Assembly (NCBI GenBank): GCA_013141505.1 | Contig: JABFQX010000006.1 | Location: 153,300 to 217,299, forward strand | Reading direction: 5' to 3' | DNA from: Methyloglobulus sp. | GTDB taxonomy: Bacteria; Pseudomonadota; Gammaproteobacteria; Methylococcales; Methylomonadaceae | DNA: 64,000 nt | In this document: in pieces, positions 1-64,000 of the stretch | Numbering within the stretch: the first letter of the stretch is position 1 | Layout of the letters: the number at the start of each line of letters is the position of its first letter | Position numbers and translations under genes: made by a program | The notes under the pieces: generated by a model | The model's database searches: none | Told to the model about the DNA's origin: nothing | What the model saw: the letters and a program-made list of their open reading frames with translations, nothing else

Positions 1-1
1 C

Positions 2-37
2 AAAAAAAAGCCAAGCCATTTAAAATGACTTGGCTTT
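2..37 (-). terminator. Rho-independent terminator-like hairpin
   Basis: A perfect 9-bp stem (7-15 with 29-37) has an A-tract at 2-9, so on the minus strand the hairpin is followed by a U-tract. No convincing minus-strand gene lies directly to its right, so it may end a decayed transcript or act in both directions for a plus-strand gene left of the window. The stem sequence resembles that of the hairpin after pstS. Confidence 0.55.
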
Positions 38-145
38 CTATGACGGTTTTTAAAGTATGTTTTTATGCGTTGATTGAAAACCGTCTCGTCTTTGACTGAC
101 AGCAAATATTACGTCCGAAAGCGCTCTACGTAAGGTTCGGCTTAT

Positions 146-289
146 AACAATACGGTAGTGGGTTAAATCTGTGTTTTTTTGATCAACTTCATCTTCATAA
201 CGGTGATCTTTATGTATTTTGGAGTGACAAACCTAGGTTTGTCACTCCTCCTTAATCAAGTCACAGATTTAACCCACTACCAACAATAC
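146..289. mobile_element. MITE-like element, 128 bp, with 8-bp target duplications
   Basis: The element runs from 154 to 281. Its ends are perfect 20-bp terminal inverted repeats (154-173, GGTAGTGGGTTAAATCTGTG, and its complement at 262-281). It is flanked on both sides by the 8-bp direct repeat AACAATAC (146-153 and 282-289), as expected of a target-site duplication. A perfect 28-nt palindrome centred on CCTAGG (221-248) sits inside. There is no coding capacity, so it would have been moved in trans by a transposase of an insertion sequence with matching ends. Several IS families make 8-bp duplications, so the parent family is not assigned. The remaining stretch up to the gene at 599 shows no convincing gene. 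Confidence 0.85.
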
Positions 290-598
290 TTATAAGCATA
301 GACTTAACGTCAAGCTGACTTTAGAATGCCAACCAGCAGCTTTATCCCCATTCCTCTGGAGATAGGTTTTTATATACTGCCGCTGAAATACGATCATAAA
401 AATAATGCAGGCTAAATAGAGTCTATGAAAAAATCGGTTTAGTAGATGGATCGAAAAATTATCCACTAAATAAATCAAGTGCTACATCTAGTTTTTATAC
501 CCATTAAGATTGTCAAAGGACTTAATCATCAACGGCTACTAAGCTATAAATTATCTATAACATTGGCTCATTAAATCAATTAACGAAACCTTAACATC

Positions 599-982
599 AT
601 GAAAAAAATAAGAATTCTACTAACGACAACGGTTTTAAGTTTTATTTGTGCCAACGCTGTTGCAATCGGGATGCGAAGCACTTTCGACGTAAAAAAATCG
701 ATAGACCAAACGATTGTCTACCTAGAAAAAGCCGTTGCTGCTTTTGACAAAAATAATGGCGATAAAGCCGTTATCAATTTGTTGATGGAAGCAAAACAAG
801 TGCAAAAATCGATTTCGAGTTCAGATGGGCAACTGTCGATGATTAAATCGAAAGCTACCCATAAACTGGGACAAGCCCGAAGCAGCTTTAATGATGGCGA
901 TGTCAAAGCGGGTGGCGAAGCGATGAAAGAAGCGTTAGCCGGATTTAAGCATCTCAAAGAAAAATATAACGCAGTTCGTTAA
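599..982 (+). CDS. Small secreted helical protein of unknown function
   Basis: A 127-residue protein with a typical Sec signal peptide: a lysine-rich start, a hydrophobic stretch to about residue 20 and an Ala-x-Ala-type cleavage region near residues 19-22. The mature part is rich in Ala, Lys and Asp and looks entirely alpha-helical, so it is probably a small periplasmic helical bundle. I do not recognise a family. No strong ribosome binding site is visible before the ATG. A clear terminator follows 11 bases after the stop, so it is probably transcribed alone. The MITE-like element lies about 310 bp upstream, outside the likely promoter. Confidence 0.7.
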
Positions 983-993
983 ATCTATCGTAG

Positions 994-1015
994 GGTGCGT
1001 TGTACGCACCTTTTT
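994..1015 (+). terminator. Rho-independent terminator
   Basis: A perfect 7-bp stem GGTGCGT/ACGCACC (994-1000 and 1004-1010) with a 3-base loop is followed by TTTTT. It lies just after the stop codon of the small secreted protein gene. Confidence 0.75.
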
Positions 1016-1076
1016 GGCGCATGAAATGCACCAACTCGACTATTTTTTAATTAACAATTACAACTGGAGCAAAACA

Positions 1077-1511
1077 ATGCACGTCACTTACGAACAAGCC
1101 GAAGAAGCCTTAGCGGCAGCGATTGCCGAATCAAACAAACTAGGAACTCAGATGTGTATCGCTGTGGTGGATTCGGGCGCTGATTTAAAAGCCTTTGTCA
1201 GAATGAATGGAGCCTGGGTAGGCAGTATCGACATCGCCATCAAAAAAGCCAAGACCGCTTGTTTCTTTGGCATGAACACCGGACAAATAGGACAGCTGTC
1301 ACAACCCGGCAGCCCGCTGTTTGGGATTGAACACTCCAACGACGGCCTGATCACCTTTCCCGGTGGCGTACCGATTGTCGATAAAGACGGCATCCTGATC
1401 GGTGCCGTTGGTGTCAGTGGCAGTTCGGTAGAAAACGACCACCAAGTCGCCAAAGCCGGGGTTGATGTTATCGGTCTGAGTGACCTGCCTTCCCATCCGT
1501 GGAGAACCTGA
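1077..1511 (+). CDS. GlcG/HbpS-family (DUF336) protein
   Basis: A 144-residue protein of the GlcG/HbpS family: the N-terminal segment with the [15 protein letters not shown] helix, a central [18 protein letters not shown] segment, the [19 protein letters not shown] core and a final G-x-S-G segment near the C-terminus. Family members bind haem or small molecules or accompany glycolate and diol metabolism operons; the ligand here is unknown. An in-frame ATG at 1014 would add 21 residues without homology. The ATG at 1077 is preferred because it has a TGGAG ribosome binding site about 8 bases upstream and gives the usual family length. No related pathway genes adjoin it. Confidence 0.8.
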
Positions 1512-1575
1512 GCTGTTTTCGGGTTTCGCTGAATGATGGCGATGGATTAGGGCGGAACGCCTGTCGGCTTTCGCC

Positions 1576-1597
1576 TTACGTGTTACGTGTTACGTGT
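1576..1597. repeat. Short tandem repeat TTACGTG x3
   Basis: Three consecutive copies of the 7-mer TTACGTG lie exactly at the point where homology to HtpG begins. Such a repeat at a truncation point suggests slippage or illegitimate recombination when the upstream part of the gene was lost. Confidence 0.7.
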
Positions 1598-2103
1598 TGT
1601 CAGATCGCATCGACGAATGGTTAATTTCTAATCTGGATGAGTTTGACGGTAAGCACTTGCAATCGGTTGCCAAAGGCGACCTGGACTTGGAAAAAACTGA
1701 AGATGACGAAGTCAAAAAGGAACGCGAAGAAATCATCAAAGATTACGAGTCAGTCATCACCCAGATTAAGGAAGTCCTGGGCGACAAGGTAAGCGAAGTT
1801 AAATTAAGCCATCGCTTGACCGAATCCCCTGCCTGTTTGGTCGCTGACGTTTACGGCATGAGCCTGAACATGGAACGAATAATGAAGGATGCCGGGCAAG
1901 GCATGGGATTTGGTATGGGCAAAAAGCCAATCTTTGAAATCAACCCCGATCACGCCTTAATCGCACGGCTCAAGGTTGAGCAAGACGATGCCCGTTTTGC
2001 CGATTTGACCAACATCTTGTTCGATCAAGCAATATTAAGCGAAGGTGGACAATTGGATGATCCTGCTGCGTTTGTGCATAAGTTAAATGGGTTGTTGAAG
2101 TAA
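1594..2103 (+). pseudogene. htpG: 5'-truncated htpG (Hsp90) remnant, C-terminal domain only
   Basis: The 169-codon frame matches the last quarter of the bacterial Hsp90 chaperone HtpG. It starts in the conserved LSDRIDEW segment, then FDGK..QSV, LSHRLTESPACLV, the FEINPDH motif and the terminal LFDQAILSEGGQLDDPAAFVHKLN dimerisation helices. Full HtpG is about 620-640 residues; the N-terminal ATPase and most of the middle domain are missing, so it cannot work as a chaperone. The frame opens with GTG inside a tandem 7-mer repeat and has no ribosome binding site. The remaining frame is intact and ends normally, so the truncation may be recent, or the fragment may still be made as a small dimerising protein. 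An intact htpG elsewhere cannot be judged from this window. Confidence 0.85.
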
Positions 2104-2227
2104 TTACTTTCGGATGTACCGAGTTAGGATGTGGATCAATCGAGAATTAGGACTGTGAGGTTCTTTTGTCCAGCACATGCTGTAGCACTGAGAATAATTA
2201 GGGAAAGAGAGATAAAGTAATGTGCAC

Positions 2228-2258
2228 AAAAAAGCCAGATTCTAGGTCTGGCTTTTTT
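2228..2258. terminator. Bidirectional terminator-like hairpin
   Basis: A 12-bp stem (2228-2239 with 2247-2258, core AAGCCAGA/TCTGGCTT) with a 7-base loop has an A-run on the left and a T-run on the right, so it can end transcription in both directions. It lies between the htpG remnant and the convergent secreted-protein gene ending at 2319. Confidence 0.75.
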
Positions 2259-2318
2259 TGTATCAAAGAAAATAGGATTAAAGCCTTACGAGAACTGCTA
2301 TTAACCTTTATATCAAAA

Positions 2319-2819
2319 CTATTGCACTGGAGAAATTCTTTTCCAAACTTGCAAGCCACCAATACACGGCTCTTTAGTTACAGCATATCTAGTAGTATCA
2401 ACCAGTGCAGGATCACATGATTGTTGTGAATAACGAATTAAGCTTGCAACGACAAAAGGCTGTCCATTAAGCGTAGAATAGGCAAGCGTTGCCTGAGTTG
2501 TTGGGTATTGAATAACAGCCAATGGTAATGCGTAAGGATTTAATGTTAATGATTTTGCTTTTTTCCAAAGCTGTGCCGCAGGCTTATAAGTGCCACATCC
2601 TCCCACTACTGTAAATCCGCCATATTGTAATACTCCGCAAGGCTGAAATACATTAATCTGTATGGTGTTAATGGCGATGTCAGTATTTGGCAAATCAACA
2701 CCTAAATCCCCAACAACATTGCCAGTTGTGCTTGGATAGACAGGAAATAATCGAAGCGTTTCAGCAGCATTTGCGAACCCACCGACCAGCAACAATGATA
2801 CAAGTACAATTTTCTTCAT
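2319..2819 (-). CDS. Secreted protein of unknown function
   Basis: A 166-residue protein with an N-terminal signal peptide (MKKIVLVSLLLVGGFANA, cleavage after ANA). An upstream start at 2873 exists, but the ATG at 2819 has an AAGGA ribosome binding site and puts the signal peptide at the N-terminus. The mature part has five scattered cysteines, including FQPCGV, GGCGTY and a C-x7-C-type pair near the end, suggesting disulphides in the periplasm or outside the cell. I do not recognise a family. Its style (short, secreted, Cys-containing, monocistronic) resembles the proteins at 30.1-35.9 kb. The 330 bp upstream, to the folK stop, hold only a GC-rich hairpin (2961-2975) and no gene. Confidence 0.65.
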   Translation of the reverse strand: MKKIVLVSLLLVGGFANAAETLRLFPVYPSTTGNVVGDLGVDLPNTDIAINTIQINVFQPCGVLQYGGFTVVGGCGTYKPAAQLWKKAKSLTLNPYALPLAVIQYPTTQATLAYSTLNGQPFVVASLIRYSQQSCDPALVDTTRYAVTKEPCIGGLQVWKRISPVQ

Positions 2820-2960
2820 GCTTTTATTCCTTATAATTTGAATAATTAAGCATAGTTTATTTTTTATTTTCAATTAACTCTCCGCGTACCGGTCATGCTA
2901 ACCCGTCACTAAGTGTTTTACACACGCTGCCGCTTTAAATCCTACTGAAACCTTACAAAC

Positions 2961-2975
2961 GGGGCAATATGCCCC
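2961..2975. other. Short GC-rich hairpin in the folK downstream region
   Basis: GGGGCA (2961-2966) pairs with TGCCCC (2970-2975) around a 3-base loop. There is no T-tract on either side, so it is not a typical terminator. The surrounding stretch 2820-3150 shows no coding frame worth reporting. Confidence 0.35.
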
Positions 2976-3150
2976 CGTCCGGCGAAGTAAAAAACTTTTC
3001 CAGCATTATAGTTAAAACCATCCCGCATGTCGGGTAGGTTGGCGGTGAGATACGAACCCCAACAAATCAGCTAGTAGTTCGTAGTCCGCTTTCCCGTATT
3101 ACGTTGCACTTCATACGGGCTACTTTTACGTTCAATAAACCCACCTGCTT

Positions 3151-3639
3151 TTACCAGACGGGCGTAACACGATGTTGTTGCAAATTGGTTTTATCAAATT
3201 TGTCCCACAACTCCGCATAACGGATGCGCGAGACAGGGTGCTGTAAATGTCCAGCAATTTCTGCCAATGGCTCTAATACAAACGCGTATTTTTCGATTTC
3301 GTCACGCGGTATCTGGATACGCCCTTCATTGATAATCAAGTCGCCATAGAGAACTAGGTCTAAATCTAATGTTCGGGCAGAGAATTTTTTACATTCACGG
3401 TTGCGGCCATTGTCCAGTTCTATTTGGCGTAATTGTTCGGTGATTGCTTTAACATCCAGATCGGAGTCAAAACCTACAATCAGATTGTAGAACGCGTCAC
3501 CGGTAAAACCGATAGCATCGGATTCGTAAATGCTTGAGAGCGTCAACTGACCGTAGCGTGCCTCTAAAGCCTTAATGCTGGCGGGAATATGCCGCTCCCT
3601 GTCAATATTACTGCCAACGCTGATATAACCGGTGGGCAT
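3151..3639 (-). CDS. folK: 2-amino-4-hydroxy-6-hydroxymethyldihydropteridine pyrophosphokinase
   Basis: HPPK transfers pyrophosphate from ATP to 6-hydroxymethyl-7,8-dihydropterin in folate synthesis. The protein has the family start (GYISVGSNID), the YESDAIGF segment and the signature KFSARTLDLDLVLYGD that supplies the metal-binding aspartates. At 162 residues it has the usual length. The ATG at 3639 is chosen because it begins just 1 base after the folB stop and has GGCGGAAA upstream; a start at 3660 would overlap folB and add seven residues. It is co-transcribed with folB, the previous enzyme of the pathway. Confidence 0.92.
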   Translation of the reverse strand: MPTGYISVGSNIDRERHIPASIKALEARYGQLTLSSIYESDAIGFTGDAFYNLIVGFDSDLDVKAITEQLRQIELDNGRNRECKKFSARTLDLDLVLYGDLIINEGRIQIPRDEIEKYAFVLEPLAEIAGHLQHPVSRIRYAELWDKFDKTNLQQHRVTPVW

Positions 3640-3640
3640 A

Positions 3641-3994
3641 TTATTTCCGCCCTCGCTCAATAATGATGCCTACGTCGCTGGCACCACGAATCGCACCTTT
3701 TTTATTAAGGCTGACTTTCACCCACGGCACGTTAAATTCATTTAGGATAATGTTGGCAATTTCTACAGTCAGCTTTTCCACCAGAAAAAAATTGCTGGTT
3801 TCGACAAAGGCGATAATGCGTTTGGATACGGCCTTGTAATCCAGCGTATGCTCAATATCATCGGTTTCAGCCGCTTTTTGGATGTCATACGCCATCTCTA
3901 TATCGAGACTGACAGTTTGCCTGGTTTCCCGCTCCCAGTCATAAATGCCGATTATGGTCTCGATTTCGAGACCCCCTAAAAATATAATGTCCAT
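3641..3994 (-). CDS. folB: Dihydroneopterin aldolase
   Basis: FolB cleaves (and epimerises) 7,8-dihydroneopterin to 6-hydroxymethyldihydropterin, the substrate of FolK encoded directly downstream. The 117-residue length, the start MDIIFLGGLEIETIIGIYDWERETRQ and the later LVEKLTVEIANIIL and VSLNKKGAIRGASDVGIIIER segments are characteristic; the lysine in LNKKGA and the glutamate of the LVEKL helix match catalytic positions of the family. It is divergent from plsY, and the 91-bp gap must hold both promoters. Confidence 0.93.
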   Translation of the reverse strand: MDIIFLGGLEIETIIGIYDWERETRQTVSLDIEMAYDIQKAAETDDIEHTLDYKAVSKRIIAFVETSNFFLVEKLTVEIANIILNEFNVPWVKVSLNKKGAIRGASDVGIIIERGRK

Positions 3995-4085
3995 AGCAAT
4001 TTCCGGTTATGATGTGCCCGTTTTAAAAAGCTAAGTATCCGGCATATGTCCGGTGCTTACAAGTCATGAATAGTGAAGGTACTCA

Positions 4086-4655
4086 ATGATTGGATGGTTG
4101 TTAATCCCTGCGGCATATTTACTTGGATCGGTATCTTGCGCCGTTATCGTTTGTCGTTTAATGGGCTTGCCAGACCCGCGCGGACAAGGCTCAGGTAATC
4201 CAGGCGCAACCAATGTAATGCGGATTGGTGGCAAAAAAGCGGCGGGAATTACGTTGTTTGGGGATATGCTGAAAGGTTTTTTGCCGGTTTTTGTGGCAAA
4301 TTCATTGGCCGTATCACCTTTTATGCTCGGCTTTATTGGTTTAGCCGCTTTCTTCGGACATCTTTATCCGTTATTTTTTGGTTTTAAAGGCGGCAAAGGC
4401 GTTGCGACCTCTTTAGGCGTTTTGTTGGGTTTTTCCTGGGCGTTAGGTTTGGCGGTTATCGGCACTTGGCTGTTGGTCTACAAACTTCGCAAGATTTCAT
4501 CGCTATCTGCTTTGACGGCTTCGGTTTTATCGCCGGTTTACGCTTGGTTTATTTTGGCTGATAAAGTTATTGTCGGTGCGGCTGCGGTGATGATGGTGTT
4601 TTTGCTGCTTAGACATAAGAGCAATATAAAGCGGCTGTTGGCTGGAGAAGAGTAA
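4086..4655 (+). CDS. plsY: Glycerol-3-phosphate acyltransferase PlsY
   Basis: PlsY is the inner-membrane enzyme that acylates glycerol-3-phosphate with acyl-phosphate, the first step of phospholipid synthesis. The 189-residue protein has about five membrane segments and the three family motifs: GSGNPGATNVMR near residue 36-47, the GHLYPLFFGFKGGKGVATSLG stretch that binds phosphate, and a later conserved loop before the last helix. The start follows GGTACTCA with little ribosome binding site. It runs divergently from folB and converges on tsaD, ending 12 bp from it; plsY next to folB and tsaD is a common proteobacterial arrangement. Confidence 0.93.
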   Translation: MIGWLLIPAAYLLGSVSCAVIVCRLMGLPDPRGQGSGNPGATNVMRIGGKKAAGITLFGDMLKGFLPVFVANSLAVSPFMLGFIGLAAFFGHLYPLFFGFKGGKGVATSLGVLLGFSWALGLAVIGTWLLVYKLRKISSLSALTASVLSPVYAWFILADKVIVGAAAVMMVFLLLRHKSNIKRLLAGEE

Positions 4656-4667
4656 GTCAAGTTGTAT

Positions 4668-5672
4668 TCAAAGCAATTCATTGATCGGCCAGCGTGGCCT
4701 GGCTGCTATTTTCAGGCTTTGTTGTTCGCCCCTAAGTAAGCGTTGACAGCCGGCATAAGCAATCATAGCGCCGTTATCGGTGCAAAATTCTGGCCTTGGA
4801 AAATAAATCTCGCTTTTTTCTAACGCTGCCATTTCATTTAATGACGCACGAATCTTTTTGTTGGCGCTCACCCCACCAGCGACCACCAACCGTTTAATAC
4901 CGGTTTGTTGGATGGCGCGTTTGCATTTGATGCTGAGAGTTTCGGCAACGGCTTGTTGGAAGGCGGCGGCAATATCGGCTTTATCCTGATCGGTTTTTCC
5001 GCTATTGCTAAAAGTGTTAAGCGTGAAAGTTTTAAGTCCGCTAAAGCTGAAATCCAATCCCGGCCTGTCGGTCATCGGACGGGGAAACTTTATGATTGGC
5101 TTGCCTTGCTCGGCAAGTTCAGCCAGTTTTGGCCCACCTGGATAGCCCAAGCCTAACATTTTTGCGGTCTTATCGAAGGCTTCACCTGCCGCATCGTCCA
5201 GTGATTCTCCTAATAATCGATAGCGACCTACACCCTCGACCTGTACCAACAAGGTGTGTCCACCGGAAATTAATAGCGCGACAAAAGGAAATGGTGGTGG
5301 ATTATCTTCCAACATCGGCGCGAGCAGGTGGCCTTCCATGTGGTGTACGGCAATGGCGGGAACCCCCCAAGCCCAGGCAATGCTTCTCGCAGTGGCTGCA
5401 CCGACCAGTAACGCGCCCATCAAACCTGGGCCTGCGGTGTAAGCAATGCCGTTTATATCGCTTTTTTGTAGGCGACTTTCCTGTAATGTTTGCTTGATAA
5501 GTGGCACTAATTTTCGAATATGATCGCGGGATGCTAGTTCCGGTACTACGCCGCCATATTCGTTGTGCATTTCGACCTGACTGTATAAATGATGGCAAAT
5601 CAGGCCACGTTGGGGGTGATAAATGGCAACGCCGGTCTCGTCGCAAGAGGTTTCTATCCCTAAAACATACAT
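4668..5672 (-). CDS. tsaD: tRNA N6-adenosine threonylcarbamoyltransferase TsaD
   Basis: TsaD transfers the threonylcarbamoyl group from TC-AMP to A37 of tRNAs that read ANN codons, in a complex with TsaB and TsaE. The 334 residues have the expected ASKHA fold: IETSCDET at residue 6-13, the metal-binding HMEGH motif (His111, His115), the [12 protein letters not shown] phosphate loop and [13 protein letters not shown] near the C-terminus with the [10 protein letters not shown] metal site. A Sua5/YciO-family gene, related to the partner enzyme, is cut at the end of the window. It is divergent from rpsU, as in many Gammaproteobacteria. Confidence 0.95.
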
Positions 5673-5679
5673 TGAGTTT

Positions 5680-5706
5680 TTGAAAACGATAAAATAAGGT
5701 TATAAT
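5680..5706 (+). promoter_or_regulatory. Candidate sigma70 promoter of the rpsU operon
   Basis: TTGAAA (5680-5685) and a perfect TATAAT (5701-5706) are 15 bp apart, slightly short of the ideal 17. They lie about 80 bp before the rpsU start, in the rpsU-tsaD divergent gap. The strong -10 suits a ribosomal protein operon. Confidence 0.55.
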
Positions 5707-5784
5707 TCGCGGTTCTTTTTACTGCGTCGGTTAATATTGACCGCGCTAGAGACTTTTTTCAGATACTAACATAATTGGGAAGAT

Positions 5785-6018
5785 ATGCCTTCAGTCAAAC
5801 TTAAAGAAAACGAACCCTTCGATATCGCTATCCGTCGCTTCAAGCGTGCGTGTGAAAAAGCCGGTGTGTTAGCAGAAGTACGTCGTCGCGAATTCTACGA
5901 AAAACCGACCTCAGAGCGCAAACGTAAAGGTGCCGCTGCGGTTAAACGCCATTTGAAGAAGCTGGCTCGTGAGCGTTATGCGCTTAAAAACTTGCGTCGT
6001 GGTCGTCCCGCACTCTAA
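5785..6018 (+). CDS. rpsU: 30S ribosomal protein S21
   Basis: S21 is a small basic protein of the 30S platform that helps initiation. The 77 residues match the family throughout: [17 protein letters not shown], the [17 protein letters not shown] segment and the arginine-lysine-rich tail. The tail is a few residues longer than in E. coli (71). It begins with ATG after GGGAAGAT, a reasonable ribosome binding site. It heads the macromolecular synthesis operon rpsU-yqeY-dnaG-rpoD, with a 9-bp gap to yqeY. Confidence 0.97.
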
Positions 6019-6027
6019 AGCAAAACT

Positions 6028-6480
6028 ATGTCAGGATTGTTAACAGACCGTATCAAGGACGATATGAAGGCCTCCATGAAAGGAGGCAACAAATCCCGGT
6101 TGCTGGTTATTCGACTTATGCTCGCTGCCATCAAGCAGGTTGAAGTTGACGAGCGCATCACACTGGATGACGAACGCACTCTTCAGGTTCTCGACAAGAT
6201 GATGAAGCAACGTCGGGAATCCATCCGGCAATTTTCCGATGCCGGTAGGATTGATTTGGTCCAAATTGAAGAAGCAGAAGTGCTGGTGATTCAGGATTTT
6301 ATGCCTCAGCGACTCACCGAAGCGGAAATTGACGGCATGGTAAATGTCGCCGTTACCGAATCCGGCGCGGAATCGGTCAAAGACATGGGCAAGGTAATGG
6401 CGCTACTCAAAGGAAAAATGCAAGGCCGCGCCGATATGTCGAGCGTCAGCGCCAAAATCAAGGCCGCGCTCCCCAACTAA
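6028..6480 (+). CDS. GatB/YqeY domain-containing protein
   Basis: A 150-residue YqeY-type protein, related to the tail domain of the GatB/GatE amidotransferases that bind tRNA. Key parts are the N-terminal helices (LLTDRIKDDMKASMKGGNKSRLLVIRLMLAAIKQ), RRESIRQFSDAGR, the EEAEVLVIQDFMPQRL segment and the C-terminal MGKVMALLKGKMQGRADMSSVSAKIKAAL. Its role as a free-standing protein is not established. It lies between rpsU and dnaG, a common place in Gammaproteobacteria and a link to translation and replication start. Confidence 0.92.
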   Translation: MSGLLTDRIKDDMKASMKGGNKSRLLVIRLMLAAIKQVEVDERITLDDERTLQVLDKMMKQRRESIRQFSDAGRIDLVQIEEAEVLVIQDFMPQRLTEAEIDGMVNVAVTESGAESVKDMGKVMALLKGKMQGRADMSSVSAKIKAALPN

Positions 6481-6494
6481 GCGCCGCCCTGGCG

Positions 6495-8225
6495 ATGTCC
6501 GGCAGGATCCCCAAGCAGTTTATCGACGATCTCTTAGCCAGGATTGATATCGTCGACTTGATTGACTCACACGTCCCCCTCAAAAAAACCGGAGCCAATT
6601 ATGTGGCTCGATGCCCCTTCCATTCAGAAAAAAGCCCCAGCTTTTCAGTAAACCGTAGCAAACAATTTTTCCATTGTTTTGGCTGCGGCGCAAGCGGCAA
6701 TGCAATTGGTTTTTTGATGGATTACAATCACTTGGATTTTATCGAAGCAATCGAGGATCTTGCCACGTTTGCAGGCGTTGAAGCCATAAGAGAGACGGCG
6801 AACTATAAAGCAACGCCGCAAAAGAAAGAAAATATTGCCGAGCAATATCAACTTCTTGAGCAAGTGGCGATTTTTTATGAAGACTGTCTGCGAACCCATG
6901 AGGCCGGAAAAAACGCCGTTAGTTACCTCAAATCCAGGCAAGTCGATCATGGACTTGCCAAAGCCTTCATGCTCGGCTATGCACCTGATGAATGGCAGGT
7001 TTTAGCAAAAAAATTCGATCAAAATAAACTTATTGAAGCCGGTTTGCTGGTTAAAAATGACGGTAAGGTTTACGACCGCTTTCGTGGCCGACTCATGTTT
7101 CCGATCAGGGACAAGCGCGGTAGAATCGTCGGCTTTGGTGGCAGGGTATTGGACAATTCATTACCCAAATACCTGAATTCCCCGGAAACATCGGTTTTTC
7201 ACAAAAGCAAAGAAGTCTACGGGCTTTTTGAATTATTAAAAAAAGACCCGAAACCGAAACGCATCCTCATTGTTGAAGGTTACATGGATGTCATTGCCTT
7301 GTCCGGCTCAGGTATCGATTATGCCGTAGCCACCTTGGGCACAGCAACCTCGCAAAGCCACCTCGAACTACTATTCCGCTATACCTCGGAATTGATTTTA
7401 TGTTTCGATGGCGACAATGCCGGACAATCTGCCGCTTGGCGAGCCATTTCCTCGGTGTTTCCTGTGTTAAAGTCGGGACGCCAGATTCGCATTATGATTC
7501 TGCCAGAAAAACACGACCCTGATTCACTTGCTAAAGAAGAAGGCCAAGAATCATTCACCCAGCGCATTAAAGCAGCGCAAGCCTTATCAGAATATTTTTT
7601 TGATTACTTCACTAAAGATTTGAAACTGGCAGAATACGAAAATCGTTCTATGCTTAGGGAAGAAGCTGAAGAATATTTGAAAAAACTACCGCTCGGCCCG
7701 TTCAGGGAGTTAATGTTTGATGAACTGTCAAGATTGTACCAACGCCACATTTTAGACCAAGAGGCAATCCTAGCTTATAACCGAGAAGTAAAGCAGCACA
7801 GGCAAAAAAGCAATCGGCTTTCTTTAGCCAGCTGCGTCATGGCCTTGTTAATTCAAAACCCTCAACTGATTGATAAAATAGAAAACAAAATAATTGATTG
7901 GGATTACCTTCATTTTGAAGGCATCAACAAATTTAAAGACATCCTGACCACTTTAATGAATGAAAGGCCTGCCAATTTTGGAATTCTACTCGAATCTTAC
8001 CGAGGCCATCCTGATGAAATCATCATAAAAAAATTGGCTGCGGTTGAATTTCCAGAAGAAAACATTGAAAAAGTATTTTTTGACACCATATCGAGATTGT
8101 TTGCTGAAGCAAGCACCGCGCGTCTAAATGATTTATTGGAAAAAGACAAAAACCTTGGCTTAACCAAAGCCGAAAAAGCAGTGTTGCTAGAGTTATTGAC
8201 GAAAAAACATAGTAATGCCATTTAA
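6495..8225 (+). CDS. dnaG: DNA primase
   Basis: DnaG makes the RNA primers for replication. Visible domains are the N-terminal zinc ribbon (Cys40, His43, Cys61, Cys64 within CPFH and CFGC), the RNA-polymerase core with the Toprim motifs (IVEGYMDVIAL and CFDGDNAG) around residues 255-310, and a C-terminal helicase-binding domain from about residue 430. At 576 residues it has normal family length. It follows yqeY by 14 bp and precedes rpoD by 66 bp; that gap may carry an internal rpoD promoter. Confidence 0.97.
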   Translation: MSGRIPKQFIDDLLARIDIVDLIDSHVPLKKTGANYVARCPFHSEKSPSFSVNRSKQFFHCFGCGASGNAIGFLMDYNHLDFIEAIEDLATFAGVEAIRETANYKATPQKKENIAEQYQLLEQVAIFYEDCLRTHEAGKNAVSYLKSRQVDHGLAKAFMLGYAPDEWQVLAKKFDQNKLIEAGLLVKNDGKVYDRFRGRLMFPIRDKRGRIVGFGGRVLDNSLPKYLNSPETSVFHKSKEVYGLFELLKKDPKPKRILIVEGYMDVIALSGSGIDYAVATLGTATSQSHLELLFRYTSELILCFDGDNAGQSAAWRAISSVFPVLKSGRQIRIMILPEKHDPDSLAKEEGQESFTQRIKAAQALSEYFFDYFTKDLKLAEYENRSMLREEAEEYLKKLPLGPFRELMFDELSRLYQRHILDQEAILAYNREVKQHRQKSNRLSLASCVMALLIQNPQLIDKIENKIIDWDYLHFEGINKFKDILTTLMNERPANFGILLESYRGHPDEIIIKKLAAVEFPEENIEKVFFDTISRLFAEASTARLNDLLEKDKNLGLTKAEKAVLLELLTKKHSNAI

Positions 8226-8291
8226 TCAGTATTAGGGTACAATGTGCCGTTTGTTTATAGTGGCTTGTAGTTAAAGTAACGTGGGTGGAAT

Positions 8292-10094
8292 ATGAATCAA
8301 GATCAGCAGTCTCAACTTAGACAATTGATTGCTAAAGGCAAAGTGCAGGGCTACCTGACTTATGCCGAGGTGAATGATCACCTGCCCAGTGATATAGCTG
8401 ATCCTGAGCAAATTGAAGAATTTATCGGCACCATCAATGACTTGGGCATTCAGGTATATGAAACCGCACCTGACGATGACTCACTAATTACCGATTCTGC
8501 CGCTGTTACGGCTGATGATGAAGATGCCGAGGAAGTTGCCGCGCTGGCATCTGTCGATAGTGAGTTTGGCCGAACAACCGATCCAGTACGCATGTACATG
8601 CGTGAAATGGGTTCTGTCGAACTCTTAACTCGAGCTGATGAACTAAAAATCGCCAAACGTATTGAAGAAGGCAATCAACAATTACTGAAAGCCATTTCTC
8701 GCTCCTGCGTGGTGGTTGAAGACGTTTTGCATTCATTTGACTCCATTTCCGATGAAGAAAGTGGCTTCAGACTGAGCGATATGATTGCTGGATTTGCTGA
8801 CTTGAGCGAGCCTGAAGACTTGCTTTCCAGCCCAGTCGCCGCTGACGTTGAAGAAGAAACACCTGAAGAAGACCTCAAGGGTCTTAACCTAGACGAAGTC
8901 AAAGAGAAAATTGACCTGCTTAGGGAACAACTTGATGCTGCATCTAAAGCCATCGATAAACAGGGCTACGTAAGCGAACAAACGGAACAAGCCTTCGAAG
9001 CGTTGGCGAATACGTTCATGGAATTTAAATGGGCGCCACAATACTTAAAAAAGCTCTCCGCGATTATTCCGGATGGGGTCGCTTCCGTTCGTGAACAAGA
9101 AAGGCGTATCCATGACATATTCGTAAAAAAAGCGAAGATGTCGCGCCAAGATTTTATAGCTGCATATGCAGAAAATGCCAGTAACCCAAACTGGCTGAAT
9201 ACTTATTTAGACGAAAGAAACTCTTACTCAGTGGTGTTGAAAGAGCATGAGAAAGATGTTCGTAAAGCTCTGAAAACATTAGCTGATATTGAGGCCACTT
9301 ATGGCTTGACCATAAGTGGTTTAAAAGATATAAGCCGCCGTATTTCAATCGGCGAAGCCAAAGCCCGGCGGGCAAAAAAGGAAATGATCGAAGCAAACTT
9401 GCGTTTGGTTATTTCTATTGCCAAAAAATATACTAACCGTGGCTTGCAGTTTCTGGACTTGATTCAGGAAGGTAATATTGGTCTTATGAAAGCTGTCGAT
9501 AAATTTGAATATCGGCGTGGTTACAAGTTTTCGACCTACGCCACTTGGTGGATCAGGCAGGCTATCACCCGTTCAATCGCGGATCAGGCCAGAACCATCC
9601 GAATTCCAGTACATATGATTGAAACAATCAACAAACTGAACCGGATTTCAAGGCAAATCCTTCAAGAACTGGGTCGTGAAGCAACACCAGAAGAGTTAGC
9701 TGTACGCATGGAAATGCCTGAAGATAAAGTCCGCAAGGTATTGAAGATTGCCAAGGAACCAATCTCAATGGAAACCCCGATTGGTGATGATGAAGATTCG
9801 CATTTAGGTGATTTTATCGAAGACTCCAGAGTCCTGTCACCTATCGAAGCAGCAACAATTGCTGGACTACGTGAATCGACACAAAATGTCCTGGCAGGTT
9901 TGACAGCTAGGGAGGCCAAAGTTCTGCGTATGCGCTTTGGTATCAATATGAATACTGACCACACGTTGGAAGAGGTCGGCAAACAGTTTGATGTCACCAG
10001 GGAACGTATCCGGCAAATAGAAGCCAAAGCATTGCGAAAATTACGGCATCCGTCCAGATCAGAGCAATTGCGCTGCTTCCTGGACGGGGAATAA
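8292..10094 (+). CDS. rpoD: RNA polymerase sigma factor RpoD (sigma-70)
   Basis: The housekeeping sigma factor. All conserved regions are present: region 1.1 at the start ([20 protein letters not shown]), region 1.2 ([18 protein letters not shown]), the acidic non-conserved insert (about residues 130-240), region 2 ([34 protein letters not shown] and [17 protein letters not shown]), region 3, and the region 4 helix-turn-helix ([28 protein letters not shown]). The 600-residue length is normal. It is last in the rpsU operon. The start has GTGGGTGGAAT upstream, containing GGTGGA. Confidence 0.98.
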
Positions 10095-10129
10095 ACTGCT
10101 TTTATAACACCCCCTTATAAACAATCCAA

Positions 10130-10206
10130 GGGCCCTTAGCTCAGTTGGTTAGAGCGTCCGACTCATAATCGGCAGGTCGTAGGTTCAAGTCCTACAGGGC
10201 CCACCA
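10130..10206 (+). tRNA. ileX: tRNA-Ile2 (anticodon CAU, lysidine type)
   Basis: A full cloverleaf with encoded CCA: acceptor stem GGGCCCT pairs with AGGGCCC, the D arm contains GCTCAGTTGGTTAGAGC, the anticodon loop is CTCATAA (anticodon CAT) and the T arm has GGTTCAAGTCC. CAU could mean Met, but the acceptor stem and the GACTCATAATCG anticodon arm are those of the minor isoleucine tRNA whose C34 is changed to lysidine by TilS so that it reads AUA. The E. coli ileX gene is also near rpoD, which supports the call. It lies 35 bp after rpoD. Confidence 0.88.
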
Positions 10207-10271
10207 TTAATAACTAGACTGCCTGTGCAGCTTTTTGATTATATAGACCTACCATTTCTTAAGGTGACATT

Positions 10272-11432
10272 GTGAGCAACAACTATATCTTTACATCAGA
10301 ATCTGTCTCTGAAGGCCATCCTGACAAGGTTGCTGACCAGATTTCTGATGCCGTACTTGATGCCCTGCTAGCGCAGGATCCTCGTTCCCGTGTGGCTTGT
10401 GAAACCCTGGTCAAAACCGGCATGGTAGTTTTGGCGGGTGAAGTCACCACCAATGCGTGGGTTGACTTAGAGGAACTCGTCCGAAAAGTTGTCTGTGACA
10501 TCGGCTATGACCACGGTGATATTGGCTTTGATGGACAAAGTTGCGCGGTATTGAATGCGATAGGCAAACAATCTGCCGATATTGCGATGGGCGTGGATGA
10601 AGCTGAAGACCATGAACAAGGGGCAGGAGACCAAGGCCTAATGTTTGGTTACGCCAGCAATGAAACCGATGTGCTGATGCCAGCACCGATCACCTATTCA
10701 CATCTTTTGGTTAAACGTCAGGCTGAAGTCCGAAAAAATAACACCTTGGCTTGGTTGCGTCCTGATGCCAAAAGCCAGATCACGTTTCGTTATGAAAATA
10801 ACAAGCCCGTGGCTATCGATGCAGTCGTACTATCCACCCAGCATTCACCCGACATTAGCACCAAAGCGCTTCATGAAGCGGTGATGGATGAAATTATCTT
10901 GCCCGTATTGCCCAAAGAATGGCTACACAAGGACACCAAATATTTCATCAATCCAACCGGTCAGTTCATCATTGGTGGCCCAGTGGGCGATTGCGGGTTA
11001 ACGGGCCGTAAAATCATTGTTGATACCTATGGCGGTATGGCACGGCACGGTGGCGGTGCTTTCTCAGGAAAAGATCCATCGAAGGTAGACCGCTCAGCTG
11101 CTTACATGGCGCGTTATGTTGCTAAAAATATCGTCGCTGCCGGTTTGGCAGAACGCTGCGAAATTCAAGTGTCTTATGCGATTGGCGTTGCCGAGCCGAC
11201 GTCAATCAGCGTTGAAACCTTTGGCACGGGCACACTCGCCGAGGATCGGCTGGTAGAAATCGTCAGAAAACATTTTGACCTCAGACCCAAAGGCTTGATC
11301 GCCATGTTGGGATTGTTGAAACCCATCTATCAGACAACAGCGTCTTACGGTCATTTTGGCCGTACAGAAGACACCTTTAGTTGGGAAAAAACCGATAAAG
11401 TCGAAGAACTAAAAGATGCAGCTGGCCTTTAA
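10272..11432 (+). CDS. metK: S-adenosylmethionine synthetase
   Basis: MetK makes SAM from methionine and ATP. The 386 residues contain [17 protein letters not shown] (ATP and methionine binding), the [12 protein letters not shown] hexapeptide region near residue 119-130 and the phosphate-binding [20 protein letters not shown]. The start is GTG with AAGGTGA upstream. It is followed at 23 bp by ahcY and then metF, so SAM synthesis, SAH removal and methyl-folate supply are grouped, which suits an organism with heavy methylation demand. No SAM riboswitch is apparent in the 65-bp leader. Confidence 0.97.
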
Positions 11433-11455
11433 TTACCAATACCCAAGGAACTGAT

Positions 11456-12748
11456 ATGAGCCAACACGATTATAAAATTGCCGATATTGCCCTCGCTGAC
11501 TGGGGTCGTAAAGAAATTAACATTGCTGAAACGGAAATGCCAGGTTTGATGGCTTTGCGTAAAGAGTTCAGTGTCAAACAACCGTTAAAAGGTGCCCGAA
11601 TTGCGGGTTGTTTGCACATGACCATCCAAACAGCCGTGTTAATCGAGACTTTAACTGTGCTAGGCGCAGAAGTTCGTTGGTCGTCCTGCAATATTTTCTC
11701 GACTCAAGACCACGCCGCCGCCGCGATTGCCGCTGCCGGCATACCTGTTTTTGCTTGGAAAGGCGAAACTGAAGCTGAAGCCGACTGGTGTATCGAGCAG
11801 ACTATTATCGGGGCAAATGGCTGGCGGCCTAACATGATCCTGGATGATGGCGGCGACCTGACCAACATGATGCATGACAAGTTTCCCGAACTAATGGCGG
11901 ATGTCAGAGGCTTGTCGGAAGAAACTACCACTGGTGTGTTGCGTTTGTATGAACGGGTTGCCAAAAACACATTGAAAGTACCTGCTTTTAATGTCAATGA
12001 TTCGGTCACCAAATCAAAATTCGATAACCTGTACGGTTGCCGCGAGTCCTTGGTCGATGGTATCAAGCGTGCGACGGATGTGATGATCGCAGGAAAAATC
12101 GCAGTCGTTTGTGGCTATGGCGATGTCGGTAAAGGGTGCGCCCAATCCTTACGCGGTTTAGGTGCCACTGTTTGGATTACTGAAATCGACCCTATATGCG
12201 CCCTGCAAGCAGCCATGGAAGGTTATCGCGTAGTCACAATGGAAGATGCCGCTCCAATAGCCAACATTTTTGTCAGCGCAACCGGTAATTTCAATGTCAT
12301 TACCCACGCGCATTTGGCGGCGATGAGGGATCAAGCAATTGTCTGCAATATCGGTCACTTTGATTCCGAAATCGAAATATCGTCTTTGCGTCAATATATC
12401 TGGGAAAACATCAAACCACAGGTTGACCATGTTATTTTTCCTGATGGCAAACGCTTGATTATATTGGCGGAAGGTCGCTTGGTTAACTTAGGTTGCGCGA
12501 CTGGACACCCTAGCTTTGTAATGTCCAACTCCTTCTGTAACCAAGTGTTGGCACAAATGGAAATCTGGCAAAATGCCGCCAGTTATGAAAATAAAGTCTA
12601 TATCCTGCCAAAAATACTTGATGAGAAAGTGGCTAGATCGCATCTGGATCAAATCGGTGTAAAACTGACGATCTTGACCAATGAACAGGCGAAATACATT
12701 AACGTACCTGTTGAAGGCCCTTTCAAGGCAGACCATTACCGGTATTGA
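11456..12748 (+). CDS. ahcY: Adenosylhomocysteinase
   Basis: SAH hydrolase splits S-adenosylhomocysteine to adenosine and homocysteine using bound NAD. The protein has the substrate domain ([45 protein letters not shown]), the NAD-binding [18 protein letters not shown] with the acidic residue in WITEIDP, and the conserved C-terminus FKADHYRY that completes the neighbouring active site. It has 430 residues, the short class without the extra loop. The start has AAGGAACTG. The metK-ahcY-metF grouping fits the methyl cycle. Confidence 0.97.
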
Positions 12749-12768
12749 TAATACCCGTTTATTATTAA

Positions 12769-12805
12769 GGGGCTAGCGACATTTCACACCGTAAACCGTA
12801 GCCCC
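12769..12805 (+). other. Hairpin in the ahcY-metF gap
   Basis: GGGGCTA (12769-12775) pairs with TAGCCCC (12799-12805), followed by CGTTT. It may attenuate transcription between ahcY and metF. The T-run is weak and I see no match to the SAH or SAM riboswitch cores in this 133-bp gap. Confidence 0.35.
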
Positions 12806-12881
12806 CGTTTCATAATCGGTCAACATTACTAAAAAGGCTACGTGGTTTTGGGCATTCGCTAAGCTAACACGACAAAAACTC

Positions 12882-13727
12882 ATGCAATCTCAGAAAAAAC
12901 ACCCGCAACTCTTTAGTTTTGAGTTTTATCCCCCAAAGACTCAAGAAGGCGCGGCCGGTTTACAGGTTGTGCACAGCAAGTTAGCTGCACTCAATCCAGA
13001 TTTTTTCTCAGTTACTTTTGGTGCGGGTGGTTCGACCCGCGACCTTACCTTCGATACGGTTGTCGATATCCAAAGCAAAGGTATTGCCGCCGCGCCACAT
13101 TTGTCCTGCGTCGCATCGACCAAAGAGAACATTCGCGCCATCCTGAAGAACTATCAGGATCATGACATCTCCAGGATTGTCGCCCTGCGCGGCGATTTAC
13201 CTTCTGGCATGATGTCGGCGGGTGAGTTTCGCTATGCGAATGAACTCGTTGAATTTATCCGCCAAGAAACAAGTGATTCATTTCAAATCCATGTCGCGGC
13301 TTACCCAGAAGTGCATCCACAAGCCACTAGCGCAGCAGAAGACTTCAAAAACTTCAAACGTAAAGTTGAAGCGGGTGCAAATGCGGTCATTACCCAATAT
13401 TTTTATAATGCCGATGCTTATTTTTATTTTGTCGATACGTGTGAAAAGAACGGCATTACCATACCGATAGTTCCGGGAATTATGCCAATCACCCAGTATT
13501 CCCAGCTCTTTCGCTTCTCGGAAATGTGTGGTGCCGACATTCCCCGATGGCTTAGAAAACGTCTGGAAGGATTTGGCGATGACCGTGCGTCGGTGCAAGC
13601 CTTCGGCCTGGATTTGGTCAGTGACCTTTGCAGGCGCTTACTGGACGGCGGCGCACCGGGGTTACATTTTTATACGATGAATCAATCAGCTCCTACCCTA
13701 TCTATTTTGGAACGGCTCAACCCGTAA
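12882..13727 (+). CDS. metF: Methylenetetrahydrofolate reductase
   Basis: MetF reduces 5,10-methylene-THF to 5-methyl-THF with FAD, supplying the methyl group for methionine. The TIM-barrel landmarks are FSFEFYPPKTQEGAAGL at the start, FFSVTFGAGGSTRDLT, PHLSCV, VALRGDLP, the HVAAYPEVHPQA flavin and folate site, GANAVITQYFYNADAYFYFVD and PIVPGIMPIT. The 281-residue length is usual. No ribosome binding site precedes the ATG, so translation may be weak. Confidence 0.96.
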   Translation: MQSQKKHPQLFSFEFYPPKTQEGAAGLQVVHSKLAALNPDFFSVTFGAGGSTRDLTFDTVVDIQSKGIAAAPHLSCVASTKENIRAILKNYQDHDISRIVALRGDLPSGMMSAGEFRYANELVEFIRQETSDSFQIHVAAYPEVHPQATSAAEDFKNFKRKVEAGANAVITQYFYNADAYFYFVDTCEKNGITIPIVPGIMPITQYSQLFRFSEMCGADIPRWLRKRLEGFGDDRASVQAFGLDLVSDLCRRLLDGGAPGLHFYTMNQSAPTLSILERLNP

Positions 13728-13752
13728 TCCAACGGAGCGTGGACAATTAGAG

Positions 13753-13888
13753 AGTGGTAGGTTATAAAAAACCTGTGGTTTGATTGATAGGGAGAAAGTG
13801 ACAAACCTAGGTTTGTCACTCCAGAGCAAACGCGCTCGGTAAGTACGAAGCCGGCAAATCCATCAAAAATACAGATTTAGCCAATTCC
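13753..13888. mobile_element. Decayed, inverted second copy of the MITE-like element
   Basis: The 22 bases at 13798-13819 are identical to the palindromic core of the element at 154-281. Reading that element in reverse, its flanks also align here: CTGTGGTTTGATT before the core matches CTGTGACTTGATT, and CATCAAAAATACAGATTTAGCC after it matches ATCAAAAAAACACAGATTTAACC. The terminal repeats have drifted. The flanking 8-mers AATTAGAG (13745-13752) and AATTAGTG (13889-13896) match at 7 of 8 positions and may be a worn target duplication. It lies between the convergent metF and phoU genes, where nothing else is seen. Confidence 0.65.
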
Positions 13889-13970
13889 AATTAGTGATTG
13901 TCGGCTTAGCATCAGCATTGCAAGGCCGTCACATGACGATCATCTTTGTTAGAGATACTCAAGCCGCCGC

Positions 13971-14687
13971 CTAGCCTTTTACCTTTCTTTCCAATTCTTC
14001 ACGGCTAAGGTGACGCACATCTTCGCCCTTAATCATATAAACCAGGTGTTCACAAATATTGCAGGCGTGATCGCCGATCCGTTCTAGTGAACGGACAGTC
14101 CATAGCACATTCAGTGTACGGGTAATATTTCTGGGATCTTCCATCATATAGGTAATCTGTTGCCTGATAATGCTAGCGTATTCTCGATCAACATTGTCAT
14201 CCTTACCGGTTATTTCCGGCACACGTTCGATGTTCATCCGGGCAAACGCATCCAGGGCATCATGGAGCATGGCCTTGACCAAATCAGCCATATGCCGGAT
14301 CTCATGATAGGAGTCATTTTTATTGCCTTCAATGTCTGATCGGTGAATAGCCATTTTGGCTATATGTTCCGCCAGATCACCGACCCTTTCCAGTTCATTG
14401 ATTATCTTAAGGATGGCAATCAGCAGCCTTAAATCGAATGCCGTCGGTTGACGTAGCGCCATAATCTGGGTGCACTCCTTGTCTAGTGCCATTTCCAGGT
14501 CATCAATCTGGTTATCCTGTTTGATAACCTGCTCCGCCAGCTCAACATCAGAGCTTACAAAGGCCCTGATCGCTAATTCTATTTGTTCTTCAACCAAACC
14601 GCCCATAGTCAATACATGGTTACGAACGTCTTCAAGTTCCCTATTGAATTGCCCCGATATATGATGCCCGATGTTGGTATTTTCCAT
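13971..14687 (-). CDS. phoU: Phosphate-specific transport system accessory protein PhoU
   Basis: PhoU links the PstSCAB transporter to the PhoR kinase, keeping the Pho regulon off when phosphate is plentiful. The 238 residues form the two expected three-helix repeats: HHISGQFNRELEDVRNHVLTMGGLVEEQIE with DNQIDDLEMALDKEC in the first, DDNVDREYASIIRQ and the ERIGDHACNICEHLVYMIKG metal-binding signature in the second. It is last in pstC-pstA-pstB-phoU, 13 bp after pstB, with AGGAGAAGACA as ribosome binding site. No phoB-phoR pair is in the window. Confidence 0.96.
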   Translation of the reverse strand: MENTNIGHHISGQFNRELEDVRNHVLTMGGLVEEQIELAIRAFVSSDVELAEQVIKQDNQIDDLEMALDKECTQIMALRQPTAFDLRLLIAILKIINELERVGDLAEHIAKMAIHRSDIEGNKNDSYHEIRHMADLVKAMLHDALDAFARMNIERVPEITGKDDNVDREYASIIRQQITYMMEDPRNITRTLNVLWTVRSLERIGDHACNICEHLVYMIKGEDVRHLSREELERKVKG

Positions 14688-14700
14688 TGTCTTCTCCTGA

Positions 14701-15534
14701 TTAGCCGTACCGACCAGTGATGTAATCTTCGGTCTGCTTCTTTTTGGGATTAGTGAATAATTGGTTGGTATTACCTATTTCAATCAATTCACCCATATAC
14801 ATGAAAGCAGTATAGTCGGAAACGCGAGCAGCTTGCTGCATATTGTGCGTGACGATAACGATGGTGTATTTTTCTTTCAATTCGTTAATCAGCTCTTCAA
14901 TTTTGAGCGTAGAAATAGGATCCAGCGCAGACGCAGGCTCATCCAACAACAACACTTCCGGCTCGATAGCGATTGCCCTGGCGATCACCAGTCGTTGTTG
15001 TTGGCCACCCGACAATCCTAAGGCATTATCATTAAGCCTGTCTTTAACCTCATCCCAAAGTGCAGCACCTTTCAAAGCCTCTTCAACCGTTTCATCGAGG
15101 GTGCGTTTGTCATTGATGCCTTGTATGCGTAGGCCGTAAGCGACATTTTCAAAAATGGATTTGGGGAAAGGGTTGGGTTTTTGGAATACCATGCCCACAC
15201 GCCGACGCAATGCTGCGACATTAACCGACTTATCGTAGATATTTTCATTATCCAGCAGGATCTTGCCGTCTATTCGTGCGCTATCTACCAGATCGTTCAT
15301 GCGGTTAATACAGCGCAACAAAGTCGATTTCCCACAGCCGCTCGGGCCAATGTAGGCAGTAACCCGCTGCTTGAGTATATCCATGCTGATATTGTGCAAG
15401 GCTTGTTTTTGCCCGTAATGTAAATTCAGGTTTTCCACCTTGATACAGATTTCATTCTGCCCTGAATTTTTATCGCGGCCACGCAAAATTGAATTCATAT
15501 CAATCGCATGGGTACGTACGTGTTCTGTCGCCAT
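14701..15534 (-). CDS. pstB: Phosphate ABC transporter ATP-binding protein PstB
   Basis: PstB is the ATPase of the high-affinity phosphate importer. The 277 residues show Walker [10 protein letters not shown] (63-71), the Q-loop [11 protein letters not shown], the ABC signature [14 protein letters not shown], Walker [15 protein letters not shown] and the switch [11 protein letters not shown]. The ATG follows AAGGATAAAAA and comes 3 bp after the pstA stop, so translation is probably coupled. The N-terminus is about 15-20 residues longer than in E. coli. Confidence 0.97.
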
Positions 15535-15537
15535 TTT

Positions 15538-17193
15538 TTATCCTTCCAATGCCCGATATTTTTCCCGCAGATTGTTTCTGATCACAATCGCCGTCAAATT
15601 AAGGCCAATAATCACCAAAACCAGCAGTAATGCCGTTGCATACACCAATGGTCGGGCCGCTTCGACATTGGGGCTTTGAAAACCAACGTCATAAATGTGG
15701 AAACCCAGGTGCATAAATTTTCTGTCCAAATGGATGAACGGGACATTGCCATCCAGCGGCAATGTCGGTGCCAGCTTGACCACGCCCACCAACATCAGCG
15801 GTGCCACTTCCCCCGCCGCCCTGGCGACCGCCAGGATCAGTCCTGTCATAATGGCGGGACTCGCCATCGGTAAAACCGTATTCCACAGGGTTTCAAACTT
15901 GGTGGCACCCAATGCCAAGCTGCCTTCACGTATTGATTTAGGAATACGCGACAAACCTTCTTCGGTTGCCACAATGACGACTGGTAAAGTCAGTAATGCA
16001 AGCGTGATGGATGCCCATAACAATCCTGGGGTTCCAAAAACGGGTGCAGGGGCAGATTCTGGATAAAACAGGCGGTCAATATGGCCACCCAGGATATAGA
16101 CAAAAAAGCCCAGGCCAAACACGCCATAGACGACCGAAGGAACCCCGGCTAGATTATTGACGGCTATCCTTATTAAGCGCGTGGTAAAACCTTGCTGGGC
16201 ATATTCCCGCAGATAAACCGCCGCTATAACGCCAAACGGCGTAACAATGACCGACATGATCAACACCATCATGATCGTGCCGAAGATAGCCGGAAAAATA
16301 CCGCCTTCGGTATTGGCCTCGCGCGGGTCTTCCGCCAAAAATTCGGCAAATTTTTTGCCGTAATGCCCCATTTTTTCGAATAGGTTCATTTTATTCGGTT
16401 GATAAATCCTGACGACTTTAGCCAACGGAATTTCAATTTCAGCAGCACCATCTGTTTTTGCGACTAAACTGCCGCCCCTGATTTTTTGATATAAAGCCCT
16501 TAACTGAGTCTGGTATTGTTCGTAGTCTTTCTTAAGCTGAGTTTTTTCGGCTTCTATAACTGATTTGGCCGTTTCATCCAGCTTATTTTTTAATTCCAGG
16601 CTTTTCTGTTTCAGCCTTAACTGCTCCAACCGGTAATTAATCGCGCCAACTTCTTTTTTTTCCAGATGGTTAATTTCGCCATAAATGGACAAGGCCTCAT
16701 CAATTTTGGTTTGCGCGACAGGCCATGCTTGCCCGCCGCTGGCTATCATTGCCCCGTTCTCTTTCACGGCAACAAGCTGACCGTAAAAATTACCCCACTC
16801 CCGACGCTCTATTACCATAATGTCTTCTGGAAGCGATTGTTGCTGGATATTACGTGCCTGTAACCAGCGAAAATCAGCGCCGGTTACATCACGATTACCG
16901 GTTTTGATTTGATATTGAAGCAGCACATCCTCATCATCGGCCATTTTAAAGCCCGACATTTTGGCGATGGCGGCGGGGGTATCACTGCTGTCTATTATTT
17001 CACCAAAAATCGTTTTGGCTTGCCCACCTTCCTCCTGATAACTGAACCGGACAACCTCCGTCGGCCAAAAATGTCCAATACCACGAACCAGGATCAATCC
17101 CAGTACGCCAATTATCATAATGAGACAGGCACTGACAGCTGCGGCATTCAGCCATATCCACGGCGAGCCAGTTTTAAACCATTTCGCGATCAT
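15538..17193 (-). CDS. pstA: Phosphate ABC transporter permease PstA, long form
   Basis: PstA is one of the two permeases of the phosphate importer. At 551 residues it is nearly twice the E. coli length (296). After the first membrane segment (about residues 17-37) it has a roughly 250-residue periplasmic insert with a helical coiled part (LEQLRLKQKSLELKNKLDE); then come about five membrane segments with the permease loop EGLSRIPKSIREGSLALGATKFETLW. Long PstA proteins of this kind are known in other Gammaproteobacteria. The start ATG overlaps the pstC stop by 4 bases. Confidence 0.94.
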   Translation of the reverse strand: MIAKWFKTGSPWIWLNAAAVSACLIMIIGVLGLILVRGIGHFWPTEVVRFSYQEEGGQAKTIFGEIIDSSDTPAAIAKMSGFKMADDEDVLLQYQIKTGNRDVTGADFRWLQARNIQQQSLPEDIMVIERREWGNFYGQLVAVKENGAMIASGGQAWPVAQTKIDEALSIYGEINHLEKKEVGAINYRLEQLRLKQKSLELKNKLDETAKSVIEAEKTQLKKDYEQYQTQLRALYQKIRGGSLVAKTDGAAEIEIPLAKVVRIYQPNKMNLFEKMGHYGKKFAEFLAEDPREANTEGGIFPAIFGTIMMVLIMSVIVTPFGVIAAVYLREYAQQGFTTRLIRIAVNNLAGVPSVVYGVFGLGFFVYILGGHIDRLFYPESAPAPVFGTPGLLWASITLALLTLPVVIVATEEGLSRIPKSIREGSLALGATKFETLWNTVLPMASPAIMTGLILAVARAAGEVAPLMLVGVVKLAPTLPLDGNVPFIHLDRKFMHLGFHIYDVGFQSPNVEAARPLVYATALLLVLVIIGLNLTAIVIRNNLREKYRALEG

Positions 17194-19466
17194 AATGAGC
17201 TATATTTTTCCCGTAAGCGTTGGCGAATAACTTCTGCCAAGGTGTTAACTACAAAGGTAAATAAGAACAGCACCAGTGCCGTCAAAAATAATACCCGGTA
17301 ATGGGTGCTATCGACTTCAGATTCTGGCATTTCGACTGCCACATTGGCCGCCAGTGTGCGTAAGCCCTGGAACACGCTAAAATCCATGACCGGGGTGTTT
17401 CCGGTCGCCATCAAGACAATCATGGTTTCACCGACGGCACGCCCCAGACCAATCATCACCGCTGAAAAAATGCCCGGACTGGCGGTCAATAACACCACTT
17501 TGGTCATGGTTTGCCAAGTCGTCGCTCCCAGTGCCAAAGAGCCTACCGTCAAATGTTTAGGAACGCTGAATATGGCATCTTCGGCAATCGAAAAAATCGT
17601 CGGAATCACGGCAAATCCCATTGCGATACCCACAATAAGGGCATTACGCTGATCGTAACCTATACCTAATTCACGATTAAACCAATCGCGCATTGACCCG
17701 CTGAATAAGAAACTTTCCAAAGCAGGGCTGATAGCGAACGTAAACCAAGCAACACAAATAATAAAAGGAATTAATACAATAGCTTCCCAACCTTCGGGGA
17801 CTTTTTGTTGGTATTTTTTAGGCAGGTATTGCCAAAATAAAGCAAACAGCATGACGGAAACAGGCAACAAGAATAGCGACAAAAATAGTCCCGCCAAATT
17901 TTTTTCAACAAATGGCGCCAACCAAAGACCGGCTAAAAATCCCAATATGACCGTTGGCAATGCCCCCATCAGTTCAATAGCCGGCTTTACTATCTGGCGC
18001 ATCGGCGGTGCCATAAAATAGGCCGTATAAATGGCACCCATCAAAGCCAATGGCAAAGCAAATGACATGGCATAAAATGCGGCTTTTAAGGTACCAAACA
18101 CTAAAGGCGTTAGGCTATATTTAGGCTCAAAATCATTGCTGGCGGATGAAGATTGCCAGATGTAGTCAGGTTTCGGGTAGCTTTCGTACCAGACTTTTTG
18201 CCAGAGTGATTTGAACGAAACCTCAGGGTGTTCATTTTCTATATTCCAGGCATGGAGTTTTCCGTCACCGGTTTCCAGCAAAAACCGGTTTGCCCGGGGC
18301 GATATCAAGGCGGCTACCGGTGTCGCAGCACCGACCTGCTGCTTGATAAGCTCCCGTTCGGCGGTAGAGTGATGAAGACTGACATTTCCCCCAGCATCGA
18401 CCACCAAAAAACCTTTGCGGCGTTGCTCGGCTTTAATGGCGACGATGGCCTGTGTCGATATATTAAATGACCTTATTTTTTTGAACGATAATTGGTTAAG
18501 CTCGTTTTTGGCTTGCGTCCACTGCGATACACGACCGGCAGAGTCACCAATCAATAAGGACAGGTCGCCATTCAGGAAAGCCATGCTGGTGATGGTTTGT
18601 CCCGCCTCAACTACTTTTTGCTCATGCTTGAGTTTGGGACTGCTCTTATCGCTGATGTCATAAGCACTTAACAGACCTTCGTTATTCAGCAAATAAAGTT
18701 CACGACCTTCTTTATCAATTAACAGTTCAGCGATTCCATCAGCCGTCACATCTAAGGTAACGGCTGTACGGTTTGTGGTCGCTTCATCGGCAAACAAGGC
18801 TTGTTCTTTAGCAAAATTCACCAGATGAATTTTATTGCCCGATTTTGCGGCGATAGTCGTCGAGTCGGGTTCTACCCTGACCGCAAGTTTCTCCAGAGCA
18901 GCGCCAGAATCGTCGATGACCAAGGCTTGCTCACCCAGAGGATAAGCGACGGACGGGGTAATTTGGCGGCTATTGTTGGGGTAAGTGACTTTGTATTGAT
19001 GCTTGAGAATAATAACTTTGCCATCGGATAAGCCATAAGCAACCGCACCCTGATTAATCGGGCTACCTTGGGCAAAGCTGCTAATCCGAACCCCATCGGG
19101 AACATTTATTTTTTGGTTTAACAGCAGCTTACCTGAGGCTAGCGCAAAAAAATTGATGTTGCCACTATCCGTAAACCGAACTGCAACCTCATTTTGTTCT
19201 TCTGCTTCCAGCAACAATGTCTTACCCGCGTTTTTTTCGGGAAGGTCGTATTCGGCTATTGGACTGGCCTTTGCCGATTCAAATAAGGGCAATACCACGT
19301 ACAACAGGTAAAAGAAAATCAGCACGATAGCGACAATGACCCCAAGCCCACCGACGACCACGCTGTATCGTGCCAGACTATCTTTCATTAATCGCCATTG
19401 TTGATAGCGTTTGCTGGGAACTGATTTTGCTGGTGAAGAGATTGAATTAGCGGTTTGCTCAGACAT
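17190..19466 (-). CDS. pstC: Phosphate ABC transporter permease PstC, long form
   Basis: The second permease of the phosphate importer, 758 residues against about 320 in E. coli. A first membrane segment (about residues 35-65) is followed by a periplasmic part of nearly 400 residues rich in beta-strands with propeller-like repeats (for example TSMAFLNGDLSLLIGDSAGRVSQW). The permease core with about six membrane segments and the EDAIFSVPKHLTVGSLALGATTWQTM loop follows. pstS is upstream but separated by two terminators, so pstC may depend on read-through or on its own promoter in 19467-19580; no Pho box was seen there. Confidence 0.93.
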   Translation of the reverse strand: MSEQTANSISSPAKSVPSKRYQQWRLMKDSLARYSVVVGGLGVIVAIVLIFFYLLYVVLPLFESAKASPIAEYDLPEKNAGKTLLLEAEEQNEVAVRFTDSGNINFFALASGKLLLNQKINVPDGVRISSFAQGSPINQGAVAYGLSDGKVIILKHQYKVTYPNNSRQITPSVAYPLGEQALVIDDSGAALEKLAVRVEPDSTTIAAKSGNKIHLVNFAKEQALFADEATTNRTAVTLDVTADGIAELLIDKEGRELYLLNNEGLLSAYDISDKSSPKLKHEQKVVEAGQTITSMAFLNGDLSLLIGDSAGRVSQWTQAKNELNQLSFKKIRSFNISTQAIVAIKAEQRRKGFLVVDAGGNVSLHHSTAERELIKQQVGAATPVAALISPRANRFLLETGDGKLHAWNIENEHPEVSFKSLWQKVWYESYPKPDYIWQSSSASNDFEPKYSLTPLVFGTLKAAFYAMSFALPLALMGAIYTAYFMAPPMRQIVKPAIELMGALPTVILGFLAGLWLAPFVEKNLAGLFLSLFLLPVSVMLFALFWQYLPKKYQQKVPEGWEAIVLIPFIICVAWFTFAISPALESFLFSGSMRDWFNRELGIGYDQRNALIVGIAMGFAVIPTIFSIAEDAIFSVPKHLTVGSLALGATTWQTMTKVVLLTASPGIFSAVMIGLGRAVGETMIVLMATGNTPVMDFSVFQGLRTLAANVAVEMPESEVDSTHYRVLFLTALVLFLFTFVVNTLAEVIRQRLREKYSSL

Positions 19467-19580
19467 AAGTCTATTCTAAGGTCGGTAAATGACGGGTAGA
19501 TGAAAGTATTGCGAATATCGTAATATCAAAACATTAAATGCACTCTATCATTTTAACCGTATGGTTACATATAACGTATG

Positions 19581-19602
19581 AAAAAAGCGCCATTTTATGG
19601 CG
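19581..19602 (-). terminator. Rho-independent terminator upstream of pstC
   Basis: CGCCAT (19588-19593) pairs with ATGGCG (19597-19602) around TTT. On the minus strand it is followed by a U-tract (complement of AAAAAA at 19581-19586). It is the second terminator met by transcripts leaving pstS. Confidence 0.75.
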
Positions 19603-19627
19603 TATTAACTGCTGACCGAAACATTAT

Positions 19628-19663
19628 AAAAAAAGCCAAGCCCTATCAAACAGGACTTGGCCT
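19628..19663 (-). terminator. Rho-independent terminator after pstS
   Basis: In minus-strand RNA GCCAAGUCC pairs with GGGCUUGGC (one U-G pair) around a 9-base loop, followed by seven U (complement of 19628-19634). It lies about 110 bp after the pstS stop and should lower transcription of pstC relative to pstS, as the binding protein is needed in excess. Confidence 0.8.
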
Positions 19664-19774
19664 ATGTCATTTTCAACCTTATTGATCTAGGTCAAGGAGG
19701 TTAAGTCAGACGAAGCATCCTTGCCCAACAGTTTCCAAGACAACATCTTATTTCATCAGCGACAAATAAATTTT

Positions 19775-20758
19775 CTACTTGATCGCTGATAACGCTTTTT
19801 CAACTATCTTTGCCGGCAAAGGTATATAACCGTCTTTGATGACCGATTGCTGCCCAGTTTTTGACAAGACCATTTTAATAAATTCATTTTCCAAAGGCGC
19901 TAACGGCTGATTTGGCTTTTTGTTGACATAAACAAACAGGTATCGCGTCAAAGGATAACTGCCATTCAGGGCATTTTCAGGTGTCGCTTCAACAAAGCTG
20001 GTACTGCCTTTCTTAGCCAAAGGCACCAACCTTACGCCTGATGTCGAATAACCCATGCCTGAATAACCGATACCGTTAACCGATTCGGTGACTGATTGAA
20101 CGACTGAAGCCGAACCCGGTTGTTCATTGACATTGCTTTTGAAATCGCCCTTGCATAAGGCGTGTTCTTTAAAATATCCATAGGTGCCTGATACAGAATT
20201 ACGTCCATATAACTGGACACTTTTTGCGCCCCAGACAGCCACACCGGCATCTCCCCAGGTTTCAATGCTGGCAGCACCGCCGCATTTGTTGGTCGATGAA
20301 AAAATGCTGTCCACTTGTTCCATCGTTAAGCCTTTTACGGGGTTGTCTTTGTTGACAAAAACCGCCAACGCGTCCACTGCAACAGGGATTGCGGTTGGCT
20401 TATAGCCGTGCTTACCTTCAAAAGCCTCCAATTCGTCATCTTTCATTTCCCGGCTCATCGGCCCCAGATTAGAGGTTCCTTCGGTCAAGGCTGGCGGCGC
20501 GGTTGAAGAACCTGCGGCCTGAATTTGAATATTGACGTTGGGATAAACACGGTTAAAGTCTTCTGCCCACAGCGTCATCAAATTAGCCAGCGTGTCGGAA
20601 CCCACGCTTGATAAATTACCGGAGATGCCACTAGCTGCTTGGTACTCAGGGATGCCTGCGTCAACAGTCGGCGCAGCGTGGGCATTGCCCGTTAATCCTG
20701 CAGATATCAGGCTGATTGCTACAGCACCGGTGATTTTCGTTTTCAAAATTGATTTCAT
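19775..20758 (-). CDS. pstS: Phosphate-binding periplasmic protein PstS
   Basis: PstS captures phosphate in the periplasm and delivers it to PstCA. The 327 residues have a signal peptide (cleavage after NAHA, near residue 28), the [23 protein letters not shown] start of the mature domain, [30 protein letters not shown] with phosphate-binding serines and [17 protein letters not shown]. It is the first gene of the pst group and has a clear Pho box 70-90 bp upstream, so PhoB control under phosphate limitation is expected. Confidence 0.96.
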
Positions 20759-20827
20759 TGATAATTCTCGAATATTAGACAGTTTTACCTTACTACGCTA
20801 GGCTCCGGCATAGCTTAATCAGTAAAT

Positions 20828-20847
20828 ATGACAGAAATGTGACAATG
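20828..20847 (-). promoter_or_regulatory. Pho box (PhoB binding site) of pstS
   Basis: On the minus strand TTGTCACATTTCTGTCATAT contains two TGTCA direct repeats 11 bp apart, separated by an AT-rich spacer, the arrangement PhoB recognises (CTGTCATA..A.CTGTCA). A third TGTCA lies 6 bp further upstream (20846-20850). The distance to the pstS start, about 70 bp, leaves room for a -10 element downstream of the box. Confidence 0.88.
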
Positions 20848-20866
20848 ACATTTTCATTTCAGAGCA

Positions 20867-21388
20867 TTAGCCTGCATCTTCTTCAAGCAAGGCTTTCGGG
20901 TTTGTTATAGCCAGCAGTTTCGCACAACCTTGAGGTAATTTCGACCAATCATCCGGCAAGCCTAGACGCACAAATCCAGCCGTTGGCAATAACTTGTCAA
21001 CTTCCGGCAAGCCAGCGGGATCAACCAAGTAGGCCAAGAGATCTTCGAACTCCGGGTTATGACCTACCATTAACACACGACCGAGCTCAGCGGGACATTC
21101 AGCCAATACTGATTTCACGCGTACGATGCCTTCATCGTATAACCGCTTTTCCTGTTGAATATCATGGCGGTCTTTGTCAATTGCGTCTGACACTATTTTG
21201 GCAGTCAATAGTGCGCGTGTTGCGGGCGAACTGATAATCACATCGGGGATAAGGCCATTCGTTTGCATCCACTCGCCAATACGCCTAGCATCACGCTTGC
21301 CACGTTTTTTTAGCTTTCGGTCATAATCCTCGGTTACTTCAAAACGCTCAGCCTTGCCATGCCTTAGCAACCATAACTCTTTACCCAT
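20867..21388 (-). CDS. sixA: Phosphohistidine phosphatase SixA
   Basis: SixA removes phosphate from histidine in phosphotransfer proteins. The 173 residues belong to the histidine phosphatase superfamily: the catalytic RHG (Arg9-His10-Gly11) in ELWLLRHGKAE, a conserved arginine in SSPATRALLTAKI and the second histidine in VLMVGHNPEFEDLLAYL. It lies upstream of pstS on the same strand and divergently from a CHAD-domain gene, and CHAD proteins occur with SixA in many genomes. Its start is followed upstream by a 204-bp gap shared with that gene. Confidence 0.92.
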   Translation of the reverse strand: MGKELWLLRHGKAERFEVTEDYDRKLKKRGKRDARRIGEWMQTNGLIPDVIISSPATRALLTAKIVSDAIDKDRHDIQQEKRLYDEGIVRVKSVLAECPAELGRVLMVGHNPEFEDLLAYLVDPAGLPEVDKLLPTAGFVRLGLPDDWSKLPQGCAKLLAITNPKALLEEDAG

Positions 21389-21592
21389 AGTATCCCTTTG
21401 TAATTACTCTTTATGTTATAAGCCAACCCTTTGTTACTCAAAAGAGGGCTATCCGCTAAAATCACAACAAACCGCAGCCAGATAGCAAATCGAAGGCTTA
21501 ATTTATTAAATATTTCATTGTCATCAAACATTAACACTGGATTGTTACAGTATTATGTACACTACATAAGTTTTTATTAGATTAATATTTAT

Positions 21593-23116
21593 ATGGCAAC
21601 ACATTTCGAATTACCGGCAAATTTAACGGCTGAAGCATTGTTTGCTTCATTAAACGATAAGTATGAAACGCATTTAGTTTCCAATCAATTTTTCCTGAAA
21701 ACTTATTACGACAGCTTTGACTGGCGTTTGTACAAAGCCGATTTGACCTGTGAGTTCAACCGCTCCAAACAATCGTCTTCGTTCACGCTGATTAATCGAA
21801 AAACCAATGAATTGGTGGCGAGCACCATTCTCTTCGATGTCCCGTCATTCAGCAGGCAGTTTAATCCTGGCAAAGTAAGACAAACCCTTGAGCCGATTTT
21901 AGAAATGCGGGCATTGCTGCCTATCTGCACATTGGAAGGGGAAACCTCGCTAATTAATATCGTCAATAAAGACGGCAAAATTGTCTTGAATTTGCTGATT
22001 GACGAATTTGAACTGCTCAACAATCGACTCACCCTACTCCCTGTTAAAGGCTATAACAAAGTCGCCGAACAGATCGTGGAAATGGTTACTAAGGAACTGG
22101 GTCTTAGCGCCGTTGATCGACCTGTATTGCTCGACGCTCTAAAGCTGCAAGGCCGTAAACCGAAGAGCTACTCGTCTAAATTGACTTTCCAGTTAACACC
22201 CGAAATGCCGACTGATGTCGCTTGTAAATCAATTTTCACTCACTTGCTCTCCGCCATTAAGATTAATGAGCAAGGCACCATCGCTGATATCGATAGTGAG
22301 TTTTTGCATGATTTTCGGGTTGCCGTCAGAAGAACCCGAGCTCTATTAAGCCAAGCCAGCCATGTCTTACCAGAAGAGGCGTTAACTCGCTATAAGGATT
22401 TTTTTTCCTGGTTAGGGCAGATCACCGGGGAAACCCGGGATTTAGATGTCTATTTGTTAAATTTTGAGCAATACAAAAAAAAATTACCGGCAGTCATCAG
22501 ACAAAGCATTAATCCATTGCAACATTTTTTACTTGCCAAGCAAAAAAAATCACAAAAGCAACTCGCAAAAAAACTGAACTCCAGCAAATATATGACCACC
22601 CTCGCGGAATGGCAAAAATATCTGCAAGCAATTCCTCACGAAAACCCACCTGAAACAGAAACGCAATCGACAATCAAACACTTTGCCGACCAGCGGATAT
22701 GGAAAACCTATAAACAAATCATAAAAAAGGGTGGGGGCATTGACAAACATTCACCACCAGAAGCCCTGCATAATCTCAGGAAAACCTGCAAAAAACTGCG
22801 TTATTTAATGGAGTTTTTTGCAGGCCTGTATCCAGAGCGGCGCATTGCAACATTAATCAAATACCTGAAAAATCTCCAAGAAGTTTTGGGCAGTTACCAA
22901 GACTACGCCGTGCAACAGCAACAGTTGCAACAATTCAGCGAAGAAATGCAGCGTATCAATACGCCCAATAAAACTTTTTTAGCCATGGGCGTTTTAATCC
23001 AAGATTTTGAAGTTCGCAAAGGTAAAGCGCGTGACCAGTTTTCTTCGGAATTCTCTATTTTTAATAAATCAGAGACCCACTCATCTTTTCATACTTTATT
23101 TGGAGCCGGTAAGTAA
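21593..23116 (+). CDS. CHAD domain protein with an N-terminal CYTH-like region
   Basis: CHAD domains are histidine-rich helical bundles that bind inorganic polyphosphate. The C-terminal half (about residues 205-490) has the hallmarks: HDFRVAVRRTRALL at 239-252, ETRDLDVYL, and LHNLRKTCKKLRYLMEFFAGLYP with the LQEVLGSYQDYAVQQQQL segment. The first 200 residues resemble a degenerate CYTH (triphosphate tunnel) domain with alternating strands, but the EXEXK motif is not intact, so catalytic activity is doubtful. Next to sixA and the pst genes, it suggests a phosphate or polyphosphate role (inference). Its frame is intact and the length is usual for CYTH-CHAD proteins. Confidence 0.85.
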   Translation: MATHFELPANLTAEALFASLNDKYETHLVSNQFFLKTYYDSFDWRLYKADLTCEFNRSKQSSSFTLINRKTNELVASTILFDVPSFSRQFNPGKVRQTLEPILEMRALLPICTLEGETSLINIVNKDGKIVLNLLIDEFELLNNRLTLLPVKGYNKVAEQIVEMVTKELGLSAVDRPVLLDALKLQGRKPKSYSSKLTFQLTPEMPTDVACKSIFTHLLSAIKINEQGTIADIDSEFLHDFRVAVRRTRALLSQASHVLPEEALTRYKDFFSWLGQITGETRDLDVYLLNFEQYKKKLPAVIRQSINPLQHFLLAKQKKSQKQLAKKLNSSKYMTTLAEWQKYLQAIPHENPPETETQSTIKHFADQRIWKTYKQIIKKGGGIDKHSPPEALHNLRKTCKKLRYLMEFFAGLYPERRIATLIKYLKNLQEVLGSYQDYAVQQQQLQQFSEEMQRINTPNKTFLAMGVLIQDFEVRKGKARDQFSSEFSIFNKSETHSSFHTLFGAGK

Positions 23117-23232
23117 ACTGTCTTACAGGGATTGTCACAAACCACTACTCATTACGAGCAGGCTCTTAGCATTATTTTTCCATGCCATTAATCCAATGAT
23201 GGCTTAGCCTTATCAAAAAAACAGGGGTTACC

Positions 23233-23979
23233 ATGAAAATATTGGCTTTATACAGAATTAAGGGCGGCGTAGGGAAAACATCAAGTGCCGTGAACCTAGC
23301 TTACAACGCCGCATTGGGCGGTTACCGCACCTTGGTTTGGGATCTCGATCCTCAAGGTGCAAGCACGTATTATTTTCGTATCAAACCCAAAATCAAAGGT
23401 GGCAGCAAAGATTTAATGGCTGGGAAACGCGATTTGGACGGCCTGATAAAAGGAACTGATTTTGCCAACCTGGACTTGATCCCGGCGGATTTTTCATTCC
23501 GAAACCTGGATCTGCTTCTGGATGATAAAAAACACCCCACCCAACAACTCAAAAAACGCCTCAGCCCTTTGGCAAAAGACTACGACTTTGTTTTTTTGGA
23601 CTGTCCGCCGAGCATTTCTTTGTTGTCTGAAGCTGTTTTTAAGGCAGCTGATGTTTTGTTGTCACCCGTCATACCCACCACGCTATCGCTGAGGACGCTG
23701 GCGCAATTAAATGCATTTATCAACGATAATGAGTTTAAAAATACTAGGCTTATACCCTTTTTCTCGATGGTTGATCGGCGAAAAACGTTGCATAAGGCTA
23801 TAATGGGAGAGGTTCTCGCCGATTATCCTGATATGTTAAAAACCGCTGTGCCTTATGCCAGTGAGATTGAGCGCATGGGTCTGGAACGTAAGCCTTTGCC
23901 CGCTTACAAGGATAAAAGCCGCGCTGCGGACGCTTATTCTGAACTTTGGCAGGAAATCCTGACTCAGATGAAAACTTAA
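23233..23979 (+). CDS. Orphan ParA-family ATPase
   Basis: A 248-residue ATPase of the ParA/MinD group. The deviant Walker A KGGVGKTSSAVNLAYNAA (from residue 10), the WDLDPQGASTYYF switch motif and the FVFLDCPPSISLLSEAVFKAADVLLSPVIPTTLS Walker B region are present. No parB gene or parS-like repeats are next to it, so it is not a standard chromosome partition pair; orphan ParAs position other cell structures. It has a good AGGGGTTACC leader and ends 67 bp before mgtE. Confidence 0.9.
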   Translation: MKILALYRIKGGVGKTSSAVNLAYNAALGGYRTLVWDLDPQGASTYYFRIKPKIKGGSKDLMAGKRDLDGLIKGTDFANLDLIPADFSFRNLDLLLDDKKHPTQQLKKRLSPLAKDYDFVFLDCPPSISLLSEAVFKAADVLLSPVIPTTLSLRTLAQLNAFINDNEFKNTRLIPFFSMVDRRKTLHKAIMGEVLADYPDMLKTAVPYASEIERMGLERKPLPAYKDKSRAADAYSELWQEILTQMKT

Positions 23980-24046
23980 ACAAAACCGCCCCTTCCGATC
24001 AGGAACGATTGCAGGGTAAAGACAAAAGCCAATAAAGCAAAATAAT

Positions 24047-25495
24047 ATGGACTCTTCAGCCCAACTGGACTCCACGAATTTCCTGCAACATCAATTACAC
24101 GATATTGTTTCTCTGCTGGAGAAACAGGAGCTGGAAAAATCCCTAGTCGACAAAAGCACGTCCAGTCATCATGACCTGGAAGAAACGCTGATTGTCAAAC
24201 AACATCAAGCGCGTATCCAGGAGCGCTTGGCCGATATGCATTCGGCAGATATTGCTTTGATTCTCGAATCCTTACCCCTTGACCAACGGCAATCAGTTTG
24301 GAACTCAATCAAAGGTGATCATGACGGACAAATTTTGCTTGAGGTCTCCGATGCCGTAAGGCAAACCCTGATTTCAGGCATGAAAGCCGAAGAGTTGGTT
24401 ACTTTTGCCAGCAGTCTCGATGCCGACGAAATTGCTGACCTTGCCGACGACCTGCCCAAACCGGCAATGCTCAAGATATTACGCTCTTTGAACAACCGGG
24501 AGCGTACCAACCTCAAGACCATCCTTTCGTACGAGGATGACCAGGTCGGTGCGTTTATGGATTTCGGCATGATTGCCATCCGGGATGATTTAAGTTTAGA
24601 AGCCATCATCGACTATATCCGTAAGCTGGGCAAGTTACCTGGACATACCGATAAATTATTTGTTGTCGATCAGGACAACATCGTCAAAGGCGTATTACCC
24701 GTGCAGCGGCTACTGACCCATGCACCTGAATTGCAGGTTGCCGATGCGATGGTGACTGATTTTGTCCAGTTTAGGATTGATCACGACACAGCCGACGCTT
24801 CCCGTGCGTTTGAACGCTATGACCTGATTTCCGCACCGGTTGTGGATAGCCGTGGTGAGTTGCAAGGCCGGCTGTGCGTTGACAGTATCATCGACTTCAT
24901 CCGTGAAAAAAATGATGAGGAGATGTTAAGCAAGGCGGGCGTAGAGGAAGACGAAGATTTATTCTCAGGAATATGGAAGTCTGCCCGCAACCGTTGGGGC
25001 TGGTTACTGATTAATGTCGCAACAGCCTTGGCTTCGACCCGGATTATCGGCTTTTATGAGGATGTTATCCTGCAATTGGTTGCCTTGGCTTCACTGATGC
25101 CGATTGTCGCGGCTATGGGTGGCAATACCGGCAACCAAACCAGTATACTGATCATTCGTTCACTGGCCTTAGGGCAAATTAACCCCGACAATGTACGGCG
25201 GTTGATAAAAAAAGAACTGATGTTGGCGGTCTTAAACGGCTTGTTTATCGGTATTATTGTCGGTGTCTTGAGCTGGCTACTTTACCATGATAAAGCTTTG
25301 GCATTTGTTGTCGGCTCCGCCATGTTGATTAACTTGCTGGTCGCCGTGACTGTCGGGCTAAGCATTCCCTTGTTGCGCCATAAATATGGTAGGGATCCCG
25401 CCGTCGGTGCTAGTATCATGTTGACAGCCATTACCGATTCAATGGGCTTTTTTATTGTCTTAATATTGGCGAAAATGTTTTTGGTCGGTCGGTAA
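24047..25495 (+). CDS. mgtE: Magnesium transporter MgtE
   Basis: MgtE is a Mg2+-gated magnesium channel. The order is typical: a cytoplasmic N domain of helical repeats (RLADMHSADIALILESLPLDQRQSVW), a CBS pair (about residues 150-285), a connecting helix and five membrane segments from about residue 325. The pore signature is in MPIVAAMGGNTGNQTSILIIRSLALGQI and the last segments carry SIMLTAITDSMGFFIVL. The 482 residues match the family. It is convergent with the next operon. Confidence 0.95.
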   Translation: MDSSAQLDSTNFLQHQLHDIVSLLEKQELEKSLVDKSTSSHHDLEETLIVKQHQARIQERLADMHSADIALILESLPLDQRQSVWNSIKGDHDGQILLEVSDAVRQTLISGMKAEELVTFASSLDADEIADLADDLPKPAMLKILRSLNNRERTNLKTILSYEDDQVGAFMDFGMIAIRDDLSLEAIIDYIRKLGKLPGHTDKLFVVDQDNIVKGVLPVQRLLTHAPELQVADAMVTDFVQFRIDHDTADASRAFERYDLISAPVVDSRGELQGRLCVDSIIDFIREKNDEEMLSKAGVEEDEDLFSGIWKSARNRWGWLLINVATALASTRIIGFYEDVILQLVALASLMPIVAAMGGNTGNQTSILIIRSLALGQINPDNVRRLIKKELMLAVLNGLFIGIIVGVLSWLLYHDKALAFVVGSAMLINLLVAVTVGLSIPLLRHKYGRDPAVGASIMLTAITDSMGFFIVLILAKMFLVGR

Positions 25496-25517
25496 GTTAA
25501 ATTCTTAGGCCAGAGTT

Positions 25518-25544
25518 TTCCGGGATTGTCCGATTCGCCCGGAA
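25518..25544. terminator. Hairpin between convergent genes
   Basis: TTCCGGG (25518-25524) pairs perfectly with CCCGGAA (25538-25544). It lies in the 58-bp gap between the convergent mgtE and phosphoesterase genes. There is no long T-tract, so termination is likely but not certain. Confidence 0.5.
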
Positions 25545-25553
25545 GGTTTGGAA

Positions 25554-26378
25554 TTATGATTTGCTCGCTACTTGGACAGATATTTCGGCTGAAGCGTAAA
25601 CCGGCAGTGGCTGTATCTGCTCATCCAGCAGCCGAAAACTTTCTTCACGCCAGTGGATGAGGGTCATGTTGCCCTGATAGTCTTCCGCTAGGGCAGTACA
25701 GCTTTCTATCCAATCACCGCAATTGGCGTAGGTTTTACCAAATTCCATCCGAGTTAAGTCGGCATGGTGGATATGCCCACAAATTATGCCGTCAACTTTA
25801 CGTTTTTGCGCTTCCAAACTCAGGATATGCTGATAATTACGCATAAACTGGGTGATATTTTTAACCTTATATTTTAAAAAATCGGCCAACGACCAATATT
25901 TAAAACCGAGCTTTTTACGTAGATGGTTCAGCCAACGGTTGATAACCAGCAAAATCTCATAGGCTTCACCGCCCAGATACAGTAGGTTTTTGTTATGGCA
26001 AACCACGTTGTCGAATTCATCGCCATGCAAAACCAGCAGCCGCTCCCCTCGTGCCGTGGTATGAATGGCATTGAGTTGGATATCGACATTATTGAACGAA
26101 GTGCCGACCAATTTCCGCAGCTGCTCATCATGGTTGCCGGGGATATAAATGACACGGGTGCCGGTCTTGGCTTTACGCAAGATACGCTGGACAATATCGC
26201 CGTGTAAAGGCGGCCAATAAACCCCGCTTTTGAATTTCCATAAATCAATGATGTCGCCGACCAAGTACAGAGTATCAGACTCGGTGTTGTCGATAAAGTC
26301 GCGGAGATATTCCGCCTTGCAACCTTTTGTCCCTAAGTGGGTATCAGAAATCCAGATAGTACGATAACGTAGCTTCAT
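25554..26378 (-). CDS. LpxH-like calcineurin-type phosphoesterase
   Basis: A 274-residue metallophosphoesterase with all metal-ligand motifs: SDTHLG, GDIIDLW, GNHDEQ, HGDEFD and GHIHHAD. Relatives are often named UDP-2,3-diacylglucosamine diphosphatase, but this branch is longer than true LpxH (about 240 residues) and is linked to glycosyltransferases, so a different lipid- or nucleotide-linked substrate is likely. It is the third gene of an operon with an MJ1255-type glycosyltransferase and a PAP2 phosphatase. Confidence 0.85.
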   Translation of the reverse strand: MKLRYRTIWISDTHLGTKGCKAEYLRDFIDNTESDTLYLVGDIIDLWKFKSGVYWPPLHGDIVQRILRKAKTGTRVIYIPGNHDEQLRKLVGTSFNNVDIQLNAIHTTARGERLLVLHGDEFDNVVCHNKNLLYLGGEAYEILLVINRWLNHLRKKLGFKYWSLADFLKYKVKNITQFMRNYQHILSLEAQKRKVDGIICGHIHHADLTRMEFGKTYANCGDWIESCTALAEDYQGNMTLIHWREESFRLLDEQIQPLPVYASAEISVQVASKS

Positions 26379-26425
26379 GTGTAAGCTCCAATATTTAATA
26401 GCAGAGAACGTAGAACATTTACCGT

Positions 26426-27466
26426 TCAGTGATTAACATGCACGACATCCACAGTATTCCAGACATTTTCAACAAACTCGGCATTCATTTCGGGCATGCC
26501 ATCCTGGAGCCAGTCAACCAGGATTTTCGCCGTATTGGGGAAAGTAATCTTTACAGCATGAGCCGTGTGGAGCCAGCGATCAATAACCTGCGAATCCAGA
26601 TCATGCATGATGTGCCCATAGCCAAGCTGCTGTAATGCTGCCGCATTGGAGATTTGCTCCATTTGCGCGTGCAATGGCTTCGCCAATATCTTTTTGCCCA
26701 TTTGCAGCGACTCACTGGCAAGCTCAAAACCGGCATTGCTGATAACGCCGGCGCAATCCTGCAGGTCTTCCTGGAAACCAAACCTGGACAACGGCTTACA
26801 GACAATATGTGCCATCGCCGATGGTATGACATCCGGGGTGTAAATATGGAATTCAAAAGTATTGAAGGGCAGCAAAAGTGCTATCACTGCCCGGGTATCT
26901 TCAAAAGGCAGATAAACAATGATTTTGTTTTTATTGACGCTGGGCAACTTTTCCTCAACCTCAATAATAGGTGGCAGTATGAGTTGACCAAAATGATGCC
27001 AATGCAAGCCCACGCCAATATCCGCTGGCGCAAAAAACTTCATGACCATATCCGCCAGAGGATCTGAACCTTCTCTAGGTATTTTGTGGTTGAAGGCATA
27101 TTGATGCCCCACACCCAATACACGCACACCCTGACTTTTTGCCGCCCAAGCAGTCACCGGTTCAAAATCACTGACAACCAAGTCGTAATCGGTTAAATCC
27201 AGGGTTTTGACATCCTTGACAAAGGTGATCGGCTTGGCCGTCAGCATCGTTTTAAAGTAACTGACTTGCCCTTTATCGGACGCAAAAGTCAGTCCATGAC
27301 GGACTTGATAGCCATTGAAGATGGTCATGTCGAAATATTTATCGAACTCACGACCGGTAAACTGAAAATCTACCTCAATGCCAGCCTTGTACAGCTCCTT
27401 TGCCATAACCCGGGCTCGGGTGATATGGCCGTTACCGGTTCCTTGCACGCCGTAGAATATACGCAT
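26426..27466 (-). CDS. MJ1255/VC2487-family glycosyltransferase
   Basis: A 346-residue GT-B glycosyltransferase related to MurG. The start MRIFYGVQGTGNGHITRARVMAKEL carries the family GTGNGH loop, and the C-terminal half has GVISNAGFELASESLQMGKKILAKPLHAQMEQISNA, a nucleotide-sugar binding segment. This family occurs across bacteria and archaea without an assigned product. Its start codon overlaps the PAP2 stop codon (TAATG), so the two are coupled. With a lipid phosphatase and a phosphoesterase next to it, it probably makes a glycolipid or a lipid-linked sugar (inference). Confidence 0.85.
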   Translation of the reverse strand: MRIFYGVQGTGNGHITRARVMAKELYKAGIEVDFQFTGREFDKYFDMTIFNGYQVRHGLTFASDKGQVSYFKTMLTAKPITFVKDVKTLDLTDYDLVVSDFEPVTAWAAKSQGVRVLGVGHQYAFNHKIPREGSDPLADMVMKFFAPADIGVGLHWHHFGQLILPPIIEVEEKLPSVNKNKIIVYLPFEDTRAVIALLLPFNTFEFHIYTPDVIPSAMAHIVCKPLSRFGFQEDLQDCAGVISNAGFELASESLQMGKKILAKPLHAQMEQISNAAALQQLGYGHIMHDLDSQVIDRWLHTAHAVKITFPNTAKILVDWLQDGMPEMNAEFVENVWNTVDVVHVNH

Positions 27467-27987
27467 TAAATATGCTGTCCTATGCTAAACAATGCTATTG
27501 AAATGCCCATCGCGCCGCCGACAAGAATATCAGTGGGGAAATGCACGCCCAGAACCACACGCGAAAACCCGATCAGGCCTGCACAGCAATACAGCGGTAT
27601 CAATAGCAAGGGAAAATAATGACCCAACAAAGTCGCCACCATAAATGATGCCGATGTGTGCCCTGATGGAAAGCTAAATTTATCTGAGGGGGTGATGAAA
27701 CTATGGAAACCCTTTATCGCCGCCGCCGGACGATTACGCCTGAGACTGTTTTTCAGGACAAAATAGCTCGGCCTTTCGATGCAGAATGCCACCAGCATGG
27801 CTTGTAAAGGCGGGTATTGTAAGCCTTCAAACCAGACCATCAAGAACATGGCAACAACATACAATTCGCCATCGCCGATTTTGGTCACGTAGCGGCAGGC
27901 TTTACGCAGGTTATTGTGGACACCCGCATTAATAACCCAAGAAAACACAAATACATCGTATTTCTGGATGGTATTGAGTAATTTCAT
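27466..27987 (-). CDS. PAP2-family membrane phosphatase
   Basis: A 173-residue membrane protein with the three motifs of type 2 phosphatidic acid phosphatases: KNSLRRNRP, FPSGHTSA and SRVVLGVHFPTDILVGG. Relatives remove phosphate from phosphatidate, phosphatidylglycerophosphate or undecaprenyl diphosphate; the substrate cannot be told. Four to five hydrophobic segments are visible. It has a strong GGAGGG ribosome binding site and is the first gene of the operon; the 225 bp upstream (27988-28212), to the nadE stop, hold no gene. Confidence 0.9.
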   Translation of the reverse strand: MKLLNTIQKYDVFVFSWVINAGVHNNLRKACRYVTKIGDGELYVVAMFLMVWFEGLQYPPLQAMLVAFCIERPSYFVLKNSLRRNRPAAAIKGFHSFITPSDKFSFPSGHTSASFMVATLLGHYFPLLLIPLYCCAGLIGFSRVVLGVHFPTDILVGGAMGISIALFSIGQHI

Positions 27988-28212
27988 CTTATCCCTCCTG
28001 ATTACAGTGGAATAATTGGCCAGCCCGGTATTAGTGACCAGACATTCACCAACAATTCATTTACAGGGGAAAGATTAAGATTTTTTTATGACATCACCGT
28101 GACCGTTTGTTTAAGGTTTGGTGACAGTTTGCAGGACTGATTGCTTAAGGGGGTTTGCGCTAAAGATAAGAAGATGTCAAGAAAAGCGCGGTATCCTAAC
28201 CAATAATGACCG

Positions 28213-29850
28213 CTAATTTTTTATGCCTCGATAGCCGGAAGTAATGGGGTAACGCCTATCCCGGCCAAATGCCCGTGTGGTAATGCGGATACCAGGGGGG
28301 GATTGCCTACGCTTGTACTCGTTTCTATCAACCAGATTGATTGCCCTGGCAACATGTTCAAGGCTGAATCTGGCGGCGATAATTTCCTCTGCGGATTGAT
28401 CTTTTTCCACATAGCGTTCCAGGATGGCATCCAATATTTCATAAGGCGGCAAGGAGTCTTCATCGACTTGGTCTGGCGCGAGTTCTGCTGACGGCGGCCT
28501 GACAATCACTCTTTCTGGAATTACTTGCGACAAACTATTTCGGTAACGCGCCAGTTGGTATACCAGCATTTTCGGCACATCCTTGATCGGCGCGAAACCG
28601 CCCGCCATATCGCCGTAGAGTGTGGCATAACCGACGCTCATCTCGCTTTTGTTGCCGGTAGTCAGCAACAATTTGCCTTGCTTGTTGGACATCGCCATCA
28701 AAATAACGCCCCGGCAACGCGCCTGGATGTTTTCTTCGGCGGTGTCTTTTTTAGTACCCGCAAAAACACCGGCTAACATGCCGGTAAAGGCGTTGACGGC
28801 AGGTTCTATGGGGATGGTGTGGTAGTTAACGCCTAGTTTTTCCGCTTCTAAAATGGCATCTTCGTTGCTCATGTCTTGGGTGTAGCGGGACGGCATCAGG
28901 ACGGCTTCCACCTTGCCTGCCCCCAAGGCATCGACAGCCAACGCCAATACCAGTGCGGAATCTATGCCGCCGGACAAGCCCAAAATGGCACCACCAAAGC
29001 CATTTTTGCGTACATAATCTTTAATCCCTAACACCAACGCATGATACACGCTGGCGATTTTTTCATCCAAAGGTACGCAGGAGGAAGGTATCGGTTGGTT
29101 GTCCTTAAATTCCACTGCTCCCAGATATTCCTGAAATTCTTCGGCTCGATAAACGATGTTACCCTGATTGTCGGTGACAAAGGAGGCACCATCAAATATC
29201 AACTCGTCCTGCCCACCCACCTGATTGACATAAACCAAAGGGATCTGCGCCGCTTTAACTTGTGAACAAACAATGGCTTCACGTTGCTGCATCTTGCCTA
29301 CGTTAAACGGCGACGCATTCAAGGTCAGTAAAATGTCGGCCCCCGCTTGTTTATTGGCGGCGATGATGCCTTCCTGCCAGACATCTTCACAGATTGTCAG
29401 GCCAATAAAGCTACCGTTAAACTCAAACACGCAGGGTTGATTGCCGGGCGTGAAATAACGCCGTTCATCGAAAACGCCGTAATTCGGCAAGGCTTGTTTG
29501 CGATAACATGCCAAGCTAACGCCTTGATGCAATACGATTGCGCTGTTGTAAAGTTTGCCGTCGGCCAGTTCAGGAAAACCAATGACTAGAGCAATATCAT
29601 CGACATTTTCGGCGATGTGATGGATGGCATTGTTGGCTTCCTCGATAAAGTCCGCACGGAACAGCAAGTCTTCAGCGGGATAACCGGTTACGATAAGCTC
29701 AGGAAATACAACAAGATCTGCACCTAACTCATCACGTGCCGTGTTTGCCGCCTTGATGATGTTATCAACATTGGCTTTTATATTGCCAACCAGGAAGTTA
29801 ATTTGGGCAAGGGCAATTTTAAGCCTTCCAGATTCTTTATCGCTAGACAT
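28213..29850 (-). CDS. nadE: Glutamine-dependent NAD+ synthetase
   Basis: NadE amidates nicotinic acid adenine dinucleotide to NAD+. The N-terminal 280 residues are a nitrilase-type glutaminase with the Glu-Lys-Cys triad (Glu51 in FPELIVTGYP, Lys in YRKQALPNYGVFDERRYF, Cys in LTICEDVWQ). The C-terminal part is the synthetase with the ATP pyrophosphatase loop LGLSGGIDSALVLALAVDALG and KSEMSVGYATLYGDMAGGFAPIKD. The 545-residue length is normal for the two-domain form, so glutamine, not free ammonia, is the likely nitrogen donor. Confidence 0.96.
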   Translation of the reverse strand: MSSDKESGRLKIALAQINFLVGNIKANVDNIIKAANTARDELGADLVVFPELIVTGYPAEDLLFRADFIEEANNAIHHIAENVDDIALVIGFPELADGKLYNSAIVLHQGVSLACYRKQALPNYGVFDERRYFTPGNQPCVFEFNGSFIGLTICEDVWQEGIIAANKQAGADILLTLNASPFNVGKMQQREAIVCSQVKAAQIPLVYVNQVGGQDELIFDGASFVTDNQGNIVYRAEEFQEYLGAVEFKDNQPIPSSCVPLDEKIASVYHALVLGIKDYVRKNGFGGAILGLSGGIDSALVLALAVDALGAGKVEAVLMPSRYTQDMSNEDAILEAEKLGVNYHTIPIEPAVNAFTGMLAGVFAGTKKDTAEENIQARCRGVILMAMSNKQGKLLLTTGNKSEMSVGYATLYGDMAGGFAPIKDVPKMLVYQLARYRNSLSQVIPERVIVRPPSAELAPDQVDEDSLPPYEILDAILERYVEKDQSAEEIIAARFSLEHVARAINLVDRNEYKRRQSPPGIRITTRAFGRDRRYPITSGYRGIKN

Positions 29851-29960
29851 GGTTTATTTGAGGTATCCGTAAATATTACTGCGACAACATGTCTTTAATT
29901 ATCACATCAAAGTTTGAAAATTCCTCATCAATTTGATGGCGGTCAGTAGAAATGCGTTAC

Positions 29961-29998
29961 TTTGCCGAACTGGGCATGTTGCCCAGTCCGTTGGGTTT
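29961..29998. repeat. Dispersed hairpin repeat, copy A
   Basis: A 38-base segment with a perfect 7-bp stem CTGGGCA/TGCCCAG (29970-29976 with 29980-29986), followed by TCCGTTGGGTTT. It is nearly identical to 31765-31801. It lies between the nadE start and the end of the next minus-strand gene, a 266-bp gap without other features. Confidence 0.7.
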
Positions 29999-30116
29999 GA
30001 AAAGGACCAAAAGTAAATGGAGGGCAATAACATACCCCGCCATAGGAAGAACTTCAAAAGTCAATCTTAATTATTCAATTTTAAGAAGGCGTTTATAAAC
30101 GACATCTTACATCGCA

Positions 30117-30830
30117 TCATTTAAGGCTTGGCTTGATGGGCAGATACAATTGATTGGCAACAAATGTGATGCCTGTCCCGGCGAGTTCCTGGACTTTTTT
30201 GTTGTGGCCCGCAGCGATGATTACCTTACCGTTTGCGAAACCGCTCCATATCGTCTGCAAAACCGCATCAGTGGCTTTAACTGATGTTAGGTCAAGGCCT
30301 GAAATGACGCGGAACGTATCACTATTCAACACGTACTGGTTATAGGAAAAACAAGGGCTGGTAATGCAGGCTCGGCCATTGCTTTCCAAGCCGACAAACT
30401 GGCCTGCCCCTAGGTGCGAAGTCACCGGCCTGAACGCTGATTTCAGTTCAAATCGGCCAAAATTAGCGAAATTGCTAAAAAGCAGCGGCCTAACAACGCC
30501 CCGCAATAAGGCGGCATGGGATAAGTCAATGGCATTGGGGTTATTGACGGTGCCGATATAACATTCGGGTTGCAAACGCCCATCTGGACAACGGGTAAGG
30601 TTGCGGTTGACCGACTTGACGAAAATGCCGCCGCACATGGGCGACGCACATTTACGCATATCTTCACGGAAGGTGTAATAACCATATTGTTCAAAATTAC
30701 CCAGTGGCGTTAACACAACAGGATCGACAGGGAGCACCACATTGCCAGCATACGCATTGGCGACTAAACCATTTATGGAAACACTAAAAAATAACAATAA
30801 CAAAAAACCTAAAGGATTACGGATGTTCAT
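30117..30830 (-). CDS. Secreted protein with a CGG-type Cys motif (possibly DUF6748)
   Basis: A 237-residue protein with a signal peptide (hydrophobic residues 8-22, cleavage near NAYA at about 28). The first half of the mature part has YYTFREDMRKCASPMCGGIFVKSVNRNLTRCPDGRLQPECYIG, with four to five cysteines; this layout resembles the DUF6748 domain, but the assignment is from memory and moderate. The remainder shows VGLESNGRACITSPCFSY, another Cys pair. Probably a disulphide-stabilised periplasmic or extracellular protein. It is near another secreted protein on the same strand (30994-31464) but 163 bp apart. Confidence 0.65.
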   Translation of the reverse strand: MNIRNPLGFLLLLFFSVSINGLVANAYAGNVVLPVDPVVLTPLGNFEQYGYYTFREDMRKCASPMCGGIFVKSVNRNLTRCPDGRLQPECYIGTVNNPNAIDLSHAALLRGVVRPLLFSNFANFGRFELKSAFRPVTSHLGAGQFVGLESNGRACITSPCFSYNQYVLNSDTFRVISGLDLTSVKATDAVLQTIWSGFANGKVIIAAGHNKKVQELAGTGITFVANQLYLPIKPSLK

Positions 30831-30993
30831 AAGTTAAGTCCTCAGTAATTAAAGGCGATACACGCAAAGGAAAGAAAGCAGGAAATAAGCAAGCTCTCCA
30901 GGCCGCACTTCATAATTTGCCCAGCAATTAAAGCGAAAGCAGCTTTGCCATTACAGGGTGTTATGAATGTTGGCCTGGAGCAGACAACTTGCC

Positions 30994-31464
30994 CTATTTA
31001 GGGCACGGCGCAAATTCGCATCTTGGCCCGGTACGGCCTACGTAGGAGCCATTCGGGCATTGTTTTACTTCCATGGTACACATGATTTGATCATCGGGCG
31101 GGTAAGGCTTATAGTCTGTGCAGGTTGCAATCCAGCGGACATTATAAAAACTGGTCAGAGGATTTGCCTTGATGGCTTTTAACTGTTTTACAAATGCGCC
31201 AAACTGTTTGGTATATGGCGAGGCTTGTACACAACCGGTAAAACCGCCTTCAATGGGTCTTGCAAACTCATTGACGATAAATTTATCGACGATGCCCTGC
31301 CCCACACCAAAGCCGATCGCTTGCCGAACCGTTTGCAAGGCGGCTTGATCAACACCGGGGCCAATGCCGCCGATGCTGATTTCAACAGCACGGTTCGCCG
31401 CCATTGATACACTCGACACTAACATCAGCAGTGAACATAGCAAATAAAAACAAGATTTTTTCAT
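30994..31464 (-). CDS. Secreted Cys-rich protein with a CPNGSYVGRTGP-type tail
   Basis: A 156-residue protein with a signal peptide (KKSCFYLLCSLLMLVSSVSMAA). The ATG at 31464 is chosen: it has GGAG 8 bases upstream, whereas the longer frame would start on TTG. The mature part has a helical first half and a Cys-rich end, CTMEVKQCPNGSYVGRTGPRC and then a CxxxxC pair. That tail is a small disulphide module found at the end of many secreted proteins of Proteobacteria; its function is unknown to me. A long inverted repeat lies 34-111 bp before the start. Confidence 0.7.
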   Translation of the reverse strand: MKKSCFYLLCSLLMLVSSVSMAANRAVEISIGGIGPGVDQAALQTVRQAIGFGVGQGIVDKFIVNEFARPIEGGFTGCVQASPYTKQFGAFVKQLKAIKANPLTSFYNVRWIATCTDYKPYPPDDQIMCTMEVKQCPNGSYVGRTGPRCEFAPCPK

Positions 31465-31497
31465 TTCATTCTCCAATGGATTGAGCTACGAAAAGAC

Positions 31498-31575
31498 AAC
31501 TGCCAATACAATAGAAGGTAACGACTTATCACTTTGTCACAGCGTTATAGACAGCCCTTCATTGTATTGGCAGTT
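31498..31575 (-). promoter_or_regulatory. Long inverted repeat in the leader of the Cys-rich protein gene
   Basis: The arms 31498-31518 and 31556-31575 pair over 20 bp with one bulged base (core AACTGCCAATACAAT). An inner TAACG/CGTTA pair (31519-31523, 31543-31547) extends it. It begins 33 bp upstream of the ATG at 31464. It could be a structured 5' leader, an operator or a small mobile remnant; no target duplication is seen. The rest of the 683-bp gap 31465-32147 holds only the hairpin repeat below. Confidence 0.6.
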
Positions 31576-31764
31576 TAATTAAGCGTTAACGGTTAGGGTT
31601 GCAGAAAGTTAAAAACGCCTACAAAAACCGATTAACCGGATACAGGGTACACCATCAGTAGTGAATGAAATGTTAACGGTGAAGCTCACCGGCAAAATTG
31701 AGTATCCTAGATGACATCTAGCGGAACCCAGGATTTCGTGCTGTCTATTTCCTGTGTTCCGCAG

Positions 31765-31801
31765 TTTGCCATATGGGCATCTTGCCCAGTCCGTTGCGTT
31801 T
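31765..31801. repeat. Dispersed hairpin repeat, copy B
   Basis: A 37-base segment with stem TGGGCA/TGCCCA (31774-31779 with 31783-31788), followed by GTCCGTTGCGTTT. It matches 29961-29998 in the same orientation with about four differences. It lies about 350 bp downstream of the permease stop. No coding frame passes convincingly through it. Confidence 0.7.
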
Positions 31802-32147
31802 AAGGGTGGCTAAAACATGGGTCGCGGGTAAATACCTAGTCACTTAAGTAAGCCACGAGCGTGAAGAAGCGTCCACCTACCAACTCCAATATTGATTCGG
31901 CCTTTTAATGTTTGAACCCAAGGTGCATTTAACGGCTAAAAAATAAGTTGCTCATTTTCACGGAGCGAACACTCCCTTTATTATTCCCGTTATTTAGATT
32001 TTTCATAATTTATCCCCTAACTACTCTTGCCAGTCCATTTAATCAATCAGGCTTGAAATACAATTTTTCAAGTAGGTTTATTCGCTTAATCCAGTAAGGA
32101 ACAATCAACCGCCAACAGTTATACCACCCAAGCCATGTAAAATTATT

Positions 32148-34499
32148 TCAACAGCTAGACTTGTTTTGTACTCGCAACCACCAGCCTTCATGCGTACCTT
32201 GATACGGATCAATACCTTGCCAACACTCAAATAACCACTGACCGAAGCGCACACACGACGGCAAACCAGTGTCGTCACGCTCAATCACATCGTACTGACA
32301 TTGCGCGAAATACATATGGCCTACCGATTGATGCACGTCGTAAGCCCAATGGGGACGTTTTTCATCAATCAATTCATACCACGGGCAAGAATAAGCAGTT
32401 GGCGGAGGACTTGGTAAAGGCTCTTTTCCAGAACGTAACCGCCAGAATAGCCTGCTCTTCGCGATGTCTATATCACTTGGTAACCAACTGCCCTTGTAGT
32501 AACGCGTTTGTCTGGCAGTTTGAATCCATTTTGTCATCGCTATACAGATAAACAAATCTCGCTCTGTCAAAATTATAATCGGCGGGTTGTAGCCAAAGAA
32601 TTCCTCCAGATATTCTAAAAGGCGTTCTTCATCTGAAAGCATCCGTTGAAACAGTTTACTCTTGGCGATTTGTTTTCTAGTTGGCAACCAATCTTCGCCG
32701 CAACGCTTCCGTAAAACCTCAATCCATTCAACGAGTACGACACAAATTAACCTATCGCGACTAGTCAATATCGGTGGGCCGTGGTCTGCGTAACCTCGCC
32801 CTTCCACTGAATTACCGATTTCTTCATCATTTGGCTTGAATACCTTGGCCAATTTACTGTGCTTATTGCTATAGAAGACATAAATCAACAAGCCGATAAG
32901 CAGCCATAATGCAAACAACTTCCACTTTTCCAACTCAATACCGGTCAATAAATAACAACATGACAACAAGCCTAATACCGGAATCAAGGAAAAATTCTTG
33001 ATATATGACGCGACATTTAAGCCAACTAACACACTAAAAAAAACCAGTAATTGAATGTCGATATTATTGTTAACCCAATTTTTTAGATAATTACCCAACA
33101 AATCCGGCTTGGCATAGACGATGGTATTTAAAGCAGTTAACGTTATGAGCGGCAAGATATACTTGGCATTGACGTAAGGTAGACGGAAGTGTTTGCCGTC
33201 ATTGCGTGGAACTTTACCGTATTGCTGTGTAGGCAAAGTTAAAACGCCCGCACAAACCAAGATGAAGGCGAATAAGGTACCGATGCTGGTCAAATCCAGG
33301 ACGAATTTTTCATCAGTAAATAGCAACAATAGTGTGACCACGCCGCCGGTCAACACCGTTGAAAATCCCGGTGTTTTATAATTAGGGTGGAGTGCGCCGA
33401 ATTTAGCGGGTAACAAGCCATCATTGCTCATCGCCATCCATATTCTGGGTTGCCCCATTTGGAACACCAGCAATACACTGGTCATTGCCACGACTGCCGC
33501 GACCGAAATAAACAACGCTATCCATTTAACCCCTCTGAGTTGAAATGCTTCGGCGACAGGGTCATTAACGCCCAGATACTGATACGACACCACCCCGGTC
33601 AGCACCAAAGCCAACACAATATAAAGTACAGTACAAATGATCAGTGAATAAATCATCCCCCTAGGCAAATCCCGTTGCGGATTTTTGCATTCTCCGGCCA
33701 GCGTGGAAACCGCATCAAAGCCGATATAGGCAAAAAATACTGCCGACACACCGCCCATCACCCCGCTAAAACCGTTGGGCATAAACGGTGTCCAGTTATC
33801 GATATCAATGTAAAAAATACCCACCGCTATCACCAATACCACGACAAGCAATTTCAATATCACCAGGAAGTTGCTTATATTTTTAGCTTCCTTTACGCCT
33901 CTGTACACTAAAGTGGTGATGACTAAATTGGCGGTAATGGCAGGTGAATCCATAATAAACCTCAAATTTCCCAATTGTGGCGCAGTTTCCCATGCTAACT
34001 TACCTTCGCTTTTTAGCTGGGCTATCGCTTGCGCGTGAGCAGACGTGTAATTTATGGTTAACCACGCGGGTAAATGCCAACCCGCACTGTCCAGCAGATT
34101 GGTGAAATAGCCGCTCCAGGAAAACGCAACAAATACATTACTGACTGAATATTCAGTCAACAACGCCCAGCCGATAATCCAGGCGAAAAACTCCCCAAAC
34201 GCCACGTAAGCGTAGGTATAAGCGCTGCCTGAAACCGGCACCTGTACGGCAAATTCGGCATAACACATCGCGGTAAAACCACAGGCCACCGCGCAAAATA
34301 GATACAGGAACACCACGCCCGGCCCACCGCTAAAACAGGCATTACCAATGGCGCTGAAAATACCGCTGCCGATGATGGCGGCAATGCCGAATAGCGTCAG
34401 GTCACGCACTGATAATATCTGGTGCATATCGCCATTGTTGCCGCCATTTTGTTGTAAATCGTGCAGAGATTTTTTGCGGAATAAATAATTAATACTCAT
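32148..34499 (-). CDS. APC-family amino-acid permease with a duplicated C-terminal domain
   Basis: The first 545 residues are an amino-acid/polyamine/organocation transporter of the cationic amino-acid type: LTLFGIAAIIGSGIFSAIGNA is the substrate loop of helix 1, followed by about 12-14 membrane segments. A cytoplasmic extension of about 235 residues follows (32148-32858), not usual in this family. It contains two clearly related units, at 32619-32780 and 32409-32588, sharing the pattern LT-x-RD-x(2)-IC, WI, WLP and IAKS-x-LF, and then a Trp- and Cys-rich tail. The ATG at 34499 is chosen over a TTG three codons earlier. It stands alone, with secreted protein genes on both sides. The substrate is unknown, and the extension could be regulatory (inference). 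Confidence 0.85.
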   Translation of the reverse strand: MSINYLFRKKSLHDLQQNGGNNGDMHQILSVRDLTLFGIAAIIGSGIFSAIGNACFSGGPGVVFLYLFCAVACGFTAMCYAEFAVQVPVSGSAYTYAYVAFGEFFAWIIGWALLTEYSVSNVFVAFSWSGYFTNLLDSAGWHLPAWLTINYTSAHAQAIAQLKSEGKLAWETAPQLGNLRFIMDSPAITANLVITTLVYRGVKEAKNISNFLVILKLLVVVLVIAVGIFYIDIDNWTPFMPNGFSGVMGGVSAVFFAYIGFDAVSTLAGECKNPQRDLPRGMIYSLIICTVLYIVLALVLTGVVSYQYLGVNDPVAEAFQLRGVKWIALFISVAAVVAMTSVLLVFQMGQPRIWMAMSNDGLLPAKFGALHPNYKTPGFSTVLTGGVVTLLLLFTDEKFVLDLTSIGTLFAFILVCAGVLTLPTQQYGKVPRNDGKHFRLPYVNAKYILPLITLTALNTIVYAKPDLLGNYLKNWVNNNIDIQLLVFFSVLVGLNVASYIKNFSLIPVLGLLSCCYLLTGIELEKWKLFALWLLIGLLIYVFYSNKHSKLAKVFKPNDEEIGNSVEGRGYADHGPPILTSRDRLICVVLVEWIEVLRKRCGEDWLPTRKQIAKSKLFQRMLSDEERLLEYLEEFFGYNPPIIILTERDLFICIAMTKWIQTARQTRYYKGSWLPSDIDIAKSRLFWRLRSGKEPLPSPPPTAYSCPWYELIDEKRPHWAYDVHQSVGHMYFAQCQYDVIERDDTGLPSCVRFGQWLFECWQGIDPYQGTHEGWWLRVQNKSSC

Positions 34500-34576
34500 G
34501 GCTGCCAATAAGACCGATTAGTGATATGCCGAAGCCCATAAAAAACTCCGGCATATTTTTAAGTGCTCTTTTTATC

Positions 34577-35239
34577 TTAAAGCTTTGGAAAGTATTTCCA
34601 TTGCTGCTGCAGATACCCGCTGCGCGGCCATTGCATCAAGCGGATACCATCCACTTTAACGCCATGTGCGGTCGCAACAGTCATGCACATCGTACTGTAA
34701 ACATTGCAATACCGGTAATAACCGCCCCCTGTCGATTCCCTAGTCCATAAGGTATCGTTATGTGCCGGATTACAACTGCCAACAAAAAGACTGGAACTAG
34801 GCTGACGGTCTCTAACCCGGATACAGAGATTTTTCTCATAGTTGCGTAGCTGGAGCGTACCTGGCGTTTTAACTACGTGTTCCCAATACTGGGTGGACAT
34901 GTTAAAACAAGTCGATTGATATACCGGATCATACATAATAATGGCATTCCAGTATGGCGTGTCCGCACACTTTCCGGAAGCTCTGTTCACCAACCAGCCG
35001 ACGGTAGAACGCGGCTCAGCCGATACACTCGCGGAAATTGCAAACATTCCCACGACGAGACCCCCGATTAATACACCACGAGTAGCGAATAGGGATTTCC
35101 CTATTTTTTTCATTTGCTTTTGCTGCGTTTTCATATCGATTACCCCGGATTCACTTATTGGAAAGCCTTTAGCCGCCAGAGCTGCTTCTAAGCTATTAAT
35201 GCTTATTTTGTCAACATCGTTGCAATGTAGGATACTCAT
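34577..35239 (-). CDS. Secreted ricin-B-lectin-like protein
   Basis: A 220-residue protein whose mature part resembles a ricin-type beta-trefoil: GWLVNRASGKCADTP, QYWEHVV, LQLRNYEKNLCIRVRD, TLWTRE and a QQQWKYF ending of QxW type, with six cysteines. Such domains bind sugars, but only about 145 residues are present and the match is by eye. A hydrophobic signal-like segment is at residues 55-74 (cleavage near SVSA). The start is uncertain: the ATG at 35239 has a strong AGGA site but gives a very long pre-sequence; ATG 35134 gives a more normal signal peptide with a weaker site. Confidence 0.65.
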   Translation of the reverse strand: MSILHCNDVDKISINSLEAALAAKGFPISESGVIDMKTQQKQMKKIGKSLFATRGVLIGGLVVGMFAISASVSAEPRSTVGWLVNRASGKCADTPYWNAIIMYDPVYQSTCFNMSTQYWEHVVKTPGTLQLRNYEKNLCIRVRDRQPSSSLFVGSCNPAHNDTLWTRESTGGGYYRYCNVYSTMCMTVATAHGVKVDGIRLMQWPRSGYLQQQWKYFPKL

Positions 35240-35442
35240 TCAATTCCTACGATTGGGCTAATTAACAATCTAAACTGGGGGATTTTGGCAGGCAATACAT
35301 ATTCCTCTACCTTAGGATTCCAATCTCTATTGTGATTACCCGGAAGGTCGAGCTCCTTCCTCATAAGTATCCATAGCTGTCTGTCCTAGCGTACATCTAC
35401 GAGCGATTAAGCTGCTATGAGATAACTACCCCAAATGATGAG

Positions 35443-35475
35443 GATTGGCGGATGCTCTTGGAGCATCCGCCAATC
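35443..35475. terminator. Perfect 15-bp hairpin
   Basis: GATTGGCGGATGCTC (35443-35457) pairs without mismatch with 35461-35475 around a TTG loop. It lies 42 bp after the stop of the secreted protein gene at 35517-35927 (minus strand). There is no T-tract on either side, so it may stabilise the 3' end or stop transcription only partly. The rest of the 277-bp gap 35240-35516 holds nothing I recognise. Confidence 0.6.
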
Positions 35476-35516
35476 AATCAAGTTTAATTAACGCAAGAGG
35501 CTTGCCTGATTGTAAA

Positions 35517-35927
35517 TCAATAACAGGTCTGTATGCCAAGCGGTAGGTTTGTCTTTGTATTTAGGAAATGGTCGGGCATGTAGCCATACCACAATGTGCC
35601 GTGCATTTTAACAACCGCACCATCCCAAATTCTTGATCCTGCAATGGGATAACCCTTGGTATTTTGGCAAAGAATACATACAAAATCCCCTTGGGGCACA
35701 GTAATGCGCCCTAGATGCTTAATACCGGTCGCATTGTTTGTCACATCATATGCCCCACGTATGTTATGCGCTGTATCAGTGCGAAAATCAAGCCCCGTCT
35801 TGGTATGTATTACGGCAGCTGGAATTCCGGCTGTACAAATCGAGCCTGCATGTACAAACTGTGAAACGCTTGTAACAGCCAATAATGCCATTGCATAAAT
35901 TAAAGATGTTAAGGTAAGTTTTTTCAT
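35517..35927 (-). CDS. Small secreted protein of unknown function (SH3-like candidate)
   Basis: A 136-residue protein with a signal peptide (MKKLTLTSLIYAMALLAVTSVSQFVHA). The ATG at 35927 has GGAGAAAG upstream; a start five codons earlier is less likely. The mature part is about 110 residues, beta-rich, with FRTDTAHNIRGAYD, GDFVCILCQNTKGYP and WDGAVVKMHGTLWYGYMPDHFL. The spacing of glycines and the final WYGYMPDHFL resemble bacterial SH3-like cell-wall binding domains, but I cannot confirm it. Four cysteines suggest disulphides. It is divergent from the sensor gene at 36201. Confidence 0.6.
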   Translation of the reverse strand: MKKLTLTSLIYAMALLAVTSVSQFVHAGSICTAGIPAAVIHTKTGLDFRTDTAHNIRGAYDVTNNATGIKHLGRITVPQGDFVCILCQNTKGYPIAGSRIWDGAVVKMHGTLWYGYMPDHFLNTKTNLPLGIQTCY

Positions 35928-36048
35928 TTTCTTTCTCCACATAGTTAGAAAATATCCACAGCGGAATGCTGTGGATGAATCAAGAATATCATAGAGTAAA
36001 AAATTGTAACTGTTTGATATATAATATATATTACTATTAGTCGCTATG

Positions 36049-36085
36049 GGTTACTGGTAGTTACTGTAAGTAACTATTGGTATTT
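36049..36085. promoter_or_regulatory. Candidate operator: palindrome in the divergent gap
   Basis: TAGTTACT (36058-36065) and AGTAACTA (36069-36076) form a perfect 8-bp inverted repeat with a 3-base spacer. A further GGTTACTGG half-site precedes it and ACTATTGG follows. It lies about 125 bp before the SBP-domain membrane protein gene. A TATAAT sequence (36020-36025) is close by. A dimeric regulator binding here is inference. Confidence 0.5.
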
Positions 36086-36200
36086 ATTTGAAGGCATTTC
36101 TATGCCGATTGGCATCGACATAAGGGTAAAATGCTAGGAAATTCCCTTTAAATATTTAGTAGTTGTAGTCAAGTTTTCTACAAAGAAATGAGGAACAACC

Positions 36201-38288
36201 ATGGCAAAATTTATCAGAGATCAATGGGACGTATTTATAAGTTTAAACAGATATCATGGAATTGATAGTTTTGCGGCGGCGAGCAATCGCTTGGCCGAAT
36301 TAATGCCGAAAAAACCTAATGAAGCAACTATAAGAGCCTGGGTTACAAAATCGGCAATTCTAAAGGAAGACGGAAAGCATTTTGCACAAGCATTCAGGCT
36401 AGACCCAGATCAATTTAAGGAAATATTAGAAGCAACCCGCTTTAGAGACGGAAACGACTTGGCTTGTGATTCCGGGACGCTTAAAGCTACGCTCAAACAG
36501 GAATACCAGAAAATTCTTAAAATTTATCTCTGGCAGCTTGATGTGCTTATTGATGAAGGTAATTTGATTCATGGCATCACAGATAAGTACGAGTTGAATA
36601 AGCGATTGAGAATACCTATAGCAGAAGGGCTTTCGGAACCGCCATGGACTGAAGAAGAGATTAACTGGCCGGAGGAAATTCAGTTTAGCAACTTAGCTAG
36701 TGAACTGAGCTTTGAATCAGAAGCCTATCTAGCACACATTCTGTGGGAAATTCATCGTGAAAAATTTATTGAAAAAGCTCAGCGTTATTACGCAGATCAG
36801 AGTATAAAAAAAGGGTTGAACATAATAAATAAACCAGATGTCATCCAGCACGAAGGAAGTGAACAAGACATAAAGACGGAAGCCTCTACTGGCAAGGAAG
36901 AAAACACAAATATTCCCGATGGTGACGTAGATATAAACACTCTAAACCCCATTGAGACAACCCCTCAGATAGATGAGGGTGTAAAACCCACGGAAAAAGG
37001 TTGGCCCACCTTAAAAAATCCATTGGGGAAAGAGGCAGTTTGGGCGGCAATAACCGCTATTCTTCTGTGCTTGTTAATAATTATCTATTTACGACACCCC
37101 GCCCCCATTCCAAAGCCAGAGCTAGTGCCGCTGCCAAAACCACCCATTGCTAAGGAAACAATGCCGCAAGTGCGTCCGGTCAGCCCCAACATGACTGACA
37201 TAACTGGAACCGATTTAGTTACGATTACTTGGGTAGATGATAAGCCTTCAGCCGATGTCCAATACGTGCTTGAATTGATTTACACCCCAACTGGCAAAAA
37301 TAACCCACAGACAGAATACAAAGATCTTAAGGAAATATCTCGCCAAGGTAATATTTTTTCAACACAGGTGGGGATTCATAAAAGCGGCGCATATAAATGG
37401 ATGGTTAGGCGCAAATCAGAATACAACTCTAATTCTGAAAACACAGAACCATTTTCCTTGAAATTCAATTACTGGGAAAACTATTTGGCTAAAATAATAG
37501 CACGCAAAGTATTGAAGATTGCTGTCGTCGTATCCGAACAGGATCGCTTCATCAACAAGCAAAATAATCAATTCGTCGGTTACGATACCGAGGTAATCGA
37601 TTTCATCAAATCAAGGCTTGATGGCGTTGAGGTCAGATACACCGATACTACTTGGCCGGAATTCCTGAAAATCATGGAAAACGGCGACGTGGATGCCGCC
37701 ATTTCATCCATGACTAATCTGACTTCGCGCATTAAAGACAAAAATGTGGACTTTACCAGCTATTATTTCCATCCACACCAAGCATTTTTCGAGCTTAATA
37801 GCGGTTCTGCCAGCAAAAATCCTCTACAAATCATGGAGCGACTCAAAAATGCCGAAGTCGGCGTGGTAGAAGGGTCGTCCAATAAAATGCTGGCAGAATA
37901 TCTGCTTAAGGCAGACAACAACCCTCAATATGATTTTGTCATTAAATCCGGTTATGAAAATATTACCAGCTTGAGTACTGCACTGAAAAATAAGAAAATT
38001 GATTTCATGCTGACCGATTGCGAACTCGTACAACCATCGGGTAATCTCAGGGTTGCGCTGGTTGTGTCAGAAAGACATAAACAGCAGTACGTTCGCGAAC
38101 AATTATTTAGCGTCTCCAAAGGTGAACCCAGAGAAGAATATATAATAGTTACCCAAACCGATGGCACACATAGCTTAAGCAATAAAATTGCCGATATCCT
38201 GCAAAGCCAAAAGGGCGTAGCAAAACTTAAAGAATTGTCAGATAAGATTTATGCAGAAACCCCGGATTGCCAAGCCAGCAATAACTGA
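36201..38288 (+). CDS. Single-pass membrane protein with a periplasmic SBP_bac_3-type domain
   Basis: A 695-residue protein. Residues 1-278 are hydrophilic and presumably cytoplasmic; helices around 22-80 (SFAAASNRLAELMPKKPNEATIRAW) look like a possible DNA- or protein-binding fold, but no family is recognised. A single membrane segment is at 279-298, then a Pro-rich linker (299-325), a beta-sandwich or Fn3-like stretch (about 330-425) and a solute-binding domain of SBP_bac_3 type (about 437-685: LKIAVVVSEQDRFI, VGYDTEVIDFIKSRL, GDVDAAISSMTNLTSR, IGV-type VGVVEGSSNKMLAEYLL). There is no kinase, GGDEF or MCP domain. The topology recalls ToxR/CadC-type one-component sensors. A good AGGAACAACC site precedes the ATG. 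Confidence 0.8.
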   Translation: MAKFIRDQWDVFISLNRYHGIDSFAAASNRLAELMPKKPNEATIRAWVTKSAILKEDGKHFAQAFRLDPDQFKEILEATRFRDGNDLACDSGTLKATLKQEYQKILKIYLWQLDVLIDEGNLIHGITDKYELNKRLRIPIAEGLSEPPWTEEEINWPEEIQFSNLASELSFESEAYLAHILWEIHREKFIEKAQRYYADQSIKKGLNIINKPDVIQHEGSEQDIKTEASTGKEENTNIPDGDVDINTLNPIETTPQIDEGVKPTEKGWPTLKNPLGKEAVWAAITAILLCLLIIIYLRHPAPIPKPELVPLPKPPIAKETMPQVRPVSPNMTDITGTDLVTITWVDDKPSADVQYVLELIYTPTGKNNPQTEYKDLKEISRQGNIFSTQVGIHKSGAYKWMVRRKSEYNSNSENTEPFSLKFNYWENYLAKIIARKVLKIAVVVSEQDRFINKQNNQFVGYDTEVIDFIKSRLDGVEVRYTDTTWPEFLKIMENGDVDAAISSMTNLTSRIKDKNVDFTSYYFHPHQAFFELNSGSASKNPLQIMERLKNAEVGVVEGSSNKMLAEYLLKADNNPQYDFVIKSGYENITSLSTALKNKKIDFMLTDCELVQPSGNLRVALVVSERHKQQYVREQLFSVSKGEPREEYIIVTQTDGTHSLSNKIADILQSQKGVAKLKELSDKIYAETPDCQASNN

Positions 38289-38526
38289 ACGACTGCCTTG
38301 CCGTTTTTACCGGATATGCGAGTTGTTTTAATGTGTCACCGGTTTAGCGAAAAGATTCAAATGTGCACAATAACTTGTATAAACCAATCCAATTATCGCT
38401 TATAGGCTGTTCCTTTAGATGAAAGTTGTCTTAAGCAAGCTGAATTGACGTGGTTGCGGCGCTTTAGAAAACTAATGATTATCAGTTGGTCGCGGTGTCT
38501 GATGCCGGATATTACGCTTAAAAATA

Positions 38527-38754
38527 GCGGTCAGTAATCAATGACAATCTCAAAAAACAACCTGAATATCCTGATAAACTAAGGCTTGGCGATAACTTGA
38601 ATTTATCCATAAGAGGGTTAACGGCCATACGTACTTTCACGGGTTGCCGAGCAAAATTAATGGGTTATCATTTTGCTATGAACGATAATGAGAAACCAAC
38701 TTATACCAATCCCAATAAGTTCTCATTGTTCCTTGCTCCCAAGGGAGAAGGTTA
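38527..38754 (+). pseudogene. Startless open frame, possible gene remnant
   Basis: A frame of about 75 codons without a start runs from after a TAG near 38524 to a TAG at 38752-38754 and reads as plausible protein (NLKKQPEYPDKLRLGDNL, IRGLTAIRTFTGCRAKLMGY). It may be the end of a decayed gene; I do not recognise a family. The 543-bp gap 38289-38831 otherwise holds a short GGTTAGGGTGAGGGG sequence of the kind scattered in many proteobacterial intergenic regions (around 38749-38764). Confidence 0.3.
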
Positions 38755-38831
38755 GGGTGAGGGGATTTATTTAAAAAAATTTTTTAGCATTACTGTAATG
38801 CTGATAATAATGTTGGGGGCTAAATAGCAAA

Positions 38832-39623
38832 TTAATACCAAATCAATTTGACCGCCATTGCAAAAATCAGCACAGAAAAATAGCGTTTTAATTGTTGTGC
38901 AGGCAATCTATGGGCAAGCTTTGCGCCTATTGGTGCGGTAAAAATGCTCCCAAAACCTATACCAAGGAAAGCAGGTATATAGACATAACCAAAACTCCAT
39001 ATTGGCAAGTGCGCGGCGTTCATCCCCAAAACCGCATAGCTTAATGTGCCCGCAATGGCTATCGGCAGGCCACAGGCGCTGGCGATAGCGACAGCGTTAC
39101 GCATCGGGTATCGGCAATGTGCTAGATAAGGTACGGTCAACGTCCCTCCACCGATACCCACCAACGATGAGACCAAGCCAATCACGCCAGCTACCCCAAA
39201 ATCAACCCATCTGGAATAATTGGCTGAACCTGCCCTAGGTTTTGCCCCAAAGGCCATTTGCGTTCCCACGTACAGTAAAAATACGATAAAAATAATCCGT
39301 AATAAGTCAGCGTTGATGAAGTCTGCAACCGCAGCACCAACAGTCGCCCCCAACATAATCCCAGGTGCTAGCCGGAACACCCTGTCCCATGCCACGGCTC
39401 CCAAGCGATGATGAGCCAATACGGAAGATGTCGCCGTAAGGATGATAGTCGCTAACGATGTTGCGATAGCCATAATCATGGCCAGATTAGCGGGCATTCC
39501 TTGCGCTGCGAACAGGAAAACGAGTACGGGTACGATAACCATACCCCCACCGATACCGAACAGACCTGCCAATAACCCAGAAAACATGCCTAGTAGCAAA
39601 CTAGCTAATATAATGTTTATCAA
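38832..39623 (-). CDS. TauE/SafE-family membrane permease
   Basis: A 263-residue protein of the TauE/SafE (DUF81) family with about eight membrane segments in two inverted halves. Each half has the Gly-rich motif: LLAGLFGIGGGMVIVPVLVFLF near the start and VSSLVGIGGGTLTVPYL in the second. Members export or import sulfonates, sulphite or other small anions; the substrate is not known. It stands alone, divergent from cca, with a 108-bp gap for both promoters. Confidence 0.88.
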   Translation of the reverse strand: MINIILASLLLGMFSGLLAGLFGIGGGMVIVPVLVFLFAAQGMPANLAMIMAIATSLATIILTATSSVLAHHRLGAVAWDRVFRLAPGIMLGATVGAAVADFINADLLRIIFIVFLLYVGTQMAFGAKPRAGSANYSRWVDFGVAGVIGLVSSLVGIGGGTLTVPYLAHCRYPMRNAVAIASACGLPIAIAGTLSYAVLGMNAAHLPIWSFGYVYIPAFLGIGFGSIFTAPIGAKLAHRLPAQQLKRYFSVLIFAMAVKLIWY

Positions 39624-39731
39624 ATTAGTCTCCTGAATGCGCTACCTTTCAAATTTGTAGCGGGTAGCCATTATGCGTTTTTGAAGTGGTTTATGCTATC
39701 CTAAACGCCTTCAAAATTGCTTTGTAATTCG

Positions 39732-40970
39732 ATGGAAAAATATCTTGTCGGCGGCGCTGTCCGCGACCAACTTCTGGGCTATCCGGTCAAAGAGCGCGAC
39801 TGGGTAGTCGTTGGGGAAACGCCGGAGTCCATGCTTAAGCATGGTTTTCGTGCGGTCGGCAAAGACTTTCCGGTTTTCCTTCATCCTAAAACCCATGAAG
39901 AATATGCCCTTGCCAGGACTGAACGGAAAACCGCTCCCGGCTATAAGGGTTTTGTTGTCCACGCGGATATTGATGTTACCCTAGAGCAGGATTTAATCCG
40001 CCGAGATTTGACCATTAATGCTATCGCCATGATGCCAGACGGCAAGATCATTGATCCTTATGGCGGTCAGGATGATCTGGATAAACGCGTTTTTCGACAT
40101 ATTTCCCCGGCTTTTCAAGAAGATCCCGTACGTATACTGCGGGTGGCTCGTTTTGCCGCACGTTACCATCATCTGGGATTTAAGCTGGCAGCAGATACAC
40201 AAGCAATGATGCAAGCAATGGTAAATGCTGGAGAAGTCGATTATCTAGTACCGGAGCGGGTATGGGCGGAATTAAGCAAAGCCTTGTCCGAACAGTCGCC
40301 CGCCGCTTTTTTTTATACTTTGAAGGATTGCGGGGCGTTAGCGAAAATCTTCCCGGAAATACAGGCTTTATTTGGCGTACCGCAGCCTGCAAAATACCAC
40401 CCCGAAATTGATACCGGCGTACATGCCTTAATGTGCTTGGAACAAGCGGCCTTGTTGACAGACAAGGCCGAAGTGCGATTTGCCGCTTTGGTGCATGACC
40501 TGGGCAAGGCATTGTCGCCTAAGGATAACTTGCCCCATCACTATGGTCATGAGACCAAAGGTTTGCCGGTGCTTGAGTCGATGTGTGAGCGTTTGCGCAT
40601 CCCCAATACCTTCAAAGCATTGGCAATGCATGTCATGCAATACCATACTCATTGCCACAAGGTAGCTGAATTGAATCCATCAACGCTGGTTGATTTACTG
40701 AATAATTTAGGCGTATTCAGGGCGCACAATCAATTTTCGGAGTTTTTGCTGGCTTGCGAGGCCGATGCCAGAGGCCGCACCGGGCTGGAAAACAAACCTT
40801 ATCCGCAAGCACAATATTTGCTGGATGCCGCTAAAGTAGCAACATCGGTTGATACTGCAGCGGTACTGAATGATAATCTACAAGGCGCGGCAATCGGCGA
40901 GGCGATCCGCCATTTGCGTATCCAAGCACTCAATAATATGAAAGCAACAGAACATCAATCCCTTAATTAA
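39732..40970 (+). CDS. cca: Multifunctional CCA tRNA nucleotidyltransferase with HD domain
   Basis: The enzyme builds and repairs the CCA end of tRNAs. The 412-residue protein opens with KYLVGGAVRDQLLGYPVKERDWVVVG, the class II nucleotidyltransferase site (the D-x-D equivalent is RDW), then RRDLTINAIAM and the RNA-binding helices. Residues 230-330 form the HD domain (HALMCLEQAALL, ALVHDLGKAL and HYGHETKGLPVL) typical of E. coli-type proteins with phosphatase and 2',3'-cyclic phosphodiesterase activity. The ATG at 39732 is chosen over a TTG five codons earlier. It is followed 30 bp later by yajQ. Confidence 0.95.
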   Translation: MEKYLVGGAVRDQLLGYPVKERDWVVVGETPESMLKHGFRAVGKDFPVFLHPKTHEEYALARTERKTAPGYKGFVVHADIDVTLEQDLIRRDLTINAIAMMPDGKIIDPYGGQDDLDKRVFRHISPAFQEDPVRILRVARFAARYHHLGFKLAADTQAMMQAMVNAGEVDYLVPERVWAELSKALSEQSPAAFFYTLKDCGALAKIFPEIQALFGVPQPAKYHPEIDTGVHALMCLEQAALLTDKAEVRFAALVHDLGKALSPKDNLPHHYGHETKGLPVLESMCERLRIPNTFKALAMHVMQYHTHCHKVAELNPSTLVDLLNNLGVFRAHNQFSEFLLACEADARGRTGLENKPYPQAQYLLDAAKVATSVDTAAVLNDNLQGAAIGEAIRHLRIQALNNMKATEHQSLN

Positions 40971-41000
40971 CCGCCCCTTTAACTAACAGACCATTTAGCT

Positions 41001-41483
41001 ATGCCATCTTTTGATATTATTTCCGAATTCGATCCGCACGAGGTCAAAAACGCCGTTGATCAAGCCAGCAAGGAAGTGGGTACCCGTTTCGACTTTAAGG
41101 GAACGGATTCCAGCTTCGAGCTGACCGATGAAAAAATCATCATGGTTTCCGAATCCATCTTCCAACTCCAGCAAATGTTCAGTGTTATTTGTGCCAAATT
41201 GAGCCGTCGCGGAGTTGATATTGCCTGCATGGAAGTGGGTGATGCCAAAGGCAGCGGCAAGTTGATGCGCCAGGAGATCACCTTGAAGCAGGGGCTTGAT
41301 AGCGCGTCCGCGAAAAAAATTGTCAAATTGATAAAAGACAAAAAACTGAAAGTGCAAGCCGCCATCCAAGGCGACCAAGTTAGGGTAACGGGCAAAAAGC
41401 GCGACGATTTACAGGAAGTCATCCAGATGCTAAGGGAAGAAAAATTGGAAATGCCCGTGCAGTTTGAGAATTTTAGGGATTAG
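41001..41483 (+). CDS. yajQ: YajQ-family nucleotide-binding protein
   Basis: A 160-residue YajQ (UPF0234) protein. The start PSFDIISEFDPHEVKNAVDQASKEVGTRFDFKGTDS and the end KVQAAIQGDQVRVTGKKRDDLQEVIQMLRE are nearly invariant in the family. It binds nucleotides and RNA; the Xanthomonas homologue is a cyclic-di-GMP effector, but that role is not shown here. It follows cca by 30 bp and may share its transcript. Confidence 0.94.
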   Translation: MPSFDIISEFDPHEVKNAVDQASKEVGTRFDFKGTDSSFELTDEKIIMVSESIFQLQQMFSVICAKLSRRGVDIACMEVGDAKGSGKLMRQEITLKQGLDSASAKKIVKLIKDKKLKVQAAIQGDQVRVTGKKRDDLQEVIQMLREEKLEMPVQFENFRD

Positions 41484-41579
41484 GAATCTAAATTCTGGGT
41501 TAAATAAAGTTTGACTGAGATAGTGAAATTGAGATGTAGGTGTTTTATGGTAATTCTCACATATCTTTCGTGTAAAACT

Positions 41580-42149
41580 TTAGTGTGGCAGCTTGTTAAT
41601 GGCATGTTCTCTTGCTGTAAATGCTGTAAAACGCATAGCAGCTATTTGCTTGCTAAATATTTCGGCAGCTTCTAGCATGTCTCTATTGATTTGCGCACTG
41701 TTCTGATTGTTATAAACGCTTACAAGGGCATCAGATCTCGCCTTTAATAATCCGAGGTATTTCCAAAAATGACCTGCTAAATCATCGCCAATAATGAATC
41801 GTTTTTCGCTTATGATAGTTGAACCCTCTTGCAGTTTCTGCTCTAGCAACGTCTCTTTCGTTTTAATATTATTTTCTTCCAATTTTTGTAAATCGGTATT
41901 CTTAAAGAGAAATATAAGGCGTTTATCATTATCAACTTCGTTTAAATAATCCTCGTAATCATATATTTTTGCCCATATTTCTGAACATGCTTTTACTAAT
42001 TCGGAGGTATCGGTTACTCTTTGGGCTTCAATTAACTTAAATCGTTCTAAGGAATTGTTAATCTCCATTCCGAACAATAAAATAAGCAAAGCAATAAGGA
42101 GTTTTTCAACAAAAATTTCAATTAGCTTATTTTTTAGGTTTGGCTCCAT
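41580..42149 (-). CDS. Membrane-anchored coiled-coil protein of unknown function
   Basis: A 189-residue protein with one membrane segment near the N-terminus (residues about 14-33, VEKLLIALLILLFGM), preceded by a short positive stretch. The rest is helical and charged, with a probable coiled coil (residues 90-115, LQKLEENNIKTKETLLEQKLQE). No catalytic motif or family is recognised. It follows the SPOR protein gene by 12 bp and may be the last gene of the argS-SPOR transcript. Its codon use looks more AT-rich than its neighbours, so it may be an acquired or fast-evolving gene. Confidence 0.6.
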   Translation of the reverse strand: MEPNLKNKLIEIFVEKLLIALLILLFGMEINNSLERFKLIEAQRVTDTSELVKACSEIWAKIYDYEDYLNEVDNDKRLIFLFKNTDLQKLEENNIKTKETLLEQKLQEGSTIISEKRFIIGDDLAGHFWKYLGLLKARSDALVSVYNNQNSAQINRDMLEAAEIFSKQIAAMRFTAFTAREHAINKLPH

Positions 42150-42161
42150 AAGTTTTTTTGC

Positions 42162-42785
42162 CTACCCATCCACCTCAGTAATTACCGGCTTCATACCATT
42201 CTTTTGCAGCCTGGACATAATAGTGTTGACGCTATCCATTTGGCTGTATGGGCCGATTTTGACGCGGTACCAGATCATGTTTTCGACTTTGGCTTTCTGG
42301 ATTTTTGATTCGATGCCCATCAACGCCAGTTTGACCCTTAATTGGTCGGCTTCATCAAATGTCTTAAATGATCCAGCTTGCATGATATAGCTGGTAAGTT
42401 TGTTCTTGCCGACCTGTTCTTCACGGGTACGGGTCTTAATTTCATAATCCGGCACGACCACTTCTTTTTTCGGCAAGATGGTATAAAAATCGAATTGCGG
42501 CGGTTGCGGTTTTTGTTCTTCTGTTTGCGATCCTGAATTTGCCTTAGTAGGAATTTCAGCTTTATTGCCTTTTGTTGCCGGGGTTAATGCAGGTGTGGAA
42601 GCCACTGAAGGATTTTCTTTATTAAATCCAGGGCTTTTTAAGTACACTAAAAAGACTACAAAGCCAATAATCAAAGCAGTAATCAGCATCCATTTGAATA
42701 CGCCTATACTGTCTTTTTCACGGCTGTTGCGCCTTAGGTTATTGGCATCTCGACTTTGTGCGCGGTGTTTATAATCTCTGGACAT
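42162..42785 (-). CDS. SPOR domain-containing protein
   Basis: A 207-residue bitopic protein: a basic cytoplasmic stretch (residues 1-30), one membrane segment (about 30-50, MLITALIIGFVVFLVYL), a Pro/Thr/Lys-rich periplasmic linker and a C-terminal SPOR domain (about 130-205: SYIMQAGSFKTFDEADQLRVKLALMGIESKI, WYRVKIGPY, ITEVDG). SPOR domains bind denuded septal peptidoglycan, so a role at the division site is likely. argS is directly upstream; its stop shares a base with this start. SPOR genes next to argS are typical of Gammaproteobacteria (DedD/FtsN-like). Confidence 0.9.
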   Translation of the reverse strand: MSRDYKHRAQSRDANNLRRNSREKDSIGVFKWMLITALIIGFVVFLVYLKSPGFNKENPSVASTPALTPATKGNKAEIPTKANSGSQTEEQKPQPPQFDFYTILPKKEVVVPDYEIKTRTREEQVGKNKLTSYIMQAGSFKTFDEADQLRVKLALMGIESKIQKAKVENMIWYRVKIGPYSQMDSVNTIMSRLQKNGMKPVITEVDG

Positions 42786-44545
42786 TACATGGATTCGGGC
42801 GTGTTGATATTCAATAATGTTAGACCATTTGCCAGCACCTGTTTAACCGCGCACACCAAATTGATTCTGGCATTGCGGAGACTGGCATCTTCGACAAGAA
42901 ACTGATGGGCATTGTAATAGGTATGGAAAGCGTTCGCCAATTCCCGTAAATATAAAATCAACTGGTGCGGTTCATGTGTGAGGGCGGCGCGTTCAAGCAT
43001 TTCAGGATAACGTTCAAGTGTGCTTAACAGGCTGAGTTCATGTTCTTCAGTCAGTTTGTCCAATGCGTCCATGCCCGAAACCAGGTCTCGGGTAAAACCT
43101 TTTTCGACGAGTTGCCGCAATACGCTGCACACTCTGGCGTGGGCATATTGCACGTAAAAAACCGGGTTTTCATTGGTCTTTGATGTTGCCAGGTGCAAAT
43201 CGAAATCCATGTGTTGTTCCGAACGGCGCATCACATAAAAAAACCGCGCCGCATCTTTGCCGACTTCATCACGCAATTGCCGTAACGTGACAAACTCGCC
43301 AGAACGCGTGGACATTTGCACTTTTTCTTCACCGCGATAAAGCGTGGCAAATTGCACCAGCAACACTTTCAGCTTATCGGCATCTGCACCCAACGCCTGG
43401 ATTGCCGCTTTAACACGCGGAATATAACCGTGATGATCGGCCCCCCAAATGTCGATAATTTGGTCAAAGCCCCGATCCAGCTTGTTCATGTGATAGGCAA
43501 TATCGGAGGCGAAATAGGTGTATTGGCCGTTTTCCCGGCGTACTACCCGGTCTTTTTCATCGCCAAATGGGCTGGAGGCAAACCAAGTTGCGCCGTCTTT
43601 TTCATACAAGTGGCCTGCCACCTGCAAGCGTTTTAAGGCTAACTCAACCGAACCGTCATCCATCAGGTGTTGTTCGGAAAACCATTCTTGATAATCAACG
43701 CCGAACCCTTGTAAATCTTGTTTAATATCTTCAAGAATATTATTCAAGCCAACTTGAAACACTTTACGGTAATCGGTTGTTCCCAATAGGGTTTTGGCTT
43801 TGTTGATTAAGCCGTCAATGTGCGCTTCTTTATCGCCACCTTGCGACTCATCTTCAGGGATACCTTCCAGTACCAGATCAAAAGGGCGGCGGTAGTCATC
43901 TTTGGCATTCCTATAAACATCCCGCGCAATATCGCTGACATAATCGCCACGATAACCATTGTCGGGAAACCTGACCGGTTCGCCACATTCTTCGAGGTAT
44001 CTCAGCCAAATGCTGGTAGCAAGGATGTCCATTTGCCGTCCGGCATCGTTGACATAATATTCACGATGCACGCTAAAGCCGACTGCTGTCAATAGATCGG
44101 CAACCACCGAACCATACGCCGCACCACGTCCATGTCCGACATGCAAGGGGCCGGTAGGGTTGGCGGAGACAAACTCAACCTGAATTTTTTTGCCTGCACC
44201 GACTTGGCTGCGACCAAAATCAGAGCCTTGTGCATGAATTTGCCTGACGATGTCAAATTGTGAACGCTGATCCATGAAGAAATTGATAAAGCCAGGCCCG
44301 GCAATGTCCACCTTTACTATGGCGCTGTCTTCAGGTAAAGCCGAAACCAGCTTTTCTGCCAATTGACGTGGATTTAATTTCGCAGGCTTTGCCAGCACCA
44401 TTGCCAGATTGGAGGCGAAATCGCCAAATTGTGGGTCTCGGCAGCGTTCAAGCGCGATATTTACATGGATGTCGTCGGCTATAACCCCTTCTTTCTTAAG
44501 GGTTGCAACGGCTTGCTGGACAAGGGACTCTAACTTTTTTCTCAT
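42785..44545 (-). CDS. argS: Arginyl-tRNA synthetase
   Basis: ArgS charges tRNA-Arg. The 586 residues have the N-terminal Add-1 domain that binds the D-loop, the HIGH motif as HVGHGRG (135-141) after [11 protein letters not shown], the KMSKS-like region as [17 protein letters not shown] (no second lysine, as is usual for ArgS) and a C-terminal DALR anticodon-binding domain. The gene starts the argS-SPOR unit. The ATG is preceded by a weak AAGCAATGAG. Confidence 0.96.
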
Positions 44546-44748
44546 TGCTTAAATTTGCAGATTAACTCGAATATCAGCCGGGCATTATCACCGAAAACAC
44601 CTTCATTAGCTATTGAAACCATGATGAGTCATGTTAAGTAAACGAGGTTAAATACCTTGTAATGGCTTGTAGGATGGCATCGGACGAACGAACAGCTTAT
44701 CTAAGCTGTAAGAAATATCAGGGGTGTTTGCAGGGAGGTTGATTAAAG

Positions 44749-45060
44749 TTATCGATAGCGTATTTCATAAGGAGTTGCGTTATTCAAACCCTTATGCAGC
44801 TTAACGGTATTGCACCCAAAGATACCGTGGCTTTTCGAAAACATGGTTGTCAACGCTTGTATTCCTTGCCGTTATCAGAGTGGGCGTAATCGACTTGGCA
44901 AGGACACTGTACAAAGACATTGTTGACCAGAAAAAAGGCGGTGCTGTCTTGGGTTTTGTCTGGCAAAATATCGGCGTACAGCTCCCTGAAAAAAAGGTAA
45001 GACAGGTATGCTTATGTATGTTCATCGACAGTATTCTACAAAATACTGTAAACAACGCTA
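44749..45060 (-). pseudogene. Decayed DDE transposase (integrase core) remnant
   Basis: Translating the minus strand piecewise gives a recognisable integrase-core transposase. In one frame, upstream to downstream: TVDEHT, a TAA stop, then AYLSYLFFRELYADILP and KTQDSTAFFLVNNVFVQ, ending in VDYAHSDNGKEYK followed by a TGA stop. A shifted frame continues with NTVKLHKGLNNATPYEIRYR and the normal stop at 44749-44751. The SDNG motif and the final HKGLNNATP segment are typical of IS3/IS481-group transposases. Two internal stops and at least one frameshift show it is dead. The rest of the 833-bp gap 44546-45378 shows no gene and no clear terminal repeats. Confidence 0.85.
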
Positions 45061-45378
45061 GAAATTCTTACACCTAAATATATTCCTATGAACCTTTCTC
45101 TTATGGCGACTTTGTATAGTTATGGGACTTCTTTATTGTAAAAGACGCAAAATTAGCACTAGCGTTTGTCCTAGCAACCTGAAAAAGCACAGAAGCCAGA
45201 AGAATATTTTTGCCATCGCATCATCCAGTCACTACTCGTTTAGCACTTGCATCAGCTTATATTTCTAAAACCTCAATACAGATATAGCGACAAAGTATTT
45301 GTGGGCGTTATACAATCTCGTTTAGACACCTGCCTTATGGCACTTTAATATATTCAGTAACAAGAAGTCGGATATAGC

Positions 45379-45885
45379 ATGTTGAATTTAATAAAATTTA
45401 ATTCAAGAACTTGGTTCTTGATAGGCTTTCTGGGCTGTGCAGGATTAATTGCAATGGCGTATTATTTTCAGTTTGTTGAGAAACTGGAACCCTGTCCTTT
45501 ATGCATTTCCCAACGCATCGGCATTTTTATGACCGGGTTATGTTTTTTGTTGGCTTTCTTACATAACCCTGGACGGGTCGGTACCCGGCGTTATGCTATT
45601 CTTGGTTCAGTGATCGCGCTGTGCGGTGGCTCGGTATCTGTTCGGCATATCTGGATACAACATTTACCACCGGATAAAGTACCCGAATGCGGCCCTGGCC
45701 TAGACTATGTGCTGCAAAACTTCCCCTTAGCCGATACCATTAAATTGATGCTGAGCGGCACTGGCGATTGCGCCAAGGTTGATTGGACTTTGTTCGGTAT
45801 GAGTATGCCCTCATGGACACTCATTGCCTTTTTGATGCTGGCAACCTTAAGCCTTTTACAATTCTGGAATTATGAAAACAAATAA
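45379..45885 (+). CDS. dsbB: Disulfide bond formation protein DsbB
   Basis: DsbB reoxidises the periplasmic oxidase DsbA and passes electrons to quinones. The 168-residue protein has four membrane segments, the first cysteine pair CPLC (Cys39, Cys42) in the first periplasmic loop, and the second pair Cys104 and Cys131 in the second loop (PECGPGL and GTGDC). Arg46 after CPLCISQR matches the residue that interacts with quinone in the family. Periplasmic disulphide formation is relevant because several secreted proteins in this window are Cys-rich. It is monocistronic. Confidence 0.95.
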   Translation: MLNLIKFNSRTWFLIGFLGCAGLIAMAYYFQFVEKLEPCPLCISQRIGIFMTGLCFLLAFLHNPGRVGTRRYAILGSVIALCGGSVSVRHIWIQHLPPDKVPECGPGLDYVLQNFPLADTIKLMLSGTGDCAKVDWTLFGMSMPSWTLIAFLMLATLSLLQFWNYENK

Positions 45886-45953
45886 TTACCCGTTAAATTT
45901 TCATCGATACCTTGGTGCTTTACTTTGCGATTCCGCCCTACGAGACTAACAAA

Positions 45954-46850
45954 ATGAGAAAAATCCTGCTGGCTTTGCTGTTCGTAGCACCCTATATAGC
46001 GGCCAATGAACCAACCGCATTACAACATATCATAAATGGCAAACACCGTTCGGCTGAACACAAGCAGCGCGATCAATATCGCCACCCCGAACAGACGCTG
46101 GCTTTTTTTGATGTGAAAGACACTATGACTGTGGTGGAAATATCGCCGGGAAAAGAAGGCTGGTACACCGAGATTCTTGCGCCGTATTTAAGGGACAAAG
46201 GCAAGCTATATGCCGCGCACTTTTCTCCCGGCAGCGATAATCCCTTTTTCAAAAGTAGTCTGGATGCTTTTCTGGACAAAATACATAAACACCCCAAACT
46301 GTATGATAAAGTTGAAATTACAGTTTTAGATCCACCTAAAGAGGTGCAAATTGCCCCCAATAACTCTGCAGACCGGGTGCTGACTTTTCGTAACGTTCAT
46401 AACTGGATGAAGAATGATCAGGCTCCGGCTGTGTTCAACGCCATGTTCAAAGCGTTGAAACCCGGCGGCATTCTCGGCATTGTTGAACACCGGGGATCGA
46501 TATTAAAACCACAAGATCCTAAAGCTGTTTCCGGTTACGTAACAGAAGATTATGTCATCGCTTTGGCGAGGAAAGCGGGCTTTGAGTTTTTGGCTAAATC
46601 TGAAATCAACGCTAATCCAAAAGACACCAAAAATTATCCCGAAGGTGTCTGGACGTTACCGCCGACTTTAAAACTAAAGGAAGAAGATAAAGATAAATAT
46701 CTCGCTATCGGCGAAAGCGACAGGATGACAATTAAATTCATCAAACCACAGCCAAAGACAATCGCCAGTTTCCTGCCCAAGGCGCTATTTACTGACGTTG
46801 AACGCGCCAGTTTGGCTGATATTCCTGCTGTAATCCACAATAGCAAGTAA
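45954..46850 (+). CDS. Secreted class I SAM-dependent methyltransferase-like protein
   Basis: A 298-residue protein with a signal peptide (MRKILLALLFVAPYIAA), followed by HRSAEHKQRDQYRHPEQTLAFFDVKDTMTVVEISPGKEGWYTEILAPYLRDKGKLYAAHF, a methyltransferase motif I region in which the glycines are EISPGKEGW. It belongs to the group of predicted methyltransferases with signal peptides (COG4798-type). The location outside the cytoplasm, where SAM is not expected, is unexplained, so activity is unproved. The ATG at 45954 is chosen because it places the signal sequence first; a TTG further upstream has no ribosome binding site. Confidence 0.85.
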   Translation: MRKILLALLFVAPYIAANEPTALQHIINGKHRSAEHKQRDQYRHPEQTLAFFDVKDTMTVVEISPGKEGWYTEILAPYLRDKGKLYAAHFSPGSDNPFFKSSLDAFLDKIHKHPKLYDKVEITVLDPPKEVQIAPNNSADRVLTFRNVHNWMKNDQAPAVFNAMFKALKPGGILGIVEHRGSILKPQDPKAVSGYVTEDYVIALARKAGFEFLAKSEINANPKDTKNYPEGVWTLPPTLKLKEEDKDKYLAIGESDRMTIKFIKPQPKTIASFLPKALFTDVERASLADIPAVIHNSK

Positions 46851-47006
46851 ATCAAGCGGTTTATTTAAAATAATATGTCAGCAATACCAAAACACATATT
46901 GACAAATATAACTGTTTGATTAAAAGCGATAATTGTGAAAGCGTAAAAACTGGTCAATGTAACAAAACTGTAATAAAAACCGATACTAGGCATCCTTTGA
47001 AAGTGC

Positions 47007-47041
47007 TTATCAACAAAGTTATCCACAGTTTTTGTGGGTAA
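47007..47041. promoter_or_regulatory. Cluster of DnaA-box-like 9-mers upstream of priA
   Basis: A perfect TTATCCACA (47019-47027, consensus TTATNCACA) is flanked by TTATCAACA (47007-47015, one mismatch) and an inverted TTACCCACA (47033-47041, one mismatch). The three lie within 35 bp, 63 bp before the priA start. The stretch before it (46890-46990) is AT-rich. No dnaA, dnaN or gidA is present, so it is unlikely to be oriC. Confidence 0.6.
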
Positions 47042-47103
47042 CTAAAATTACTTCAAGCCATAGAGTCACTTAGCTAAACAACATAAATTTTAATTCAAAC
47101 ACT

Positions 47104-49371
47104 ATGGCTAAGTTGTCGGGAGAAACAACGCGTCTCATCGTTAAAGTAGCAATCGCCGCCCCCCTGTATCGACTGTTTGATTATCTCGCACCAGCCGATA
47201 TTGACATCCAAAGCCTTGCCCCCGGCGTTCGTGTTGAAGTCCCGTTTGGCAAAAGCAAAAAAATCGCTTATGTCATTGAAACGAGTGCACATAGCCAGAT
47301 TGATCCAGATAAGTTAAAACAGATTGATCGTATTCTGGATGATAAGCCCCTATTATCCGCAAAAGACATCCGCTTATTGCATTGGGCAAGCCGGTATTAC
47401 CATTATCCACTCGGTGAAGTGTTCAGTGCCGCCTTTCCTGCTATCTTGCGCAAAGGCAATCCAGTTAATTTAGGAGTTGCCAGACAATCTTATCGTCTGA
47501 CTGAAACAGGGCTGACGACGAACAACGAAACATTAAAACGCTCGCCCAAACAGCAGCAGGTTTTGGCCTATTTTCAAAGCCGCTTCCCTAACAGTATTTC
47601 TGAACCTGAACTGACCCTTTGGGATAAAAATTGGCGGACTGCCGTAAAGGCACTGCTGGCGAAAGCTCTACTTAAGCAGATGGGTCCTGATGACCAGCCC
47701 AACTCCTACGCCATAGCTACATCAACATTAGCAAATGCCGAAATTATACGAGAGGGTTCCCAAAAACTGCAACTTAACACGCAACAGCAAGCGGCAACTG
47801 AAGCAGTAATTAGCTCTTTAGACAAATTCAAAGTATTTTTATTGGCAGGCATTACTGGCAGCGGCAAAACCGAAGTCTACCTGCAAATAATAACAAAGGT
47901 ACTGGAACGCGGTCAGCAAGTCCTGGTACTGGTGCCGGAAATCAACCTGACACCGCAACTGGAAGAACGATTCAGGCAGCGGTTTTCTGTCTCCATGACC
48001 TTATCGCACTCCAATTTAACCGATAATCAGCGCTGTAACGCTTGGTTGAATATGCAACAAGGCATCAGTGCGATTATGTTGGGAACTCGTTCGGCTTTAT
48101 TTACGCCGATGAAAAAACCGGGCTTGATCATTTTGGATGAAGAACATGATGCGTCCTTTAAACAACAGGAGGGCTTTCGTTTTTCTGCCCGCGATGTTGC
48201 CATTATGCGCGGTAGCTTATTAAATATTCCGGTTATACTCGGTTCCGCCACACCCTCACTGGAAAGCCTCCATAACGCCAATCAGCAACGCTATCAGCAA
48301 CTTATATTGTCAGAACGTGCTGGCAATGCCGTCGAACCTACTGTGCATCTGCTGGATATAAGGAACAAAAAACTACATGCAGGCCTTTCTGATGCGCTCA
48401 TATCAGAAATTCGTAAAACACTGGCCAACAACGAACAGGTGCTACTGTTTCTTAATCGCCGAGGCTTTGCCCCCACTCTTATATGTCATGGTTGCGGGTG
48501 GGTGGCACGTTGCCAGTATTGTGATGCCAATATGGTTATCCACCAGCACGAGAAACTACTGCGTTGCCATCATTGTGGCAAGGAGCAACGCTCAGTATCC
48601 AACTGCCCCGCCTGTAAGGTCGGCGAGTTATTGCCATTGGGCTTGGGTACGGAGCGAATTGAAGACGCGCTGCGCGAGCTATTCCCCGATAAAATTCTGG
48701 TTAGGCTGGATCGTGATACGACCCGCCTAAAAGGCTCACTGGAAAGTTATTTTGCCCAAATTAACCAGGGCAAGGCAGATATTATTCTCGGCACGCAAAT
48801 GCTCGCCAAAGGCCATCATTTCCCCAGCGTCACCTTGGTTATCCTCATAGATGCGGACAGCGGGCTATTTAGCATCGACTATCATGCCACAGAGCGGTTG
48901 GCACAATTGATTGTTCAAGTCTCGGGACGAGCCGGTCGGGAAGAAAAACCCGGAAAAGTCATCATGCAAACCCGTCATCCAGAGCACAACATGCTCAATA
49001 CATTAATCAGGGAGGGTTATCGGAATTTTGCCCAGATTGCCTTGGCCGAGCGTAAAGAAGCGCATTTACCACCGTTCAGTTATCACGCCCTGCTTAGGGC
49101 GCAGGCAGACAGCCCAAATCTACCGCAAGCGTTTCTTGCAAACGTTGCTGCAATGGCCGGAACGTATACCTCAAATACGCACATATTAGGCCCAGTCGCC
49201 GCCCCTATGGAAAAGCGTGCCGGATTGTACCGATACCAGCTACTATTCCAGAGCAATAAACGTAGTGATCTGCAAAAGATGTTATGTGAATTGGTCGCCA
49301 ATATCGAAAGTGTCCCGTATGTTAAAAAAATCCGTTGGTCTTTGGATGTAGACCCGGTCGATTTATTTTGA
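47104..49371 (+). CDS. priA: Primosomal protein N' (replication restart helicase PriA)
   Basis: PriA reloads the replisome on broken forks. The 755 residues show the N-terminal DNA-binding domain, Walker A AGITGSGKTEVY (249-257 region), the DEEHDASFKQQ motif II, GSATPSLES motif III, the zinc-binding insert (CHGCGWVARCQYCDANMVIHQHEKLLRCHHCG.., with the CPAC pair) and helicase motifs V-VI (LGTQMLAKGHHFPSVTLV and QVSGRAGREEKPG). Full length for the family. Three DnaA-box-like sites in its leader may link its expression to replication. Confidence 0.97.
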   Translation: MAKLSGETTRLIVKVAIAAPLYRLFDYLAPADIDIQSLAPGVRVEVPFGKSKKIAYVIETSAHSQIDPDKLKQIDRILDDKPLLSAKDIRLLHWASRYYHYPLGEVFSAAFPAILRKGNPVNLGVARQSYRLTETGLTTNNETLKRSPKQQQVLAYFQSRFPNSISEPELTLWDKNWRTAVKALLAKALLKQMGPDDQPNSYAIATSTLANAEIIREGSQKLQLNTQQQAATEAVISSLDKFKVFLLAGITGSGKTEVYLQIITKVLERGQQVLVLVPEINLTPQLEERFRQRFSVSMTLSHSNLTDNQRCNAWLNMQQGISAIMLGTRSALFTPMKKPGLIILDEEHDASFKQQEGFRFSARDVAIMRGSLLNIPVILGSATPSLESLHNANQQRYQQLILSERAGNAVEPTVHLLDIRNKKLHAGLSDALISEIRKTLANNEQVLLFLNRRGFAPTLICHGCGWVARCQYCDANMVIHQHEKLLRCHHCGKEQRSVSNCPACKVGELLPLGLGTERIEDALRELFPDKILVRLDRDTTRLKGSLESYFAQINQGKADIILGTQMLAKGHHFPSVTLVILIDADSGLFSIDYHATERLAQLIVQVSGRAGREEKPGKVIMQTRHPEHNMLNTLIREGYRNFAQIALAERKEAHLPPFSYHALLRAQADSPNLPQAFLANVAAMAGTYTSNTHILGPVAAPMEKRAGLYRYQLLFQSNKRSDLQKMLCELVANIESVPYVKKIRWSLDVDPVDLF

Positions 49372-49498
49372 AGTGATTTTAATTTCGGCACAAATAAAGC
49401 CCCCGCTTTAACTCGAAAAAACTTTATTGTCATCAGCCTAGCAACAGGACTATACTGAAACTTCCTTAACTGTTTGTTTAACTACACGAGGCATCTTT

Positions 49499-49813
49499 AT
49501 GAATAACTTATTGAATTTATTAACCGTCTCCGTCGCAGCATTAGTGTTAGGCGGATGCGCCACAAATCTTCCGGTCGGTGGCCTGTTCACCAATGTTACC
49601 TTACCGGTCGGCGCGACCAGCAATAACGGTGCTGGCTCCAAAGTTGGCGAAGCTGATTGTGCCAGTTATCTAGCGATGATTTCCACCGGTGATTGCAGCA
49701 TTGACACTGCCAAAAAGAATGGTGGGATTAGCACAGTCACCCATGCAGACTGGCAAGCCCACAATATTCTGGGTTTAATCGGCCATTACAAAGTCGTGGT
49801 ACATGGTGATTAA
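49499..49813 (+). CDS. TRL-like lipoprotein
   Basis: A 104-residue lipoprotein: signal peptide with lipobox LGGC (Cys20), then GLFTNVTLPVGATSNNGAGSKVGEADCASYLAMISTGDCSIDTAKKNGGISTVTHADW..NILGLIGHYKVVVHG. The T-x-P-V, GEA-x-C and GD-x-S-x-A pattern with the final VV-x-G matches the TRL-like family (named for a tRNA-linked locus protein). The function is unknown. The start has GAGG 9 bases upstream. Probably monocistronic. Confidence 0.85.
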   Translation: MNNLLNLLTVSVAALVLGGCATNLPVGGLFTNVTLPVGATSNNGAGSKVGEADCASYLAMISTGDCSIDTAKKNGGISTVTHADWQAHNILGLIGHYKVVVHGD

Positions 49814-49953
49814 GCCGCTATTTTAAGCCAATCTTTTTTTCCTCAGCCCTGCTTTTCGGGGTTGAGGATTGCAAACTCTGCCCATTACGGCGAACAAAAA
49901 CCCGCCGATGCCGTTGATACAATGGTTCAGCTAAGTCTTTCACCGCAGCAAAA

Positions 49954-51420
49954 TTAAATCTGCCTGTTAAACAATTTAACCAAATGTTGCATTTTTCCGG
50001 TTCGCTCAGGGGTGAGCTGATCCCAGTTAAATCGCCACGTCCAATTACCTGAGGTCGTACCCGGCGTGTTCATGCGATGTTCCGACCCTAATTCCAAAAT
50101 ATCCTGCATGGGAATTATCGCTAAATTGGCAACAGAACCTAAAGCCGCATGTATTAAGGCACAATGGATGGAAGTCTGCGGATTGCCAAGGTAATCATAA
50201 ATTTTATTTTTCTCATCACCACTGAGCTTTTCAGACCAGCCTAAGGTCGTGTCGTTGTCGTGGGTTCCTGTGTATGCCACGCAATTTGGGATATAGTTGC
50301 CAGGCAGATAGGGGTTATCGGGCGTATCGCCAAAAGCAAACTGAAGGATTTTCATACCCGGCAAGTTAAATTCGTCCCTTAACTCCTCAACTTCTGGTGT
50401 GATAATACCCAGGTCTTCGGCGACCAGTGGTATTTCACCAAATTCTGCATTGATAGCGCTTAATAAGGCCTTTCCAGGTGCTTTAACCCATTCTCCATGA
50501 ATGGCAGTATCCTCAGTTGCCGGGATTTCCCAGGCGGCTTCGAGGCCACGAAAATGGTCGATACGAAGAACATCAAAACATTCAAGTTGAGTTTTCAGGC
50601 GTTCTAACCACCAATTAAATCCCGTATTCTTTAACTGTTGCCAATTAAAGTGAGGATTGCCCCAACGTTGTCCAGTTGCAGAAAAATAATCGGGCGGAAC
50701 GCCTGCAACCACAGGCATTTCACCGTCGTCATTTAGTTTAAAAACCTCGCGGTTAGCCCAAACATCGGCACTATCATAGGAGACAAATATGGGGATGTCG
50801 CCAAACATCAGGACACCTTGCTGTCCGGCATAGGTTTTCAGCTCAAGCCACTGTTTAAAAAACACATATTGCTGAAATTTTGTCGCGTCTATCTGAGATT
50901 TTAAACGCCGACGGGCTTCTTGCAAGGCTTTTGCTTCGCGATTCTTCAAAGGTTCAGGCCATTGGTTCCAGCATTGCTGATGGAATTCATTCCGGAGCGC
51001 CATGAACAAGGCAAAGTCATCAAGCCAAAAGGCTTTTGCCTGACAAAAATTCTCGAAATCACCTTTACTGGCTTGGTCGGCACGTTCCAGAAATCCTGCA
51101 AAACCTTTAGCGACTAGCTCACTTTTGCGGCTAGGCGGGCCAATATCAAGCTCTGAAGCCCTTAACCAATCATGCTTACATAACCAATCAATATTGATTA
51201 ATTCTGGATTACCGGCATGGGCAGATAAGCTCTGATAAGGGGACAGGTCGGCATGGGTGGTACCTAGTGGCAAGGTTTGCCAAACTGTAATACCCGTGTC
51301 GTGCAAAAATTTGATGAAATGCTGTGCTTCCTGCCCTAAGTCGCCCACTGCACCAGAACCCGGCAGCGACGTAATGTGCAGCAAAACACCCGCACGGCGT
51401 TTGTTTAAGATGTCTGTCAT
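49954..51420 (-). CDS. malQ: 4-alpha-glucanotransferase
   Basis: MalQ (amylomaltase, GH77) transfers maltosyl or longer glucan units between alpha-1,4-glucans. The 488 residues contain RRAGVLLHITSLPGSGAVGDLG at the start, LINIDWLCKHDWL, GDIPIFVSYDSADVWAN, the catalytic nucleophile region VLRIDHFRGLEAAWEIPATE, the PLVAEDLGIITPEVEELRD acid/base and YTGTHDNDTTLGW. It has the short form without the N-terminal extension. It lies 2 bp after the GH57 gene in the glgC-GH57-malQ unit, so glycogen turnover is its likely job here. Confidence 0.95.
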   Translation of the reverse strand: MTDILNKRRAGVLLHITSLPGSGAVGDLGQEAQHFIKFLHDTGITVWQTLPLGTTHADLSPYQSLSAHAGNPELINIDWLCKHDWLRASELDIGPPSRKSELVAKGFAGFLERADQASKGDFENFCQAKAFWLDDFALFMALRNEFHQQCWNQWPEPLKNREAKALQEARRRLKSQIDATKFQQYVFFKQWLELKTYAGQQGVLMFGDIPIFVSYDSADVWANREVFKLNDDGEMPVVAGVPPDYFSATGQRWGNPHFNWQQLKNTGFNWWLERLKTQLECFDVLRIDHFRGLEAAWEIPATEDTAIHGEWVKAPGKALLSAINAEFGEIPLVAEDLGIITPEVEELRDEFNLPGMKILQFAFGDTPDNPYLPGNYIPNCVAYTGTHDNDTTLGWSEKLSGDEKNKIYDYLGNPQTSIHCALIHAALGSVANLAIIPMQDILELGSEHRMNTPGTTSGNWTWRFNWDQLTPERTGKMQHLVKLFNRQI

Positions 51421-51422
51421 TG

Positions 51423-53120
51423 TTAATTTTTTGTGGCTGGTCGCATTGCCCCACCCATCGCTGGCGCACCCTTACCTTGCGTAAACGATAGCGCCAGGTA
51501 CGAGGGTGGTTCTTGCCCTATCGAGCGATACAAATTGGCGAGATTCAAACGAAATTGTTTTTCAAAATTACTGACCGCTTCGCCGGGGTTATAGTCACCA
51601 AACCACCAGAACCAGTCAGACCCTTCACAAACAGCTAACTGTATTTCTGCTTGCTTGATTTGTTTTTCAGTTAAGCGTTTGGCTGATACAGCCTTATCGA
51701 ACGCCCATTTGACATCACCCAACATATCCCAGCCACGATTTTTGTCGATGTCGCCAATCCACGTTGAAAAAGTGCCGTAAACCCAACTGCCCGCGACCAG
51801 TCTATTCAGGGATTTTACTTCCACCTTGTTTTTAAGACACTCTGAAAAAGTCGTCAGTTCGATAGCCTGATGTGATGCCAGACGTTTGTATAATGCATTC
51901 AGGAAGTAATAACCATTCTCAGGGAAATATTCCCAGGCATTTTCACCATCCATGATGATGGAAACGACGATGTCATCTGCTTCATTAGCAGCAATATTCT
52001 CGAGATGCTTGATTAAGTCACCGACGGCATCATCGGCATGCCATTTTGAGTATTCAAAGCCAATCAGGTCAGACAAACCGTCGTCCCTGAAAAAACAGGG
52101 AATACCGGTATCCTTTAATTTAAAAGGATGATGCACGCCAACAGGCTTTTCATTCTCAGCCAAATTCAAGCTGTTTTGTAAAACCGAGCCACCACTGGCT
52201 GCCCATTTAAAACCAAAGTCACCCAGTATTTTGAGGGTAAGTTCGCTGATGCTGCCTTCTGAAGGCCAGCATCCCTCAGGCGTAAAGCCAAAAAACCGTT
52301 TGAATGTTTGCACGCCTTTTTCAAGATGCCAGTTAACCCGTTCTCCACCGCCAGGGTACGCTTTCAAATCCGGTAAAGGTGCGTTTGGCATAGCTTCGAG
52401 CGTGGAATTCAAATCCAGTAACAGTGGCATGATGGGGTGGGCATAAGGCGTTACTGAAAGTTCAACCTGACCTTTTTTCGCCAAGGCTTTGTAGCGGCAA
52501 ATAACCGTGGAGAGTTGTTCGCCGATAATTTCCAGGATCTCAATCCGATCATGCAGGCTATAACCACTGCCTTTTTCGATGAGGTGTTTTACGCGGTTGT
52601 CGCTGAGTTTGATAGTCTCGCCCATCCAGGCCAGGTGATACCAAGCTAAAATGTCACATATAAACTGGGAATTAACGTAATCCAATGAGTCGTAGTTTTG
52701 TTCCAGCCATTCGGCCATCGTTGCCAATTTTTTGTAGGCAGGATAACGGTTGATTTGTCTTTCCCGGTTGGCTCGCAAGCAATCTTTTACCAATTTCATG
52801 CGATCCTGAGGATCAGACGGTACACTGGGGTCGACCAGGGCGGCAAGCAAGGGATCGGTGATTGAAATACGGTCATGTAAATAGGCACTGACCTGTTTAG
52901 CGTATTCCTCAATCTGTTCCAGCAAAATTGGCGCGAAATTAACGACCGCTTTGGCATTGGGTACAGCTTCGAGATGTCCGGCCATATCGACATAATCTTT
53001 TATAACATGCAGATAAGTCCAAGGCAGCTTGAATGTGCCTGTTTGTAAATCACGGTATTCGGGCTGGTGCATGTGCCAGCACAACACCAATTTCAATTTA
53101 TTTTGTTCCATTTTTCTCAT
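51423..53120 (-). CDS. Glycoside hydrolase family 57 protein
   Basis: A 565-residue GH57 enzyme. The N-terminal [15 protein letters not shown] is the signature of family 57, with the [17 protein letters not shown] segment after it; later [30 protein letters not shown] holds the expected glutamate nucleophile, and [24 protein letters not shown] the aspartate region. Members act on alpha-glucans (amylase, branching or transferase activities); the exact reaction cannot be read. It overlaps the glgC stop by ATGA and precedes malQ by 2 bp, so it works in glycogen metabolism. A second ATG (53111) is also possible as start. Confidence 0.9.
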
Positions 53121-54376
53121 CTAACGTAACGCAGTTTTTGCCCCAGCATGTCAGGAGTCACCAAAACCACGCCGCCTGGGCTGACGTGATAATTTTTTGC
53201 ATCATCTGCCGAGTTCTCACCGATTACGGTTCCCTCAGGGACTTCGCAACCTTTTTCAATGATGGCCTTGTTAATTCGGCAATGTCGCCCTATTGTAGTG
53301 TCGGGTAGGATAATACTGTCTTGTACTGTCGAATAAGAATTTACCCTGACATTTGAAAATAATAACGAATGCCGGACTTTCGCCCCGGAAATAACACATC
53401 CACCCGAAACCATGGAGTCGACGGCTTGCCCGCGACGGTCTTCATCGTCAAAGACAAATTTTGCCGGTGGTGTTTGCTCCTGATACGTCCAGATCGGCCA
53501 GGATTTGTCATACAAGTTAAGCTCGGGATTAACGCCGATCAACTCCATATTAGCAGACCAATAGGCATCAATAGTACCCACATCGCGCCAATAACTTTGC
53601 TGGCCACTTTGTAAGTCAAGGAAGGGATAGGCGTTTACCAGATACTTGTCGATCACGGCAGGGATAATATCTTTACCAAAATCGTGGCTGCTACCCTTGG
53701 TGTCGGCATCTTTTATCAACTGCTCGTATAGAAAGTTCGCATTGAAGATATAAATACCCATAGATGCCAACGCGGTATCGGTGCGTCCTGGCATGACCGG
53801 TGGATTTTCAGGCTTTTCCACAAACGCCCTGACCCGGCGGTTTTCATCGACATCCATCACACCAAATGCTGCGGCTTCTTTTAATGAGACCTCTATGCAG
53901 CCTATTGTTAAGTCAGCATTTTTATTGACGTGATCGGCCAGCATCGCGCCATAATCCATTTTGTAAATGTGATCGCCAGCCAGCACTAATATATGCTCAG
54001 GATGCCGTGTCCTCAGAATGTCAATATTTTGAAATACCGCATCAGCCGTACCTTTATACCAAGAATCTTCATCATGCCGTTGCTGTGCAGGGAACAATTC
54101 GACATACTCCCCAAACTCACCCCGCAAAAATCCCCAGCCTTGTTGAATGTGAAGAATTAATGAGTGCGCCTTGTATTGGGTTAGAATGCCTATCTTGCGG
54201 ATGCCCGAATTCATGCAATTGGAGAGCGGAAAATCAATAATGCGAAATTTTCCGCCAAACGGCACAGCGGGTTTGGCGCGCCAATCGGTCATATTCTTTA
54301 AACGGGCACCACGACCGCCCGCTAAAATGAGTGCAATAGTATTTCTGGTTAAGTGACTGACGTAACGGTCTGACAT
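53117..54376 (-). CDS. glgC: Glucose-1-phosphate adenylyltransferase
   Basis: GlgC makes ADP-glucose from ATP and glucose-1-phosphate, the committed step of glycogen synthesis. The 419 residues start with [44 protein letters not shown] (the sugar-nucleotide loop and allosteric site), followed by [33 protein letters not shown] and a C-terminal beta-helix ([32 protein letters not shown]). The ATG at 54376 is chosen: it has GGAGAAACCC upstream and gives normal length. A start at 54508 would add 44 unrelated residues and run into glgB. It is divergent from glgB. Confidence 0.96.
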
Positions 54377-54464
54377 GGGTTTCTCCAGTTTGAATAGCCG
54401 CAGTGCTATTGTTTTTTTGGTAAAATGAGCGCAACTAATTCTACTACATTGAGGCACACACAAG

Positions 54465-56639
54465 GTGAAAAAACCATCAACAAACGTACTTGATGCAGAA
54501 GCCATCAAAATCGCAGAAGCCAGACATCATGACCCTTTCTCAGTATTAGGTCGGCAGGTAAATAATACCCAAACAAATATAAAAGTATACTTGCCTTATG
54601 CAGAAACCGTAGATCTCAGCCACAATAAATCAGCTTTTCAGCGCATTACCGGCACTGATTTTTTTGAGTGCCTGGTCGGCAAAGAGCCGTTGCCCAAACA
54701 TTACCAATTATCCTGGACAGATAAAAGCGGTAATACGCACGTAAATTATGACCCCTATGACTTTCCAGTGCAGTTGCCTGAATTTGACCAGCATTTGTTC
54801 GGTGAAGGCAAACACTGGCATATTTATGAAAAACTGGGAGGCCATCTGCATAGTGTGGACGGCATTGATGGGGTTTTGTTTGCGGTTTGGGCACCCAGTG
54901 CCGGGCGCGTCAGTGTCGTCGGTGATTTTAACCAATGGGATGGTCGCTGCCACCCCATGCGTAGCCTGGGTGGTGGTGGCTTATGGGAGCTGTTTATTCC
55001 TGGCTTGCAAGAAGGTAGTCTGTATAAATTTGAAATCCTCAACCGTTTCAGCCAGGAAGTTTTATTAAAAACAGACCCTTACGGACAACAGTTTGAGTTC
55101 CGCCCGAACACGTCCGCGATTATAGTCAATGAAAACAGCTACGAATGGCTCGATCACCAATGGTTGGCCGAACGCAGCAACCGTAACTGGCTTCATGCCC
55201 CGATGTCCATTTATGAAGTCCATCTGGGATCATGGCGGCGCGACAAATTAGGTAATTTCCCCAATTACCGCATCCTTGCCGATCAATTGGTCGATTATGT
55301 CAAGCAGCTTGGCTTTACCCATATCGAACTATTGCCTATTACCGAACATCCTTTGGATGCATCTTGGGGTTACCAAACCACCGGTTATTTTGCGCCCACC
55401 AGTCGATTTGGCACGCCGGATGATTTTCGTTACTTTGTTGATACTTTCCATCAGAATGGTATGGGCGTTATCTTGGATTGGGTACCGGCACATTTCCCCA
55501 AAGATGCTTTTGGGCTTGCTCGTTTTGATGGCAGTGCCTTATATGAACACGAAGATCCCCGCAAAGGCGAACACCGCGATTGGGGGACGTTGATCTACAA
55601 TTACGGTCGTAACGAAGTCAAAAATTTCTTATTGGCAAGTGCGGTTTTTTGGCTGGAAGAATTCCATCTCGATGGCTTACGCGTCGATGCCGTTGCGTCC
55701 ATGCTGTATTTGGATTATTCACGAGAAGCAGGGGATTGGATTCCTAACCGCTATGGCGGACGGGAAAATCTGGAAGCCATCGATTTTCTAAGGGAATTGA
55801 ATGCCGTCACCCATGACCAGCACCCTGGAACGGTTATTATGGCGGAAGAATCCACGTCCTGGCCGCAAGTAACACGTCCAACTTGGACTGGCGGACTGGG
55901 CTTTTCGATGAAATGGAACATGGGCTGGATGCACGATGTGCTGTCTTATATGAGCCAGGAATCCGTGCATCGTAAATACCATCATGACCAACTCACCTTC
56001 GGGATGTTGTACGCCTTTACCGAAAATTTTGCCTTACCGTTTTCCCATGATGAAGTGGTGCATGGCAAAGGTTCGCTATTGAGTAAAATGCCCGGTGATG
56101 AATGGCAACGATTTGCAAATTTACGCTTGCTATACACCTTTATGTATACCTATCCGGGAAAAAAACTGCTATTCATGGGCTGTGAATTTGGTCAAGGTAC
56201 CGAATGGAATTTCAACAAGTCCCTGGATTGGTACGTGCTGGATTATCCGCATCATCAAGGTATACAAACGCTGATAAAAGATTTAAATCATCTCTACAGG
56301 GATCATCCAGCACTGCACTATTATGATTTTGATCACCACGGCTTTGAGTGGATTGATTGCCATGATGTACAACAATCGGTGATTAGTTACCGACGTAAGA
56401 GTGAACATGAAGACTTGATTATCGTGCTTAATTTTACCCCCGTGCCACGCGAACAATATCGCATCGGCGTACCTCTAGCAGGCACTTATACGGAGTTACT
56501 CAATTCTGATTCCAAATATTACGATGGCAGCAATATTGGCAATGGTGCCGTATTATCCGAGCCGGTTCCCTGGATGAATCAGGCGAATTCCATTTGCCTT
56601 TCCTTGCCGCCGCTCGGGGCAGTAATATTGAAACTGTAA
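54465..56639 (+). CDS. glgB: 1,4-alpha-glucan branching enzyme
   Basis: GlgB (GH13) makes the alpha-1,6 branches of glycogen. The 724 residues show the N-terminal CBM48 domains ([36 protein letters not shown]), then the catalytic barrel: [18 protein letters not shown], the nucleophile in [20 protein letters not shown], the acid/base in [13 protein letters not shown] and the third Asp in [20 protein letters not shown], ending in a beta domain. The start is GTG with GAGG 12 bases upstream. It opens the plus-strand half of the glycogen locus; the 88-bp gap with glgC holds both promoters. Confidence 0.97.
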
Positions 56640-56701
56640 AACGAAAAATATAAGCGTTTTTTATACTTAAAATTGATAGTTAAGTGATCGACAAGAATCA
56701 T

Positions 56702-58135
56702 ATGAAAAAAATATTGTTTGTAACCAGTGAAGCCCACCCGCTGTTAAAAACAGGTGGGCTTGCCGATGTATCCGGCAGTTTACCAAAGGCGTTGGCAGAA
56801 TTATCGCAAGATGTGCGTTTAATTATACCCAAGTACCACGCCTTAAAAACCTTCAACGACGTACGCTTTTTATGCTCATTACGGGTTGATAATCGCCAAG
56901 TAGACTTGCTTGAAACACAAATGCCCGACAGCGAGGTCAAAGTGTTGCTGCTAGATTACCCTGATTTCTATGGCCGCCCTGGCAACCCTTATGTCGATGC
57001 CGACGGTGATTCCTGGCCTGACAATGCGGAACGGTTCGCCCTGTTTTGCCGCATTGCGGTTGAAGTCGGCATGGATCGGGCGGGGCTGGACTGGCAGCCT
57101 GATATTATCCACTGCAACGATTGGCAAAGCGGTTTGGTGCCCGCCCTGTTGTCGCTTGAGGAGAATCCGCCGCCCAGTGTCTTTACGATTCACAACATGG
57201 CTTATCAAGGCTTATTCCCCGCCGAGAGTATTCGGGGCATCAATCTGCCGGGGCAACTGTGGCATCCTGATGGTGTGGAATTCCATCAGATGCTGTCTTT
57301 CATCAAGGGCGGATTAGTCTATGCCGACCATATAACCACGGTCAGCCCGACGTATGCCCTGGAAATCCAAACCCCAGCTTTTGGCTACGGACTGGAAGGT
57401 TTGTTGCAACACAGAAAAGACGATTTAACAGGCATTATCAACGGCATTGATATTGATCTTTGGAATCCACAGGATGATCCTTTAATCCCCCAACCTTACC
57501 AAGCGAAAACGCTCGCTAAAAAACAGTCCAACAAGTCTGAATTACAGCAACACTTTGCGTTGCCGGTTGATGCTGATGTGCCGCTGTTTGGCCTGATAGG
57601 ACGTTTGGTTGACCAAAAAGGTATTGATTTAATCATCGATTGCTTGCCGGAAATGATGACAATGCCTTTGCAGTTTGTGTTGTTGGGAGCTGGCGAAAAA
57701 GATTATGAGCGGCGCTTGCAAAATATAGCGGATTTATTTGCCGATAAAATGGCGGTTACTGTCGGCTATAATGAACCTCTGGCACATCTCATTGAAGCGG
57801 GTGCCGATGTTTTTTTAATGCCGTCACGATTTGAACCCTGCGGCCTCAATCAGATGTACAGCCAACGCTATGGGACTTTACCCATCGTCAGGAAAACCGG
57901 CGGCCTGGCTGACACGGTGGTTGATGCCTTGCCTCATACCATTGCTGACAATACCGCCACCGGCTTTGTCTTCAACGATGCCAGTGCCAGTTCATTATTG
58001 GAAGCTATAAAACGTACTTTGATGGCCTATAGCGATAAAAAAGCCTGGGCAAAAATTCAGGCGAATGCGATGAAAGCCGATTTTTCCTGGCAATATAGCG
58101 CAGAACAGTATTTAAAGTTGTACCGAAGTTTGTGA
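56702..58135 (+). CDS. glgA: Glycogen synthase (ADP-glucose type)
   Basis: GlgA adds glucose from ADP-glucose to glycogen. The 477 residues have the GT5 features: KTGGLADVSGSLPKAL near the N-terminus, HCNDWQSGLVPALL, VFTIHNMAYQGLFP, GLIGRLVDQKGIDLI, and SRFEPCGLNQMYSQRYGTLPIVRKTGGLADTV. The ATG at 56702 gives the classic MKKILFVTSEA start; a GTG 18 bp upstream would add six residues. It follows glgB by 62 bp. GlgC's product ADP-glucose is used here, so the two halves of the locus complete glycogen synthesis. Confidence 0.96.
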   Translation: MKKILFVTSEAHPLLKTGGLADVSGSLPKALAELSQDVRLIIPKYHALKTFNDVRFLCSLRVDNRQVDLLETQMPDSEVKVLLLDYPDFYGRPGNPYVDADGDSWPDNAERFALFCRIAVEVGMDRAGLDWQPDIIHCNDWQSGLVPALLSLEENPPPSVFTIHNMAYQGLFPAESIRGINLPGQLWHPDGVEFHQMLSFIKGGLVYADHITTVSPTYALEIQTPAFGYGLEGLLQHRKDDLTGIINGIDIDLWNPQDDPLIPQPYQAKTLAKKQSNKSELQQHFALPVDADVPLFGLIGRLVDQKGIDLIIDCLPEMMTMPLQFVLLGAGEKDYERRLQNIADLFADKMAVTVGYNEPLAHLIEAGADVFLMPSRFEPCGLNQMYSQRYGTLPIVRKTGGLADTVVDALPHTIADNTATGFVFNDASASSLLEAIKRTLMAYSDKKAWAKIQANAMKADFSWQYSAEQYLKLYRSL

Positions 58136-58207
58136 CAATTATTTAGCCGAAAACGGGTGGCTTTTATGCCAATTGCTATTCGTTTTCAGCATATTTCGGG
58201 AGGTTTT

Positions 58208-59011
58208 TTGAGAAAGCAAATCTTGGCTTTGTTGATGCTGGTGCCAGCCTTGGTTTTTGCAGAATCTGTGGTTGAAGTTATCTCGGTATATAATCGACCG
58301 GCTTCAGAAATTCAGCCGTTGCTCCTGCCTATGCTGGAAGAGTCTGATCACATCGTCGCCAATGGCGATACGCTGATCGTAAAGACCACACCCGAACGCC
58401 TGGCAACGATTACTAAACTCATCGGAAAACTGGATAGCCCACTGACTAATCTGCAAATTAGCGTTATCCAAAGCCAGGAAACCACTGCTGAACAACTCAA
58501 TGCAGGGGTTCGCTTTGATGTCGCTGTTCCTTGGCAACGTCTTGACCATACCAAAAGTCGTGGGGATGCTTACTACAATCAATCACGTGGCAATAACACG
58601 AATAAAAACACCCAAATCATCAGAACGACTGACGGCGCGACCGCGTATATCAAAGCCGGCAGTGTCGTGCCAATCACTAACTATCAAGTCTACCGCGACG
58701 GCTACGGTTATCCCTACGAAAACAGGTCAACCCAGTTGGTCGAAGCGACCACAGGATTTGCGGTGACGCCAAAATTGATTGGTGAACAAGTCAACCTGGA
58801 AGTATCGCCTTGGTCTGATCATTATAGCGGCAAGGGCCAATTCCAAACCCAATCGGCGGAAACGTCTATTCGGGTGAACCTGGGCGAATGGGTCGATTTA
58901 GGCGGAGTTGCGGAAACGGGTCAAAGCAGCAACAATGGTGGATTAAATTACAATCAACAATTCAGCCAAAACAACCTGCATATTTTGGTGAAGGTCGATA
59001 TCGTCAATTAA
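58208..59011 (+). CDS. Secretin-related periplasmic protein
   Basis: A 267-residue protein with a signal peptide (RKQILALLMLVPALVFAES). The mature start SVVEVISVYNRPASEIQPLLLPMLEESDHIVANGDTLIVKTTPERLATITKLIGKLD is a secretin N1/NolW-type fold. The second half (about residues 90-265) includes GATAYIKAGSVVPITNY, FAVTPKLIGEQVNLEVSPW and VNLGEWVDLGGV, the beta strands that in GspD/PilQ lead to the barrel. It is much shorter than true secretins (500-700 residues), so it is unlikely to form a full pore. The start is uncertain: TTG 58208 has a strong GGGAGG site and fits the signal peptide; ATG 58166 is an alternative. It follows glgA by 72 bp. Confidence 0.75.
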   Translation: MRKQILALLMLVPALVFAESVVEVISVYNRPASEIQPLLLPMLEESDHIVANGDTLIVKTTPERLATITKLIGKLDSPLTNLQISVIQSQETTAEQLNAGVRFDVAVPWQRLDHTKSRGDAYYNQSRGNNTNKNTQIIRTTDGATAYIKAGSVVPITNYQVYRDGYGYPYENRSTQLVEATTGFAVTPKLIGEQVNLEVSPWSDHYSGKGQFQTQSAETSIRVNLGEWVDLGGVAETGQSSNNGGLNYNQQFSQNNLHILVKVDIVN

Positions 59012-59035
59012 CACCGGGCGCAATCAAGATACTTA

Positions 59036-59251
59036 TCAATTATCAAGATGATCGCCACTGCTGTTAATTTTATTCTCCCTGAACTCTTTGGCAACAAACA
59101 CAACAACACACAAAACAACCAGAAACGCAGCAATGGTCATTTCTGCTTTCATAAAGAATTCAATGGTCAGCGGTTCAAACCATAATTGGACTATGCCGAG
59201 CATCACGGCCAATACAAACAACCCCACTCCTATTGCAATGCCCATCTTCAT
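59036..59251 (-). CDS. Small membrane protein
   Basis: A 71-residue protein with two hydrophobic segments (residues 4-24 and 40-55), then a charged tail KEFRENKINSSGDHLDN. No family is recognised. It lies 8 bp after ybjQ on the same strand, so they are probably co-transcribed, which makes it more credible than an isolated small frame. The coding frame has no good ribosome binding site of its own, consistent with coupling. Confidence 0.5.
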   Translation of the reverse strand: MKMGIAIGVGLFVLAVMLGIVQLWFEPLTIEFFMKAEMTIAAFLVVLCVVVFVAKEFRENKINSSGDHLDN

Positions 59252-59259
59252 TGACTTAC

Positions 59260-59589
59260 CTAATTTGGCCTAACCGTGACCGCAGTACCATAACAGATAA
59301 CTTCGGTGACACCATTCATAATCTCGGTTGCGTCATATCTCATGGCAATAATCGCGTTGGCACCGTTTTTTTCGGCTTGAACAGTCATCAGTTTATACGC
59401 GTCTTTTCTGGCTTGTTCGCACATGTTCGAATAGATGGTGATGTTGCCACCAAAAATCGTTTGCAGTCCGCCAAAGAAAGAGCCAACGATTGACCGTGAC
59501 CTCACCACAATTCCACGTACAACGCCTACGTTACTAACTATTTGGTGGCCAGGTAATTCTAAAGCGGTCGTAACTTTGTTTGCGTCCAA
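59260..59589 (-). CDS. YbjQ/UPF0145 family protein
   Basis: A 109-residue YbjQ-family protein: [62 protein letters not shown] and then [35 protein letters not shown]. The family forms pentamers with a heavy-metal-associated fold; the function is unknown. A GAGGAAC site precedes the ATG. It lies with the small membrane protein gene after it. Confidence 0.92.
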
Positions 59590-59766
59590 TATGTTCCTCC
59601 ATTAAAGGGATTGTTAGTGTGCCGTATCTTCCTCCCTTCCATCAACTTTGACAAGATTAGCTTCTCCAGTTTGGTAACAACCTGAAAAATAGCAGAGGTT
59701 CCCCTGCCGCAAAAAACTATTTTGTTTTGATGCTGTATACTATCGGGGATTATAGAAGGTAACAGT

Positions 59767-60366
59767 ATGAAGCAATTACACAGAACAGATTTGTTTGGCT
59801 GGTCGGAATTTAATCCAGAGCGGAACCTGGATTTTTATAGCGTATTGTGGGTAAGGGCAGAAGGCAATGTGTTAATTGACCCTTTACCCCTATCGGCACA
59901 TGACCAGAATCATTTACGCCAATTGGGCGGGGCAAAAATTATCGTTATTACCAACAGTGACCATTGTCGGGATGCCTTTCATATTGCCAAAGTCACGGGA
60001 GCGGCCCTATACGGCCCCGAAAGCGAACGGAGTAATTTCCCTATAACGTGTGATCATTGGTTGCATGATAATCAGGCAATTGTGCCAGGATTGGTAGCGT
60101 ATCAATTACAGGGATCAAAAACGTCTGGTGAACTGGCACTGGTGCTAGAACAGACTACACTTATTACTGGGGATTTGATCAGATGCCATACAGCCGGTAA
60201 ATTGTGCATTCTGCCGGACGCTAAATTGACCGACTCAGTTCTAGCCAAACAGTCTGTAAAACGGTTGGCAAATCTAAGCGGAATCACAACAGTACTTGTT
60301 GGTGACGGCTGGCCCTTATTTGTTCAAGGCGGGCAAGCCCTTAACGCGTTGGCGGATTCCCTGTAA
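59767..60366 (+). CDS. Metallo-beta-lactamase-fold protein with incomplete metal site
   Basis: A 199-residue protein that follows the metallo-beta-lactamase fold order: SVLWVRAEGNVLIDPLPLSAHDQ, a segment where HxHxDH is expected but which reads ITNSDHCRDA, ELALVLEQTTLITGDLIRCHTAG and VLVGDGWPLFVQGG. Only the final Asp-His of the first motif remains, and the later GD is present. It may bind one metal or none, so hydrolase activity is doubtful. The start follows AAGGTAACAGT. It stands alone. Confidence 0.75.
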   Translation: MKQLHRTDLFGWSEFNPERNLDFYSVLWVRAEGNVLIDPLPLSAHDQNHLRQLGGAKIIVITNSDHCRDAFHIAKVTGAALYGPESERSNFPITCDHWLHDNQAIVPGLVAYQLQGSKTSGELALVLEQTTLITGDLIRCHTAGKLCILPDAKLTDSVLAKQSVKRLANLSGITTVLVGDGWPLFVQGGQALNALADSL

Positions 60367-60480
60367 TGTTAAAAAATCTGAAACTAAAATAGATTTATTT
60401 TGTCCACCTAAAGCAAAACTTAAGCTCAAGTGGATTATAAAGCGGATAGTTTATATTTAACTAAATTTCAAGGTGTGGAT

Positions 60481-60711
60481 ATGGCAAACCCTAAGTATTT
60501 ATCAATGAACGTCACTGATTTGCGTCGCAAACTACGTCGGTCTAATACCCCCAAAATTGACGACCTCAGTGAGCAAGAGCGTCGTAAGGCAGAAGACCGT
60601 CGTCAACTCGTCAGCGAATCAAGTCAAGCCGAAGACGAAGCTCAACGCATTTGGTTAACGCCCGGCGAACGGACATTAATTGAAGATCTTTATCTTCTGG
60701 ATGACAAATAA
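60481..60711 (+). CDS. Small charged protein of unknown function
   Basis: A 76-residue protein rich in Arg, Glu and Asp, with a helical middle (DLSEQERRKAEDRRQLVSES) and a C-terminal LTPGERTLIEDLYLLD. The ATG at 60481 is chosen because AAGGTG is 6-9 bases upstream; an upstream GTG (60430) would add 17 residues. No family is recognised. It converges on rluB, whose stop lies 6 bp away. Confidence 0.55.
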   Translation: MANPKYLSMNVTDLRRKLRRSNTPKIDDLSEQERRKAEDRRQLVSESSQAEDEAQRIWLTPGERTLIEDLYLLDDK

Positions 60712-60716
60712 TTCTG

Positions 60717-61661
60717 TCATTTATTTCGATTGCCGCTATCCGGTTTAGCCGTCTGTTGTGCGCCGGAAGCCAGTGCTTCTGGCTTAATACCAGAGAACTC
60801 AAACAACAGTTCTAATTCCTTAGAATCCAGCTCATAAAACGAGTGTGCCTTTAGCCGCTCCGGCAACACCACAGGTCCATACCGCACCCGCATCAAGCGG
60901 CTAACCACGACATTTTGTGACTCCCACAAGCGTCTGACCAAACGATTACGGCCTTCTTTAACCGTAACGTAATACCATTTATTAGCACCCTCGCCTGCAT
61001 AAAAACGGATGTCGTCAAACTTGGCGAGACCATCTTCTAATTCTACGCCTTGCTTTAACCTTTCGATGATAGCATCGGGAATTTCACCTAAAACCCGAAC
61101 CGCATATTCGCGTTCGACCTGGGTGGACGGATGCATCAATTTGTTAGCCAATTCGCCGTTATTGGTGACCAACAACAAGCCTGATGTGTTGATGTCAAGT
61201 CTACCGACGGCTATCCACCGTGATGCAACCAAACTCGGCAATTGCGTGAACACCACTGGGCGACCTTCGGGATCACGCCGGGTAACGACTTCCCCAGTCG
61301 GCTTGTGGTACAGCAACACCCGCGTGGGTTGCACGGAAAACTTGTCCCAGTTTACGACGCGGTCATTAATGGTTAAATAATCGCCCGCTTTGATACGCGT
61401 ACCCAAGGTAACGGTTGCGCCATTGAGTTTCAACCGCCCTTCTTCAATCCAGCGTTCGATTTCCCTTCGGGAACCAATGCCGCCCCGCGCCAACACTTTT
61501 TGGATGCGCTCACCCAGCCCGGCATCTGCGGTATCTATTTTTCGTGCCGCAACCGCTGGTTCAAACGGCTGTGCTTTCGCCGAGTTCTTCACCCATGTCT
61601 TCTTGGTTGTCGGTGGTCGCTTGGGCGAATTCGTCTTGCTTGTCGGTGGTTTGTTCTTCAC
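60717..61661 (-). CDS. rluB: 23S rRNA pseudouridine(2605) synthase
   Basis: RluB isomerises U2605 of 23S rRNA. After a Lys/Pro/Thr-rich extension of about 48 residues comes an S4 RNA-binding domain (LGERIQKVLARGGIGSRREIERWIEEGRLKLNG) and the catalytic RsuA-family domain with GRLDINTSGLLLVTNNGELANKLMHPS (catalytic Asp). The start is GTG 61661 with AGGAAGAGA upstream; the gene overlaps the scpB end by about 100 bp. Its place after scpB is conserved in Gammaproteobacteria. Confidence 0.93.
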   Translation of the reverse strand: MKNKPPTSKTNSPKRPPTTKKTWVKNSAKAQPFEPAVAARKIDTADAGLGERIQKVLARGGIGSRREIERWIEEGRLKLNGATVTLGTRIKAGDYLTINDRVVNWDKFSVQPTRVLLYHKPTGEVVTRRDPEGRPVVFTQLPSLVASRWIAVGRLDINTSGLLLVTNNGELANKLMHPSTQVEREYAVRVLGEIPDAIIERLKQGVELEDGLAKFDDIRFYAGEGANKWYYVTVKEGRNRLVRRLWESQNVVVSRLMRVRYGPVVLPERLKAHSFYELDSKELELLFEFSGIKPEALASGAQQTAKPDSGNRNK

Positions 61662-62220
61662 TCTCTTCCTGTAGGATGTGTTGCGCGTTATCTAAGGACA
61701 AATCAAGGTCTTGAATCTCTTGCAAAGTCGGTAGATCGTTTAAGGTAGTAACATTGAAATAATCCAGAAATTGTTTGGTCGTGCCGTATAACCCCGGACG
61801 GCCTGGCGCTTCTTTATGAGCGACGACCTTGATCCATTCACGCTCCAGCAATGTTTGGATAATGCTTGAGCTGACACTAACACCGCGTATGTCTTCAATG
61901 TCACCGCGTGTCACGGGCTGACGGTAAGCAATGATCGCCAAAGTTTCCAGCAAGGCGCGGGAATAGCGTGGCGGTTTTTCTTCAAACAAGCGTGATACCC
62001 AGCGCGACAATTCCTGCCTGACCTGAAAACGATAGCCACTGGCGACGTGCTTTAATTCGATAGGCCGGTCACGATAATCTTCTGTGATAGACTCGATTGC
62101 TGCTTGTACCTCAAAAAATTCCGGTTGCTCAATTTCCGGGAACACCTGCTGAATCTGCTTGACCGTCATCGGACGGTTGGCGGCAAAAATGATGGCTTCA
62201 ACGATGCGTTTTATTTCCAT
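61561..62220 (-). CDS. scpB: Segregation and condensation protein B
   Basis: ScpB is a winged-helix subunit of the bacterial condensin SMC-ScpAB. The recognised part starts MEIKRIVEAIIFAANRPMTVKQIQQVFPE and continues with the winged-helix segments ELSRWVSRLFEEKPPRYSRALLETLAIIAYRQPVTRGDIEDIRGVSVSSSIIQTLLEREWI and EAPGRPGLYGTTKQFLDYF, then an acidic Gln/Glu-rich tail. The ATG at 62220 gives 219 residues and begins 16 bp after the scpA stop with a GGAT site. Starts at 62310 or 62568 would run inside scpA and add low-complexity residues. Confidence 0.9.
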   Translation of the reverse strand: MEIKRIVEAIIFAANRPMTVKQIQQVFPEIEQPEFFEVQAAIESITEDYRDRPIELKHVASGYRFQVRQELSRWVSRLFEEKPPRYSRALLETLAIIAYRQPVTRGDIEDIRGVSVSSSIIQTLLEREWIKVVAHKEAPGRPGLYGTTKQFLDYFNVTTLNDLPTLQEIQDLDLSLDNAQHILQEESEEQTTDKQDEFAQATTDNQEDMGEELGESTAV

Positions 62221-62236
62221 GTTGACATCCAGTAAC

Positions 62237-63133
62237 TCAATGGCCGGATCCGGCAATACTGGCTCGACTTCCACCACTTCCGTCAACGCCTCCGTCTCCG
62301 CCATTTCCATCGAGGGCGTGGATAGCGTTGGCGGTTCTAACTCGCAGCTCGCTGAAAGGTTCGGATTGGAAGATGTCAATGAGACGCTCTTTGCTGAGCT
62401 CGAGAATGGCCAGAAACGAGACGACGACCCCTTGTCGTCCTTCTTTTCTGAGGAAAAGTTGCGAAAAAAGGAGACTATCCGCTCCTTCAAGGTAAGCCAA
62501 AATGGTTGACATTCGTTCACGGACAGATAAGGGTTCCTTGGTGATGTGGTGGTGGCTGAGCTGGTCAACCCGTTTCAGGACATACTGGAATGCCAGCAGC
62601 ATTTCTTGCAATTGAATGTCCGGCAATTGTTGTTTGATATCCAATTTGGATACGTCCACGACGGCGGCAAAAATGTCGCGTTCCAACCGGGGCATCAGGT
62701 CGATTTCTTCGGCAACGCTCTTGATACACTCGTATTCTTGTAAGCGGCGGATTAAGGTCGCCCTGGGGTCTTCTTCCTCGTCTTCGCTTTCTGTTTGCCT
62801 TGGCAACAGCATCCGGGATTTTATTTCCGCTAGTACGGCTGCCATCACCAGATATTCTGCGGCCAGTTCCATTTTAAGATTGCCCATCACCTGAATATAA
62901 GCAATGTACTGATGGGTAATCTGGGCAATTGGTATATTGATAATGTCCAGATTTTGCCGACGTATCAAGTACAGCAACAAATCCAGCGGCCCTTCAAACA
63001 GGTCAAGAAATACCTCCAGAGCATCCGGTGGAATATACAGGTCTTCCGGCAACTGATTAAACGGCGCACCGTTGACGATAGCGTAGGCATGCGGCTCAAT
63101 GGCTCGTTCAACAGGATTTTCAAGCATATTCAT
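62237..63133 (-). CDS. scpA: Segregation and condensation protein A
   Basis: ScpA is the kleisin bridging the SMC heads. The 298 residues contain the N-terminal FLDLFEGPLDLLLYLIRRQNLDIINIPIAQITHQYIAYI SMC-neck-binding helices, AAEYLVMAAVLAEIKSRMLLP and a C-terminal winged helix (SVRERMSTILAYLEG and VVVSFLAILELSKERLIDIFQSEPFSELRVRTA). A low-complexity Gly/Asp-rich tail of about 25 residues ends it. ATG 63133 and 63127 are both possible starts. It forms an operon with scpB, rluB and perhaps the upstream protease gene. Confidence 0.93.
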   Translation of the reverse strand: MNMLENPVERAIEPHAYAIVNGAPFNQLPEDLYIPPDALEVFLDLFEGPLDLLLYLIRRQNLDIINIPIAQITHQYIAYIQVMGNLKMELAAEYLVMAAVLAEIKSRMLLPRQTESEDEEEDPRATLIRRLQEYECIKSVAEEIDLMPRLERDIFAAVVDVSKLDIKQQLPDIQLQEMLLAFQYVLKRVDQLSHHHITKEPLSVRERMSTILAYLEGADSLLFSQLFLRKEGRQGVVVSFLAILELSKERLIDIFQSEPFSELRVRTANAIHALDGNGGDGGVDGSGGSRASIAGSGH

Positions 63134-63182
63134 TGGATTATTCTAGCAAATAAGGCAATGGCTAACGAATAGTCAACGGGAT

Positions 63183-63845
63183 TTAGTTTAACCCGGCAAT
63201 TGATAAAAACAGGTTTTGGGCATAATACATCGGGTATGCAAGGATGGTATTCAGGATTTTGGTATACAGCAAAATCAGTAAAATAATAAACCCGTACCGT
63301 TCTAGTTGGTTATATTGCCAAGCCAAGCGAGGCGGCAAAATACCCGCCAGGACGCGGCTACCGTCCAACGGCGGTATAGGCAATAGGTTGATTAACGCCA
63401 AGACAAGGTTAATGGAAATACCGGCAATCCCTGTGTAAATAAGCGGTAAAGAGATATTTTCAGCAGTTCCGCCTATGGTTACGCCGATGCGGGCGAGCAA
63501 AGCCCAGCCTATCGCCATAAGTACATTTGAGATTGGCCCAGCTAGTGCAACAATAGCCATATCATGCAAAGGTTTTTTGAAGTTGCGTGCATCCACAGGT
63601 ACGGGCTTTGCCCAACCAAAAATAAACCCCGTCCCCGTCAGCAACAGCAACCCTGGGAGAATGATAGTACCGAGCGGGTCGATATGCTTGATAGGATTTA
63701 AAGTCAACCGCCCCAGCATGAAAGCGGTATTGTCGCCGTATTTTTTAGCGACCCAACCGTGTGCAGTTTCATGCACGGTAATTGCAAAAATTACCGGCAA
63801 TATCCACACAGCTATGCGCTGCACCATCGTCAATTCGTCCATCAT
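63183..63845 (-). CDS. Site-2 protease family (M50) membrane protein
   Basis: A 220-residue membrane metalloprotease homologue. It has HETAHGW (His25, Glu26, His29; the HExxH zinc site) in the first membrane region, a conserved NP and GP segment (LNPIKHIDPLGTIILPGLLLL) and the NLLPIPPLDGSRVL motif with the third zinc ligand, the Asp in PLDG. There is no PDZ domain, so it belongs to the short YwhC-like branch. The substrate is unknown. Short S2P genes next to scpA and a Sua5/YciO gene are common in Gammaproteobacteria. Confidence 0.9.
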   Translation of the reverse strand: MMDELTMVQRIAVWILPVIFAITVHETAHGWVAKKYGDNTAFMLGRLTLNPIKHIDPLGTIILPGLLLLTGTGFIFGWAKPVPVDARNFKKPLHDMAIVALAGPISNVLMAIGWALLARIGVTIGGTAENISLPLIYTGIAGISINLVLALINLLPIPPLDGSRVLAGILPPRLAWQYNQLERYGFIILLILLYTKILNTILAYPMYYAQNLFLSIAGLN

Positions 63846-63854
63846 TTATTCCTG

Positions 63855-64000
63855 TTAATCCAGCATCGGCGCGATGCCTTTGCCTTGCCTGACTATTTCC
63901 GGGCCATGTTCGAGAAACGCAATGATCGTGGTTTCCTCATACATGACCACACCGGCATCTATGACCAAATCCAGTTCATGTTCCAGTCGCTCCCGAATCT
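63855..64000 (-). CDS. Sua5/YciO/YrdC-family protein, C-terminal end only
   Basis: The last 47 codons of a minus-strand gene that runs past the window edge. They read IRERLEHELDLVIDAG, then a short VVMYEETTIIAF stretch, LEHGPEIVRQGKG and IAPMLD, then TAA at 63855-63857. The RERLEHELDLVIDAG and TTI pattern with VRQGKG is that of threonylcarbamoyl-AMP synthase-like (YciO/Sua5) proteins. The partial gene is called on its C-terminus only, so whether it is a true TC-AMP synthase cannot be judged. It lies 9 bp upstream of the protease gene. Confidence 0.75.
   Translation of the reverse strand, partial: IRERLEHELDLVIDAGVVMYEETTIIAFLEHGPEIVRQGKGIAPMLD

What the first reader, a model, noticed from the sequence alone, without database searches (positions are those of the whole stretch)
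32148..32858. Amino-acid permease fused to a tandemly duplicated, unrecognised domain
After the last membrane segment a 235-residue cytoplasmic extension has two diverged copies of one unit (LT-x-RD..IC....WI....WLP....IAKS-x-LF-x-R) and then a Trp/Cys-rich tail. I know of no APC transporter with this domain. The conserved WLP and IAKS positions point to selection on structure. It might be a sensor or gate, or couple the transporter to another protein.
Basis: partly seen in the sequence, partly recalled or inferred. Interest (0 to 1): 0.7.

Follow-up and report, generated by a model that had tools for sequence, protein, structure and literature searches.

The report
Permease fused to phage-family protein
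An ordinary bacterial amino-acid transporter gene has been joined, in this one genome, to an intact copy of an undescribed small protein that otherwise occurs by itself in bacteriophages (including one giant phage) and Pseudomonas megaplasmids; this identifies the origin of the strange tail but not its job.

Summary
ORF 32148-34508 (-) is an intact APC/CAT-type permease (Pfam PF13520 plus PF13906 C-terminus) followed by about 230 residues with a real tandem repeat (alignment score 109; best of 1000 shuffles 48). No Pfam, NCBIfam or PHROGs model matches the extension. It is nevertheless a complete member of an unnamed family of stand-alone proteins. Iterated searches found it in a 368-kb phage contig carrying a terminase (37% identity over 238 columns, both repeat copies), in a phage contig between terminase and portal genes (156-aa protein, 51% over 149 columns, one copy), on about a dozen more IMG/VR contigs, and in 110-120 Pseudomonas megaplasmid records. 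The repeat is the family's N-terminal helical module. Family-conserved residues are mostly kept, so the domain is not decayed; its codon usage is atypical here. All 38 permease relatives checked end at the usual ...HSKL; only this genome has the fusion. Most likely: horizontal capture of a phage-type gene fused to the 3' end of a permease gene. The extension is predicted to fold, with no known fold match. Its function (anchor, regulator or passenger) is untested.

The parts
32844..34499 (-). APC-superfamily (CAT/BcaP-like) amino-acid permease, complete, with the usual end ...YSNKHSKLAK
   Evidence: PF13520 E 1.8e-48, PF00324 E 3e-38, PF13906 AA_permease_C E 1.7e-07; NCBIfam NF053761 and TIGR00909/00906 below their curated cut-offs; relatives stop at ...HSKLxx*
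32784..32843 (-). junction/linker of about 20 residues (VFKPNDEEIGNSVEGRGYAD), unlike either parent
   Evidence: beyond the normal permease end and before the start of homology to L040 at extension residue 27; pLDDT under 50 over extension residues 1-30
32643..32777 (-). unit 1: extra copy of the N-terminal helical module
   Evidence: repeat score 109 versus shuffle maximum 48; 46% identical to the single module of L112
32433..32585 (-). unit 2: helical module ending KSRLFWRLR, corresponds to the N-terminus of the stand-alone relatives
   Evidence: 56% identical to L112 and 52% to L040
32364..32420 (-). family signature PLPSPPPTAYSCPWYELID
   Evidence: near-invariant across phage and megaplasmid relatives
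32160..32363 (-). beta-rich C-terminal domain (Trp/Cys-rich tail)
   Evidence: aligns with the tail of L112 and L040; seven strands in the model

Best explanation
A normal, intact amino-acid permease has been fused at its cytoplasmic C-terminus to a complete protein of an undescribed phage/megaplasmid family. Shown: the homology, completeness and stand-alone state of the relatives; the absence of the extension from permease relatives; foreign-looking codon usage; no recognisable phage remnants in the near flanks. Inferred: a phage- or plasmid-type gene landed downstream of the permease gene, and loss of the permease stop joined the frames within about 20 codons of the normal end. The permease part should still carry amino acids. 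The extension should fold as a separate cytosolic domain (helical module repeated twice, then a beta domain) and, if functional, keep its ancestral binding activity while held at the membrane. The ancestral activity is unknown.
For: Stand-alone full-length relative in L040 (247 aa, 37% over 238 columns, E 5e-39) on a 368-kb phage contig with terminase over its Pfam cut-off and helicase, glucosyltransferase and nucleotide-kinase genes. L112: 156-aa protein, 51% over 149 columns, between terminase and portal genes. Further phage relatives and Pseudomonas megaplasmid relatives. The extension keeps 20 of 24 family-conserved positions, like its nearest relatives at 19/26, 17/25 and 22/26. All 38 permease relatives end without it. 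No second copy or convincing relative in 201 family, 369 class or 201 order genomes. Codon usage is at the 2.65th percentile of window gene pieces while the permease part is typical. No phage homology left in the flanks.
Against: No close relative of the fused gene was found, so inheritance and selection on the fusion cannot be shown; one assembly only, no reads. Codon-usage evidence is modest. The near-flank check used only a limited set of phage loci. Most phage homologues were collected through the PP...S[YC]PWY motif, so profile E-values for them are somewhat flattering. The nearest known relative is only 51% identical.
Confidence: 0.85

Rival explanations
1. The extension is a selected regulator: it senses a cytosolic signal or partner and gates or positions the transporter.
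For: The domain is intact and predicted to fold, with an extra copy of the helical module; fusions of cytosolic domains to the C-terminus of transporters are a general theme (own knowledge).
Against: Found in a single genome; no orthologous fusion among 38 permease relatives; family members live in phages and megaplasmids without a transporter.
Confidence: 0.25
2. Recent neutral accident: a tolerated read-through fusion with no function beyond transport.
For: Unique to one genome; no conserved context with the same-genus genomes, whose NadE upstream flanks share nothing else of this region with the window.
Against: The 239-codon frame is open and family-conserved positions are kept, though a recent fusion would look the same.
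Confidence: 0.45
3. The extension is translated separately from an internal start (for example GTG at 32807), so the permease gene is a container rather than a true fusion.
For: An in-frame GTG lies a few residues before the start of homology with L040.
Against: The frame is continuous with the permease with no stop and no clear ribosome-binding site sits at normal spacing before the GTG (read); no promoter test was made.
Confidence: 0.1
4. Assembly artefact joining a permease gene to phage sequence.
For: Atypical codon usage of the extension; single draft assembly of 99 contigs.
Against: Join lies inside a contig of at least 217 kb in a genome rated 100% complete with 0.11% contamination; same overall G+C on both sides; frame kept; the next genes on the far side continue as ordinary chromosome.
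Confidence: 0.06

Closest known systems
Unnamed phage protein family with core [KH]S.L.R...GK.PLP.PPP..[YHF]S[YC]PWY (L112 4619-5089, L040 4746-5489)
   Same: Whole extension aligns: helical module, signature, beta tail, closing GWW
   Different: Those are free proteins of roughly 140-300 aa, mostly with one module; here it is fused to a permease and the module is doubled
Pseudomonas megaplasmid hypothetical proteins (for example WP_019484822, 291 aa, NZ_CP083367)
   Same: N-terminal module and KSSLYHRLRAGKQPL.LPPP..SYPWY signature
   Different: Longer C-terminal half ending W.LQRISP..L...HYL; stand-alone; about 25% identity
CAT/BcaP-type APC permeases (PF13520 with PF13906)
   Same: Transport domain and its normal end YS..HSKLAK
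   Different: Relatives stop there; none of 38 checked carries the extension

Membership tests
APC-superfamily amino-acid permease (CAT/BcaP-like) | Profile match over the transport domain above curated cut-off | tested here: met
   PF13520 166 bits (cut-off 27), PF00324 132 (24.6), PF13906 31.7 (27)
BcaP branched-chain amino-acid transporter (NF053761 equivalog) | Score above the equivalog cut-off | tested here: not met
   468 bits versus cut-off 690; substrate therefore not assigned
PPP-S[YC]PWY phage/megaplasmid family (this report) | Signature [KH]S.L.R...GK.PLP.PPP..[YHF]S[YC]PWY | tested here: met
PPP-S[YC]PWY phage/megaplasmid family (this report) | Full-length co-linear homology including the tail | tested here: met
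   51% over 149 columns with L112, 37% over 238 with L040
PPP-S[YC]PWY phage/megaplasmid family (this report) | Stand-alone protein (usual state, not essential to homology) | tested here: not met
   here continuous with the permease frame
Any Pfam, NCBIfam or PHROGs family for the extension | Significant profile match | tested here: not met
   no significant match; relatives L112 etc. also none in Pfam and none meaningful in PHROGs
Helix-turn-helix / nucleic-acid-binding folds | Structural match | tested here: inconclusive
   only weak hits, best Z 5.2 (rmsd 3.7, 78 aligned) to a TnpB chain, others 2-3.5; no Foldseek hit below 0.001

The most novel reading that the evidence does not exclude
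The family is a phage and megaplasmid host-interaction protein whose natural target is a membrane transporter or membrane-proximal process, and this fusion is a natural 'Rosetta stone' that reveals the target: a host has permanently coupled a phage-type protein to an amino-acid permease.
Probability: 0.08. Interest if true: 0.75.

Novelty: new variant of a known kind. Interest (0 to 1): 0.42.

Why it matters
It shows that the odd tail is a captured mobile-element protein and brings to light an unannotated protein family spread over tailed phages, at least one giant phage and Pseudomonas megaplasmids. A host fusion is one of the few hints about where such a protein might act. For transporter annotation it is a caution against reading a one-genome fusion as a conserved sensor domain.

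Tried and rejected
Single-sequence scans of genome contigs and viral contigs with the extension found nothing. The signature peptide gave only chance-level hits in annotated phage records and the L040 protein none there. Three Vibrio plasmid hits at E 0.09 lie in a 605-aa protein that reads like an extracellular solute-binding protein and were judged chance. L035 (E 0.003) lacks the signature and was rejected. PDB sequence matches were all at noise level. Structure searches gave no match worth naming; the absence is not evidence of a new fold. Folding the whole 786-aa protein without an alignment failed (pLDDT 38). Weak hits to TnpB/Cas12, MukF, IscR and similar helical chains hint at a helix-turn-helix-like module but are too weak to use. 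Same-genus genomes keep NadE but not the region around the permease, so no empty site could be read. Literature searches found no description of such a fusion; the jumbo-phage search was not followed into the papers.

Full report
OBSERVATION. Residues up to about 555 are a complete APC permease: PF13520 E 1.8e-48, PF00324 E 3e-38, and the C-terminal family PF13906 E 1.7e-07. NCBIfam places it nearest BcaP (468 bits) but below that model's cut-off of 690, so no substrate is assigned. Then come about 20 linker residues and about 210 residues with the repeat. The two units align at 109 against a shuffle mean of 25.6, sd 4.5 and maximum 48.

THE EXTENSION IS A WHOLE PROTEIN OF AN UNDESCRIBED FAMILY. 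It has no significant match in Pfam, NCBIfam, PHROGs or PDB sequences. A weak tblastn hit to Pseudomonas plasmids (35 residues, 49% identity) opened the way. The plasmid proteins (about 275-303 aa, in 110-120 megaplasmid records) share KSSLYHRLRAGKQPLVLPPPLSHSYPWYDVVES with the extension's KSRLFWRLRSGKEPLPSPPPTAYSCPWYELIDE, and their N-terminus lines up with the start of unit 2. A profile from these found viral contigs. The key one is L040, on a 368-kb IMG/VR contig: its ORF 4746-5489 (247 aa) is a stand-alone, co-linear relative of the whole extension, 37% identical over 238 columns, E 5e-39. That contig carries a terminase match above the Pfam cut-off, and helicase, thymidylate and guanylate kinase, glucosyltransferase and MazG-like genes, so it is a giant phage. 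A scan of viral contigs for the DNA form of PP...S[YC]PWY, followed by a profile search of the ORFs found, gave about a dozen more distinct relatives. The closest is L112 4619-5089, a free 156-aa protein 51% identical over 149 columns. It lies between a terminase large subunit gene and a portal gene, with a terminase small subunit upstream. Because the scan required the signature, the E-values of distant members are flattering; the matches of L112 and L040 are not affected by that, since they extend over the full length.

WHAT THE REPEAT IS. Relatives have a helical N-terminal module, the signature, and a tail. Most have one module. The window protein has two (42% identical). L040 has a diverged upstream copy. 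L114 (5294-5869) shows its own near-exact duplication of the module. So the tandem repeat is a habit of this family rather than a feature of the transporter.

STATE OF THE DOMAIN. At family-conserved alignment columns the extension keeps 20 of 24, against 19/26, 17/25 and 22/26 for its nearest relatives L112, L107 and L040. It is therefore intact. AlphaFold2 on an eight-sequence alignment gives mean pLDDT 75 and pTM 0.70, helices to about residue 168 then seven strands, with residues 1-30 disordered. Structure searches found nothing convincing.

ORIGIN OF THE FUSION. All 38 permease relatives examined, from the same family and from other families of the phylum, end close to ...HSKL and have no extension. 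The extension was not found again in 201 genomes of the family, 369 of the class or 201 of the order; the samples overlap and the first-look filter may miss distant copies. The permease part has typical codon usage for the window while the extension is at the 2.65th percentile of equal-length gene pieces, which fits a foreign origin. The flanks up to the neighbouring genes carry no homology to the phage loci at hand, and the next genes with known families are ordinary chromosomal ones. The simplest account is capture of a phage- or plasmid-type gene and in-frame joining to the 3' end of a permease gene.

HOW IT WORKS. Shown by sequence: transporter plus a non-decayed foreign domain that is predicted to fold. 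From knowledge of APC transporters: both termini face the cytosol, so the domain would be cytosolic. Inferred: transport persists, and the domain, if functional, is a membrane-anchored version of whatever the phage protein does. Genes near the phage copies include an RNA ligase and an RNA-binding protein in L114, a tRNA-His guanylyltransferase and an RNA ligase in L104, and a recurrent unknown neighbour phrog_7371 in L114, L117 and L123. That is a lead toward nucleic-acid or RNA-repair contexts, not a function. L112 sits in the packaging module instead, so the context is not uniform.

VERDICT. The finding is real and its domain is now placed: not a transporter domain, but a captured member of an unannotated mobile-element family. 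As a fusion it is known from a single genome, and no selection on it can be shown. A new variant of a known kind (gene fusion with a phage-type protein), moderate interest.

Noticed in passing
L114:5905-6540, L117:802-1560, L123:7218-7979: In three different phage contigs the gene just downstream of, or one gene away from, the PPP-S[YC]PWY family gene belongs to phrog_7371 (unknown function), suggesting a functional pair.
   Followed up: partly
L114:5294-5869: A relative in which the N-terminal helical module is duplicated almost exactly (NIFLxWIEICQKHGRDVMSDYTSL twice), an independent case of the repeat seen in the window.
   Followed up: partly
L112:4619-5089: An unannotated phage gene between terminase large subunit and portal; the family is in neither PHROGs nor Pfam.
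   Followed up: yes
window 30117-31476 and 34577-35942: The permease is flanked by predicted small secreted proteins on the same strand: a DUF6748 protein, a ricin-B-lectin-like protein (34577-35239) and two without family.
   Followed up: no
window 36201-38288: A 695-aa protein with an SBP_bac_3 solute-binding domain at its C-terminus after an apparent membrane segment and a long N-terminal part of unknown kind.
   Followed up: no
window 31498-31575: A perfect 15-nt inverted repeat (AACTGCCAATACAAT / ATTGTATTGGCAGTT) with 48 nt between the arms, in the gap downstream of the fused gene.
   Followed up: no
L023:2911-3786 and related Pseudomonas megaplasmid records: The longer plasmid branch of the family ends in a conserved W.LQRISP..L...HYL block absent from the phage branch; it sits in a run of hypothetical genes, in some records near a DUF262 gene.
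   Followed up: partly

Follow-up and report, generated by a model that had tools for sequence, protein, structure and literature searches.

The window (the whole analysed stretch of 64,000 nucleotides from a Methyloglobulus sp. contig) carries an open reading frame for a protein that we call the sensor, whose parts and surroundings are collected in Table 1. The frame is not a chance one, as its codon usage resembles that of the window's housekeeping genes, and a pseudogene or chance reading can be eliminated from the 695 intact codons, the normal codon use and the significant domain match; this is a real gene, with a good ribosome-binding site ahead of its ATG. The only Pfam family found in the product is SBP_bac_3, a solute-binding domain. 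The preliminary description had given the order as a cytoplasmic helical region, one membrane segment, an Fn3-like stretch and an SBP_bac_3-type domain, and hydropathy taken with Pfam and PDB searches bears this order out. Within it, the placement of the SBP relative to the membrane segment is clear, the Fn3-like label is plausible at a borderline score, and the N-terminal helices are present in a prediction of low confidence.

Table 1. Features of the sensor gene, its surroundings and its relative P0002 (window positions unless a locus is named)
Feature	Position	Strand	Basis or remark
Sensor open reading frame, 695 aa	36201..38288	+	ATG start; codon use as in the window's housekeeping genes
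GAGGA, Shine-Dalgarno-like	36190..36194	+	5' of the ATG at 36201; from sequence
Orphan domain, residues 1-208, putative output	36201..36824	+	predicted helical and cytoplasmic; no family, PDB or genome match
Acidic linker, probably disordered, residues 209-278	36825..37034	+	15 D/E vs 7 K/R; model helix-free, pLDDT ~30
Only transmembrane segment, residues 279-297	37035..37091	+	hydropathy; model helix 277-298
Proline-rich linker, residues 301-335	37101..37205	+	sequence
Fn3-like stretch, residues 336-425	37206..37475	+	pattern and position as in P0002
SBP_bac_3 domain, residues 437-686	37509..38258	+	predicted periplasmic; amino-acid-binding branch; Pfam, NCBIfam TIGR01096, PDB AncQR
R510 codon, in MTNLTSR (MT-x4-R)	37728..37730	+	motif position in P0001 and P0002; invariant in alignment A1
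D606 codon, in IDFMLTD	38016..38018	+	aligns with TD of AncQR; invariant in alignment A1
Imperfect palindrome, 14-bp arms: TACTGGTAGTTACT GTA AGTAACTATTGGTA	36052..36082	+	inverted-repeat search; candidate operator or hairpin
Small protein, signal-peptide-like start	35517-35942	-	between permease and sensor; divergent from the sensor
Ricin-type lectin, secreted	34577-35239	-	between permease and sensor
APC-type permease	32148-34508	-	APC-family secondary transporter
P0002 gene	L006 1093-2586		adjoins panB

The hydropathy profile of the 695-aa sensor contains a single hydrophobic segment (Kyte-Doolittle mean 2.76), preceded by 278 residues. A signal peptide is absent, the first 40 residues peaking at only 0.3. 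Taken with the extracytoplasmic nature of the SBP family, this profile suggests that the sensor is probably a type II membrane protein with its N-terminus in the cytoplasm and its C-terminal SBP in the periplasm.

The SBP_bac_3 match (PF00497, residues 450-682) has an E-value of 9.4e-13 and scores 48.5 bits against a gathering score of 26.4. NCBIfam TIGR01096 also matches (E 2.9e-13, under that model's cut-off), and the PDB matches of the sensor are amino-acid-binding proteins, the best being AncQR (E 3e-8). In amino-acid-binding SBPs such as LAOBP and GlnBP, the ligand carboxylate is bound by an Arg following a strand with the motif MT-x4, and the amine by an Asp close to the second hinge. 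We take R510 to be the counterpart of the carboxylate-binding Arg and D606 that of the amino-group-binding Asp. The equivalence of R510 depends on the MT-x4-R spacing because the HMMER alignment has a two-residue gap around it. As both residues are kept, the cleft looks usable, and the ligand would be an amino acid or an amino-acid-like compound; at the level of sequence, then, the domain has the ligand cleft on which the preliminary description had made its reading depend. The host encodes three further SBP_bac_3 proteins, namely an SBP-PAS-GGDEF sensor (L043), one of lytic-transglycosylase type, and a stand-alone SBP.

Searched against whole genomes, residues 300-695 returned one relative, the protein P0002 of a distant proteobacterium (locus L006/L007, E 5e-8), which is 26% identical to the sensor and retains both R510 and D606 as well as an insertion after the Arg. 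P0002 begins with ∼50 residues that are followed by a TM segment, a coil-like stretch, an Fn3-like pattern and the SBP, and is thus almost devoid of a cytoplasmic part. The SBP parts of the two proteins are clearly related (z 17.3), whereas their Fn3-like parts give a borderline score (z 1.6, with 157/2000 shuffles equally good) and agree in position and pattern (VT-x2-W ... LELI ... W); the stretch at ∼336-425 has no significant Pfam match. Because P0002 keeps the TM, Fn3-like and SBP order with so few residues before the membrane, the outer half is a reusable module, and one that can occur without a clear output, since P0002 has no sizable cytoplasmic domain. A profile built from the pair finds elsewhere only more SBP-domain matches; the match examined that Pfam could name is of the lytic-transglycosylase type (SBP + SLT).

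Upstream of the sensor, the permease, the lectin and the small protein all lie on the opposite strand. It had been proposed that the sensor and the permease form a module for amino acid sensing and uptake. We rejected this proposal for want of linkage: the permease is on the other strand with two genes between, its homologues occur in relatives that have no sensor, and the P0002 gene is flanked by an alpha-amylase-type gene and panB. The permease itself has a C-terminal soluble tail (residues ∼560-786) with a tandem repeat of ∼50 residues (ILT.RD..IC....WI...R ... WLP....IAKS.LF.R, z 20), a tail that is seemingly missing from the relatives' homologues (open frames of 471-487 aa). Downstream, the ∼540 bases between the sensor and TauE (38289-38831) hold no convincing open reading frame.

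The neighborhood also bears on whether the sensor signals at all. It could instead be a membrane-tethered binding protein that scavenges its ligand or passes it to a transporter, the N-terminus serving as an anchor or scaffold, and P0002, which has the same outer half and hardly any cytoplasmic part, fits this. Nevertheless, no ABC-transporter gene, for permease or ATPase, is found near the sensor, the adjoining permease is of the APC family, and a folded-looking cytoplasmic region of 208 residues would be a costly anchor, so we regard this explanation as unlikely. To our knowledge, APC-family secondary transporters normally operate without an SBP.

The region before the membrane segment (residues 1-278) has zero matches in Pfam, NCBIfam, PHROGs, PADLOC and the PDB. 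In agreement with the earlier reading, searches of Pfam, NCBIfam, PADLOC and PHROGs place no kinase, GGDEF or MCP domain in this N-terminal part. AF2, run without an alignment, gave two poor models (pLDDT 36 and 51.5), in which helices are predicted with low confidence at residues 2-19, 24-34, 41-51, 55-64, 69-78 and 91-118; the best local part, residues 23-80, resembles a small helical bundle, again at low confidence. A Foldseek search of the PDB with the better model gave nothing at E<=0.001, and comparisons of the N-terminus with the neighboring proteins, and of one half with the other, gave nothing convincing (best z 2.6). The structure prediction thus returned helices, tentatively, and lent no support to a DNA-binding fold. 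The preliminary description had taken all 278 residues for an unknown output; residues 1-208 are the putative output domain, while residues 209-278 look like a disordered linker. With no signal peptide and with disorder apparent in that linker, the region as a whole looks neither secreted nor mainly disordered.

Could the N-terminus bind DNA? A regulator of the ToxR/CadC (TTR) kind would carry a diverged HTH in residues 1-85, bind DNA, perhaps at the upstream palindrome, and be controlled by the periplasmic SBP. Residues 2-78 contain five short predicted helices, for which the model's local confidence is highest (pLDDT 54-67 from residue 21 on), the palindrome occupies the divergent promoter region, and single-pass TTRs are common (PMC10269533). 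The palindrome lies within the 258-bp intergenic region common to the sensor and the divergent small-protein gene, and its core occurs once in the window where 0 copies are expected. That divergent neighbor, which has no family match, is with its palindrome a better candidate for a regulatory target than the permease. However, no HTH family matches the N-terminus at E<=10, a threshold at which HMMER filters hide very weak matches, no wHTH or OmpR-type domain is found, and the significant Foldseek matches include no HTH fold. XRE/YdaS profiles perform on this region at the level of shuffled sequence, with 469-527/2000 shuffles as good. An HTH had also been read by eye from residues 20-85, with ATIRAWV as the recognition helix and LDPDQF as an XRE-like tail, and was dropped as unproven after the profile test. 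Because that test stayed at shuffle level and Foldseek gave nothing at E<=0.001, DNA binding is a possibility without support, and we consider a regulator of this kind improbable.

To place the gene among genomes, we searched whole-genome samples of the host's family (151), order (311), class (369) and phylum (252), which overlap. No homologue of the N-terminus was found outside the host in these samples, nor in genome and viral contigs scanned with peptide patterns, nor in plasmids and phages by tblastn. A second genome scan, from a two-row alignment, found nothing with patterns that were poorly chosen, and a 16.7-bit match in one genome of the order (E 0.004), confined to the TM region at residues 273-352, was taken as chance. 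Within all searched sets there is thus one full-length sensor sequence. The gene is absent from the other genomes of the genus, where TauE, cca and yajQ, which lie downstream of the sensor, stay together and the stretch upstream of TauE has no homologue of sensor, permease or lectin; since the relatives keep this group without a sensor, the gene is accessory. P0002 was likewise not found in 77 other genomes of its order.

Such sporadic occurrence, with the sensor in no other sampled genome and P0002 equally isolated, might be expected if the sensor were the membrane part of a system for conflict or cell death, with its helical N-terminus acting as an adaptor or effector-associated domain and its TM-SBP part as a variable sensor. 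In the caspase-TM-PBP proteins of the conflict "System 4", a TM segment and an extracellular PBP indeed form the variable C-terminal part (PMC7159879), and the sensor resembles these proteins of Kaur et al. in having its TM segment followed by such a domain. It nevertheless has no match to an EAD, caspase, STAND or PADLOC family, neither do the scanned neighbors, and cyclase and EACC1 domains are also absent from both; we rate this explanation as very unlikely.

Several known systems share part of this layout. MSMEG_1200, which is conserved in Mycobacterium and Streptomyces, joins a Ser/Thr kinase and a C-terminal SBP in one chain, and 260 further SBP kinases have been listed (PMC6069109). The NCBIfam StpK7 model matches residues 440-522 of the sensor at profile positions 366-445 of 601, its C-terminal part. 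Like StpK7/MSMEG_1200, the sensor has an N-terminal cytoplasmic part and a C-terminal SBP_bac_3-type domain in one polypeptide; unlike them, it has no Pkinase match in Pfam or NCBIfam and carries the orphan helical domain instead. In the GlnH-GlnX-PknG system of Mycobacterium and Corynebacterium an amino-acid-type SBP also senses across the membrane (PMC6069109, PMC9769921), but there the SBP, the TM protein and the kinase are distinct polypeptides. SBP_bac_3 is also the periplasmic sensor in BvgS-family kinases, RmcA and CdgH; they place it before the TM segment, however, with a histidine kinase or c-di-GMP domain as output, which is the kind of layout seen in the host's SBP-PAS-GGDEF protein, and the sensor, having neither the SBP ahead of its TM segment nor a histidine kinase, is not of the BvgS type. 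With ToxR/CadC it shares, in its predicted topology, a cytoplasmic N-terminus, one TM segment and a C-terminal periplasmic sensor, and differs in having no DNA-binding domain detectable with Pfam families (wHTH/OmpR type included) or the XRE/YdaS profile test. As such a domain was looked for and not found, we do not class the sensor with ToxR/CadC. Nor is ToxR/CadC the nearest layout, as had been suggested, because kinase/SBP single chains (PMC6069109) and caspase-TM-PBP proteins (PMC7159879) are already described. The layout of the sensor has precedents, and its novelty is that it has no known output domain.

On balance we favor, as reasonably probable, a single-pass type II receptor of the inner membrane for an amino-acid-like ligand, which would signal through its TM segment to a cytoplasmic output domain at residues 1-208. 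The periplasmic SBP, spaced from the membrane by the proline-rich linker and the Fn3-like spacer, would close around an amino acid or similar ligand, and the single membrane helix would relay this closure to residues 1-208, probably within a dimer. The output would then consist in the helical domain binding to a second molecule, for which a protein partner is the most likely candidate and DNA a less likely one; binding is proposed because the domain contains no recognizable catalytic domain. The receptor model builds on the open reading frame, the single TM segment, the missing signal peptide, the SBP with its anchor residues, the lack of a known enzymatic output and the order seen in P0002, and from these we infer topology, ligand, dimerization, signaling and the nature of the output. 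Against it count the layout of P0002 with its tiny cytoplasmic part, the low confidence of the structure models, the absence of a conserved partner gene, and the absence of any homologue of the N-terminal domain, whose signaling role is putative. More tentatively, residues 1-208 may be a new output domain, converting periplasmic amino acid binding into a cytoplasmic protein or DNA interaction without phosphorylation or a second messenger, which we hold to be possible and rather doubtful.

As a single copy of the sensor is known, its importance is unproven. SBP domains commonly serve as amino acid sensors, and the outputs known for them comprise kinases, cyclases, phosphodiesterases and chemoreceptors. 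If the receptor reading is true, an SBP beyond a single TM segment, coupled to an output outside these classes, would represent a new kind of output for a known sensor, and the protein would offer a compact system in which to study how a single helix passes on the closure of the domain around its ligand.
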